Source: a virus
Direction: 5' to 3' (one strand)
Virus record (IMG/VR): IMGVR_UViG_3300032205_000008
Location: 1-41,252 of that record
DNA length: 41,252 nucleotides
The notes under the pieces were generated by a model that saw only the letters and a program-made list of their open reading frames with translations, had not been told where the DNA came from and ran no database searches. The translations under genes were made by a program, and so were the position numbers. Numbering within the stretch: the stretch's first letter is position 1; each line of letters opens with the position of its first letter. Positions 1-41,252 of this stretch are shown here, piece after piece.

Positions 1-64
1 CATCGACGCCTGGATGACGGTCGACGGGCCGCAACAGGGCGCGCCGCCGCAGGGGCCAGGGTGA
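1..64 (+). CDS. 3' end of P22 gp10-like tail accessory factor (joins 39826-41252)
   Basis: These bases encode the last residues of the protein that starts at 39826 and runs off the right edge. The 27-bp overlap between the two window ends keeps the frame, and the stop TGA is at 62-64. The joined protein would be 487 residues. The stop overlaps the GTG start of the next gene. See the entry at 39826 for function. Confidence 0.85.
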   Translation, partial: IDAWMTVDGPQQGAPPQGPG

Positions 65-552
65 GCGTCCTTGCGGCGCCGCCCCTGCAAACCTCGCTGG
101 TGGAGGTGGCCGGGGAACGCCCGGCGCAAACGTACCTGATTACCCGAGTCTGGAACCAATGGCTGTTGTCTCTCACGAACCGACTTCAGAGCGCCGCGAC
201 CATCCTGAAGGTCGATCACATCACGACGCCGCAGAGCGCGTCGTTGCCGCCGACCAGCTTCCCGCTGGCGCTGGCGGCGGGCCTCTTCCGGGTGTCGTGG
301 TACGCCCGCGTCGTGCAGACGGCGACGACGAGCAGCTCGCTCGTCGTCACGATCGGCTTCACCGACGGCGGCGTGGGGTGTCAGCAGAGCGGCCCGGCGA
401 TGACCGGCAACACCCTGACGACAACGCAGAGCGGCAGCGTGCTGGTGCAGAGCGATCAGGCGACGGCGCTCACGTACGCGACGACGTACAGCAGCACGGG
501 GGCGACCCCGATGAAATACACCCTCACCGTCATGCTCGAACAGGTGGGGTAA
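61..552 (+). CDS. Beta-rich virion-associated protein, unknown
   Basis: The gene encodes 163 residues and starts with GTG, which overlaps the stop of the gp10-like gene (GTGA), so the two are probably translationally coupled. The protein is rich in Ser, Thr, Val and Gly with alternating hydrophobic residues, as in beta-sandwich phage structural proteins. No catalytic motif, signal peptide or membrane segment is visible. In P22 the genes after gp10 encode the tail needle and then the ejection proteins, so position suggests a tail-tip or decoration role. That is inference. I do not recognise the family. Confidence 0.75.
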   Translation: MSVLAAPPLQTSLVEVAGERPAQTYLITRVWNQWLLSLTNRLQSAATILKVDHITTPQSASLPPTSFPLALAAGLFRVSWYARVVQTATTSSSLVVTIGFTDGGVGCQQSGPAMTGNTLTTTQSGSVLVQSDQATALTYATTYSSTGATPMKYTLTVMLEQVG

Positions 553-569
553 TCATCCGCGACGGGACG

Positions 570-986
570 ATGGCCGATCTCGACGCGATCGTGGCGATGG
601 GCCAACGTTTCCGGCAGAGCACCGGCTATCAGGCGCTCATCCCGGAGAACCTGCCGCAGATGCGCCACCTCGCCGCGGCGCTCATCGACCGGCCGGGCGG
701 CGTGGTGCTCGTCGCCGATCGGGCGGGCACGCTCTGCGGCCTGCTCGGCCTGCTCGTCTATCCGCACTACCTCAGTGGGGAAATGGTGGGCGGCGAACTC
801 TTCTGGTGGGTCAATCCCGAGGCGCGCGGCATCGGCCTGCGCCTCTTGCGCCACGCCGAAATGTTCGCCCGCGCCCACGGCGCCGCCGCGATCCAGATGA
901 TCGCGCCGACGCCGGAGGTGGAAGCGCTCTATACGCGCCTCGGCTATCAGCCGGTCGAACGGCTCTATCAGCGGAGGCTCGCGTGA
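570..986 (+). CDS. GNAT-family N-acetyltransferase
   Basis: This 138-residue protein fits a compact GNAT acetyltransferase, which transfers acetyl from acetyl-CoA to an amine. The N-terminal helix (MADLDAIVAMGQRF) is typical, and motif A reads NPEARGIGLRLL near residues 82-92, with the RGIG loop expected to hold the CoA pyrophosphate. The final strand (YTRLGYQPVERLYQ) is also characteristic. The start is uncertain: family members normally begin a few residues earlier, and the sense reading continues upstream to the stop of the previous gene (550-552), but ATG 570 is the first standard start there. The substrate is unknown. It sits between structural genes and overlaps the oxygenase gene by GTGA, so the two may act together on virion or host components. 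Confidence 0.85.
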   Translation: MADLDAIVAMGQRFRQSTGYQALIPENLPQMRHLAAALIDRPGGVVLVADRAGTLCGLLGLLVYPHYLSGEMVGGELFWWVNPEARGIGLRLLRHAEMFARAHGAAAIQMIAPTPEVEALYTRLGYQPVERLYQRRLA

Positions 987-1651
987 TCGCCGTGGAGACG
1001 CTCGACGCGCGCCACGCCGCGCTCGTGGCGCAGGCGGCGCGCGGCGAGGCGCAGCCGCTCGGACACGCCCTCGACGGCGAGCCCCGGCTCTTCGTCTATG
1101 ACGGCGTGCTGCCCGATCCGGAGGCGTACCGGCGCTGGGCGCTCAGCCTCCCGTACACCAGTCTCACCGTGGGCGCGGCGACCTTTCACGGCATGGCCTC
1201 GTGCGACGACACCGCGCTCGCCGATCTGATTCAGCAGGCGCATCCACGCACCGTGCCCGGCGTGACGCTCTTTCGGCGCAGCCCGGCCGGGCAAGTCGAA
1301 CCGTCCTTCATTCACACCGACCGCGATATGGGCGACTGGACCGGGATTCTCTATCTCACGCCGGATCCGCCGGAGGCTGACGGAACCGTCTTCTATCGCC
1401 ACCGGGGCACGGGCGCGTATGGGAGTCAGGCCGAGGATGCGGCGAGCGTGCGCCAGGAGTGGCAGGACTGGCGCGACGAGACGCAGTGGGCGCCATGGAC
1501 GCGGGTCGCCGCGCGCTTCAACCGGCTGGTGCTCTTTCCGGCGCCGCTCTTTCATGCGCGGGCGATTCCCGAGAACTACGGCACGGGGGACGACGCGCGC
1601 CTGATTCAACTCGTCTTCGGGACCGGCCCGCTTGAGGAGGCACCGCTATGA
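983..1651 (+). CDS. 2-oxoglutarate/Fe(II)-dependent oxygenase-like protein
   Basis: This 222-residue protein carries the facial triad of Fe(II)/2OG dioxygenases. An HxD pair sits in FIHTDRDMGDWTG (H111, D113), a distal His in FPAPLFHAR (H191), and a basic residue suited to 2OG binding in ARLIQLVFG (R206). Proteins of this fold hydroxylate proteins, small molecules or nucleic-acid bases; the substrate cannot be read here. It begins with GTG overlapping the GNAT stop, and its own stop overlaps the ATG of the next gene, so it is embedded in the tail and ejection operon. A role in modifying a virion protein is possible but unproven. Confidence 0.8.
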   Translation: MIAVETLDARHAALVAQAARGEAQPLGHALDGEPRLFVYDGVLPDPEAYRRWALSLPYTSLTVGAATFHGMASCDDTALADLIQQAHPRTVPGVTLFRRSPAGQVEPSFIHTDRDMGDWTGILYLTPDPPEADGTVFYRHRGTGAYGSQAEDAASVRQEWQDWRDETQWAPWTRVAARFNRLVLFPAPLFHARAIPENYGTGDDARLIQLVFGTGPLEEAPL

Positions 1652-2457
1652 GTGTCGCGACCGCCGGAACGGCCATCGCGATCGCGACGGGGGTGGGGAC
1701 CGCCGCCGCCTCGATGTATGGCGCGAGTAAAGCCGCGGGTGCTTCAGAACGCGCGACCACTCTGCAGACGAGCGCCGCGCAGCAAGCCGCGCTCATTAAA
1801 GCCAAGAGTGACGCCGAAGCCCTCGCCTGGGAGAAGCAGCAGGCCGCGATCCAGCAACAGAACTTCAACGCCACGCAGCGCGCGAACTACGACCAGTGGG
1901 CGGCGCGGGAAAACCGCATGAGCAGCCTCGGCGGGCTCGTCGGCCTCCCGGCGCGCAACATCCCGGCCTACATGCAAAGTACTGCGGTCGTGCCGACCGG
2001 TACCGGCCAGACCGGCACGTCCGGAGCGCCCGCGGCGCTGCCAGACGGCGCGCCTGGGACCGCTCCGGGCGCCGCCCCGGCAGGCGCGGCGCCGGGTGGG
2101 GCGCCGCCGCCTGCCGCGGCGAGCGCAGGCGCGCCCGCGGTGAGCGCCGATCGGGGCGATATCGGGACGCAAGTCTCGAATTACTTCAAAGCGCGCGGCG
2201 TCTCCGATGCCGAAACGCCGTACTGGGTCCAGAAGTGGGCCGAGTTTGGCGCCAAGGATCCGGCGTACTTCAATCAGCGCTTGGCCCAGGCCGACATCTT
2301 CGGCGGCGGCGCCGGATCCGCCGCCGCGCCGCGCCCGGGCACGCCCAGCCCCGTCCCGTCCCCGTACACGCTCGGATCCCTCGCGGCGCCGTATGCGCCG
2401 CGGACGCCCGCGCTCGCGGCGCCGACCATCCGGACGCCGTATCCTCCGCTGCGGTGA
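1648..2457 (+). CDS. Internal virion (ejection-type) protein, Ala/Pro/Gly-rich
   Basis: The gene encodes 269 residues. The N-terminus is a hydrophobic, glycine-rich stretch (about residues 5-30), followed by a helical Gln/Ala-rich segment (about 35-90) that includes KQQAAIQQQNFN. Next come a long low-complexity Pro/Gly/Ala linker and a short ordered block near YWVQKWAEFGAKDPAYFNQR. This layout and the place after the tail genes match podoviral proteins packed in the capsid and ejected with DNA, such as the P22 gp7/gp20/gp16 group. The match is by architecture and context, not strong sequence identity. The start overlaps the preceding stop (ATGA). Confidence 0.7.
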   Translation: MSVATAGTAIAIATGVGTAAASMYGASKAAGASERATTLQTSAAQQAALIKAKSDAEALAWEKQQAAIQQQNFNATQRANYDQWAARENRMSSLGGLVGLPARNIPAYMQSTAVVPTGTGQTGTSGAPAALPDGAPGTAPGAAPAGAAPGGAPPPAAASAGAPAVSADRGDIGTQVSNYFKARGVSDAETPYWVQKWAEFGAKDPAYFNQRLAQADIFGGGAGSAAAPRPGTPSPVPSPYTLGSLAAPYAPRTPALAAPTIRTPYPPLR

Positions 2458-2466
2458 GGTGATCTC

Positions 2467-3405
2467 ATGGCGGTCATGTTCTCCTCGCCGACCAATACCT
2501 GGACGCCCGATCTGCCCGGCAAGACGGCGGCGTCGACCGGCCAGACGATTGACTACTCGGGCGGCGTCACGAGCTATCCGACCACAGGCGGCTCCGTCGT
2601 CATGGACGATCAGGGCCGCTACTGGTACATGTCCAGCGACCCGCGCTATGGCTACGCGCTCATCGCGCAAGGCTATGGCCCAGGCGAGACGCCGCCGGGC
2701 ACCAGCGATCAGACGCCGCCTCCCGCCGCAGGCCCGCCGCCCTCCGGCGGCGACGGCGGCGGGGGCGGCGGCTTCGGCGACATTCCCGCCGGGAGCCTGA
2801 CCGAGCGCTACGGCGGCACCTTCACGCCGCCGCCGCCCGTCAATCTCGGTGGCCCGGCAGGGATTCCCTACGTCCCGCAGACGCCGGTCTTCTCGCATCC
2901 GCAGTACACGCCGCCGCCCGCGTTCAACTTCCCGCAGTTCAATCTGCCGAACTGGGAAGAAGTCCTCCAGGATCCCGGCTATGTCTTCCGGCTCGGGCAG
3001 GGGAAACAGGCGCTTGAACAATCAGCGGCGGCGCGCGGCGTCCTCAACTCCGGCGGCACGCTCGGCGACGTCCTGAAGTTTGGCCAGGACTACGCCACGC
3101 AGGAATACGGGAACGTGTTTCAGCGCGACCTCCAGAAGTACCTCACCAACCGGGATACCGCGCTCCAGACCTACGGCACCAACTACGGGTCGCAGTACAT
3201 GGACCCGTACAAGCTGAATTACCAGGCCGCGCAGGACGAGTTTGCGCCGCAGATGACTGCCTATCAGACGCAGGCCCAGGCCGGGCAGCGGCAAAATGAG
3301 TTGGATTACTCCAACGCGTGGCAGCGGTATCTCCAGGATTACAACCAGTTCCGCAACTGGCAGAACGATACCTGGGACAAGGTGTCGTTCGCGGCCGGAG
3401 CCTAG
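2467..3405 (+). CDS. Internal virion / DNA-transfer protein
   Basis: This 312-residue protein has a disordered Pro/Gly-rich N-terminal half and a conserved C-terminal half. The signature DPGYVFRLGQGKQALEQSAA, then ARGVLNSGGTLGDVLKFGQD and an ATQEYGNVFQRDL helix, is widespread in podoviral proteins annotated as DNA transfer or internal virion proteins. The C-terminus is Gln/Asn/Tyr-rich and helical. It lies 9 bp after the previous gene and 2 bp before the next, as part of a four-gene ejection block. Confidence 0.78.
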   Translation: MAVMFSSPTNTWTPDLPGKTAASTGQTIDYSGGVTSYPTTGGSVVMDDQGRYWYMSSDPRYGYALIAQGYGPGETPPGTSDQTPPPAAGPPPSGGDGGGGGGFGDIPAGSLTERYGGTFTPPPPVNLGGPAGIPYVPQTPVFSHPQYTPPPAFNFPQFNLPNWEEVLQDPGYVFRLGQGKQALEQSAAARGVLNSGGTLGDVLKFGQDYATQEYGNVFQRDLQKYLTNRDTALQTYGTNYGSQYMDPYKLNYQAAQDEFAPQMTAYQTQAQAGQRQNELDYSNAWQRYLQDYNQFRNWQNDTWDKVSFAAGA

Positions 3406-3407
3406 TC

Positions 3408-5099
3408 ATGCCGCCGTTCCAGTATCAACAGTACGTCAACCCCTACGTCGGCACGATCGGGCAACTGATCGCGCGGCAGGGCGACACCCAGGCCGAGGCG
3501 CTCACCGCGACGGCGCAGGCGCAGGCGCAGGCGGCGCAGACCTCGGGACAAATCTGGGGACAAGCGATCGGCGGGATCGCGCGGTCGCTTGGCGGCATTC
3601 CCGGCGACATCACCGCGGCGCGGCGCGCCGCCGTCGAGGAGAAGCGCGCCGCCTCGCAAGCGCAACTCGATCAGATGAAGCTGCAGCAGGAGCGGTTCAA
3701 CTTACAGAAAGGGCAGCGGGAGCAGGAAGAGATCGCGCGGGCCGAACAGGTGTATGCCGCCGCCAGCGCCACGCGGCCAGACGGATCGGTGACGGTCGAC
3801 CCGGCGCAACTCGATGCGGCACTCGCGCAGGTGAACGTCAGCCCGGATAAGCGCGCGAAATACGTGGGCTACGCCGAGACGATGCGGACCACGATGGATA
3901 AGTTCAAAGAGGATCGCGCCAACCATCTGGGCGACGTCGCCCAAGGTGCGATTGAAGCGGACGCGCCGCTGCCCGTCGTGCTCGCGTCGGCCAGATTCGC
4001 GCAGCAGGCCGGGCTCCTCACGAAGGATCAGTACGACGCCTTCGCGCAGATGGCCACGGAGGCGCCGGATCTGAAGCAACTCCTGACGACCGTCCGGAAT
4101 AACGCGCCGAAGTACATGAATGAGAAGCCGGTGTTTGCGCCGCAGGGCTCGCCGGGCTTTCTCAGAGGCCCGACCTTTAGTTCGATCGAGCCACGGGCGA
4201 AGCCGAAGCCAGAGACCAATGCGGTCTACCGCGATGACCAGGGCATCGAGCATCCCGTCGTCTTCGATGAATCCTCCGGGAAATATCTCTATAACGGCCA
4301 GGATGTCTCGACACAAATCACGCGTCCGTCGCCGCCGCCGACGAAGGACACGGGCGCCGAACTGGACGCGAACTATGAGCGGCTGCACGCGAAAGAACTC
4401 CGGGGCGAGCCCCTCACCGAGTTAGAGAAAAGCCAACTCAAATCCTATGCGGATCGGAAAACGCTCGGGACGCGGACCACGTTCAATTTGAATCAGCCGG
4501 GGCGCGAGGATGCCGCTGCGGCGCGGAAGGCGCAACAAGAGCAGATCCGCGCCGATCGGTCGTACACCGAATCCAAGAACGATCTCGAACAGTTGACCAA
4601 GCCGGTGCGCGATCGCTCCGAACGCTTCGCCCGGTTTGCTGAAACCGTCAAAGCGGGCGGCCCGGTCGCCGATGCCGTACTCGCGCCGGAACTCCTGAGT
4701 ATCACCTCGGGCGGGATGGGCTCAGGCCTCCGCATGTCCGAAGCCGAGATCGGCCGCATTCTCGGCAGCACCAGCGCCTGGGGCGATCTGCTGAAGGCGG
4801 CCAGCCGGTTCAACCCGAACGAGTCGCAGACGATGCAACTCACGCCGACGCAGCGCGCCTCGATGAACAAGCTCGTGTCGGCGATTGCCGAGAAATCCCA
4901 GCAACAGTTCGCGATTTTGCAGCAGGCGCGGCAGGATCTCCTCGATGCGGGCGACGACGTGGCAGCCCATCGGCGCATCATGGCCGACACGAAAACCAGG
5001 ATCGAAGAGGTGCTGAATCCGAGCGCGCAGCGGCAGAGTGGCGCGCCGCGCCTACCGGCGGCGCGGGCCGCGCTGGTGAATCCGTTCCCGGAGAAGTGA
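3408..5099 (+). CDS. Internal virion / ejection protein, coiled-coil rich
   Basis: I take ATG 3408, just after the preceding stop, which gives 563 residues; the frame stays open further upstream but overlaps the previous gene. The protein is largely helical and Gln/Ala/Glu-rich, with a probable coiled coil near residues 65-120. A C-terminal helical block around LLSITSGGMGSGLRMSEAEI is a pattern seen in phage proteins of this operon position. No enzymatic motif is visible. Size, composition and order support a protein co-ejected with DNA. Confidence 0.72.
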   Translation: MPPFQYQQYVNPYVGTIGQLIARQGDTQAEALTATAQAQAQAAQTSGQIWGQAIGGIARSLGGIPGDITAARRAAVEEKRAASQAQLDQMKLQQERFNLQKGQREQEEIARAEQVYAAASATRPDGSVTVDPAQLDAALAQVNVSPDKRAKYVGYAETMRTTMDKFKEDRANHLGDVAQGAIEADAPLPVVLASARFAQQAGLLTKDQYDAFAQMATEAPDLKQLLTTVRNNAPKYMNEKPVFAPQGSPGFLRGPTFSSIEPRAKPKPETNAVYRDDQGIEHPVVFDESSGKYLYNGQDVSTQITRPSPPPTKDTGAELDANYERLHAKELRGEPLTELEKSQLKSYADRKTLGTRTTFNLNQPGREDAAAARKAQQEQIRADRSYTESKNDLEQLTKPVRDRSERFARFAETVKAGGPVADAVLAPELLSITSGGMGSGLRMSEAEIGRILGSTSAWGDLLKAASRFNPNESQTMQLTPTQRASMNKLVSAIAEKSQQQFAILQQARQDLLDAGDDVAAHRRIMADTKTRIEEVLNPSAQRQSGAPRLPAARAALVNPFPEK

Positions 5100-7307
5100 G
5101 TGCCTGACGATCCCGTCGCGCAACTCTTGCGGGGCGCCACGACGACGGACGACGTCCGTCACGTGGCGTGGAACGCGTATTACGGCGCGCAGGACGAGAC
5201 CGATCTGGCGTCGAAAATCCAAGGGCTCAACCTGCCGACGGCCGTCAAGGCGAAGCTCTGGGATTTGAAGCACGCTGAGCAACCGCCTGAGACGGCGGCG
5301 CCGCCGCAGGAGCAGGAGCGCCAGCCCGACGCGGTGAGTCCCGAAGGGCAACCCATCTTCCGCGGCGAGAACGCCCCGATCGAACCGAACACGCTCGGCA
5401 CGCTCGCGGCGCACGCGGTCCCGTATTTCAATCCGGTCCAGGTCGCTAAGGGGTTGTATGGATTGCTCCCGCTGCCGAAGGCCGTCGGGGGCAGCGGCTA
5501 CGATAATCCCCTCAACCCGCTGCACATGTCCGACCAGCAGCAGGCGCTCCGGCAATCGGCCGATGCGGACTACAAGCGCGGACACAAGGCGCTCGCCGCG
5601 GCCAAGATCATGGCGGCGGAAGTCCCACTATTGGGGCCGATGGTAGCGCCCCTCGCCGAGCACCTCGACCGCGGCGAGTACATGGCGACGCTTGGCGAAC
5701 TGGTGGGGATGGGCGGCAGCGCCTATCTCTTTCCGAAGATCGCCCGCGGCGCGACCAGTCTCACGAACAAGATGCTGCCGAGCATCCCAGCGACGGCGCC
5801 GCTCGACCCTGCGGTCGGCGGCGCGATGAATTTGATGCGGCAGGAAGGCGTCCCGGTCACCGCTGGCCCGGCAACGGGCCATCCCTACGTCGCGGGCGCC
5901 CAGGAATTTCTGGAGAACACGTTAGGTGGCAGCATCCGGGCGCGGCAAACGGCGACCGCGACCCGTGAGGCGATGGCGAAACTTTCGACCAAACTCTCCG
6001 ATCAGGTCGCGCAGGGGGCCATGACGCCGCAGGCCGCCGGAGAAGCGCTGCAGCAAGCCGCCGAAGACCTCATGCAGAAGCATCACGCCGAAGCGAACAC
6101 GCACTACGACCGGATGCGGCAACTCGCCAACGACCCCGCGAACGTCGTACAGGTTCCCGTCCCCGGCAGCGGGCAACCGGCATCCGTCCACGCCGGGACC
6201 GGCGTCGTCACGCCCGCCACGCCGCCGACGACGCAACCAATGGCGCTGCCGGTCGATATGCAGGCGACGCAGCAACTGGCCGCGCCGATTCGCGATCAAC
6301 TGCTCGCCGCGTCGAAGGGCGCGCTCTTGACGGGCGACCGCGCCCAGGCGCTGCAGACGCTGAACAGGCTCCTCGACACGATGGGCCGCTATGTGTCCCT
6401 CGATGACGCGGGCGAGATCCGCACCGCGCTCATGGATCTGGGGCGGCCCGATCGGCCCGTCGGCGGGCTGATTGCGGAAAGCCGCACCGCAGGCGAAGGG
6501 ATTGCCGCCTCGGTGGCGGCCTCGGTTGAGGACGCGATCCAGCAGACGATGCAGAACGCGCCCGCGCACAGTCAGGCGATCCAGGACGCGATGCAGGCCG
6601 GGCGCGACGCGACGAAGCGCAAGATCGTGGCGCGCGACATCCGGGACATCATGCGCGATGAGCCCGTCGGCGCGATGGAGCAAGCGACCCGGCCCGCCGA
6701 TCGCGGCCTCAACTACCTGAAAGAGTTACAGGCCATCGTCCCGGCCGCGATGCCGAAACTTGGCCGCGCCGTGCTCGATAACCTGATGGACGCGAAGAGC
6801 ACGGGCGAACTCTCGTGGCAGTCACGCCTCACGAAATGGAAGGCGCTCGGGCCGGAGACCAAGAATCTCCTCTTTGGTCCGACCGCGCCCGACCTCGACA
6901 AGATGTTTCTGGCCGGGCAAAAGCTCGAAGAAACCATCAATAAAAGCAAGTCGGCGCTCGTCGGCATCAAGGCCTTTGAATTGGCCTCCGGCGGCGCGAT
7001 GGCGCTAAAGGCCTTGACGAATCCGTCGTACGCGTTGCTCGGGCTCGCCGAGGTCTTGACCACCTACGGCGGGACGGCGCTCCTGCACAACCCGGCCGTC
7101 GTGGATGCGCTCACCAACGGGATGCAACTGAGTCTCCGGCCCGGCCCCGTCGCCGCGACGGCGCAACGCGCCGCGCTCGCGAATGTCGTCGCGCAGGGCA
7201 TGAAGCTGACGCAGGATCCGTCGCTCTCCGACGAGCAACGGCAGGCGATTGTGACCGCGCTCCGGAACACCACGGCGGCAGGCGCGACGCCGCAGGAGAC
7301 ACAGTAA
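5100..7307 (+). CDS. Large internal virion / ejection protein
   Basis: The gene encodes 735 residues and starts with GTG directly abutting the stop of the previous gene. A hydrophobic patch rich in Gly and Ala occurs near residues 170-230 (around EVPLLGPMVAPLAEHLDRG and ELVGMGGSAYLF), and a second apolar helix near 625-660 (ASGGAMALKAL and LLGLAEVLTTYGGTALL). The remainder is helical. Large, mostly helical proteins with internal membrane-active helices are typical of podoviral ejection proteins that form the trans-envelope channel. I see no lytic transglycosylase motif, so cell-wall cleavage is not supported. Confidence 0.7.
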   Translation: MPDDPVAQLLRGATTTDDVRHVAWNAYYGAQDETDLASKIQGLNLPTAVKAKLWDLKHAEQPPETAAPPQEQERQPDAVSPEGQPIFRGENAPIEPNTLGTLAAHAVPYFNPVQVAKGLYGLLPLPKAVGGSGYDNPLNPLHMSDQQQALRQSADADYKRGHKALAAAKIMAAEVPLLGPMVAPLAEHLDRGEYMATLGELVGMGGSAYLFPKIARGATSLTNKMLPSIPATAPLDPAVGGAMNLMRQEGVPVTAGPATGHPYVAGAQEFLENTLGGSIRARQTATATREAMAKLSTKLSDQVAQGAMTPQAAGEALQQAAEDLMQKHHAEANTHYDRMRQLANDPANVVQVPVPGSGQPASVHAGTGVVTPATPPTTQPMALPVDMQATQQLAAPIRDQLLAASKGALLTGDRAQALQTLNRLLDTMGRYVSLDDAGEIRTALMDLGRPDRPVGGLIAESRTAGEGIAASVAASVEDAIQQTMQNAPAHSQAIQDAMQAGRDATKRKIVARDIRDIMRDEPVGAMEQATRPADRGLNYLKELQAIVPAAMPKLGRAVLDNLMDAKSTGELSWQSRLTKWKALGPETKNLLFGPTAPDLDKMFLAGQKLEETINKSKSALVGIKAFELASGGAMALKALTNPSYALLGLAEVLTTYGGTALLHNPAVVDALTNGMQLSLRPGPVAATAQRAALANVVAQGMKLTQDPSLSDEQRQAIVTALRNTTAAGATPQETQ

Positions 7308-8825
7308 ATGGCGCTCGGCACCCTCGCTCCGGCGGCCTATCAGACGGTGCTCGATGACGCGGGCCATCCGATCTCAGGCGCCCTCATCTGGACCTATCTC
7401 GCCGGGACGAGTACCCCGACACCGACCTGGACCGACGTTGGCCTGACGACCCCGAACACGAATCCAATCGTCGCCGATAGCGCCGGTCGCTGGAACGCGT
7501 ACCTCAGTCCCGGCGCCAGCTATAAGTTTGTCTTCCAGGACGCGGGGGGTGGCTCGATCCGCGTGGTCGATCCGGTCCCGTCGATCCCGACCTCCTCGGC
7601 CAACGTCGATGCGACCGGCGTGGCAGGCGAAGCCCTGACCGCCGGGCAAGTCGTCTATCTCTCGGACGGCTCGGGCGGCAAGACCGCGGGCTGGTGGTAC
7701 AAAGCCGACCCCGCGAATCCCTCTAGTTGCACGACGCCGCAGGTCGGCGTGGCGCCTTCGCCGATCGCAAGCGGCGCGACCGGCTCGATCCGGCTCCTCG
7801 GCGTCGTCGGCGGACTCTCCTCGCTCAGCATCGGCACGAGTTACTTCGTCGGCGCAGGCGGCGCCTTGACCGGCGCGCCTGCGGGCCTGCGCCGCCTGAT
7901 TGGCGTGGCCGATAGCGTCTCTTCGATTGTCGTCTCGCCGAATCCGCCGCTCGTCAAGGAGACACTCGCCTGGGCGAACGACTTCCGGCTCTCGCTCGCC
8001 ACCGGGACGCCGGTCCCGACGACCGACATCACGGGCGCCAACGCCACGATGGTCTATCTCACGCCGTACACCGGCAATCGCCTGGATGTCCCGGACGGGT
8101 CTGTGACCGTCAACCCGATTCGCTATATCGCGAGCGAACTCTCGCTGGCGGTCCCGGCGACGACGGCGACGATGTACGACATCTTTGCGTATGCCAACGG
8201 CGCCACGCCCGCGATTGAGTTACTGGCGTGGACGAACGACACGACCCGGGCGACGGCGATTGTGCGGAACGGCGGGCGCTGGGTCAAAAGTGGCGATGCG
8301 ACCCGGCTCTATCTCGGCTCAGTCCGCACCGGCAGCGTCAGCGGTCAGAGCGAAGACAGCGTGAGTAAGCGTTACCTGTGGAACCTCTATAACCCGGTGA
8401 CGCGGGCGCTCTCGCGCATCGAGGCGACCGCGTCGTGGAACTACTCGGTGGCGACGTGGCGGCAAGCGAATGCCTCCACGAGTAATCAGATCGAGATCGT
8501 CGTCGGGGTGGCGGAGCGCACGCTGACGCTGGGCCTGACGGTCTATGCCCAGAACTCGGCGGGCGGGCAACCCGTGGCTGTGGCGATCGGGCAGGATTCC
8601 ACGACGGCGCCGATGGGCCAACTCGTCGGCGGCTATCTCGCGACGATCACGGGCGGCGTCTCGTATGAGGTGACCGCCGCCGCCGCGGTCATGCCTGCGG
8701 TGGGGCGGCATTTTTATGCGTGGCTGGAGCAAGCCGTCGCCGGGACGACCACGACCTGGATCGGGACGTCCGCCGTCGCGGGGCTCCCGATCGTGAGCGG
8801 CCTACAGGGCCGCTTCGATGGGTGA
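7308..8825 (+). CDS. Tail fibre/tailspike with podoviral head-binding N-terminus
   Basis: The N-terminal 85 residues match the adaptor domain found at the start of many podoviral tailspikes: YQTVLDDAGHPISGALIWTY, then TPTPTWTDVGLTTPNTNPIV, then a turn of the form AGRWNAYLSPGASYKFVFQD. The remaining 420 residues are beta-rich, with repeated Val/Thr/Ser/Gly strands, and have no visible catalytic motif for a depolymerase. The protein should attach to the tail machine and recognise the host surface. The length (505) is modest for a tailspike. It starts at ATG 7308, right after the previous stop. The C-terminal domain is likely the host-range determinant. Confidence 0.85.
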   Translation: MALGTLAPAAYQTVLDDAGHPISGALIWTYLAGTSTPTPTWTDVGLTTPNTNPIVADSAGRWNAYLSPGASYKFVFQDAGGGSIRVVDPVPSIPTSSANVDATGVAGEALTAGQVVYLSDGSGGKTAGWWYKADPANPSSCTTPQVGVAPSPIASGATGSIRLLGVVGGLSSLSIGTSYFVGAGGALTGAPAGLRRLIGVADSVSSIVVSPNPPLVKETLAWANDFRLSLATGTPVPTTDITGANATMVYLTPYTGNRLDVPDGSVTVNPIRYIASELSLAVPATTATMYDIFAYANGATPAIELLAWTNDTTRATAIVRNGGRWVKSGDATRLYLGSVRTGSVSGQSEDSVSKRYLWNLYNPVTRALSRIEATASWNYSVATWRQANASTSNQIEIVVGVAERTLTLGLTVYAQNSAGGQPVAVAIGQDSTTAPMGQLVGGYLATITGGVSYEVTAAAAVMPAVGRHFYAWLEQAVAGTTTTWIGTSAVAGLPIVSGLQGRFDG

Positions 8826-8846
8826 ACACACATACAGAGGAGGCGT

Positions 8847-9119
8847 ATGACGATCGATCTCGTGCTCGCCGATCGGCCGATCTTTCTCGGGGAACCCGTC
8901 CGGTGGATCTCCGGCATCTACACCGACGAGGGGCTCGGCGAGCACCACGGCGTCAAGCTCGATAGCGGGCGCTGGCTGAGCGTGCAGCCGAACGGGACGT
9001 ACGAAGAGCGAGACGCGCCGCAAGGCCCGTACGAGTGGTTCACGATCGATGAGACGTGCAACGTCCTGCGCGTGACGCCGCGCTATGTGACGTTTGCGCT
9101 GGCGGTGCGCGAACCGTGA
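8847..9119 (+). CDS. Small protein after the tail fibre, unknown
   Basis: This 90-residue protein has a strong ribosome binding site (GAGGAGGCG ahead of ATG 8847). It is rich in Trp, Tyr and acidic residues and looks like a small beta-fold. There is no membrane segment or known motif. It sits between the tail fibre and a possible glycosidase-like protein, whose GTG start overlaps its stop. A fibre chaperone or accessory is possible, but position is the only support. Confidence 0.7.
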   Translation: MTIDLVLADRPIFLGEPVRWISGIYTDEGLGEHHGVKLDSGRWLSVQPNGTYEERDAPQGPYEWFTIDETCNVLRVTPRYVTFALAVREP

Positions 9120-10258
9120 CCACCACCGACGGCGCGCTGCTGCTGCTGCGGCGGCAGGCGCCCGGACCGATCCCCGGCCCGGCGCCGCAGCCACGCGGGC
9201 CGCTCCCGCCCTTTGATGAAGGCACCTGGGAGTCGATCGATGCCGCGACGGCGCCGACGTATCACCCGGTCTATACCGAGCTGCCGCAACCGCCCGCGCC
9301 CTACGGCGCCGCGCGCTGGTGGCGCGGCGATGCCTGGGGCGTGACGGTCGAGGGGTTGCCCGCGATTCCCGGCGGCGCCACCGGGGCCGCGCAATCGCGT
9401 GTCCTCACCTATCTGCTCGACCGCTACGGCCGTGACTGGGAAGATCGCATTCTGGAGGCGCATCGCGAGCGCGGCTACACACACGTCTCCCTGAGTCCGC
9501 AAGACAGCTTCGCCGCCGGGATGACGCCTGACGATTACGTCGCGATGAGCGTGCGCGTGCGGCAGGCGGGGTTTCACGTCCATCATCTGTTGCGATCGAA
9601 GTACTACACCGACCCCGGCCGCAGCCTGCGGCGCCGCCGCCTCGGCACGCACCTGGAGGCGCCGGATCTGTGGGGGTATGGGACGGTGCGCGCCCCGCTC
9701 GATCCCGCGGCGATGCGTCCCCTGATCGAGGCGCTGCTCGACGCCGACGCGGCGCAGGTCTTCAGCCCCGCCTGGGAGATGAATTTCTGGAGCCCGGATG
9801 CCTGCCGCGCCATGATCGATCACGACGCCGCGGTCATCGGGATGCGGGCGCTCATCGAGCTGCATTTTTTCCCGCATTACATTTCGTGGCAGCACCCCGG
9901 CGAAACGCCGACCGATTTTTGGGTACAGAACTACGGCAAGGTCGACGGCGTGCTGTACCAGTGCGATCCGGCGTGGAGCGCGGGCATGATGGCGGCGCGC
10001 ATCAGCGATGCGCTCAACCGGCTGTGTCCCGGCGGGCTCTGGGGGCTGACTGATTCCGGCCGCGGCCATCCGATTGATGTCGTCGGCTGGGAAGTGATTG
10101 CGACCATTCAATTCAATAACGGGGACGACGGCAACGATCGTCTGGCGGACGAAGACCAGGGGAATCTGAAAGGCTATGAACTCCTCGGCGCGCCGGGCGG
10201 GATGACCGTCTTTGGCTTCGGCAATGGCGGGCGCTATCCCGATGGCGCCGTGCTGTGA
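9116..10258 (+). CDS. Possible TIM-barrel (glycoside-hydrolase-like) tail-region protein
   Basis: The gene encodes 380 residues from a GTG start coupled by GTGA to the previous gene. After a Pro-rich linker (residues 15-60), alternating helices and strands suggest an alpha/beta barrel: LTYLLDRYGRDWEDRILEAH, then YTHVSLSPQD, VRQAGFHVHHLL, FSPAWEMNFWSPDACRAMID and IELHFFPHYISW. An acidic residue at the end of a strand (PAWEMNF) and GLTDSGRGHP would suit active-site positions. The assignment to a glycosidase-like fold is from pattern only. It could act on the host surface polysaccharide, or be a non-enzymatic receptor-binding unit. Confidence 0.6.
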   Translation: MTTTDGALLLLRRQAPGPIPGPAPQPRGPLPPFDEGTWESIDAATAPTYHPVYTELPQPPAPYGAARWWRGDAWGVTVEGLPAIPGGATGAAQSRVLTYLLDRYGRDWEDRILEAHRERGYTHVSLSPQDSFAAGMTPDDYVAMSVRVRQAGFHVHHLLRSKYYTDPGRSLRRRRLGTHLEAPDLWGYGTVRAPLDPAAMRPLIEALLDADAAQVFSPAWEMNFWSPDACRAMIDHDAAVIGMRALIELHFFPHYISWQHPGETPTDFWVQNYGKVDGVLYQCDPAWSAGMMAARISDALNRLCPGGLWGLTDSGRGHPIDVVGWEVIATIQFNNGDDGNDRLADEDQGNLKGYELLGAPGGMTVFGFGNGGRYPDGAVL

Positions 10259-10458
10259 GGCCGTGTCCGTATTGCGGCGAGATCCGCCTCGTGGAACGCG
10301 TGGACGCCGTCTGGTTCTGCGGCTGTTGCGGAAAGGATTGGGCCGATGATGCCGCGCCTCATCCAGGCCGTGATCGGGCTCGTGATCGTGGGGCTCCGGA
10401 GATGACCGCGGGCGAGGCGCGGGGCGACGGCGAGCGGTTCCGACGGAAGGGAGGCTAA
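10255..10458 (+). CDS. Small zinc-ribbon protein
   Basis: The gene encodes 67 residues and starts with GTG overlapping the previous stop. The N-terminal half has a four-cysteine zinc-ribbon pattern: CPYC at residues 4-7 and CGCC at 22-25, separated by a short beta-hairpin. The C-terminal half is Arg/Gly/Asp-rich and probably disordered. Function is unknown. A well-placed separate start (ATG 10346) opens a different frame inside this gene, so the true C-terminal boundary of the zinc protein is less certain than its N-terminus. Confidence 0.65.
   Translation: MRPCPYCGEIRLVERVDAVWFCGCCGKDWADDAAPHPGRDRARDRGAPEMTAGEARGDGERFRRKGG
10346..10405 (+). CDS. Possible 19-residue hydrophobic peptide nested in the zinc-ribbon gene
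   Basis: The frame starting at ATG 10346 encodes MMPRLIQAVIGLVIVGLRR, a short apolar helix with basic ends. An AAAGGA ribosome site lies about nine bases upstream. Its TGA overlaps an ATG in the zinc-ribbon frame (ATGA). It could be a membrane micropeptide in the lysis area or a chance frame. Confidence 0.3.
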   Translation: MMPRLIQAVIGLVIVGLRR

Positions 10459-10462
10459 CCCC

Positions 10463-10654
10463 GTGAGAAACATGCTCTGGCGCGTCGTCTACGCGGCGAT
10501 TGCGGTCGTGATGTTCTGGCTGATCTTCCCGCTGTTCCTCGCCGTCATCGGCTTCGCGCTCCCGGCGAATCTGGTGCTGCTGCTGCGCCTCGTGACGGCG
10601 TGCCTCGCCGTCCTCTACGTGCTCTTCGGGCCGGTCCCGGCCGCGCCGTGGTGA
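10463..10654 (+). CDS. Two-helix small membrane protein, holin candidate
   Basis: This 63-residue protein starts with GTG and has a strong GGGAGG site. Two transmembrane helices cover about residues 6-30 (containing AIAVVMFWLIFPLFLAVIG) and 36-57 (containing LVLLLRLVTACLAVLYVLF), leaving very short ends. Small two-helix proteins at the end of a phage late operon are often class II holins, which time the lysis step. No endolysin is recognised next to it, so the holin call rests on topology and position only. It is the last gene of the rightward late operon and faces the leftward operon ending at 10672. Confidence 0.6.
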   Translation: MRNMLWRVVYAAIAVVMFWLIFPLFLAVIGFALPANLVLLLRLVTACLAVLYVLFGPVPAAPW

Positions 10655-10671
10655 GCCCCGCGCCGCACGCG

Positions 10672-11052
10672 TCAGGGCAGCCCCTGGACCCAGGACTGTG
10701 TCCCAGCCGTGTCCCGCAGCGTGCCGTACCACTGCGTAGCGGTGAGGCCCGGCGGGACCGCGCCCACGATGGAGACGGCCAGACGCGGATAGGCGGGCAG
10801 CGCCTCGCGGACGATCGGGAGACGTGTCTCGGCAAACGCCCGCGCCTCGGCCGGAGCGACGGGCGCGGCATAGACCACGACCACGACGTCATCGCGCAGC
10901 TCGGCCTGTGTCGGCGGGCTCCAGCCGCGCGCCTGATGCGCGCGGAGGAGCCGCGCCCGATCGGCCTCCGGCAAATCGGCTGACTGATGCCAGAGGAACG
11001 CTGCCGCCATGAGGAGGCCGAGCACGACAAAATACGTGCGGGTTCGCACCAT
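10672..11052 (-). CDS. Small protein with N-terminal membrane anchor or signal
   Basis: This 126-residue protein begins with a basic N-terminus and one apolar helix (YFVVLGLLMAAAFLW, residues 7-21), so it is probably membrane-anchored or exported. The body carries a beta-strand of Val (RDDVVVVVYAAPVAP) and a helical segment. There are no cysteines and no lipobox, so it does not look like a lipoprotein spanin. It is the last gene of the leftward operon and starts directly at the end of the 107-residue gene upstream. Confidence 0.6.
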   Translation of the reverse strand: MVRTRTYFVVLGLLMAAAFLWHQSADLPEADRARLLRAHQARGWSPPTQAELRDDVVVVVYAAPVAPAEARAFAETRLPIVREALPAYPRLAVSIVGAVPPGLTATQWYGTLRDTAGTQSWVQGLP

Positions 11053-11376
11053 TCAGATCAGACCGAGCGCGAGTAATTCGTCTTTCTGCAACAAGCGGTT
11101 GCGCGGCACCGTCTCGGCCTGGGCCTGCCCCGTGATGTCGTACGTGGCGATCTCGCCGCCGGGATTACATCCGTGCGCCCACGCGTGGCGGATGGCCGCA
11201 GCGATCCATTCCGCGTCTGGCTGCGCGTTTGGGAACCGCCGCGCGATGACTTGCTTTGCCGTGGCGGCATCCCCGGCCGTGACGTCCACCACGCAGACGC
11301 CAAGAAACCCTTTGCCTTCGGGTGGTTCATCATCCGCAAACAACAACCAAAACGTGCGGGTGGTTGGCTCGCTCAT
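11053..11376 (-). CDS. Small acidic protein, unknown
   Basis: The gene encodes 107 residues with an apparently globular alpha/beta composition (TRTFWLLFADDEPPEGKG, then VTAGDAATAKQVIARRFPN). Its start overlaps the stop of the upstream gene by ATGA. The N-terminal strand followed by a helix with ATAKQVI resembles small phage proteins of unknown role. No catalytic or DNA-binding motif is seen. Confidence 0.62.
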   Translation of the reverse strand: MSEPTTRTFWLLFADDEPPEGKGFLGVCVVDVTAGDAATAKQVIARRFPNAQPDAEWIAAAIRHAWAHGCNPGGEIATYDITGQAQAETVPRNRLLQKDELLALGLI

Positions 11377-11672
11377 GGGGGGAACGTGGACTGGCCGCGG
11401 CGAATCGCTTCCGGGGAGTGGGCGTCGGCCCCTTCATCGCAGGCGAGGCACTCGCCGTTGTGGTCGGGGCGGTAGACGGGGCAGCGCTGCGCCGCAGTCG
11501 GCGTCGCGCGGCAGACGTCGCACACCCCCGACGAGTGTGTCGTATGGTCACCGCAGGCGCAGACGCGGGTGGCGTCGTGCGCGGCCATCGCGGCGATCTG
11601 TTTACGAACCCGCTTCAACCGCGCCTTCTTGGCGCTCAAGGCCCGCTGTTTGGCGAGCTTCTTCGTTTTCAT
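11373..11672 (-). CDS. Small basic Cys-rich (putative zinc-binding) protein
   Basis: This 99-residue protein has a strongly basic N-terminal helix (many Lys/Arg in the first 30 residues), then two cysteine clusters: CACGDHTTHSSGVCDVC and RCPVYRPDHNGECLAC. The C..C/H/C..C spacing suggests one or two zinc sites. A basic helix plus zinc ribbon would suit nucleic-acid binding, but the family is not recognised. It is coupled by ATGA overlaps at both ends in the regulator operon. Confidence 0.62.
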   Translation of the reverse strand: MKTKKLAKQRALSAKKARLKRVRKQIAAMAAHDATRVCACGDHTTHSSGVCDVCRATPTAAQRCPVYRPDHNGECLACDEGADAHSPEAIRRGQSTFPP

Positions 11673-11857
11673 TCGACCCCGCTGTCCACAACCCGGATGG
11701 CCCGTGGGAGTGTCGCCACATACGCGAGAAGGGCGCTGTAGACTTCCGGCTCCAGCACAATCGTATTGGTCGTCTCGATACCGTTCTCGGTGGTAAGCAC
11801 CAGGGCGAATCCGTCGAAGTCCACGTAGACGCCGTCACCGAGATACTGTTTGCTCAT
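11669..11857 (-). CDS. Small conserved phage protein (LTTENG...EPEV type)
   Basis: The 62-residue protein is MSKQYLGDGVYVDFDGFALV followed by LTTENGIETTNTIVLEPEVY. This pattern occurs as a stand-alone small protein in many unrelated phages; its role is unknown. The start has a good GGAGGGAA site. The stop overlaps the next gene's start (ATGA). Confidence 0.78.
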   Translation of the reverse strand: MSKQYLGDGVYVDFDGFALVLTTENGIETTNTIVLEPEVYSALLAYVATLPRAIRVVDSGVE

Positions 11858-11999
11858 GCCGCGCTTCCCTCCACTTCACCGCCGCCGACAGCCGCAGGAA
11901 GTAGCGGCGCATTCTCAATTTCTCCCGCCATGTCAGCGGGCGGCCTGTGAATAACTTCCGTATCGACTTCCGTAGCCGTCGTGGCGATCGCGCGATCAT
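11835..11999 (-). CDS. Small highly basic protein
   Basis: The 54-residue frame starts at ATG 11999, whose ATGA overlaps the stop of the triple winged-helix gene. It is very rich in Arg and Lys (PRRLRKSIRKLF, then LTWREKLRMRRYFLRL) and is probably helical. It overlaps the following gene by 23 bp. Another frame ending in an ATGA at 11854 also exists but lacks a plausible start, so this frame is preferred. Confidence 0.5.
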   Translation of the reverse strand: MIARSPRRLRKSIRKLFTGRPLTWREKLRMRRYFLRLSAAVKWREARHEQTVSR

Positions 12000-12988
12000 G
12001 GCTCCAAGGGTTCCGGCATCGCCTTGAACGTCCACGTCGTGCCCCGCGCCCAGCCGTCGCGCGTGATGTAGCCCTTCTCGCCCATGTGGGTGAGGGTGGT
12101 CTTCCCCACGCCCCGCACGCGTTTCTGAATCGTCGCACTCGCCACCGGCCCGGCTGCCTTCTGCAAAAAGGCCGCGACGGCCATCCAAGTGCGATGCGCG
12201 CGCACGGTGTGGGCGTGGATCACGGGGTTTTTCGGCGGCGCTGGCGCCTCTGGGATCGGCACGCCCGTTCGCCCATAGACGGACGGCCCGTCGTCGGGCT
12301 GCTCCCTCACGAGATAGCCCTGCTTCACGAGGCGATGGAGAAAATCTTTGTTGGGCGTGAAGTCCAGGTGTTCGCGCAGGGCCGCGAGCGCGAGTGGGCC
12401 ATGCGTGGTGAGCGCGTCGGCAATCTTGGTGAGGCGCGCATGCGCGTTCGCACGGATCGCGGCAAAGGTGCGCGCGGGGCGGCGCGTCGTTGATTTCGCC
12501 TGCTTCGCCTGCTTCGCCGGTTTGGCCTGCGTCGTCTTTGTGATCGTCTTCGTGGGCGTGGGCTTCGTCACGGGCTGCGCCGTCGCGAGGCGGTAGGTGC
12601 GCTCCCAGACCGGCCCATGCCCTGAGAGGAACCCCTGCTTCGCCATGCGTGTCGGAAACGTCTGTGACCAGTCCGGAAAGCGGGCGCGGAGCGCCTGCGC
12701 GGTGATCTCGCCGCCCGCGGCGGTGATGACCTCGGCCACGAGGCGCCGTCGGCGCTCGGTCTCGACCTGCTTGTAGCGCCCCGACCCAGGTACGCGCGTC
12801 CCGTCTTTGGCCGCGATGACCTTTTGGAGTTTACCGGGCAGGGCCGCGGCGGCGCCCTCAACGAGATGCCCATTGAGGAGCGCGAGCGTCTGCCGAATCA
12901 TGTCGGCTTTCCGGTGCGCCTCGACGGCCGCCGCGTCGTAGCGCGCCGCGAGCCGTTCGAGTTTGCCTTGATAACTTCGATCCTTCAT
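11996..12988 (-). CDS. Triple winged-helix putative DNA-binding protein
   Basis: The gene encodes 330 residues. An N-terminal helical segment (1-50) is followed by three similar units of the winged-helix kind. Unit 1 spans about 76-135 (ITAQALRARFPDW, then RMAKQGFLSG), unit 2 about 180-242 (LREHLDFT, then RLVKQGYLVREQ) and unit 3 about 264-324 (ATIQKRVRGVGKTTLTHMGE, then KGYITRD). Each unit ends in a K(Q)GY/F(L/I) turn before the wing. A Lys/Thr/Ala-rich basic linker (about 140-172) separates units 1 and 2. The protein probably contacts DNA at several points. It overlaps neighbours by 4 bp on both sides. Whether it regulates transcription or organises phage DNA cannot be told. Confidence 0.72.
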   Translation of the reverse strand: MKDRSYQGKLERLAARYDAAAVEAHRKADMIRQTLALLNGHLVEGAAAALPGKLQKVIAAKDGTRVPGSGRYKQVETERRRRLVAEVITAAGGEITAQALRARFPDWSQTFPTRMAKQGFLSGHGPVWERTYRLATAQPVTKPTPTKTITKTTQAKPAKQAKQAKSTTRRPARTFAAIRANAHARLTKIADALTTHGPLALAALREHLDFTPNKDFLHRLVKQGYLVREQPDDGPSVYGRTGVPIPEAPAPPKNPVIHAHTVRAHRTWMAVAAFLQKAAGPVASATIQKRVRGVGKTTLTHMGEKGYITRDGWARGTTWTFKAMPEPLEP

Positions 12989-13494
12989 GCGACGGACGCC
13001 TCGCCGTTCGCCTTGCCATTCGTGCGCCCTTCAAAGCGCTGCACGCGCAGTTCGTGGGCCTTCGCCTTGCGTCCTCTGGTACGACTCTTCCGGGCTTCAC
13101 GCTCTTTCCGTTCCTCCTGCGCGAGCCGGTGCTTCATCGCGGCAAAGGTCAGCGCTTTGGTTTCGTGTTCGACGTACCACTGCTTGAGTGGATTGGATCC
13201 GCCGATGCCGCGGGTTTCAAAAGCCGCGCCGAGCACGGCGAGCGAGACCGTGCCGAGGCGCGGCATCACGAGCTGCAAGGGATGGATCCGTGTGTAGAGA
13301 TCCTGCAGCGACTTGACGTCCAGTTCCTTGAGCCGTTTCGAGAGGTTCGCGGCGGCGTTGAAATTCCAACACTCGATCTTGCTGAGATCGCGTCGGTAAA
13401 ACGTGTCCTTGCCAATCACGAGCAGCGGCGCCGCGTTGCGCGCCTGGATCTGCGTCACGGTGTGGGCGCCGAGGATGTCTGGCGAGAGATGCAT
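12985..13494 (-). CDS. Protein with RNA polymerase alpha-CTD-like helix-hairpin-helix domain
   Basis: The gene encodes 169 residues. Residues 46-98 follow the alpha-CTD pattern: LSKRLKELDVKSLQDLYTRI, then a turn, then PRLGTVSLAVLGAAFETRGI. This resembles the RNA polymerase alpha C-terminal domain, where LGxxSLxxL marks the hairpin. The C-terminal 50 residues are highly basic and helical. Alpha-CTD-like domains bind DNA or transcription factors, so interference with host transcription is a reasonable guess. The start has an AAGGAA site, and the stop overlaps the triple winged-helix gene. The domain call is from motif reading and needs a profile search. Confidence 0.65.
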   Translation of the reverse strand: MHLSPDILGAHTVTQIQARNAAPLLVIGKDTFYRRDLSKIECWNFNAAANLSKRLKELDVKSLQDLYTRIHPLQLVMPRLGTVSLAVLGAAFETRGIGGSNPLKQWYVEHETKALTFAAMKHRLAQEERKEREARKSRTRGRKAKAHELRVQRFEGRTNGKANGEASVA

Positions 13495-13523
13495 AGAAGG
13501 TTCCTTTGTGTGAGGACCAGCGT

Positions 13524-13742
13524 TTACGGCGTCGGGGGAGGAGGGACCGGCGGCGTGGCGGGATCGTGCAGGCGCACGAACGCGTCCCGAAAGGCGCGCC
13601 GCACCAGCTCGCGCATCTCGGTCCGGAATTCGGCGTCGTGCAGGATTTCGCGCGCCATCTGCGCGGCGATCTTGTCGGTCGCGCGGCTCGCGACGACCGA
13701 CAAAATCGCCTGTTGCGTGATGAGCTGTGCGAGGAGCGTCAT
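13524..13742 (-). CDS. Small helical protein, unknown
   Basis: This 72-residue protein is mostly helical (TLLAQLITQQAILSVVASRA, then MAREILHDAEF), with a proline-rich tail. It follows the ribbon-helix-helix gene by an ATGA overlap, as a partner protein would. There is no known motif. A toxin-antitoxin pairing is conceivable from the layout but has no motif support. Confidence 0.6.
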   Translation of the reverse strand: MTLLAQLITQQAILSVVASRATDKIAAQMAREILHDAEFRTEMRELVRRAFRDAFVRLHDPATPPVPPPPTP

Positions 13743-13933
13743 CGCGCCGCCTGGGCTTTCCCGCGGCGCGGCTTGACGGCGGGCGCGTCGGGCTCGTCGC
13801 CGACGTAGCCCGCGAGCAGTTGGGCGAGCAGCGCTTTCAGCGTAATGCCGTCGTAGGCGGCTTTGGATTTCACGCGGCGCCAGAGGGTGGTATCGAGGTC
13901 GCGGATCACGTAGACGGAATGGCGGTCAGGCAT
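13739..13933 (-). CDS. Ribbon-helix-helix (Arc/CopG-like) regulator
   Basis: Taking ATG 13933, this gives 64 residues. RHSVYVIRDLDTTLWRRVKS is the expected beta-strand plus first helix, and YDGITLKALLAQLLAGYV the second helix. Such proteins dimerise and bind short palindromes. The frame stays open upstream, but the promoter at 13993-14022 would place upstream starts before or at the transcript start, so 13933 or a GTG about 20-30 bases upstream is likely. The C-terminus is basic. It is the first gene after the promoter, which overlaps an inverted repeat, so autoregulation is the simplest model. Confidence 0.78.
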   Translation of the reverse strand: MPDRHSVYVIRDLDTTLWRRVKSKAAYDGITLKALLAQLLAGYVGDEPDAPAVKPRRGKAQAAR

Positions 13934-13991
13934 AGTCGATTCGAGCGCGTCCTTCCTCACGTCCACGGCGTCATTGCCGCTGACTCCATCA

Positions 13992-14022
13992 ACGGTATCA
14001 TGGACACCATGCATACTGTCAA
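13992..14022 (-). promoter_or_regulatory. Leftward promoter overlapping an operator-like inverted repeat
   Basis: On the minus strand, TTGACA (14022-14017) is followed by GATACC at a 17-bp spacing or TACCGT at 19 bp. The interval holds an imperfect palindrome (13993-14008, CGGTATCATGGACACC on the plus strand) that resembles the operators at 27778 and 29455. It lies between the 73-residue gene and the ribbon-helix-helix gene and should drive the leftward operon. Confidence 0.65.
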
Positions 14023-14029
14023 CCCTCCC

Positions 14030-14251
14030 TCACCCGTTCACGATGGTGAATGTCACCGACTCATCCGTCCGGGTGATCCGATAGCCCTTCGAGCGCAACA
14101 GATCAACGAATGCGTCGTTATCGAACGCTATAGCCCCGTCATCCAGGACACGCGTCGTGATGTGGTACGCCGCCGCTAGCTCGGTGATGATCTGATCGCC
14201 AATCTCCGGCGCGTCCCCCTCTCCTACCCCATATCTGAGCCTGCGCTCCAT
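14030..14251 (-). CDS. Small protein, unknown (start of leftward region)
   Basis: The 73-residue alpha/beta protein includes IGDQIITELAAAYHITTRVL and AFDNDAFVDLLRSKGYRITR. A GGGGGCG site precedes ATG 14251 after a run of A. It lies upstream of the leftward promoter at 14022, so it has its own transcript or is read from the integrase-side intergenic region. There is no known family. Confidence 0.6.
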   Translation of the reverse strand: MERRLRYGVGEGDAPEIGDQIITELAAAYHITTRVLDDGAIAFDNDAFVDLLRSKGYRITRTDESVTFTIVNG

Positions 14252-14321
14252 CGTCGCCCCCTTTTTTTTAACTGCTCGCTAAACGCCCGCACTTTACCGC
14301 AACTGTCCAGCTGGCTGGCAC

Positions 14322-14577
14322 CCGTACTTGAGAGACAATCTTGGGAATGGCTAAAATAGAGAGATTTTGGAGCAAAATTCACTAGAAAATACGTGCATCC
14401 AGTTCCACGGGAACAAGAAACCCGGCATGGCCAATCGCGCGTTTTTGCCGATAAAATAAGGGCGATTTCGTGTTTTTTGCCCCAATTTCTCGCCCGCCCA
14501 ATCGTGCCAATCTCTACCAAAAAATGCTAAGATATCTCATTGTTTGCGAGCCGTACTTGGGAGTCCGTACTTGGGAG
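14322..14577 (+). repeat. Three direct repeats CCGTACTTG(A/G)GAG
   Basis: Copies lie at 14322-14334 (with A at the variable base), 14551-14563 and 14565-14577. The last two are 14 bp apart, just upstream of the integrase ribosome site. They could be integrase arm-type sites or operators. Confidence 0.7.
14328..14357 (+). promoter_or_regulatory. Rightward promoter toward the integrase
   Basis: TTGAGA (14328-14333), an 18-bp spacer and TAAAAT (14352-14357) give five of six matches in each box. The first CCGTACTTG repeat overlaps the -35 box, so a protein bound there could block it. Confidence 0.55.
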
Positions 14578-14598
14578 ACCTGCGGTGGAGGCGCCGAT

Positions 14599-15708
14599 AT
14601 GAAGCGTGAGACGTTGGAGACCGGGATTTACCAGGACGCGTACGGGATTGAGGCCATCGTCACCGTGGGGACGGTGCAGCGGAGTAAGCGCTACCGCCTC
14701 GATGCCGACCGCGCCGAGATGCGCCTCTGGCGCGAGCAGACGCGGCACGAACTGAAGAAAGACCAGACAGCGAACGACGCGCAGCGCGCCGATGGCCGCG
14801 CCTTCCAGGCGTCCATCGACGCGTATCTGACACGGAAGATCGGGACGCCGAGCCATGACAGCGACCGCGCGCACTTGACTTCGTGGTTGCCGTACCTCGG
14901 ACGCTACGCGCGCCATCAGATCCGGCCAGAGCATATCGAGGCGGGCATCGCCGCGCGCCGCCTCGCTGGCATCAAGGCGTCCACGATCCGGCACCAACTC
15001 AAGATCCTGCGGCGGCTCTATACGGTGCTCGATGGTCGAGACGCGAATCACCCATTCAAGGGGATCACGCTGCCGCCGCGCCATCACGAGATCCCGATCC
15101 CAGTTCCCGCGGCCGTCATTGAAACCGTGGCGCGCAACCTGGACCGGGCCTGCGCGGGCGACCGGGGCCGCGACGGGCGCCGCCTCACGCCGACGACGCT
15201 CCGAACCCGCGCACAACAACGCGCTCGCTTTCTCGTGATGGTCACAACGGGGCAGCGACAGGTGCAGATCGGCCGGGCCAAACCGGGCCATGTCCATCTC
15301 GATGGTCCCGATCCGTGCTGGTATGTGCAGGCCGCCAAGGACGGCGCGGGCGCCGCGTTCCCGCTCTTGCCCGACGCCGTCGATGCGTGGCGCGCGTTCA
15401 TCGCCGCCGACGCCTGGGGATCGTTTAGCCTATCCGCCTTTCGGCAGTACCTCCGTCGTCAGGGCTGGCCAGCGGCGATCCGGGTCTACCAACTCCGGCA
15501 CACGTTCGCGATTGATCTCTTGCGGCAGGGTGTCCCGCTCGATGTCATCCAGGGCTTGCTCGGTCATCGCTCGATCGAAGTCACACGCAACTACTATGCG
15601 CCGTACCAAACGACGGTCGCGCGGGCGTTCCTCGCCCGTCGCAAGCTCAATCTATTCCTCGCGCCGACGCGCAAGGGACTGCGGCTCGCCGATCGGGGGC
15701 CAGCATGA
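14599..15708 (+). CDS. int: Tyrosine recombinase (phage integrase)
   Basis: This 369-residue site-specific recombinase would insert and excise the phage genome. The catalytic domain shows the family residues: Arg220 in TTGQRQVQIG, a Lys at 247 (QAAKDGAG), YQLRHTFA with Arg300 and His301, LGHRSIEVTR with His323, and the nucleophile Tyr332 (RNYYAPY). The usual His of the HxxR box is Tyr297, a tolerated variation. The N-terminal 60-170 region looks like the core-binding SAM-like domain. ATG 14599 is chosen because GGTGGAGG precedes it; the frame is open upstream without such a site. Its stop overlaps the Uma2-type gene by ATGA, which is unusual cargo. Confidence 0.93.
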   Translation: MKRETLETGIYQDAYGIEAIVTVGTVQRSKRYRLDADRAEMRLWREQTRHELKKDQTANDAQRADGRAFQASIDAYLTRKIGTPSHDSDRAHLTSWLPYLGRYARHQIRPEHIEAGIAARRLAGIKASTIRHQLKILRRLYTVLDGRDANHPFKGITLPPRHHEIPIPVPAAVIETVARNLDRACAGDRGRDGRRLTPTTLRTRAQQRARFLVMVTTGQRQVQIGRAKPGHVHLDGPDPCWYVQAAKDGAGAAFPLLPDAVDAWRAFIAADAWGSFSLSAFRQYLRRQGWPAAIRVYQLRHTFAIDLLRQGVPLDVIQGLLGHRSIEVTRNYYAPYQTTVARAFLARRKLNLFLAPTRKGLRLADRGPA

Positions 15709-16283
15709 GTGACGCGCCGCTCCGACAGACGCATTACACGATCGAGGAGTACCTCGACCTCGAACAGCACGCGGCGACGAAGCACGAATACGCCGACGGC
15801 ACGATCTACGCGATGGCAGGCGGCACGCCTGCCCACGCGCAACTCGCGGCGAACGTGATCATCCAACTCGGGCCGCAATTGAAGCGCTCTGGCTGCGCCG
15901 TCTTCACGTCCGACTTGCGCGTCCGCTCCGACAGCGGCCTGTGGACGTATCCCGATGTCTCAGTCGTCTGTGGCCCGCTCCGCTACGCGTGGCCGATGGC
16001 GGACGAGAACCGCGTCACGATCACAAACCCGTCGCTCGTCGTGGAAGTCACGAGCGACTCCACCGAAGACTACGACCGGGGCGTGAAACTCACGCACTAT
16101 CAGCAGACGCCGAGCGTGCAGACGGTGCTGTTTGTCTCGCACCGCGTGCCGCGCCTCACGGCTCATGACCGGGGGCGCTCGCTCTGGCGCCTCGTCCGGG
16201 AGGCTGGAACCGGCGACGTCCTCGAACTCGGCAGCGGCGTCACGCTCGCCGTGGATGACGTCTATGCAGGCGTCGATCTCTGA
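15705..16283 (+). CDS. Uma2-family (DUF820) PD-(D/E)XK-fold putative nuclease
   Basis: This 192-residue protein follows the Uma2 pattern: YTIEEYLDLEQ, then KHEYADGTIYAMAGG, AHAQLAANV, YPDVSVVCG (residues 82-90) and PSLVVEVTSDSTEDYDRGVK (109-128), then LTHYQ. Asp84, Glu114 and Lys128 fit the metal-binding core. The family is abundant in cyanobacteria and several soil phyla, where its function is still poorly known; it is uncommon as phage cargo. The ATG overlaps the integrase stop, so it would be expressed with the integrase, perhaps in lysogens as a moron. The substrate is unknown. Confidence 0.88.
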   Translation: MSDAPLRQTHYTIEEYLDLEQHAATKHEYADGTIYAMAGGTPAHAQLAANVIIQLGPQLKRSGCAVFTSDLRVRSDSGLWTYPDVSVVCGPLRYAWPMADENRVTITNPSLVVEVTSDSTEDYDRGVKLTHYQQTPSVQTVLFVSHRVPRLTAHDRGRSLWRLVREAGTGDVLELGSGVTLAVDDVYAGVDL

Positions 16284-16303
16284 ATTTAGGAAAAAGGTGC
16301 GCG

Positions 16304-16522
16304 ATGTCTTACTACTACGACACGATCGAGGAAGACCTGAAGCGGGCGAAGGAGATCCTGGCGAAGGGCCGGGGCGACGTTGCGCTGGTGCAGAACATGG
16401 GCGGGGAGGCCGTCTACGGATCGGACATCTACGCCGCCTATAAGCTGCTCGAAAGCCTCGTCGCCGAGGTCGAGCGGCTGCGCGATGAAATCGAGCAACT
16501 GCGGCGCCTTCACCACCACTGA
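16304..16522 (+). CDS. Small coiled-coil protein, unknown
   Basis: The 72-residue, Glu/Leu-rich protein is MSYYYDTIEEDLKRAKEILA at the start and a short leucine-heptad helix at the end (LESLVAEVERLRDEIEQL). The ATG has an AAAGGTG site. It closes the integrase-Uma2 transcript and is followed by a strong hairpin. It could be a partner of the Uma2-type protein. Confidence 0.68.
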   Translation: MSYYYDTIEEDLKRAKEILAKGRGDVALVQNMGGEAVYGSDIYAAYKLLESLVAEVERLRDEIEQLRRLHHH

Positions 16523-16542
16523 AACAGTGTGCAACGCGGAAG

Positions 16543-16576
16543 GGGCGAAACCTCCGGCCTATCGGAGGTTTCGCCC
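16543..16576. terminator. Perfect 14-bp stem-loop after the integrase operon
   Basis: GGGCGAAACCTCCG (16543-16556) pairs perfectly with 16563-16576 around a 6-nt loop. There is no T-tract after it, so it may be a rho-assisted or symmetric terminator, or an RNA-stabilising structure. Confidence 0.6.
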
Positions 16577-16632
16577 GCTGATCTCCGGAATCCGCTGTAG
16601 GACGTGTCCCGGAAAAGACACACCCGCCCCGC

Positions 16633-16661
16633 GGAGAAACCATGTACCCTCTGGTTTCTCC
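16633..16661. repeat. Second stem-loop in the same intergenic stretch
   Basis: GGAGAAACCA (16633-16642) pairs perfectly with 16652-16661 across a 9-nt loop, 37 bp before the next ATG. It could be a leader structure controlling the 83-residue gene or a terminator for readthrough. Confidence 0.5.
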
Positions 16662-16697
16662 CAGATGAATTCTTCTACAGCGGGGGGGGTACTCATC

Positions 16698-16949
16698 ATG
16701 GCGTGCGTCGTGCCGTTTCCGCCTCGTTCTCGCTCGCGCTCGCTCCCGGCGGCGTCCCTGCGGGCCGCCACCATCGCAGACCGGGAAGCGGCGCTTGGTC
16801 AGCTTTCCACACCGGATCTCCTCGCCTGCGCCATGCGGCTGCAGCCGCGGATGATCAAGATTTACCGCCGCCACTTGATTCAGGATTTAGCGCGGGACAG
16901 CGGCGCGGCGATCGACCGCGAATTCAACGTGCGCGCCTCCGGCGCCTGA
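16698..16949 (+). CDS. Small basic protein, unknown
   Basis: The 83-residue protein starts at ATG 16698 after a long run of G. After an Arg/Ser-rich N-terminus it becomes a coherent helical domain (REAALGQLSTPDLLACAMRL, then MIKIYRRHLIQDLARDSG). Its 3' end overlaps the convergent repressor gene by 70 bp. There is no known motif. Confidence 0.55.
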   Translation: MACVVPFPPRSRSRSLPAASLRAATIADREAALGQLSTPDLLACAMRLQPRMIKIYRRHLIQDLARDSGAAIDREFNVRASGA

Positions 16950-17485
16950 TCGGCCGCCGGAGCGCGCCCGCGGCGGCGCATCTCGGCTTTCTCGTGGACG
17001 TGCGCCACGTGCGTCTCCACCTCCTCCAGGTCGAGGAGGAGCGCATCTTCGAGCCACCGGGAGACGTGGGCCGGGAGGGGCCACGGCGCCGTCAGGAGTT
17101 GCCGCACGGCGGCGCGGACCTCGCTTTCGGCATCGTGGTAGGCCCGCGCGATGTGCGCGTCTTCGCTGTTGAGGCCATCGGGCCACGCGCCCGCACTCGC
17201 GCCCTGCCCATCGAGCAGCCCTGGAATCGTGGCCTTGAAATAGGCGAGCACCCGCAGCAGGGTCCGCACGCTCACCGGCTTCCCGCGCTCGACCAACCCG
17301 TAGGTTTTCGCCGCCAGTTTTAAGCGCGCCGCGACTTGATCTTGATCAAGGCCCGCGGTGATCCGCTTGGCGCGGATGGCGCGGCCCAAGCGGCGCCGCT
17401 GATCCGGGGTGAGGCCGCGTCCATCCTCGAAGGGATCGAGCAGGGGCGTGACCATTCTTGGCATGTTTTGATACGACTTTAGCAC
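16880..17485 (-). CDS. CI-like repressor with HTH (XRE/lambda-like) domain
   Basis: The gene encodes 201 residues. Residues 31-88 form an XRE-type helix-turn-helix: RRLGRAIRAKRITAGLDQDQ, then VAARLKLAAKTYGLVERGK. The GTG at 17485 is preferred over the ATGs seven and ten codons later because GGAGGG lies nine bases before it. The C-terminal half is helical (SEVRAAVRQLL, then LEDALLLDLEEVETH). I see no LexA-type Ser/Lys peptidase motif, so induction by RecA-stimulated self-cleavage is not supported. It is divergent from the early operon across a region with phased repeats and is therefore the likely lysogeny repressor. Confidence 0.82.
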   Translation of the reverse strand: MLKSYQNMPRMVTPLLDPFEDGRGLTPDQRRRLGRAIRAKRITAGLDQDQVAARLKLAAKTYGLVERGKPVSVRTLLRVLAYFKATIPGLLDGQGASAGAWPDGLNSEDAHIARAYHDAESEVRAAVRQLLTAPWPLPAHVSRWLEDALLLDLEEVETHVAHVHEKAEMRRRGRAPAADQAPEARTLNSRSIAAPLSRAKS

Positions 17486-17534
17486 AACCTACCGCCCTCC
17501 CTCGGACGTCCGCGCGCCGCGATGGCGATTCCGC

Positions 17535-17563
17535 TTGACTCCGGAATAAATTCCCCCTATCGT
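17535..17563 (+). promoter_or_regulatory. Early rightward promoter
   Basis: TTGACT (17535-17540), a 17-bp spacer and TATCGT (17558-17563) lie 87 bp upstream of the first early gene. The spacer holds a GGAAT/ATTCC inverted repeat, a plausible operator. Confidence 0.65.
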
Positions 17564-17582
17564 CCGCCTAGCTGTTCCGTAG

Positions 17583-17609
17583 TGACCGATACTGACCGGC
17601 AAATGACCG
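17583..17609 (+). repeat. Three helically phased TGACCG repeats
   Basis: TGACCG occurs at 17583-17588, 17593-17598 and 17604-17609, spaced by 10 and 11 bp, so all copies face the same side of the helix. They lie just downstream of the early promoter and are candidate operators. Confidence 0.65.
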
Positions 17610-17649
17610 GTAGTCACCGCGTAGCGGAGAGTTTTCGGAGGTAGAACCC

Positions 17650-18015
17650 ATGAACGAATTGCCACCGACGGTCAATCCCGACTATGTCGTGCCACTTCTG
17701 CCGCCACCGCCCGATCCGTATCGCGTGGGCCAAGAACTCCCGAAACGTCTCGGCGTCGAGGACATGTGCCGGTGTTTCGGCCAAGACGGCTTGTCGATGT
17801 CGCGGTCGACGTTCCATCGCTGGCGGCGGCTCGGCAAGTTCGATCGCTTCGAGGTGCGGCCCCAGATTGGCCGCCGCGCCTGGAGCGGCGAACTCGTGGC
17901 GCGCTACCTGCGCTGCGAGGCGCCCAGCTCGCGCTTCATCACGACGTCACTGTCCCGCCGGGCCGCCGCCGCCGTGCGCGCGGCGCTGGCGCCCCAAGAC
18001 GGCGATCCGGCGTGA
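17650..18015 (+). CDS. Small DNA-binding protein (excisionase/MerR-like HTH), first early gene
   Basis: This 121-residue protein follows a strong TCGGAGG site. Residues 33-90 read LGVEDMCRCFGQDGLSMSRS, then TFHRWRRLGKFDRFEVRPQI and GRRAWSGELVARYL. This is the pattern of winged or AlpA-like helix-turn-helix modules, where a helix ending in W/FHRW is followed by a short hairpin. As the first gene opposite the repressor it may act as a Cro- or excisionase-like regulator. The C-terminal tail is Ala/Arg-rich. Confidence 0.7.
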   Translation: MNELPPTVNPDYVVPLLPPPPDPYRVGQELPKRLGVEDMCRCFGQDGLSMSRSTFHRWRRLGKFDRFEVRPQIGRRAWSGELVARYLRCEAPSSRFITTSLSRRAAAAVRAALAPQDGDPA

Positions 18016-18371
18016 CGCCGACGGGCTCGGCCTCGCCGTGGCGGTACCTCGCGACGGTGTGCCGTCTGGCGCGCCGTCTCCATCACACGCGCTGGCCGCA
18101 CATCCCGTGGCACACCTTGAGTGCGCGATCGCGGGCGGCGCTCGTGCGCCACGCCGCCCGCTATGTGCCGGTGCCACTGGAGTGTCCCGGTGTCGTCTTG
18201 GAAGAAGTGAGAGGAGCACCCGATGTCGTCCCTGACGCCGCCGCCCATTCCGCCCGCATCCTCCCCTGGCGAGCCGCTCAGCCCGGCGCTGATCGAGCGC
18301 GTCTTGATTCACGGCGATCTGGCGTCCCTGACGACGCCGCAGAAACTGAGTTATCTGAAAGCGGTCTGTGA
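18012..18371 (+). CDS. Possible small protein bridging to the annealing-protein gene
   Basis: The frame starts with GTG overlapping the previous stop (GTGA) and gives up to 119 residues. The first 65 (SPWRYLATVCRLARRLHHTR, then SARSRAALVRHAARYVP) look like a folded basic peptide. The last third overlaps the next gene by 149 bp and may be carried only by the GC-rich sequence. The stretch 18016-18222 has no better candidate on either strand. Confidence 0.4.
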   Translation: MTPTGSASPWRYLATVCRLARRLHHTRWPHIPWHTLSARSRAALVRHAARYVPVPLECPGVVLEEVRGAPDVVPDAAAHSARILPWRAAQPGADRARLDSRRSGVPDDAAETELSESGL

Positions 18372-19092
18372 ATCAGTCGGGCTTAATCCGCTGACGCGCC
18401 CGTTCGAGTACATCAAGCTGCCGGATGGCCGCTTGGTGCTCTACGCGAAGCGCGAAGCGACCGAGCAGCTCAGGTTTAAGTACGGGATTTCGATTGATCC
18501 GAAGTCCTTCACGCGGGAAGTGATCGAAGGCTGCTATGTCGTCACGGTGTGCGCGACGACGCCCGACGGACGCACCGACATGGGGACCGGCGCCGTCGCG
18601 ATTGACACGCTCAAGGGGCAGCAACGCGCCAACGCCATGATGGCCGCGGAGACCAAGGCGAAGCGCCGGGCCACGCTCTCCTTGTGCGGGCTCGGCACCC
18701 TCGACGAGAGTGAAGTCAGCAGTATTCCGGGGGCGTCGGTGCTGGCGCTGCCGCCGCCCGAGCGCGGCCTGCCGGATCCGCATGGGGACGACGCCGATCG
18801 GCCTGCGCCGGAGGCTCCCCCCGAGGACGCGAGCCTGCCCCTTCCGGACGATGGCGCCTTGCGCGTCATCTCGATCGAGAAACTCGACACGAAGAATCCG
18901 CGCGTCAAGAAGTACCGGATTGGCTTTAGCGATGGGCGCGTGGCGACGACCATTAACAGCAAACTCGCGACCGACACCAAGACCTGTTTGGACCTGCAGA
19001 CGCCGGTTCGCATCGAGACGGCCGAGTCGCAGTGGGGACTTGATCTCCTGAGTCTGTGGCCGGATGACCGCGGCGCGGACGGGCCGTTCTAA
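18223..19092 (+). CDS. Putative RecT/Bet-like single-strand annealing protein
   Basis: The gene encodes 289 residues. Residues 40-165 carry the family-like core: LSYLKAVCESVGLNPLTRPF, then EYIKLPDGRLVLYAKREATE, then GTGAVAIDTLKGQQRANAMM and ETKAKRRATLSLCGLG. The nLNPLTRPFEYI turn and the terminal ETKAKRRA helix recur in phage proteins thought to anneal single-stranded DNA during recombination-dependent replication. Residues 165-210 are an acidic Pro-rich linker, and 212-289 a small beta-rich domain (ISIEKLDTKNPRVKKYRIGF), perhaps OB-like. The exact superfamily (Redbeta/RecT or Rad52-like) is not settled by eye. It is followed by nuclease and methyltransferase genes. Confidence 0.68.
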   Translation: MSSLTPPPIPPASSPGEPLSPALIERVLIHGDLASLTTPQKLSYLKAVCESVGLNPLTRPFEYIKLPDGRLVLYAKREATEQLRFKYGISIDPKSFTREVIEGCYVVTVCATTPDGRTDMGTGAVAIDTLKGQQRANAMMAAETKAKRRATLSLCGLGTLDESEVSSIPGASVLALPPPERGLPDPHGDDADRPAPEAPPEDASLPLPDDGALRVISIEKLDTKNPRVKKYRIGFSDGRVATTINSKLATDTKTCLDLQTPVRIETAESQWGLDLLSLWPDDRGADGPF

Positions 19093-19102
19093 AGGCAGCG
19101 CG

Positions 19103-19357
19103 ATGGCTGAGATCGCCATTGTCGCGGGCAGCGCGCATCCCGCGCGCTGCCGCTCGTGCGGGGCGCCGATTGTCTGGGTGGAGACCGCCCGCGGCAAGCA
19201 GATGCCGGTCGATCCGCCGTTGGAGATTCTGCGCTCGGAGGCGCCGCTGCTCGGGAGCGGGCCGACGCTGGAATACTTCGACACGCGGCACACGCCGTCG
19301 CATTTCCAGACGTGTCCGCAGGCGAGCGCGTGGCGCAAGGCCGGGTCGCCGCGATGA
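19103..19357 (+). CDS. Small zinc-binding phage protein
   Basis: The 84-residue protein has CRSCGAPIVWVETARGKQMP (Cys16, Cys19), and a HFQTCPQASAWRK segment supplies His and Cys for a probable zinc site. This pattern is common as a small stand-alone phage protein of unknown role. ATG 19103 follows AAAGGCAG and lies 10 bp after the annealing-protein gene. Confidence 0.75.
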   Translation: MAEIAIVAGSAHPARCRSCGAPIVWVETARGKQMPVDPPLEILRSEAPLLGSGPTLEYFDTRHTPSHFQTCPQASAWRKAGSPR

Positions 19358-19851
19358 GACCGCTCTATGCGTTGACGATGCGGGGGGCGCGGCAACGCTT
19401 GCCGCTCCATCCCGCGCCGGACCTCGGAGAACTCCTCCCCGAGACCAACCGGATGATCACGACGCATCGGCTAGAAGAGCACCTGACCTTTCGGCGCCAT
19501 GTCGGGTTCGTGATGCGGCAAGGCCCGTGTCTCGGCGAGCCGGTTCCCTGGCCCTCGGCGGAAGTGACCGCGGCCGAGTATCCGATGCCGCCGCTGCCAG
19601 TGAAAGGCGCGTACCGCACATGGCGCCGCGATGACCTGACGCGGAAGCCGCCGAAGCCGCCGAAACCGACGCGGCGGGATCGCATCGAGGCGCGGCTCAA
19701 AGCGGCGTGGTTCGCGTTGCCGCATCAGAGCCTGGGCTACGAAGACCGCGGCCAACTGCGGCAGTGCGTGGTGTGCGGGCAGTTCTTTGAAGGCGGCTCC
19801 GGCGCGGTCTGTGCGGTGCGAACCGCCGAGGCGAAAGCGAGGCAGCGATGA
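19354..19851 (+). CDS. Unknown protein with C-terminal Cys motif
   Basis: The gene encodes 165 residues, with ATG 19354 overlapping the previous stop (ATGA). The middle is a Lys/Pro-rich linker (RKPPKPPKPTRRDR), and the C-terminus has CVVCGQFFEGGSGAVC, a possible half zinc knuckle. No known family. Confidence 0.6.
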   Translation: MRPLYALTMRGARQRLPLHPAPDLGELLPETNRMITTHRLEEHLTFRRHVGFVMRQGPCLGEPVPWPSAEVTAAEYPMPPLPVKGAYRTWRRDDLTRKPPKPPKPTRRDRIEARLKAAWFALPHQSLGYEDRGQLRQCVVCGQFFEGGSGAVCAVRTAEAKARQR

Positions 19852-19949
19852 GGTTTCTTCGGCGCCTAATCATGCGCTATCGCTGGTACCGAATTCGGCG
19901 CCTGACCTATTCTCGCCTCGCCATTTTGAGACTACTTGGGATTAAGTGA
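19848..19949 (+). CDS. Possible 33-residue basic/hydrophobic peptide
   Basis: ATG 19848 overlaps the previous stop by ATGA and opens a 33-codon frame (MRFLRRLIMRYRWYRIRRLT...) that is Arg-, Leu- and Tyr-rich. The coupling supports translation; the composition suggests membrane or nucleic-acid contact. Too short to identify. Confidence 0.4.
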   Translation: MRFLRRLIMRYRWYRIRRLTYSRLAILRLLGIK

Positions 19950-20042
19950 GACTAAGTAATGGCGGGAGTCCTAGTAGTGAGCAAAAGTGAGCGCAAGTGG
20001 CGCGGTTCTGCGTGCGTTCCCTTTATCTAATTAGCTAGATCT

Positions 20043-20066
20043 GTACGTACGTACGTACGTACGTAC
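20043..20066. repeat. (GTAC)6 microsatellite
   Basis: Six perfect tandem copies of the self-complementary tetramer GTAC are followed by TGTAC. The whole tract can fold on itself. Confidence 0.9.
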
Positions 20067-20151
20067 TGTACTTAGTTAGTACCTTCTGTATATGTTTCTT
20101 GGAGAGGCGTGTGTGGTGGTTTGTGTGGTCTTTTACGTGACACGACAAAGA

Positions 20152-20189
20152 GGCGCGTGTTTTTCCCATTAAGGGAAAACACACGCGCC
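20152..20189. terminator. Large stem-loop before the 119-residue gene
   Basis: GGCGCGTGTTTTTCCC pairs with GGGAAAACACACGCGCC around ATTAA, with one small bulge, forming a stem of about 16 bp. There is no T-tract after it on the plus strand. It lies 50 bp upstream of ATG 20239, so it may be a terminator, an attenuator or an RNA-stability element. Confidence 0.5.
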
Positions 20190-20238
20190 CATCCTCGCGC
20201 ATAGATCGGTCCACTGATCTCTATATGAGGTACAGGCG

Positions 20239-20598
20239 ATGAAACTCGCAGCGGCGATCACGACGGCGATCACGGCGTGGCACCGCGGGACCGTCGCGGG
20301 GGCGACCCGCGAAGAACGCGAATACGCGCTCGAAGAAACGCTGCGGGACGTGTGGCCGTACGAGCGCGAATGGCACTACCTGTGCTCGGCGTGCCGCGAT
20401 ACCGGGCTCGTGGATCAGGTCTGCGAGCCGGGATCGCGCTGCAACGGACGCTCGACCACGGGGCAGACGCGATTCTGCGCCGAGCATCCGGCGTATACGC
20501 ACACCTACGGGACGCCCTGCGCCTGTGCGCTCGGCGCCCGCTTCCGGCCACGCGCCACGCCCGCGGCGGCGCCGCGCACCCGGCCCGGACGGCCTTGA
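20239..20598 (+). CDS. Cys-rich small protein, putative zinc-binding
   Basis: The gene encodes 119 residues. A helical N-terminal half (TREEREYALEETLRDVWP) precedes a Cys/His-rich region: YLCSACRDTGLVDQVC, then RFCAEHPAYTHTYGTPCAC. The CxxC...C...C...CxC spacing suggests a zinc ribbon, vaguely like DnaJ-type repeats. The ATG has a GAGG site. Confidence 0.68.
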   Translation: MKLAAAITTAITAWHRGTVAGATREEREYALEETLRDVWPYEREWHYLCSACRDTGLVDQVCEPGSRCNGRSTTGQTRFCAEHPAYTHTYGTPCACALGARFRPRATPAAAPRTRPGRP

Positions 20599-20630
20599 TG
20601 GGGGGCTAGATTGACGAGGGAGGTTGTCCG

Positions 20631-20822
20631 ATGCGCGTAGGAGCGGTTGTCAGCCTCGAATTCGACACGGCCCCGGTCTTGACCTACCGCGGCGAGATAG
20701 ACGTCGCAAACGCTCGCCTCGGCGCTCGGCGAGCGCTGGAGGCGGCCATTAAGGCGTATCCGAACCGTTCATGGCGATCTGTGGTGATTGTGCTTGAGAA
20801 GCGCGACGACGAGACCTCGTAG
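20631..20822 (+). CDS. Small conserved-type protein, unknown
   Basis: This 63-residue protein has a strong GGGAGG site. Its second half (ARRALEAAIKAYPNRSWRSV, then VIVLEK) is a helix-strand unit seen in small early phage proteins. Its 3' end overlaps the DUF1064 gene. Confidence 0.6.
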   Translation: MRVGAVVSLEFDTAPVLTYRGEIDVANARLGARRALEAAIKAYPNRSWRSVVIVLEKRDDETS

Positions 20823-21141
20823 ATCGAAGTACCACGCGATCCGCACGGTCGTGGACGGGATCGCGTTTCACAGCAAGCGGGAGGCGCATCGCTGGATCGA
20901 ACTATCCCTGTTGGCCAAGACGGCGCAGATCCGGCATCTCCGGCGGCAAGTGCCGTATCCGCTCCATGTCCAGGCGGTCAGGCTTGGCCAGTACCTGGCG
21001 GATTTCGTCTACGAGCAGCCAAGCGGCGCCGCCTGGGTCGAACGGGTCGAGGACGTCAAGGGGATGGATACGCCGCTGGGGAAGTGGAAACGGAAGCACC
21101 TGTTGGCCGAATACGGCATTGACGTCGTGATTGTGAGGTAA
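20788..21141 (+). CDS. DUF1064 family predicted PD-(D/E)XK nuclease
   Basis: The frame gives up to 117 residues. The family pattern is clear: KYHAIRTVVDGIAFHSKREA, then HRWIELSLLAKTAQIRHLRR, YLADFVYE, VERVEDVKGMDTPLGKWKRK and a terminal strand. DFVYE and EDVKG supply the acidic and Lys residues expected in this nuclease fold. Such proteins are common in phage recombination clusters, perhaps resolving branched DNA, next to an annealing protein as here. No ATG exists; TTG at 20788 or 20794 is the only practical start, overlapping the previous gene by about 35 bp. Confidence 0.82.
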   Translation: MCLRSATTRPRRSKYHAIRTVVDGIAFHSKREAHRWIELSLLAKTAQIRHLRRQVPYPLHVQAVRLGQYLADFVYEQPSGAAWVERVEDVKGMDTPLGKWKRKHLLAEYGIDVVIVR

Positions 21142-21146
21142 CGCCA

Positions 21147-21440
21147 ATGGCGCTGAAACCGAAACCGGAGATCCCGGACGATCCGCTCGATGCCCTCGCG
21201 GGCGTGGGCATCGACCACGGCGAGGTGATGGGGCTCACCAGCGCCGAGGTCAACGATCTCGTGGACCGGGCGCGGCTCACGGGAACGTTGCTCCTCGCGG
21301 TCTATCTCTGCGACGAAGGGATCGCGATTCAGTCGTTTATGCCGCCGTCCGACCAGATGGCGCAAGTGCTCGACATGGCCGCCGCGCATTACCGGACGGC
21401 GATGGCCGAATACCGGCGTCGGCAACCCCCGCCCCACTGA
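21147..21440 (+). CDS. Small acidic protein, unknown
   Basis: The 97-residue, largely helical protein contains SAEVNDLVDRARLTGTLLLA and MAQVLDMAAAHYRTAMAEYR. AGGTAA precedes ATG 21147. No motif identified. Confidence 0.62.
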   Translation: MALKPKPEIPDDPLDALAGVGIDHGEVMGLTSAEVNDLVDRARLTGTLLLAVYLCDEGIAIQSFMPPSDQMAQVLDMAAAHYRTAMAEYRRRQPPPH

Positions 21441-21502
21441 CCCCGGCTTGCGTCTGTCCTGGACCGGTCCTAGAGTCGTTTGGCCAAGTGCGAGGATTGA
21501 AT

Positions 21503-21544
21503 ATGAGCGACGATCGCGACCGTCCCCTGGGGTCACCACAGTGA
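21503..21544 (+). CDS. 13-residue leader peptide coupled to the methyltransferase
   Basis: ATG 21503 sits eight bases after GCGAGGA and encodes MSDDRDRPLGSPQ. Its TGA (21542-21544) overlaps the GTG start of the methyltransferase (GTGA). The good ribosome site and coupling suggest a translated leader that sets methyltransferase expression. Confidence 0.45.
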   Translation: MSDDRDRPLGSPQ

Positions 21545-22134
21545 GGCGCCCGCGTGATGCCTACGCCACGCCCGCGTGGCAAGCCTGGGCGCTCTTGGCC
21601 AACCAGCCCGATCTCGGGGGACTCATCCTGGAGCCGTGTGTCGGCGCTGGAGCCCTCGCCCGCGTCCTGATGGCCGGTTGTCCGGGACGTGTCCTCACGA
21701 ACGATGTCGACCCCGGCTACCATGCCCGCTACGGCTACGACGCCACGAACCCGCGGCTCTATGACCAGATCGAGCAGGACGAAGGCCGCGCCGTGGACTG
21801 GATCGTGACCAACCCGCCGTACCGGATGCCGGTCTGCCGCGATCTCGTCGCGCTCGCGATCGAGCGCGCGCGCATCGGCGTGGCCATGCTGCTCCGGCTC
21901 TCGTTCCTGGAACCGACCGCGCGGCGCTTTCCGAGAGGCGTGCTCCTGACCGCGCACCCGCCGTCGCGGCTTTTGGTTTTGCCCCGAAACTCGTACCTGG
22001 AGAACGGCCATTCCGACGTCGTCACCACCGCGTGGTTCCTCTGGTGTCGCCCCGAGGCCGTCGCGGGCCTGCCGCCGATTCAGTCGTTGCATTTGGCGCA
22101 CCGCACACCCGCGCGCCCCGTGGTGGCCGCGTGA
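21541..22134 (+). CDS. DNA adenine methyltransferase-like (class I SAM-dependent)
   Basis: This 197-residue protein has RDAYATPAWQAWALL at the N-terminus, motif I LEPCVGAGALARVL (residues 30-43), an acidic strand VLTNDVDPG (51-59), and motif IV DWIVTNPPYRMP (86-97). NPPY is the catalytic motif of N6-adenine and N4-cytosine DNA methyltransferases. No separate target-recognition domain is present, so it should be a small Dam-like enzyme. It may protect phage DNA from restriction or mark it. I chose GTG 21541 because of coupling to the leader; the frame runs 31 codons further upstream without a ribosome site. The recognition sequence is unknown. Confidence 0.8.
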   Translation: MRRPRDAYATPAWQAWALLANQPDLGGLILEPCVGAGALARVLMAGCPGRVLTNDVDPGYHARYGYDATNPRLYDQIEQDEGRAVDWIVTNPPYRMPVCRDLVALAIERARIGVAMLLRLSFLEPTARRFPRGVLLTAHPPSRLLVLPRNSYLENGHSDVVTTAWFLWCRPEAVAGLPPIQSLHLAHRTPARPVVAA

Positions 22135-22355
22135 TGGCCGCTGATGCTCGCGCCCGTGTCATGGCGGACGCCTATCGTGACTGGCTCCTGATGCCGCGCG
22201 ATAGTTGGACCGATGACTGCCTGCGCTTTCATGGCCGCCTCCTGACCGGGCGTTTCCGGCATTGGTGTGGCGAGTGGGATGACTTGCCGGTCGATGAGAC
22301 CTGCCACGAATGGCCGTGCGGCTGCGTGGCGATGCTGGGACGGGGCCGCCGCTGA
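22134..22355 (+). CDS. Small Trp/Cys-rich protein, unknown
   Basis: The 73-residue protein starts at ATG 22134, overlapping the methyltransferase stop by one base (TGATG). It contains YRDWLLMPRDSWTDDCLRFH, then HWCGEWDDLPVDETCHEWPC and GC: four Cys and several His that could bind zinc. No family recognised. Confidence 0.62.
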   Translation: MAADARARVMADAYRDWLLMPRDSWTDDCLRFHGRLLTGRFRHWCGEWDDLPVDETCHEWPCGCVAMLGRGRR

Positions 22356-22894
22356 TGAACCGGCGCGGCTTCCTCGGCCGTCTCGCGGCGAGCTTTGGCG
22401 CGCTGGCGCTCGCGCCCCGGGACGTGCTCTGGGCACCGATCCCGGAGGCGCCCGCGGTCGTCACGCCGGAGGCGGTGACCGGCCTCTCCCAGATCACGGT
22501 CGCGATGCTCAACGAGATCCAGCAGATTCTTGGCGTCTCCGTCCCGTACCAGTTTGATGAACCCTCAAAGCTTGGCACGACGATTCGAGGACGTGGCCAC
22601 CAGACCCACACGCTGAACTACCAATACTCAGGGACGGTGACGTTGCCAGAACTGATTGGCCAGTACGGGCTCGATATCGAGCGCTACCTGAAACCGATTG
22701 CGTGGCAGTTGGCCGAACAGATGCGCGGCGTCACCGCAGGCGGGAAACTTGATCTGCCGCGCGCGGCGCCCGCGGATGCTTACGTCGTCTCGGACGCCGA
22801 GACTGGGCTCTCGCTCCGCGCCACCCTCGCCTATGACGCGGGCCATGACGCGCGCCTATTACGGTTCGATACCCTGATTGCGAAGTCGCGATGA
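22355..22894 (+). CDS. Phage protein with Tat-like N-terminus (RRGFLGRL)
   Basis: This 179-residue protein starts at ATG 22355, sharing one base with the previous stop. The first 20 residues, MNRRGFLGRLAASFGALALA, match the twin-arginine pattern (RRxFL plus an apolar stretch). Similar N-termini occur in a recurrent phage family of unknown function that continues with a short LLW segment; here VLWAP follows. The middle has VTGLSQITVAMLNEIQQILG, and later a region that could contact other proteins (ELIGQYGLDIERYLKPI). Whether it is really exported is unclear. Confidence 0.68.
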   Translation: MNRRGFLGRLAASFGALALAPRDVLWAPIPEAPAVVTPEAVTGLSQITVAMLNEIQQILGVSVPYQFDEPSKLGTTIRGRGHQTHTLNYQYSGTVTLPELIGQYGLDIERYLKPIAWQLAEQMRGVTAGGKLDLPRAAPADAYVVSDAETGLSLRATLAYDAGHDARLLRFDTLIAKSR

Positions 22895-23211
22895 AACTCG
22901 AACCCTGGATCCTTCCCGCGTATGAAGTCCTGCGCGCCGCGGGCAAGCCGCAGTACTACCTGCTGCTCTCCGAGGACGAAGTCCTGGCGCTCAGCTTCGG
23001 CGTGGTGCTCTCCCGGACGTGTGTGCAGGCGCGGCATGCCCTTGATACGCTCGACACCGAGTGCGCCCGCCATGCGCGGGCGCGCTCGCGGACACACGTT
23101 CGGGAGACGTCACGGCGTGCCCGGATAGCGGTAGATGTGCAAGCCGCCGCACGCCGAGAGGCGCCAATAGAGACGGACCCCGACGTTCCGGTTCAACGCG
23201 GCGACGACTAG
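22891..23211 (+). CDS. Small protein at the end of the early operon, unknown
   Basis: The 106-residue protein is coupled by ATGA to the previous gene. The first 60 residues look folded (WILPAYEVLRAAGKPQYYLL, then LSEDEVLALSFGVVLSRTCV); the remainder is Arg/Ala-rich and overlaps the convergent gene (23110-23439) by 102 bp. The C-terminal part may therefore be poorly constrained. Confidence 0.58.
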   Translation: MKLEPWILPAYEVLRAAGKPQYYLLLSEDEVLALSFGVVLSRTCVQARHALDTLDTECARHARARSRTHVRETSRRARIAVDVQAAARREAPIETDPDVPVQRGDD

Positions 23212-23439
23212 CTCGTTGCCGCTCCAGCCGCCGGTCGCGAAGCGGACGTAGCGATTCTGCGCGGCCTCGGGATCGGCCACGATCCCGGCCTCGGCCTCGC
23301 GCAATAGCTCGCTCGCGAAGTCTGGCCAATGCCACGCGGCGCGGGCCAAGTCGAGCGCCGCGGCCGGGTCGAGTGTGGCAATGGCCTGCAGCGTCTCCTC
23401 GCTCGGATAGCCGTCGGCGTCGAAGGTCGGCTCGGTCAC
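23110..23439 (-). CDS. Conserved small phage protein (GGWSGNE type)
   Basis: The gene encodes 109 residues. VRFATGGWSGNELVVAALNR and the final RLYWRLSACGGLHIY match a small protein found in many phages, usually with a TGGWSGNE signature; the function is not established. ATG 23439 overlaps the stop of the upstream membrane protein. Confidence 0.8.
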   Translation of the reverse strand: MTEPTFDADGYPSEETLQAIATLDPAAALDLARAAWHWPDFASELLREAEAGIVADPEAAQNRYVRFATGGWSGNELVVAALNRNVGVRLYWRLSACGGLHIYRYPGTP

Positions 23440-23660
23440 CGGGTGGTCGTTCCCGGTTTCGTGGGGACGTCGCCCAGTCGGACGTGCAGGTCTGGCCCGC
23501 GCTCGCGAATCGCGGCGGCGATGTCGGCGAGCGCGGGCGTCAAGGCATGAGGCTTCGGCTCGCGCCGGTCGCGTCGTTCTCGCAGGAAGCCACGTACCGC
23601 CAGCGTGATGTTAATGACGCTCAGGCACGCGGCGAGCAGCGCGGCGGTTACTGGAACCAT
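23436..23660 (-). CDS. Small single-helix membrane protein
   Basis: Starting at ATG 23660 this is 74 residues. One transmembrane helix (VTAALLAACLSVINITLAV, residues 4-22) is followed by a basic stretch (RGFLRERRDRREPK) and a soluble tail. The ATG lies inside the 3' end of the 33-residue frame, so the two are coupled. Candidate roles are holin, antiholin or membrane regulator. Confidence 0.6.
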   Translation of the reverse strand: MVPVTAALLAACLSVINITLAVRGFLRERRDRREPKPHALTPALADIAAAIRERGPDLHVRLGDVPTKPGTTTR

Positions 23661-23749
23661 TGCCACGCCAAGGTCACGAACAACGCGATTGAGAGCAGCG
23701 CCGCGATGGCCGTCCAGACCACCTCGGCTGTCGAGGACGTGTGTGTCAT
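23648..23749 (-). CDS. 33-residue membrane micropeptide
   Basis: The frame from ATG 23749 to TAA 23648 encodes 33 residues with one apolar helix (VVWTAIAALLSIALFVTLAW). It overlaps the 74-residue membrane gene by 13 bp. Paired tiny membrane proteins are typical of phage lysis or exclusion functions. There is no clear Shine-Dalgarno; TATACT lies about 8 bases upstream of the ATG, so a near-leaderless start is possible. Confidence 0.5.
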   Translation of the reverse strand: MTHTSSTAEVVWTAIAALLSIALFVTLAWQWFQ

Positions 23750-23794
23750 GGATACCAGTATATCGAAAGGTAGCCGGTCGAGGCGGCGCGTGAG

Positions 23795-24001
23795 TCACCC
23801 GTCCTGATCGTCCTGATCCGATCGTCCTGATCGTGGCGCGTCCACGAGCCGACGGACGAGCGCCCGCCAGTCCGCGGCGCGGGGATGCCCCGTGACGCGG
23901 GTCTCTTCGATGACGCGCTGGTTGACCCGGACGATGACGTGGTAGTTCGCGGCGTCGTCCGTGCCGGTCGCGTCATTCTGAAAGGTGATGAGTAACGCCA
24001 T
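23795..24001 (-). CDS. Small protein with iteron-encoded C-terminus
   Basis: The gene encodes 68 residues. The first 55 look like a compact beta-alpha protein (ALLITFQNDATGTDDAANYH, then VIVRVNQRVIEETRVT). The last codons (RSDQDDQDG) are produced by three copies of the GATCAGGAC repeat running into the gene. The AGGA of another copy serves as its ribosome site eight bases before ATG 24001. Confidence 0.65.
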   Translation of the reverse strand: MALLITFQNDATGTDDAANYHVIVRVNQRVIEETRVTGHPRAADWRALVRRLVDAPRSGRSDQDDQDG

Positions 24002-24019
24002 GGTCCCGTCCTGATCGGC

Positions 24020-24181
24020 TCAGGGACGTGTTCTCGACGCCGCGTCCTGATCGGGGCGTCCTGATCGGCGCGGCCGGGGTTTCTTGGCGTTGGCTCGGGC
24101 GGCGCGTGTCTTGGCTTCGCTCTTGACCCGGCCGCCGAGGCGCCCCAGCGCGACGGCGGCGCGGTTCTTCGGGGGGATCAT
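24020..24181 (-). CDS. Small basic protein (LGRLGGRVKSEAKT type)
   Basis: Starting at ATG 24181 this is 53 residues: MIPPKNRAAVALGRLGGRVK, then SEAKTRAARANAKKPRPRR. The ALGRxGGxxKSEAKxxAARANxKK motif is widespread in small phage and mobile-element proteins. The C-terminus (RPDQDAASRTRP) is again formed by the GATCAGGAC repeat. The start overlaps the previous stop by ATGA. Confidence 0.72.
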   Translation of the reverse strand: MIPPKNRAAVALGRLGGRVKSEAKTRAARANAKKPRPRRSGRPDQDAASRTRP

Positions 24182-24408
24182 GTGGATGGCCCGCCTTTCT
24201 CCATCAGGAGCTTCTTCAGTTCTTCGACGCTCTCGCGCAAGTCGGCCACGCTCGTCTGTAGCGCGTCCTCTCGCTGCTCGACTCGTTCGAGCGTGGCGAG
24301 AAACAGCGCCACACATTTCGCGTGATTGGCAAACGCGCTCGTGAGCGATTCTTGGAAACGTGTGTCGGTATCAATGAACAGTTCGCGATTGGCGTCGTAG
24401 TCGCTCAT
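24178..24408 (-). CDS. Small coiled-coil protein, unknown
   Basis: The gene encodes 76 residues. The C-terminal half is a leucine-heptad helix (LERVEQREDALQTSVADLRE, then SVEELKKLLMEK). GAAAGAGAG precedes ATG 24408. It is the first gene of the leftward block read from the extended -10 promoter at 24429. Confidence 0.65.
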   Translation of the reverse strand: MSDYDANRELFIDTDTRFQESLTSAFANHAKCVALFLATLERVEQREDALQTSVADLRESVEELKKLLMEKGGPST

Positions 24409-24428
24409 GTGCTCTCTTTCTCATGATG

Positions 24429-24461
24429 AGTATAGCAGACGAAGCGCTTGGCTGATGTCAA
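24429..24461 (-). promoter_or_regulatory. Leftward promoter with extended -10
   Basis: On the minus strand TGCTATACT (TATACT at 24434-24429) is an extended -10 box. A TTGACA at 24461-24456 is 21 bp away, too far for an ideal -35. It would transcribe 24408 to 23110. Confidence 0.55.
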
Positions 24462-24497
24462 GTGACAGTGACGTGTCCTGATCCGGAGGCGTGGAAG

Positions 24498-24992
24498 ATG
24501 TCCATCCTGATCCTCTGCCGCCGTCCTGATCCGCCGCTCCGGGACGTGTGCCGGAGACTCCGTCCTGATCGTCCTGATCGTCCTGATCCGACCGTCCTGA
24601 TCGGGTGCCATCCTGATCGTCGTCCTGATCGTCCTGATCCCGCGATCTGTGGCACGCGGCGCGCGTACCGCCTTGGCTGCCGCTGTGTCGCGTGCCGATC
24701 GGCCAGCGCTCGCACACGACAGGCGCAGCGGACCCGACAGGCGCATGGTACGCGGTCGCTCGACACTCGGATCGATCGCGCGGAAGCGTTTGCGCTCTGG
24801 CGCCAGCTACGCCGGGAGTTACCAGGACGGATCATCGGGTTCAGGTTGCGGCGGCGCAGTCAGCATGTCACGCAGCGTACGTTGCTCAAGCTGCGCCGCC
24901 TGACTCGGTTGTACCTCTCCCCAGCCTTAGATGTCGGTTGCAGGCAAGCTGGCGATACAGACTCGGATCATGTGATCGGGAAACGTACCTAA
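24498..24992 (+). CDS. Small Cys/Arg-rich protein (GTxxAYxxGCRCxxCR type) with repeat-encoded N-terminus
   Basis: The gene encodes 164 residues from ATG 24498, eight bases after GGAGG. Residues 3-50 are encoded by the TCCTGATC array (RRLRPDRPDRPDP, then HPDRRPDRPDP). The following ICGTRRAYRLGCRCVACRSA matches a widespread phage motif (HGTxxGYxxGCRCxxCRxA) with three Cys that may bind metal. The C-terminal half is basic and helical (ALWRQLRRELPGRIIGFRLR). It could bind DNA, possibly the iterons themselves; that is inference. Its end overlaps the convergent gene by 66 bp. Confidence 0.62.
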   Translation: MSILILCRRPDPPLRDVCRRLRPDRPDRPDPTVLIGCHPDRRPDRPDPAICGTRRAYRLGCRCVACRSASARTRQAQRTRQAHGTRSLDTRIDRAEAFALWRQLRRELPGRIIGFRLRRRSQHVTQRTLLKLRRLTRLYLSPALDVGCRQAGDTDSDHVIGKRT

Positions 24993-25250
24993 TTCGCCAA
25001 TCGAGCGGACCGCTGCCGGAATATAAATCGGGGGTGGATCCAAGAGCACACCCCCGCGCCATGGTCGACCGTGACTTGGATCTTTTCCGGCGTACACCAG
25101 GGTACGGCCGTCTCGATGCATCCTGACATTGAGCCAGTAGGTGATATCACCGATCCGATCGTGGGTGTGTGCGACCACGGGCCAGTCTGCTTCCAGGATG
25201 CGGACCGCTCTATCGGTGAGTGTGATCATACGTGTGAGACGTGTAGGCAT
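24927..25250 (-). CDS. Small protein at the end of the cassette, unknown
   Basis: From ATG 25250, preceded by CAGGAACACGT, this is 107 residues. ITLTDRAVRILEADWPVVAH and DITYWLNVRMHRDGRTLVYA suggest a small alpha/beta fold. A shorter start seven codons in is possible. No family recognised. Confidence 0.62.
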   Translation of the reverse strand: MPTRLTRMITLTDRAVRILEADWPVVAHTHDRIGDITYWLNVRMHRDGRTLVYAGKDPSHGRPWRGGVLLDPPPIYIPAAVRSIGELGTFPDHMIRVCIASLPATDI

Positions 25251-25287
25251 ACGTGTTCCTGAGAGCAAGCAAAAACCGCGTGTACGT

Positions 25288-25321
25288 GAAGACTGGCCAG
25301 TCTTCATAGACTGGCCAGTCT
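25288..25321. repeat. Two tandem perfect palindromes (GACTGGCCAGTC)
   Basis: GAAGACTGGCCAGTCTTC (25288-25305) and AGACTGGCCAGTCT (25308-25321) share the same 14-bp core, with centres 18 bp apart. They lie between the 57- and 107-residue genes. They may be dimer binding sites or a terminator; no T-tract follows on the minus strand. Confidence 0.75.
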
Positions 25322-25340
25322 TTCCAGGTTCGTTCGTGAG

Positions 25341-25514
25341 TTACTCGCGCGTCCAGTCTTGCGGCAGAAATCCCCCGCGCGTGATCCATTCATCGAGCGC
25401 AAGCACTAGCTCGGCCAGTCGTTCTGCGTCTTGTAAATCCGTTTCGGCATGCTGGGAAAAGAGAATGTTTTGCGCGATCGTTCGCTGCTCTTTGAGATTG
25501 GCGTTAGGGTCCAT
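25341..25514 (-). CDS. Small conserved phage protein (LDEWxxxGGFLPxxW type)
   Basis: The 57-residue protein begins MDPNANLKEQRTIAQNILFS and ends LALDEWITRGGFLPQDW. This acidic small protein is frequent in phages and often marks early or middle genes; its role is unknown. The conserved start-associated element lies 7 bp upstream of the ATG. Confidence 0.8.
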   Translation of the reverse strand: MDPNANLKEQRTIAQNILFSQHAETDLQDAERLAELVLALDEWITRGGFLPQDWTRE

Positions 25515-25551
25515 GGTGTGTTGTGCCTTTCGTGTGTCGTGTGTGGGAAAG

Positions 25552-25591
25552 GGAAGGATGGCTAGTCCGGGATTGGACTAGCCATCCTTCC
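25552..25591. terminator. Perfect 17-bp stem-loop after the VWA-peptidase gene
   Basis: GGAAGGATGGCTAGTCC (25552-25568) pairs perfectly with 25575-25591 over a 6-nt loop, 9 bp downstream of the VWA gene stop. On the minus strand CTTTCCC follows, a weak U-run. It probably ends or attenuates the leftward transcript. Confidence 0.72.
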
Positions 25592-25600
25592 AGGTGTGCG

Positions 25601-26839
25601 TTACTCGTCTATCCTGACTGTTTCGCCGAATGATCCGATATTCTCCGTCGTGCAGGTCCACAGCACGGGATACTCGGGTTCCGTGTCGGGTTCGCGTCCG
25701 TCAAGGTCAGTCAGGTAGATGAGCGCAACCGGCGTTTCGCCGGACTGCTCGATATGCTCGAAGACGGGCCTGAAATCGGTACCGCCACCGCCGCACGGCG
25801 TGAGTGTCACGATATCGCCACGGTCGAAAGAATCGACCCGATGGACTTCGGTATCACAGTAGAGAACGTCGATTGTCGTCGGCTGGACTTCGTCAGCAAT
25901 GGCTTGGATTTCAGCGGAGAATTGTGCGAGTAGGACATCGTCCACACTCCCGGAGGTATCGACCGCGATCGCCAGCTTGCCGATCGTCTGGCTATGCAGG
26001 GAAGGCAGATACAAGCCAGCCGACAGATAGCGGACGGACGGACGCGTCCACGTGTAATCCGCCTTGCACGCTTCGGAGAGAAAGCGCCGGAGGATCGATC
26101 GCCAGTCCACGCGCGCGCGTGTAATGGTGTCGACTAAACGATCAAGACCCGTGGTACTCGTTCCGGCCATGTTCGCGGCTTGCTCCGCTTGAATCGTCGC
26201 TTGCTGCCATTCCGCCGGAGACATCTGATCGCCTGACTCAGCAGATTCCGCGGGCGCATCCATGACACCGCCGAATGGATCACTCATTCCAGGTGCAGGC
26301 GTACCGTCGCCGTTGTTCTCTCCGTCTCCGTCTCCGTCTCCAGGAGCATTCTGGCTCTCGTCTGACTCTCCGTTTTCGTTCTCGTCGTTCTCGTCGTTCT
26401 GCTCTTCGTCCTGCGGTCGATCGGCCGGAAGTCTAGAGAAAAACCATTCGGCTGATTTCCCTTTGTCGGCTGCCTCACACTGCAGGATGCCGCTCGGAAG
26501 GCTGAAGCCAGAGCGGATTAACTCGTCGTTAATCGCGTAGTCGGCCGCGATATTCCATTTCCGACCGTCACGTCCTTCTCTTCGCCATGGATGGCCTAAG
26601 GCGCAATGTAAGACTTCGTGGGCTAGCAACCCTTTCAGGACGTCGTGTGAAAGGGTTGCCGTGAAGGTTGGGTTGTAAAAGAGATGCGTTCCGTCGGTTG
26701 CGGCTGTGTCCAGGTCACGACGTTCGACAATCCGGAGATTCAAAGCCAGCACGCCGAAAAACGGATGGTCTAAGACCAAACCGCTCCGTGCGGCAATGAT
26801 GCGGTTGTACTGCTCCGTGTTCGTGGGAGTCTTGATCAT
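25601..26839 (-). CDS. Metallopeptidase-VWA protein (DUF2201-like)
   Basis: This 412-residue protein has two domains. Residues 1-135 form a zinc-peptidase-like domain with HEVLH (H74, E75, H78) and a following GHPW, typical of DUF2201_N. Residues 136-205 are an acidic Asp/Glu/Asn/Gly linker. Residues 285-412 are a VWA-like domain with the MIDAS motif DTSGS (294-298), GGGTDF (T354, D355) and TDLDG (D378). Such proteins pair with MoxR-type AAA+ ATPases, which remodel targets through a metal-dependent VWA contact. The gene is 2 bp after the 297-residue gene with its own GGGAG site. The cell process it serves in a phage is unknown. Confidence 0.88.
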   Translation of the reverse strand: MIKTPTNTEQYNRIIAARSGLVLDHPFFGVLALNLRIVERRDLDTAATDGTHLFYNPTFTATLSHDVLKGLLAHEVLHCALGHPWRREGRDGRKWNIAADYAINDELIRSGFSLPSGILQCEAADKGKSAEWFFSRLPADRPQDEEQNDENDENENGESDESQNAPGDGDGDGENNGDGTPAPGMSDPFGGVMDAPAESAESGDQMSPAEWQQATIQAEQAANMAGTSTTGLDRLVDTITRARVDWRSILRRFLSEACKADYTWTRPSVRYLSAGLYLPSLHSQTIGKLAIAVDTSGSVDDVLLAQFSAEIQAIADEVQPTTIDVLYCDTEVHRVDSFDRGDIVTLTPCGGGGTDFRPVFEHIEQSGETPVALIYLTDLDGREPDTEPEYPVLWTCTTENIGSFGETVRIDE

Positions 26840-26841
26840 GA

Positions 26842-27735
26842 TTAGACTCCCTGCGGCATGAACGCGGACATTTTGTCGAGGATGTCTTGAGCCGCACGCG
26901 CGGTCGTAGCACGCGCGTGCTGTGACGTCTTCAGATCATCGGATTCGAGAGTGGCGAGTGTTCGCGACACTTCCGATCGCATGCTTTCCAACCCTGAGTC
27001 GTTCGTGACATTCAACCGTGTGAGTGCGTCGCAGACTTCCCGGACATTGCCAAGCAAGGTGCTGTGAAATCTGGCCCGCGTACCATCGGGTACGGCTGCC
27101 GTTTCGATCATGCGATCACGAAGCGCGACGATCACAGACTGCAGCCGCGTCCACGCATCCTGTACGGCAATGGCCGTTGCCCGTTCGACCCGTGAGGCGA
27201 TCGACGCTTCAATCGACTGGACTTGATCGGCCGCAAGGTCAGCGCGGATATCGCCGGTTGCGGGAATCGGCGTGTATTCGACCTTGAGCGAAAATTTTCC
27301 CGCGATCGCATCAACCGAGGGATAGTCGCTCTCCCGGTACAATCCGTTGAGTCTGTGGCGCGCCAGATCACGCAATCTGGGGTAGTCGAACACGAACGCC
27401 GAAACCGCGTTATCAAGGGCTGACTGCCGCTGACGGTACCACGCCGTGTACGTCTGGTACTCCGCCGTGGGCAGCAAACGCCAGCCTTCGTCACTCCACG
27501 CCAAGGTGGACGCGTAGTGCTCTCTCCGGATTTCGCGTGCGAGTGTCAAGAGCGCTTCGTACGAGCTATCCTTGCCGGTGATCAGCCGTTTGTTGTACCG
27601 GCCCGCGTCATTGCTGGCCCCATGCGCGGTGTGGACTTCCGAGGTTGCGACCTTGTCAAATTTCGTCGCTTGCCACGTCGAAATCCCGAGACTGACCAAG
27701 AGTGCCCGTGTGTGAATTCGTGTGTCTGTCTGCAT
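26842..27735 (-). CDS. Helical protein between VWA and MoxR genes (DUF3150-like?)
   Basis: The gene encodes 297 residues. It is mostly helical, with an early ISTWQATKFDK segment, a Tyr/Trp/Arg-rich stretch (EYQTYTAWYRQRQSALDNAV) and a central FVFDYPRLRDLARHRLNGLY. The C-terminal part has coiled-coil character. In other mobile elements a protein of this kind (DUF3150) sits with a CobS/MoxR-like ATPase and a CobT/VWA-like protein; I suspect it is related but cannot confirm. It has its own promoter, operator and start-associated element upstream. Confidence 0.72.
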   Translation of the reverse strand: MQTDTRIHTRALLVSLGISTWQATKFDKVATSEVHTAHGASNDAGRYNKRLITGKDSSYEALLTLAREIRREHYASTLAWSDEGWRLLPTAEYQTYTAWYRQRQSALDNAVSAFVFDYPRLRDLARHRLNGLYRESDYPSVDAIAGKFSLKVEYTPIPATGDIRADLAADQVQSIEASIASRVERATAIAVQDAWTRLQSVIVALRDRMIETAAVPDGTRARFHSTLLGNVREVCDALTRLNVTNDSGLESMRSEVSRTLATLESDDLKTSQHARATTARAAQDILDKMSAFMPQGV

Positions 27736-27776
27736 TGTTCTGTGCCTTTCGTGTGTGAATGTCTAACCCGGAATCA

Positions 27777-27807
27777 AGGATACCATGATAACCAGATAGG
27801 CTGTCAA
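27777..27807 (-). promoter_or_regulatory. Cassette promoter P1 with palindromic operator
   Basis: TTGACA (27807-27802) and TATCCT (27782-27777) lie 19 bp apart on the minus strand. The palindrome GGATACCATGATAACC (27778-27793) overlaps the -10. It precedes the 297-residue and VWA genes. Confidence 0.68.
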
Positions 27808-27822
27808 GGGAATACGTACAGG

Positions 27823-27862
27823 AAACGAGCGGAGCGGAAAATAAATTCCGCTCCGCTCGTTT
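27823..27862. terminator. Strong intrinsic terminator downstream of the MoxR gene
   Basis: AAACGAGCGGAGCGGAA (27823-27839) pairs perfectly with 27846-27862 over a 6-nt AT loop. On the plus strand the stem is followed by T4G. The 17-bp stem is 16 bp after the MoxR stop, so it separates the two leftward transcripts of the cassette. Confidence 0.82.
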
Positions 27863-27877
27863 TTTGCGTTGAGCGCG

Positions 27878-28900
27878 TTAGCGGGCTTCGCCGTTCATCA
27901 GCTGGCCGACTTTCCCAGTCTGCAGCCTGACTGACGCTTCGGTGTGCTGCGTCTCCGGATTCCGGCGCCAGCAATCGCGTACCAAAAGCACCGAAAATTC
28001 ACCATGTGCGTCGATTGCAAGCCTCGTCGCAAATTGTCCGATCCGATCGAAATTGCCGGGTGTCGCACGGTACGCCAAGCCAGCACAGAGCGCGTACAGG
28101 GAGCCGGGGTTGTCCGGGTACGCCGTTCGCGTCGGATCAGCCAAGAGCGCATCAATACTCGGCAATTCGCGGTACATCCGGCGAAACGCCAAGAGCGCGG
28201 TTGCGTCTGACTGCCCAACGGCGCCGGAGAGTACCTCCGGCAGCATGCTTTCCGGCAGATCCATGCTCAGGAGCTTGGACGCATGTGCCCATGTTCTTGG
28301 TGAAGGTGAATTCGTCAGATCAGCGGACGGAGCGAACGCGCTCAGCCGATCGGGATGGAAGCGCAAATAGGCGATGATTTCGGGCGCCACGCTATTGTCC
28401 AACGCCCACAAGCACCACTCGTTCATATCGGCGACAAGCTCAACGATCGTCAGAAAGCGCGATTTCACGGGTTCGAGTACGCCGCTAACCCCCGCGCGAT
28501 CGGTCCGCCTATTCGTGGCAGCAATCATCGTCACGCAATCGGGGAGCGCGTGGCCATTCACTCGACGGGCCAACAGTAGCTGCATGTGCGCCGCCTGTAC
28601 GGCCGGAGACGCTTGGCCGAGATCATCCAAAAACCACAAGGTGTCGCGCGTCGCCTTGATGGCTTGTGCCAGTTCGCCAAACGGAACAAACGTTGCGGAA
28701 CTGCCTTCCAATTTCGGAAAGCCTTTGACGTCGGTGGGATCACTGACCGCGGGGTGCGAGAGAATCAGGTCGGCTCCAGCATCGGCCGCGGCCTTCGTGG
28801 CAATGTCGGTTTTCCCGATGCCCGGCGCGCCCGAAATCAGGATCGGTTCACGCTTCCGAATTGCGGCCGCGAGTAAAATTCTCAGTTCTGACGGTTTCAT
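27878..28900 (-). CDS. MoxR-type AAA+ ATPase
   Basis: The gene encodes 340 residues from ATG 28900, chosen because the start-associated element precedes it. It shows Walker A GAPGIGKT (residues 24-31), a MoxR-typical SDPTDVKGFP insert (53-62), Walker B LWFLDD (88-93), sensor 1 ATNRR (N130) and a probable arginine finger in EPVKSRF (R148). A lid helical domain follows. MoxR ATPases form hexamers that remodel or activate substrates together with VWA partners. The partner gene lies two genes downstream. The target is unknown. Confidence 0.9.
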   Translation of the reverse strand: MKPSELRILLAAAIRKREPILISGAPGIGKTDIATKAAADAGADLILSHPAVSDPTDVKGFPKLEGSSATFVPFGELAQAIKATRDTLWFLDDLGQASPAVQAAHMQLLLARRVNGHALPDCVTMIAATNRRTDRAGVSGVLEPVKSRFLTIVELVADMNEWCLWALDNSVAPEIIAYLRFHPDRLSAFAPSADLTNSPSPRTWAHASKLLSMDLPESMLPEVLSGAVGQSDATALLAFRRMYRELPSIDALLADPTRTAYPDNPGSLYALCAGLAYRATPGNFDRIGQFATRLAIDAHGEFSVLLVRDCWRRNPETQHTEASVRLQTGKVGQLMNGEAR

Positions 28901-28931
28901 GGTTCTGTGCCTTTCGTGTGTCGAACGTGTT

Positions 28932-29147
28932 TTACAGGGTGTCGATGATACGGACGTGGTACTCCGGGTTCGCGGTTTGGAGCGCAACGCGGACCCGTTC
29001 TGGGTCCGCGATTGCGCGAAACGCCGCCGGAATCTCGTACGTCTCGAAGAGATCGAAAATGCGCGCGGCTTCGGGCGTATGGCGGTAGTCCACGATATAG
29101 CCTTCAGAGCGCCGGTAGACGGGCAGAACGGGCAAGGTCGGATTCAT
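28932..29147 (-). CDS. Small protein upstream of MoxR, unknown
   Basis: From ATG 29147 this is 71 residues: PVYRRSEGYIVDYRHTPEAA, then RIFDLFETYEIPAAFRAIAD and a final strand. The start-associated element lies 7 bp upstream. It resembles small phage proteins of unknown role and could be a substrate or adaptor of the ATPase. Confidence 0.68.
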   Translation of the reverse strand: MNPTLPVLPVYRRSEGYIVDYRHTPEAARIFDLFETYEIPAAFRAIADPERVRVALQTANPEYHVRIIDTL

Positions 29148-29181
29148 CGGTGCGTGTGCCTTTCGTGTGTGTGAGTGCCGG

Positions 29182-29253
29182 TTACCGGCCTGCATAGGCG
29201 TAGCAGACGCCTAGCAGGCCGGAGACGAACCAAACGCTGCAAAGGATGATCAT
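29182..29253 (-). CDS. 23-residue membrane micropeptide
   Basis: ATG 29253, with GGAG eight bases upstream, encodes MIILCSVWFVSGLLGVCYAY and three more residues: a single apolar helix with two Cys. It sits in the gap between two cassette genes. The good ribosome site supports translation. Confidence 0.5.
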   Translation of the reverse strand: MIILCSVWFVSGLLGVCYAYAGR

Positions 29254-29258
29254 GGTGG

Positions 29259-29417
29259 CTACTCCGTGACGCGCTTCGCCGTGACGCGTTTCCCGCCTGC
29301 GAGCCATTCCCAGCAATTGCCGCTTGCGTCTCGCTTTACCTTGCCGCGCATCGCGGTCGGCTCGCTGACTACTTCATATCTGAGCCATTCCGCCTTGGTG
29401 ATAATCGTTGCTTTCAT
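29259..29417 (-). CDS. Small basic protein, first gene of the cassette
   Basis: The 52-residue protein starts MKATIITKAEWLRYEVVSEP and ends with a basic strand-rich tail containing NCWEWLAGGKRVTAKRVTE. ATG 29417 is preferred over an ATG two codons earlier because the spacing to the variant start-associated element then matches the other copies. It is closest to the cassette promoter P2. Confidence 0.65.
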   Translation of the reverse strand: MKATIITKAEWLRYEVVSEPTAMRGKVKRDASGNCWEWLAGGKRVTAKRVTE

Positions 29418-29453
29418 GTCCATGTCCCTTTCGTGAATGAATGCCGCAAGACA

Positions 29454-29481
29454 AGGATAGCATGGTAGCCAAGATAGTCAA
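29454..29481 (-). promoter_or_regulatory. Cassette promoter P2 with palindromic operator
   Basis: TTGACT (29481-29476) and TATCCT (29459-29454) are 16 bp apart on the minus strand. GGATAGCATGGTAGCC (29455-29470) matches GGNTANCATGNTANCC and overlaps the -10. It lies 50 bp from the small terminase start, so a bound protein could affect both sides. Confidence 0.68.
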
Positions 29482-29530
29482 TAGGAAAATGCGTCTCACA
29501 GAAAAATATTTTCGTGGCACTCTCTAGCAC

Positions 29531-30115
29531 ATGTCCGCACCGCTCCTGAACGGACCGCGCGTACGCCCGAACGGTCTCACGTTCCGGCAAGAGCGCTTCA
29601 TTGCTGAGTACGCGATCGATGGACACGCGACCCGAGCCGCTATTCGTGCAGGCTATCGGCCGACGAACGCGTCCGATTGTGCCAGTAACCTGCTCAGACT
29701 CCCCAAAATCCAACAGGCGATCGAAGTACACAAAGCGCAGCAATTCCGGCGCGCCGATCTGACCGCGGCCCGTATCCTCGAAGAATTGCGCCGTGTGGCG
29801 ACGTTTGACCCGCGTTCGTGCTTTACCGAAACGGGCAATTTGAAGCCGATTCATGAATTAACAGGGGAGCAGGCAAGCTCCATAGCAGCCGTAGACGTCG
29901 TTAAGCGCAACCTGACGTCTGGCGATGGAAGTATCGATACCGTCTACAGGATTAAGTTCTGGGATAAATTGAGAGCGTTAGAGTTGCTGGCGAAGCATTT
30001 CGGCCTACTCGTAGAGAGGCTAGAGGCTCACGGAACCATTCACATTACGTGGGGCGAGAGCGAAAGTGTCCAACCCGTGACGGTCGACGTAACCCCGAGC
30101 ATAAATCCCCAATGA
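29531..30115 (+). CDS. terS: Terminase small subunit
   Basis: This 194-residue protein binds the packaging site and loads the large terminase. LTFRQERFIAEYAIDGHATR, then AAIRAGYRPTNASDCASNLL and RLPKIQQAIEVH, is the helix-turn-helix N-terminal domain of the Terminase_2 type. AARILEELRRVATFDPRSCF and KLRALELLAKHFGLLVERLE form the oligomerisation part. There is no obvious Shine-Dalgarno before ATG 29531, so the start may be leaderless or weakly translated. Unusually, 552 bp of structured non-coding DNA separates it from the large subunit. Confidence 0.9.
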   Translation: MSAPLLNGPRVRPNGLTFRQERFIAEYAIDGHATRAAIRAGYRPTNASDCASNLLRLPKIQQAIEVHKAQQFRRADLTAARILEELRRVATFDPRSCFTETGNLKPIHELTGEQASSIAAVDVVKRNLTSGDGSIDTVYRIKFWDKLRALELLAKHFGLLVERLEAHGTIHITWGESESVQPVTVDVTPSINPQ

Positions 30116-30390
30116 ATCACTCTGAGTCTGATACTCCATATTATGTAAACCTGTAAGTGATTGATTCTTTGCGGCTTAGCCTCTTTCCGCTCACAGACAC
30201 GTACCGGTAAATGCCGTTTCCGGGCACGCGTCCTAGAAATCGGCCGATCGAAAACCACCCATCGCCGTCGCCGCGCCGCTGCATGTGGCCTTAGTAGGCC
30301 ATCCTCAGTTTCTCGTCTGTGTGTTCTCTTAGGCCAATAGCCTCACCTTACTGCTCACTTTCTTCTAGGCCAATAGAACCTACTTCTTTC

Positions 30391-30431
30391 TCTCTCGCGC
30401 GGATACGCTTGGGGCTTCTCCGCGCGAGAGA
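30391..30431. repeat. 13-bp perfect stem-loop
   Basis: TCTCTCGCGCGGA (30391-30403) pairs with 30419-30431 over a 15-nt loop. Confidence 0.7.
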
Positions 30432-30445
30432 CGGCAGCAGTGCGT

Positions 30446-30479
30446 CTGGACGTCTAGCTGGACGTCTGGCTGGACGTCT
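30446..30479 (+). repeat. Three tandem CTGGACGTCT repeats, 12-bp period
   Basis: Perfect copies occur at 30446-30455, 30458-30467 and 30470-30479, separated by AG and GG. Each contains the palindrome GACGTC. They are candidate small-terminase binding sites. Confidence 0.85.
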
Positions 30480-30526
30480 TGTTGTTGAGTGAGTGAGCGG
30501 GTTTTCGTGTCTTTCTCTGCTCTTTT

Positions 30527-30563
30527 TTCCTTGGCCAAGGACTCTAAGTCCTAGGCCAAGGAA
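30527..30563. repeat. 17-bp stem-loop with one mismatch
   Basis: TTCCTTGGCCAAGGACT (30527-30543) pairs with 30547-30563 over a 3-nt loop, with a single A-A mismatch. It follows a run of T on the plus strand. Confidence 0.75.
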
Positions 30564-30576
30564 GAACGGACAGATC

Positions 30577-30613
30577 GCGAGAAGAACCGTTTGTTGAGAA
30601 CGGTTCTTCTCGC
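30577..30613. repeat. 15-bp perfect stem-loop before terL
   Basis: GCGAGAAGAACCGTT (30577-30591) pairs perfectly with 30599-30613 over a 7-nt loop, 55 bp before the terL start. Confidence 0.78.
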
Positions 30614-30667
30614 TTCAAGAGACGGCTCTTTGCTTGGCCAAGAGCGGATGGATAGGGTGGAAGCCGC

Positions 30668-32071
30668 GTGCCCGCCACGCTCCAGATTGCGATTCCGTAT
30701 GCGCCCCGGCGGTGGGCGCGGCCCCTGCACGCGTCCACGAAGCGGTGGGCGGTGCTGGTGCTGCATCGCCGCGCCGGGAAGACGACGGCGGTCATCAATC
30801 ACCACCAGCGCGCCGCCATGGATGACGCCTGGGAGCTACGCCGCCTGCAGGCACTCCTCCCGGACAAGGACGAGCGCTATCTTCGGCCGCTCCTGCATCG
30901 CCGCGTCTACTGGCACGTCATGCCGACGCTCAAGCAGGCCAAGGAGGTCGCCTGGGATCTGCTCAAGGAGATGGCCCGGCCGATTCCCGGCATCAAGGTC
31001 AACAACTCGGAACTGACCGTCACGTATCCCAACGGCAACAAGCTGAAGCTCGTCGGCGCCGATGATCCGGACGCCCTGCGCGGCCCGGCCCTCTCCGGGC
31101 TGAGTTTGGACGAGTATTCCCAGATCCCGGCCGCGACCTTCGGCGAGGTGCTCAGCAAAAGCCTCGGCGATCACCTCGGCTACGCCATCTTTGCCGGAAC
31201 CATCAAGGGCAAAGACCAGTTGTACGACACCTACACCAAGGCGCAGGACAACCCGCAGTGGTACGCCGTCTGGCAGGACATCGACACGTCGCTCGCGACC
31301 GAGCACGGGCCAACGATTGCCGCGCTCAGCCGCGCCATGGAGGACGACCGCAGCCTCGTCCTTCAGGGCGTCATGACCCAGGCCGAATACGACCAGGAGT
31401 GGTACCTCTCGGTCGATGCCGCCATCAAGGGCGCCATCTACGGGGCGGAACTGCAGGAGGCGCGCAAGGCCGGGCGCATCACCCGCGTCCCCTATGAGCC
31501 GGCGCTCCCGGTCGATACCGATTGGGATCTCGGCATGGATGACGCGACCGCGATCTGGTTTTCGCAATCGCTCAAATCGGGCGAGATTCGCCTCATCGAC
31601 TACTACGAGACCTCGGGCGAAGGCCTCCCGGCCATCGCCCGGGTGCTCCACGGCAAGGGCTACACCTACGGCACCCATTGGGGGCCGCACGATCTGGCCG
31701 TGCGGGAACTCGGCACCGGCAAATCGCGGCTCGATACGGCGCAGGCGCTCGGGCTGCGCTTCTCGGTCACCCCCCGCATGCACGGCGTCAAGGGCTACGA
31801 GGTCGAGGAAGGCATCCGCGCGGGCCGGATGCTCCTCGCCGCCTGCTGGTTCGACGCCGAGCGCTGCGACAAAGGCTTAGAAGCGCTCCGGCACTACCGC
31901 CGCACCTACAACACGCGGCTTCAGGAATTCACCGCCACCCCGGTCCATGACTGGGCCAGTCACGGCGCCGACGCCTTTCGTGGCCTCGCCGTCAGGTACG
32001 AACGCCCGGTCGATCGCAAACGCGTCCAGGCGCCCGCGCTCGCCCGTGATCTCGGCTGGATGGGCACATGA
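30668..32071 (+). CDS. terL: Terminase large subunit
   Basis: This 467-residue packaging motor has an ATPase domain with Walker A HRRAGKTT (33-40) and Walker B SGLSLDEY (D148, E149), plus a coupling AGT motif (FAGTIKG). The C-terminal RNase H-like nuclease has Asp residues in DTDWDLGMDDAT (about 283-293) and in the later HDWASHGADAFR. The GTG start is preceded by GATAGGGTGG. Its stop overlaps the portal start by ATGA. Confidence 0.95.
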   Translation: MPATLQIAIPYAPRRWARPLHASTKRWAVLVLHRRAGKTTAVINHHQRAAMDDAWELRRLQALLPDKDERYLRPLLHRRVYWHVMPTLKQAKEVAWDLLKEMARPIPGIKVNNSELTVTYPNGNKLKLVGADDPDALRGPALSGLSLDEYSQIPAATFGEVLSKSLGDHLGYAIFAGTIKGKDQLYDTYTKAQDNPQWYAVWQDIDTSLATEHGPTIAALSRAMEDDRSLVLQGVMTQAEYDQEWYLSVDAAIKGAIYGAELQEARKAGRITRVPYEPALPVDTDWDLGMDDATAIWFSQSLKSGEIRLIDYYETSGEGLPAIARVLHGKGYTYGTHWGPHDLAVRELGTGKSRLDTAQALGLRFSVTPRMHGVKGYEVEEGIRAGRMLLAACWFDAERCDKGLEALRHYRRTYNTRLQEFTATPVHDWASHGADAFRGLAVRYERPVDRKRVQAPALARDLGWMGT

Positions 32072-34509
32072 GTGAGGGGCGCGGGCGACAAAAAGTGAGT
32101 GGCAAAGCGGGCAGTCAGACTGCGGCGCCCGATGCGCGTGTGGAACAAGCCCTGGAGCGCTTCAAGCTCGCGGTCGAGGCCGAAACCAAGCAACGCGAGC
32201 GCGAAATCGAGGATCTGCGCTTTCAAGTGCCCGAATACCAGTGGCCGCAGCCGGTCAAGGACGCCCGCGCCGCGCAAACGCTCGCGGGCGTCACGCTCCC
32301 CGAGCGGCCGATGCTCGCCATCCCGCAACTCGATCAACCCATTCAGCTGATTCTCAACCAGGAACGCGCCGCGCACTTGGGCGTCCAGGTCCATCCGCTG
32401 AATGAAGACGCTGACGACGACACCGCCGAAGTCCTCCAGGGCTTGTACCGGCGCATCGAAGTCGATAGCCGGGCGCATCTGGCGCGCTCGTGGGCGTTTC
32501 ACCGGGCCGTGCTCTGCGGCCGGGGCGGCTATCAAATTCTCACCGAGTACGACCCCGGCGGCGGCCATCCTTCCGACCAGCGCATCGTCATCAAACGCAT
32601 CCTCCAGCAGGCGGCGCTCTATGTCGATCCGTTCGCGCAGGAACCCGATTGGGCCGATGCCGAGTGGGCGATGGTGGTCGCCGACATCCCCTACGCCCGC
32701 TACAAGCGCCTCTACGGCGACAGCGAACTCGCCTCGTGCGATGACCAATCCCTGACCGCGATCGGTACCGAGCAACCGGGCTGGGTCAATGGCGAGCGCG
32801 AAGCGCGCACCGTCCGCATCGCCGATTACTACTACCTCGAATACGGCGACGGCGCCGATCTCACCTGGGACGACGAAGACGGCAAACGACAGTCACGGCC
32901 GAACCAGCAACCATCCGTCTGCTGGCTGAAGATCAACGCCGTCGAAGTCCTCGAAGAAATCGACTGGATGGGCCACTACCTGCCGGTGGTCCCGGTCCTC
33001 GGCCGCGAGTTGCAACCCTTCGACGGCGAGCGGCGCTTCTTCGGCGTCGTGCGCCCGAACATGGACGCGCAGCGGCTCTATAACTACGCCGCCAGCGGCG
33101 CGGTCGAGATGGCGGCGCTCGAAACCAAGGCCAGCCACGCCGTCGACCCCGAAGCCATCGAAGGCTACGAAACGTGGTGGCAACAGAAGAATATCCGCAA
33201 CTTCCCGTATCTGCCCTACCGGCACTTCTCCCACGGCCGCGAACTCGGCCCGCCGATGCCGCTCCAGGCCGACATGTCGAAGGTGCAGATGAATCTCGTG
33301 CTCCTGCAGCAGGCGCGCGAATTCATCCATGCCGGGACCGGCGCCTATGAGCCAACCCTCGGCCAGGAAAGCACGCGGGCAAAAAGCGGGCGCGCGATTC
33401 TCTCGCTGCAGCAGCAACACGACGAAGGCAACAGTAACTGGCTCGATAACCTCGCCCAGGTGAGCCTTGTCCGCGAAGCCACGATCATTCTCGATCTCAT
33501 TCCCGCGATCTACGACCGGCCGGGGCGGGTCGAGCGCATCCTCGACATGGAAGACCAGCCGCGCCCGGTCATGCTCAACGCGCCGCACGTCGTCGCCCCG
33601 CCTCGTCCCGGCCAGAAGTACGGCCGCCCGCTCCCGTCTGGGCGGGGCGCGCCCGCCGGGCTCCCGCCCGGCGCGGCGAGCCCCGCGCCTGTCCCGCTCC
33701 CGATGGCGCCGCCCGGCATGCCGCCTGGGATGGGCCAACCGCCGGGGATGCCACCGGGCATGCCGCCGCAAGGCATGCCGTCGTCGCAGGCGCCGGAGGC
33801 GGTCAAGCACTACGACCTGAGCAAAGGCAAGTACGGCGTCACCGTCAGTGTCGGCCAAGCCTACAAGTCGCGCGTCGAGCAGGGGCACGACCAACTCGGG
33901 CAACTCTTCCAGGCCGAGCCGAGCCTCTTCCAGATTCTCGGGGACATCTACCTCAAATTCTCCGATTTCCCCGGCCACATGGAAGCCGCCGATCGCGTCA
34001 AGAAGATGCTGCCGCCGCAACTGCAGCAGGCCGATCAGGATCCGGCCGCCGCCGCCGCGAACCTGCCGAAACTCCAGGCCGAAAACGAGCAACTCAAGCA
34101 GGCGCTCGCGCAGGCGTCACAGGCGCTCGAACACAAACTGGCCGAAACCAAGATGCGCGTCACGAGCGATCTCGAAATCGCCAAGATGGAGAACGCGACC
34201 AAGATCGCCGTCGCCCGCATCCAGGCGGCGAAGGGCACGTTGGACGAAGCGCGCGAAGACCAGGAAGAGCGGATCGCGCTCGCCCAACAACAGGCGTTCG
34301 ACGCGCAGCAGGCGCAGGCCGACCGGCAGCACGAGATGGCGATGGGCCAAGCCGGGCACGTCCAGGCGCTGCAGCAAGCCGACGTCGCGCACGCGCAGGC
34401 GCTCCAACAGGGCGCCTTCCAGGCGGCGACCCGCCCGGTCGAACTCCCCGAAGCCTCCCCCGAAGGTCCGCCGCCGCCCGAGGCGATGGGCCAAGGCGTG
34501 ACAGGGTAG
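32068..34509 (+). CDS. Portal protein, P22-like
   Basis: This 813-residue dodecameric channel protein has an N-terminal coiled coil, then the P22-type portal core (PIQLILNQERAAHLGVQVHP, later YVDPFAQEPDWADAEWAMVV and FFGVVRPNMDAQRLYNYAAS). Near 545-570 there is a Pro/Gly/Met repeat (PPGMPPGM). The C-terminal 150 residues form a long Ala/Gln-rich coiled coil similar to the P22 portal barrel. ATG 32068 overlaps the terL stop. Confidence 0.92.
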   Translation: MSEGRGRQKVSGKAGSQTAAPDARVEQALERFKLAVEAETKQREREIEDLRFQVPEYQWPQPVKDARAAQTLAGVTLPERPMLAIPQLDQPIQLILNQERAAHLGVQVHPLNEDADDDTAEVLQGLYRRIEVDSRAHLARSWAFHRAVLCGRGGYQILTEYDPGGGHPSDQRIVIKRILQQAALYVDPFAQEPDWADAEWAMVVADIPYARYKRLYGDSELASCDDQSLTAIGTEQPGWVNGEREARTVRIADYYYLEYGDGADLTWDDEDGKRQSRPNQQPSVCWLKINAVEVLEEIDWMGHYLPVVPVLGRELQPFDGERRFFGVVRPNMDAQRLYNYAASGAVEMAALETKASHAVDPEAIEGYETWWQQKNIRNFPYLPYRHFSHGRELGPPMPLQADMSKVQMNLVLLQQAREFIHAGTGAYEPTLGQESTRAKSGRAILSLQQQHDEGNSNWLDNLAQVSLVREATIILDLIPAIYDRPGRVERILDMEDQPRPVMLNAPHVVAPPRPGQKYGRPLPSGRGAPAGLPPGAASPAPVPLPMAPPGMPPGMGQPPGMPPGMPPQGMPSSQAPEAVKHYDLSKGKYGVTVSVGQAYKSRVEQGHDQLGQLFQAEPSLFQILGDIYLKFSDFPGHMEAADRVKKMLPPQLQQADQDPAAAAANLPKLQAENEQLKQALAQASQALEHKLAETKMRVTSDLEIAKMENATKIAVARIQAAKGTLDEAREDQEERIALAQQQAFDAQQAQADRQHEMAMGQAGHVQALQQADVAHAQALQQGAFQAATRPVELPEASPEGPPPPEAMGQGVTG

Positions 34510-34518
34510 GTCACGCCC

Positions 34519-34599
34519 ATGACGCGCGGCCTCGTGCTCTGGTGGACGGCCGTCGCGGGCGCCGGGCTCTTTCTCTGGTGGGCGTACCGCCGCCGCTAA
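34519..34599 (+). CDS. 26-residue membrane micropeptide
   Basis: The frame from ATG 34519 encodes MTRGLVLWWTAVAGAGLFLW and WAYRRR: one transmembrane helix with basic ends. GGTAGG lies upstream. It is in the short gap after the portal gene. Confidence 0.5.
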   Translation: MTRGLVLWWTAVAGAGLFLWWAYRRR

Positions 34600-34663
34600 A
34601 TCGTATGGGCTCCCATGTAATTGCGTTGGCGTGAACATCTTTGGCAGAGTGACGGAGTTTCCT

Positions 34664-34873
34664 ATGCCGTCTGTCTCAAAGGCCCAGCAGCGCCTCATGG
34701 CCGCCGCCGAACATGGCGCCACCTTCCCGAAAGCCGCCGCTCTGCGCGCCACGATGACGCGGCAGCAACTCCACGACTTCGCCGCGGGACCGATGGCCAA
34801 CAAACCCGCCCGGGCGCCCGGGGACCATCCCCATCGCAACCTTGGCCCCTACCTGCATCCCAAGAAGCGCTAA
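34664..34873 (+). CDS. DUF3008-like small protein
   Basis: From ATG 34664, with GGAG seven bases upstream, this is 69 residues. VSKAQQRLMAAAEHGATFPK, then LRATMTRQQLHDFAAGP, matches the small DUF3008-like proteins found near phage portal and scaffold genes. The protein is basic and mostly helical. The function is not known. A GTG 33 bases earlier is possible but has a weaker context. Confidence 0.78.
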   Translation: MPSVSKAQQRLMAAAEHGATFPKAAALRATMTRQQLHDFAAGPMANKPARAPGDHPHRNLGPYLHPKKR

Positions 34874-34882
34874 CGCGGGGCC

Positions 34883-35890
34883 ATGAGCGAGTACCAAACC
34901 TTCGAGCACGATGGGTTGATTGTCGAGAGCAACCGCGCTTCGCGCGACGAGCTGCGCGCCAGCTTCGGCCTCGACCCGGAGGGAGAGACGCCGCCCGAGG
35001 CACCCCCCCTGACTCCGGCAGGCGCCGCTCCGGCCGCGGACGAGGCCGTCCCCCCGCCTGCCGAGCCCGGCGAGGAAGACACCCCCGCGGCGCGAGACGC
35101 GCACGGGCGCTTTGCCCCGAAGAAAGACGTCCCGGCGCGCAATCCCGAAAAGCGCATCGATCAGGCGATCGCCCGCCAGCGCACCGCCGAAGAAGCGCGC
35201 GATGCCGCGATGCGCGAGCGCGACGAAATTCGCGCCCGCCTCGCCGCCTTGGAAACGCGCGTGGCGCCGCCGCCGCAGGCGCAGGCGCCCGCGCCGCCTC
35301 GGCCGCCAGACGACGCGTTTCCCGACTACGAGGCGTGGGCCGGGCAGCAACTGAGTCAGCGGGCGCCGAGTAGCTACGAGGCGTATCTCGACGCCCGCCA
35401 GGACTGGCGCGCCGAGGTCCACGCGCAGCGGCAGGCCGCCGCCTCGACCGAGCAGCAACGGCTCACCGCGCACGCGCAGCGCATCGCCCAGGCCAAGCAG
35501 CAGATCCCGAACTTCGATCAGTTGGTGCGCGCCGACTTGCCGGTCACGGCCGATGTCCGCGATGCCATTGTCGAGTCGCCCGTCTCGCCGCTCCTCATCC
35601 TGCACTTCTCGCAACACCCCGACGACCTTCAGCGCTATGCCCGGCTGACCGCTGCTCAAACGCATCGGGAAATTGGGCGTCTCGAATCGTGGTTGATGGC
35701 TGGAGCGCAGCGGAACGGATCCGCGCCCGGCACAGCGTCAGCCGTGGTCCCTAGTGCCGCGAAACCGCCGGGCAAGCCGGTCGGCAGTTCCGCGCCTTCA
35801 CCCGACCCCACGGCGGTCACCGACGACATGCCTGTCGATGAATGGATCGCGCGCATGAACGAACGAGACCGCAAGGCAGGCCGGAGGTGA
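34883..35890 (+). CDS. Scaffolding protein, P22 gp8-like
   Basis: The 335-residue, mostly helical, charged protein has an acidic Pro-rich N-terminus, a long helix (RIDQAIARQRTAEEARDAAM, then RERDEIRARLAALE), a Pro/Ala linker and a C-terminal module (MPVDEWIARMNERDRKAGRR) suited to coat binding. Its place just before the coat gene agrees. Scaffold guides procapsid assembly and leaves before or during packaging. Confidence 0.85.
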   Translation: MSEYQTFEHDGLIVESNRASRDELRASFGLDPEGETPPEAPPLTPAGAAPAADEAVPPPAEPGEEDTPAARDAHGRFAPKKDVPARNPEKRIDQAIARQRTAEEARDAAMRERDEIRARLAALETRVAPPPQAQAPAPPRPPDDAFPDYEAWAGQQLSQRAPSSYEAYLDARQDWRAEVHAQRQAAASTEQQRLTAHAQRIAQAKQQIPNFDQLVRADLPVTADVRDAIVESPVSPLLILHFSQHPDDLQRYARLTAAQTHREIGRLESWLMAGAQRNGSAPGTASAVVPSAAKPPGKPVGSSAPSPDPTAVTDDMPVDEWIARMNERDRKAGRR

Positions 35891-35897
35891 ACCACGG

Positions 35898-37133
35898 ATG
35901 GCCAATCAACTGGCGAACTCAATCTGGGTGACGAAAGAAACCGCCCGCTTCTATGTCAACGATCTGACGGCGCTCGAACACGTCAATCGCACCTACGACG
36001 ATCAGTACGAACAAGCCGGGGCCAAAGTCGGGAACACGGTCAATGCCCGCCTGCCGCAGCGCTTCATGGTCACCGATGGCCAGGCGCTACAGATGCAGTC
36101 GATCCTCGATCAGACCGTCCCGATCACGCTGACGAATCAGAAAAACGTCGCCTTCGGGTACTCGTCCCAGCAAGCGACGACCGAACTCGATCTGATCCGG
36201 CAGCGCTACGTGGCGCCCGGCGCCGAAGCCCTCGCCAACGCGAGTGAGGTGCTGTTCTTCAATGCCGTCTATCGCGACGTCTGGGCCGCGGTCGGCACCC
36301 CCGGGGTCACCCCGAACACGATCCAAACCTATCTCGCGGCAGGCACCAAGCTCACCGATCTGGCGGCGCCGCTCGCGGGGCGCGTGGCCATCCTCGATCC
36401 GCTCGCCATGCAGACGATCGCAGGCGCCGCCTCGGTCATGTTCAACCCGAGCGGGGTGCAGTCGGAGAACTACAAGGAAGGGCAGTTCGCGGGACAGCAA
36501 CTCGGCGTCTCCGGCTGGTACCAGGATCCGAACCGGCCGGTCCACACGACCGGCAGTTTCACCGCCTCGACGCCGATCGTCAGCGGCGCGGGGCAGACCG
36601 GCTCGACCCTCTCGACCACCGGTTGGGCCAGTGGCGCGACCTCGCTCAAGAAAGGGGACGTCTTCACGATTGCCGGGGTCAATGCCGTCAACGCGCTCTC
36701 GTATCAGACCACCGGCCGCCTGCAGCAGTTCACGCTGACGCAAGACGCCGTCGACGCGACCGGCGCCATCGCGGCGCTGGCGTTCGCGCCGCCCATCATC
36801 ACCTCGGGGCAGTTGCAGACGGTCGACGCGGCGCCCGCGGCCAACGCCGCGATTACCGTCTGGTCGGCCAACCCGGTCGGCGGGACGCTCGCGGCGACCC
36901 TCTCGCCGCAGTCCTTCGTCTGGCACCCGGACGCGTTCGCGTTCGTCATGGCCGACTTGGCGAAGCCGAACGGCGGCGCCGCGTCGGAGTTTGTCCGCAG
37001 CAAGGCGCTCGGTTTCTCCATCCGCATGGTCGAGCAGTACCAGATCACGAGCGACCAGAACCCGTCACGGCTCGACATCTTGATCGGCGCCGCGTCCGTC
37101 CAGCCCCGGCTGGCCTGCCGCGTCGTCGGCTAA
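35898..37133 (+). CDS. Major capsid (coat) protein, P22 gp5-like
   Basis: The gene encodes 411 residues. MANQLANSIWVTKETARFYV, then VNRTYDDQYEQAGAKVGNTV and NARLPQRFMV, is the typical P22 coat N-terminus. The HK97-fold P and A domain elements follow, with an insertion-like region rich in Thr and Gly (about 220-330). It forms the icosahedral shell. The start is 7 bp after the scaffold stop. Confidence 0.93.
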   Translation: MANQLANSIWVTKETARFYVNDLTALEHVNRTYDDQYEQAGAKVGNTVNARLPQRFMVTDGQALQMQSILDQTVPITLTNQKNVAFGYSSQQATTELDLIRQRYVAPGAEALANASEVLFFNAVYRDVWAAVGTPGVTPNTIQTYLAAGTKLTDLAAPLAGRVAILDPLAMQTIAGAASVMFNPSGVQSENYKEGQFAGQQLGVSGWYQDPNRPVHTTGSFTASTPIVSGAGQTGSTLSTTGWASGATSLKKGDVFTIAGVNAVNALSYQTTGRLQQFTLTQDAVDATGAIAALAFAPPIITSGQLQTVDAAPAANAAITVWSANPVGGTLAATLSPQSFVWHPDAFAFVMADLAKPNGGAASEFVRSKALGFSIRMVEQYQITSDQNPSRLDILIGAASVQPRLACRVVG

Positions 37134-37151
37134 CCGGAAGGGAGACGCGTG

Positions 37152-37793
37152 ATGGCACTCACGGCTACTACGGCGACCTCGGCGATCGGCGTCAATGACA
37201 TCTCGATCGTCGTCGCCTCGGCGACCGGATTCACGCCGGGCGCGATCGTGCGGATCGATCAGGAAGTCCTCACCGTCGGGCGGTCGTATCCGTCCGGGAA
37301 TCTCACCGTGCCGGTCCATCGCGGCCAGGACGGCACCGCGACGGCGGCGCATCCGTCGGGCGCCAAGGTCTTGGTCGAGACCGTCGCCGATCTCAACGTC
37401 GGCGGCGCCGGGCCGCTGCCGCAGACGACGACGCAGTTCCCGGCCGTGCGCGGGCGCGCCATTAAGAGCTACTCGGCGAGCGGGGCGATTACGTTGCCGA
37501 CGCCGGGCAGCGACATGGTGGCGTTCCTCAACGGGACCAGCGCCTTGACGATGTCGCTCGCCAATCCCACGGCCGATCAGGATGGCGACGTGCTCTACAT
37601 CATCGGCAACGGCAAGGCCGCGCACGTCGTCAACTACACCGCCGGGCTCGGCAGCGGCGGCGGCACCCTCGATGCGGGCACGGCCGCGGCGGGGAACCTG
37701 TGTGCCGTGCAACTCATGGCGGCGGGCGGCTTCTGGGTCTATGTCGGCGTCCCCTCCGCGACGGGCGCCGCGAACGCGTTCCTCTGGGCCTGA
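37152..37793 (+). CDS. Head-associated protein, unknown
   Basis: This 213-residue beta-rich protein starts at ATG 37152, or GTG one codon earlier. ISIVVASATGFTPGAIVRID, then EVLTVGRSYPSGNLTVPVHR, resembles decoration or fibre-type proteins after the coat gene in environmental phages. It may decorate the capsid. A stem-loop terminator follows directly. Confidence 0.72.
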   Translation: MALTATTATSAIGVNDISIVVASATGFTPGAIVRIDQEVLTVGRSYPSGNLTVPVHRGQDGTATAAHPSGAKVLVETVADLNVGGAGPLPQTTTQFPAVRGRAIKSYSASGAITLPTPGSDMVAFLNGTSALTMSLANPTADQDGDVLYIIGNGKAAHVVNYTAGLGSGGGTLDAGTAAAGNLCAVQLMAAGGFWVYVGVPSATGAANAFLWA

Positions 37794-37807
37794 GAGGCGC
37801 CTGCACG

Positions 37808-37845
37808 GGGTCTCGGCCCGTCACGACCCGTGACGGCCGAGACCC
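37808..37845. terminator. Stem-loop after the coat operon
   Basis: GGGTCTCGGCC plus GTCACG (37808-37825, with one bulged C) pairs with 37829-37845 over a 3-nt loop. The 17-bp stem suits a transcription terminator or a processing site that raises coat-gene mRNA; a short T-containing stretch (TCTTGTTTTG) follows. Confidence 0.7.
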
Positions 37846-37880
37846 TGCCGTCGTCTTGTTTTGAGAAAGCGGTGGCTGCG

Positions 37881-38426
37881 ATGCCAATGGTCATTTCGCC
37901 GGAGAGCGAAGCCGGGAAGGAACTCGCGAAGTGGGAGGCGCCGAAGCGCCAGGGCGGGATGCGCTGTGATGGCTATGAAGCCTTTCCCGCCATGCTCTAT
38001 CGGGCGCATCTGCGAAACGGCAAATGTCGGTGTCTGGTCAATCCGATGACCTATCGGACGGAAGCCGAGCAACTCGACGCCGCCGCCTTTAACACGTCTT
38101 GCATACGCATTGTCAAGGACGAAGCCGAGTATCGCCTCGCCAGGGGCTCGGGCTGGTGGGACTCGGCGCAGGCCGCCATCGAGGCGTGTGAACACGAGCA
38201 GTTGGCGATCGCCGATCTCGCCGCTGAGCGCGCGTTTCATGATCAGCGCCTGAGTCAGAAAGCGCAGGCCGAAGTCCAGGCGGTTGAGCGCCAGACCGAC
38301 GAGCATGTGGTGGACGTCGTCCCGGCAAAACCGCGGCGCGGACGGCCGCGGGGACGTCCGTTCCAGAAGAAAGCCGTGCCTGTCACCAGCAGTCATCCGC
38401 AGGGAGATCACGATGACCGGGGCTGA
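37881..38426 (+). CDS. Head-region protein, unknown
   Basis: From ATG 37881, after GCGGTGG, this is 181 residues. ELAKWEAPKRQGGMRCDGYE, then FPAMLYRAHLRNGK and FNTSCIRIVKDEAEYRLARG, recurs as a conserved structural-region protein in podophages. The C-terminal helix is Ala/Gln-rich and ends in a basic tail. The end overlaps the next gene by 14 bp. Confidence 0.72.
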   Translation: MPMVISPESEAGKELAKWEAPKRQGGMRCDGYEAFPAMLYRAHLRNGKCRCLVNPMTYRTEAEQLDAAAFNTSCIRIVKDEAEYRLARGSGWWDSAQAAIEACEHEQLAIADLAAERAFHDQRLSQKAQAEVQAVERQTDEHVVDVVPAKPRRGRPRGRPFQKKAVPVTSSHPQGDHDDRG

Positions 38427-38679
38427 TACCTACGCCCGCGGCGTTGTGATCACGAAGTCCGACACCGTCAATTACGACAACACGACGGTCTCGGGACCGA
38501 CCAAGCCGATTCCGTCGCAAGGGATCTATGTCGGCGGCGCGGGCATTGTCGCCGCCGTCTTCGAGGACGGCTCCGTCGTCAACTTCACGGCGGTCTCGGG
38601 ACAGATCCTGCCGCTCAAGACGATTCGCGTCAACAACACGAATACGACCGCGACCTTGATGGTGGCGCTCTATGTCTGA
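38413..38679 (+). CDS. Spike-base-like protein (RCAP_rcc01079-type)
   Basis: The gene encodes 88 residues. TKSDTVNYDNTTVSGPTKPI, then IYVGGAGIVAAVFEDGSVVN and LPLKTIRVNNTNTTATLMVA, matches small head-spike base proteins shared by phages and gene transfer agents. In these particles it anchors fibres on the capsid. GGGAGA precedes the ATG. Confidence 0.82.
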   Translation: MTGADTYARGVVITKSDTVNYDNTTVSGPTKPIPSQGIYVGGAGIVAAVFEDGSVVNFTAVSGQILPLKTIRVNNTNTTATLMVALYV

Positions 38680-38764
38680 ACCCCTGCCTGTGCCAGACGT
38701 GCCGCCGCCGATCTTTCGGCGCACGCTCGATGCGCGCTCCGGGACGCGTCCCGACGAGGCGTAA
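38672..38764 (+). CDS. 30-residue Pro-rich peptide
   Basis: ATG 38672 overlaps the end of the spike-base gene and opens a 30-codon frame (MSEPLPVPDVPPPIFRRTLD...), ending 1 bp before the next ATG. The tight spacing supports translation. Function unknown. Confidence 0.5.
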   Translation: MSEPLPVPDVPPPIFRRTLDARSGTRPDEA

Positions 38765-39829
38765 ATGTACTTCCTCCCGCAGGCGAATACGTCGCTCGTG
38801 GTCGAGTTTCTGCTCGTCTTGAGCAGCGATCACATTACGGGCGCGACCGGGAAAACGCCGACCGTCACGATCAGTAAGAACGGCGCGCCCTTCGCCACGC
38901 CGCAGGGCGCAGTCTCCGAGATCGGCAACGGCCGCTACATGCTCGCGCCATCGCGGGCCGATACCGATACGGTCGGGCCGCTGGCGCTCCATGCGACGGC
39001 GGCCGGATGTGACCCGACCGATCGCGACTTTGCCGTCGTCCAGAATCTCAACGCCATCAGTGCGGCGCTCACGCCGAGCACGACCTCGACGCTGACGCTC
39101 ACCGGCCGCATGCTCATCACCAACGCGTTGCGCCTGCTCGGTGTCGTCCAGCCAAACGACGTCCCGACCCCTGATGACATGAACACCGGGCTCTTTGCCC
39201 TCAACGAACTGATCGATAGCTGGGGCGCCGAGCGGCTCACCATGCCCGTTGTCGCGCAGACGACGTATCCGCTGACGCGCGGCGTGGCGCAGTACACCAT
39301 CGGGCCGGGCGGCACCTGGAATCAGGCGTGGCCGAACACGATCGACGGCGCGCAAGTCGTCTGGACGCAGACCGGGATCGTCTATCGCATTCCGGTGCAA
39401 GTCGTCAGCATCGACGGCTGGACGATGGTCAGTCAGCAGAGCCTGACGGCGCCGTGGCCGTGGGTGGTCTATTACAGCCGCACCTTCCCGCTCGGCACGA
39501 TCAAAGTCTGGCCGGTCCCCGACGGCAGTCAGACGGTGGGGCTCGAAGTCAATACGCCAATGGCCGTCGCGCCTTTTGCCACGCTCGATACGACGTATGC
39601 GCTGCCGCCTGCCTATGCCAAAGCGCTGCGCTACGGGCTCGCCGTCGCGATCGCGCCGGAGTATCCCGGCCGCCCGCTCGATCCGCTGATTCTCCAGGGC
39701 GCGGCGGAGAGTCTGACGCGGCTCAAAGGCACGAATGTCACGCCGTCGGATCTCGCGACAGACGCGGTGGCGCGGCTCTTCGGCACGCGCCGCGGCAGTT
39801 ACTCGATCTGGTCGGATGGCCCCGTATGA
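38765..39829 (+). CDS. P22 gp4-like head-tail adaptor with extra N-terminal domain
   Basis: The gene encodes 354 residues. Residues 115-354 follow the gp4-type adaptor pattern (LITNALRLLGVVQPNDVPTP, then DDMNTGLFALNELIDSWGAE), which binds under the portal to close the head. Residues 1-100 form a separate beta-rich domain (FLLVLSSDHITGATGKTPTV, then TISKNGAPFATPQGAVSEIG). That domain also occurs as a stand-alone phage protein, so this looks like a fusion. The stop overlaps the gp10-like start. Confidence 0.82.
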   Translation: MYFLPQANTSLVVEFLLVLSSDHITGATGKTPTVTISKNGAPFATPQGAVSEIGNGRYMLAPSRADTDTVGPLALHATAAGCDPTDRDFAVVQNLNAISAALTPSTTSTLTLTGRMLITNALRLLGVVQPNDVPTPDDMNTGLFALNELIDSWGAERLTMPVVAQTTYPLTRGVAQYTIGPGGTWNQAWPNTIDGAQVVWTQTGIVYRIPVQVVSIDGWTMVSQQSLTAPWPWVVYYSRTFPLGTIKVWPVPDGSQTVGLEVNTPMAVAPFATLDTTYALPPAYAKALRYGLAVAIAPEYPGRPLDPLILQGAAESLTRLKGTNVTPSDLATDAVARLFGTRRGSYSIWSDGPV

Positions 39830-41252
39830 TGAAGTGGCCGGGCTTCATCGGCCCGTCATACCAGTCCCAAAGCGTCCTCGCGGATGTCGAGCGCTGCGTG
39901 AACTGGTATCCTGAGCCGGTCGAGGCGCCCTCCGGCAAAAACAAGTACGCGCTCTATCCGACACCCGGACAGCGCGCCTTCTGCACGCTGCCCGCGATCG
40001 GATCGCGCGCCCTCTTTGCCATGAACAACCGCATGCATGCCGTCAGCGGCGGCACGCTCGCGGAAGTGTCGGCGTCGGGGACGGTGACGACACGCGGCAC
40101 CGTCGTGCAGGACACGCAACTGGCGCAGATCGCCTATAACGGCCGGGCGGGGAATCAACTGCTCGTCGCCAGCGGCGGCAACGGCTACTGCCTCGATCTC
40201 ACCTCGAACACGTTCAGCCAAGTCCTCACCGGGGATTGTGTCCAGGTCGGCATGATCGATGGCTACTTCCTCGCCTTCAACGGCACGCAGTACCGCATCT
40301 CATCGCTCAACGACGGCACGACGTGGAACCCGACGCAATTTCAGATGCGCTCGATTGCGCCCGATCCGTGGCAGGCGATGGTGGTCGATGGGCAGCGGCA
40401 AATCTGGCTGATTGGCGAGCAGACGAGCGAAGTCCACTACAACGCCAACAGCTTCCCGTTCCCGTTCGCGCCGATTCCCGGCGCGGTGATGAAATTCGGC
40501 ACGCCCGCGCCGTGGAGCCCGGCCGCCGCCGCCGACAGCATGATGTGGCTGACGCAGACCTCGGGCGGCGCCGGGATGGTGGTGCAGGCACGCGGCTACA
40601 CGCCGCAGCGCATCAGTACCTATGCGGTCGAGACCGCGATTGCGCGCTATGCGCGCACGTCGCGGATTACTGACGCTGAGTCCCTCGTCTACGAAGACCA
40701 GGGGCACGTCTTCTATGCCCTGACCTTCCCATCGGCCAATGCGACCTGGGTCTATGACCTGACGACGCAACTGTGGCACGAGCGTGGCACGTGGAACGCG
40801 CCGAGTTATCAGTTCGACCGCTGGCACCCGCGCGTCCACTGCTATGCCTTTGGCCAACACCTCGTCGGCGAGACCGCGACCGGTGTGTTGAGCACGCTCG
40901 ATACGACCATCGGATCGGAAGTCGATCAGAGCGCCATCCGGCGTGTTCGCATCGCGCCTGCGCTGGCGGCGCAAGGCGAGCCGCTCTACTTCGGCGAACT
41001 GGAGGTCTATCTGCAGACCGGGCTCGGCCTCACCACCGGCCAGGGGCAGCGGCCGATCGCGATGCTCCGCACCAGCGATGACGGCGGCCAGACCTGGGGC
41101 AACGAACGGACATGCGGCGCCGGGCCGATGGGCGCCTTTGACACCCGCGTCTTCTGGACGCGGCTCGGCCGCTCCTATGACCGCGCGATCGAACTGTCGG
41201 TTTCCGATCCGATCCCGTGGCGCGTCATCGACGCCTGGATGACGGTCGACGG
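39826..41252 (+). CDS. P22 gp10-like tail accessory factor (continues at 1-64)
   Basis: The window holds 475 codons with no stop before the edge; the frame continues at position 1 and closes at 62-64, giving 487 residues. MMKWPGFIGPSYQSQSVLAD, then VERCVNWYPEPVEAPSGKNK, matches the gp10 (packaged DNA stabilisation) N-terminus, and the body is a beta-propeller-like series of strands (TSEVHYNANSFPFPFAPIPG). It extends the tail below the adaptor. ATG 39826 overlaps the previous stop by ATGA. Confidence 0.88.
   Translation, partial: MMKWPGFIGPSYQSQSVLADVERCVNWYPEPVEAPSGKNKYALYPTPGQRAFCTLPAIGSRALFAMNNRMHAVSGGTLAEVSASGTVTTRGTVVQDTQLAQIAYNGRAGNQLLVASGGNGYCLDLTSNTFSQVLTGDCVQVGMIDGYFLAFNGTQYRISSLNDGTTWNPTQFQMRSIAPDPWQAMVVDGQRQIWLIGEQTSEVHYNANSFPFPFAPIPGAVMKFGTPAPWSPAAAADSMMWLTQTSGGAGMVVQARGYTPQRISTYAVETAIARYARTSRITDAESLVYEDQGHVFYALTFPSANATWVYDLTTQLWHERGTWNAPSYQFDRWHPRVHCYAFGQHLVGETATGVLSTLDTTIGSEVDQSAIRRVRIAPALAAQGEPLYFGELEVYLQTGLGLTTGQGQRPIAMLRTSDDGGQTWGNERTCGAGPMGAFDTRVFWTRLGRSYDRAIELSVSDPIPWRVIDAWMTVD
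41226..41252 (+). repeat. 27-bp terminal direct repeat (identical to 1-27)
   Basis: The last 27 bases equal the first 27, and the gene across the junction stays in frame. This is what an assembler leaves when a circular or circularly permuted genome closes; it is too short to be read as a biological terminal repeat. Confidence 0.92.

Follow-up and report, generated by a model that had tools for sequence, protein, structure and literature searches.

Arrays of short, asymmetric DNA sites that all point one way are known in phages from the L5-like mycobacteriophages, whose 13-mer operators and stoperators are bound by a monomeric repressor (PMC9283540). Cluster A mycobacteriophages such as L5 and TipsytheTRex carry more than 20 of these sites, oriented alike with respect to transcription and some of them intergenic. 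At the RNA level, CsrB of E. coli holds ~18 CAGGA(U/A/C)G elements and 22 GGA motifs in 369 nt (PMC7652899, PMC5027483). Direct repeats, partly in tandem, also make up iteron origins (P1, lambda O, the RepA_N of PLE), and short direct repeats form the parS-type arrays of extrachromosomal prophages. The locus described here resembles each of these in some respect: its sites are short, asymmetric, direct, partly tandem and in part intergenic, they lie in a temperate phage, and the opposite strand reads as CAGGAYG repeats in CsrB-like number and density, partly in short predicted hairpin loops.

The window, i.e. the whole 41,252-base IMG/VR virus record that was analyzed, encodes a P22-like portal, small and large terminase, a major head protein and a tyrosine integrase, and is a temperate P22-like podovirus. 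A Uma2-family endonuclease gene (15705-16283) lies immediately behind the integrase; its matches on plasmids are too varied to name a host. An HTH repressor-like gene at 16880-17455(-) faces a weakly matched HTH gene at 17650-18015(+). Between 25.6 and 29 kb there is a lower-GC module encoding an AAA ATPase, a 297-aa protein and a DUF2201 protein. It is contained in a low-GC island (25000-30500, ~57% vs 66% G+C), and ~50% identical three-gene modules are found in other viral contigs (L251-L260). Two perfect inverted repeats (25289-25322 and 25552-25591; arms of 15 and 17 bp, loops of 4 and 6) sit between the array and the DUF2201 module and are possible terminators or a module boundary.

On the plus strand, the octamer TCCTGATC is found 16 times within 838 bp (23802-24639), with starts at 23802, 23811, 23825, 24009, 24045, 24059, 24476, 24505, 24524, 24563, 24572, 24581, 24595, 24611, 24623 and 24632. 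Both the count and the single orientation agree with the earlier note, and its description of 9-bp tandems mixed with looser spacing is borne out by start-to-start distances of 9 to 417 bp (9, 14, 184, 36, 14, 417, 29, 19, 39, 9, 9, 14, 16, 12 and 9). In 100 dinucleotide shuffles of the window, a comparison that the note had proposed, the word appeared 1.26 times on average and four times at most; outside the array it is present three times in the window, always on the minus strand (34033, 37257 and 37575). The 16-copy one-way array is real and far beyond chance. The full site can be written CRTCCTGATCS, i.e. C-R-TCCTGATC-S (~10 bp): the eight core positions are invariant in all 16 copies, position -2 is C in 15 of them, position -1 is always G or A (14 G, 2 A) and position +8 is always G or C. 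No one-mismatch copy was found on the plus strand between 23000 and 25500. Flanking sequences of non-tandem copies show 30-31% identity to one another, compared with 26% for random 10-mers. As the spacers are unrelated and the flanks hardly more alike than random sequence, the unit is not a larger repeat; together with the exact cores and the lack of near-misses, this indicates that the unit is a short word, either held by selection or spread by copying very recently. The features of the region are listed in Table 1.

Table 1. Site clusters and neighboring genes of the array (window coordinates).
Feature	Coordinates	Strand	Description
Cluster 1	23802..23832	+	Three CRTCCTGATCS sites, spacing 9, 14; last codons of leftward gene 23795-24001
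Single site	24009..24016	+	Minus strand GATCAGGAcgggaccATG: AGGA 7 nt before start codon of 23795-24001(-)
Cluster 2	24045..24066	+	Two sites, spacing 14; 3' tail of small leftward gene ending 24020
Cluster 3	24476..24639	+	Ten sites; leftward operon leader / 5' part of weak rightward ORF
34-bp composite	24570..24603	+	Two tandem sites, CGAYCG, third site; near-copy of 23800-23833
Leftward operon gene 1	24178..24408	-	76 aa, coiled-coil-like; no relatives found
Small basic leftward gene	24020..24187	-	Start approximate, ~53-55 aa; tail PDQDAASRTRP partly from array copies
68-aa leftward gene	23795..24001	-	Tail SDQDDQDG from array copies; no relatives found
109-aa gene, downstream in leftward group	23110..23439	-	No relatives found
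Rightward ORF	24498..24992 (start 24462 or 24498)	+	164 aa, Cys/Arg-rich (CGTRRAYRLGCRCVACR)

A short leftward operon (24178-24408, ~24020-24187 and 23795-24001, on to 23110) has the array in its leader, at its junctions and in its 3' tails; three genes of this operon score as coding like secure genes. All 16 copies lie outside the better supported genes or at their extreme 3' end. As the earlier note had it, the array crosses the 3' ends of two leftward genes (three copies in 23795-24001(-) and two in the gene ending at 24020) and reaches the 5' end of a rightward one, with ten copies in the stretch from the start of 24178-24408(-) to the 5' part of 24462/24498-24992(+). The copy at 24009, in the Shine-Dalgarno position of 23795-24001(-), had not been singled out there. 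In the 5' part of the rightward ORF the array is translated as RPDRPDP. This ORF has a coding score of -0.21 bits per codon (+0.08 to +0.59 for training genes), its profile matches are marginal only and its structure model is unusable, which makes its proposed role as the binding protein doubtful. A search of the array region for sigma-70-like promoters gave none, which counts against the DNA-level reading preferred below. Two other explanations of the word were considered and rejected. Spacings such as 14, 29, 19 and 16 (14, 14, 29, 19, 14, 16 and 184 are not multiples of three) exclude an in-frame coding repeat, and a start-associated sequence does not fit, as only the 24009 copy (1/16) is clearly at a start codon.

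One orientation in three separate clusters, together with confinement to a single operon, favors selection for a directional site. As the unit is a short word, we tentatively prefer to read the locus as a directional array of asymmetric DNA recognition sites for a putative regulator. A sequence-specific factor, encoded by the phage or the host, would bind these sites. The ten sites of cluster 3, which precede the first gene by 68-231 bp, might then be an operator or loading platform for the leftward operon, extended by the copies within the operon, which could act as road-blocks or titration sites. The earlier proposal of a DNA-binding array thus stands in part: with an exact word, one orientation and unrelated spacers, the locus is best read as some kind of binding array, but not in the form of an origin (see below). 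Cluster A stoperators differ in being 13-mers of another sequence that are distributed genome-wide and present at early promoters, whereas the sites here form one 838-bp cluster and none lies at the HTH repressor switch (~17.45-17.65 kb). For the same reason, namely that TCCTGATC is absent from the switch 16880-17455(-)/17650-18015(+), a stoperator or operator array of the immunity repressor was rejected. Against the preferred DNA array, the binder was not identified, and close relatives with the array region were not found in the collections searched. Operators normally vary, and it is uncommon for as many as 16 of them to be wholly exact.

That exactness would also follow if a short repeat had recently spread by slippage and recombination and been tolerated at gene ends and between genes, an explanation without function that we consider improbable. 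There is no decayed copy among the 16, and 9-bp tandem runs are present. Furthermore, the 34-bp composite is 97% identical to its near-copy 770 bp away, a hint that some copies arose by copying, which counts against the DNA array. Selection against insertion into genes would give the confinement to tolerant positions, and if the array is neutral, divergence since the spread is below 0.023 per site (an upper bound). However, most spacers are unrelated, so that the isolated copies are not accounted for by duplication of a larger unit. The window yielded no other dense family of such words, and the single orientation is kept across separate clusters.

The main rival to the DNA array acts at the RNA level, which the earlier note did not consider. 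Read from the leftward strand, the sites become 16 GAUCAGGAY(G/A) repeats of the CsrB type, and the leftward transcript might bind CsrA/RsmA through them, either soaking up host CsrA or being regulated by it; on balance we think this rather unlikely. The leftward strand carries 15 CAGGAYG and one CAGGACA, the orientation fits the operon in 16 of 16 cases, and all 16 CAGGAY elements would lie on one transcript. With 10 elements in 164 nt, the ten-site cluster has a density comparable to CsrB. The 24009 copy is a Shine-Dalgarno sequence at the right distance for 23795-24001(-); it is, however, predicted to be buried in a hairpin (AGGA unpaired probability 0.04), unlike the GGA of CsrB-type sponges, which sits in single-stranded loops. 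Over the array as a whole the AGGA has a mean unpaired probability of 0.62, compared with ~0.44 for control AGGA in the same genome (p=0.008, with tandem copies non-independent). Tandem GAUC-AGGAC-GAUC can form hairpins. The leader fold does not exceed shuffled sequences in stability (z -0.06). When the region was scanned openly against Rfam, CsrB came up on the leftward strand at 24558-24620, but at 11.5 bits (E 2.9) against a gathering score of 71 this match is far below threshold, is not significant and rests on the same information as the motif. The likeness to CsrA elements was itself drawn after the motif had been seen. CsrA has no need of GATC, yet GATC is invariant in the array, and no csrA was found in the phage. 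Compared with CsrB, CsrC and RsmZ, the repeats also differ in being embedded in a protein-coding operon, with a strict GATC before each element and no Rfam-level match. A still bolder version, in which the leader and junctions of the operon double as decoy RNA and the 16 CsrA-type elements form a sponge for host CsrA/RsmA built into a phage mRNA, appears less probable again. Weighing the two levels, we regard DNA as somewhat more likely than RNA.

Altogether, we judge the array to be a further example of an already known kind, the binding-site array; the RNA-sponge alternative is less likely and would be more surprising. An exact short array running one way is a sign that a phage and a binding factor interact strongly. 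An operator array here would point to a putative asymmetric DNA binder in a little-known podovirus group. Should the array act as RNA instead, the phage would be making a sponge for a global host regulator, and a limited literature search found no precedent for that.

The earlier note had found an iteron origin attractive, with an initiator that had escaped recognition. Same-direction short repeats, partly in tandem, would fit an origin, and there are iterons within coding sequence, for example those of lambda O (mentioned in PMC7157519). The note was also right that no other initiator is recognized: searches of the record for Rep_3 (PF01051), phage O (PF04492) and DnaB (PF03796) proteins were negative. 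The same result weighs against an origin at the array, and a profile search matched the proteins next to it to no initiator family. Nor is there an AT-rich unwinding element beside the array, where the lowest 60-bp G+C is 47%; the AT-rich minima of the window are near 14.3, 20.0, 29.45 and 30.1 kb. Unlike iteron origins, the array has a unit of only ~10 bp, is spread over 838 bp through gene ends and is interrupted by genes. A better origin candidate is a 390-bp AT-rich non-coding gap with repeats of its own at 19.85-20.24 kb. We therefore find the iteron origin unsupported and consider it very unlikely. The gap itself (19851-20239) goes down to 37% G+C and contains TACG repeated in tandem, recurring AGTGAG words and a long hairpin (GGCGCGTGTTTTTCCC / GGGAAAACACACGCGCC), and is a plausible origin or control region. 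A partition site, also suggested in the note, finds no backing either: a search for ParB (PF02195) found none and the phage has an integrase, in which it differs from extrachromosomal prophages with parS-type arrays.

We also looked for the array and its neighbors in other genomes. Phages with 61-71% identical terminase (L155/L156 and others) lack both the array and the neighboring genes, and relatives of the DUF2201/AAA module (L129-L153, L251-L260) have no TCCTGATC array. Three operon proteins (24178-24408, 23795-24001 and 23110-23439) had no detectable relative when scanned against IMG/VR, and the array region had no DNA match in phage or plasmid collections. In GTDB genomes there was no match to the array-type triple (spacing 9 then 13 or 14, of which there are two here), and a terminase profile search of the same genomes found nothing. 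When IMG/VR was scanned for three TCCTGATC copies with gaps of 30 bases or less, at least 120 stretches were returned, those among the matches listed being mostly in-frame Asp-Pro or Asp-Gln-Asp type repeats and plain minisatellites. A stricter word gave 20 stretches, 18 of which are spaced in multiples of three except for some additional copies farther away, while the other two (L020 and L088) are 14- and 28-bp minisatellite-like.

Several other arrays were seen in these collections. A different, low-GC phage (L034/L115) has a similar-looking set of five CATCCTGATCGAC, not taken as homologous; at 5614-5705 of L034 (reverse-complement coordinates) and in L115, CCATCCTGATCGAC repeats neighbor an HTH gene and another that resembles a primase/helicase, with the same core word as the array but in an unrelated phage. 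L230 (1846-3500) and L259 (10769-11200), otherwise different phages, have dispersed GAG...CCG motifs in common at ~18/36-bp spacing (GAGAGTGCCG/GAGCGTAGCCG and GAGCGAGCCG/GAGCACCG). L231, a phage whose terminase is 39% identical, has an iteron-like array of ACCCCGGCAAAT with ~22-bp spacing at 2946-3090. Finally, L138 carries six to seven GTGGAACCA words in a non-coding leader at 3427-3682 (spacings 13, 148, 9, 56, 10 and 9) beside a parS-like GTTCCACGTGGAAC, and this GTGGAACCA/GTTCCACGTGGAAC arrangement is kept in place in the related contigs L139, L141, L143, L144 and L133.
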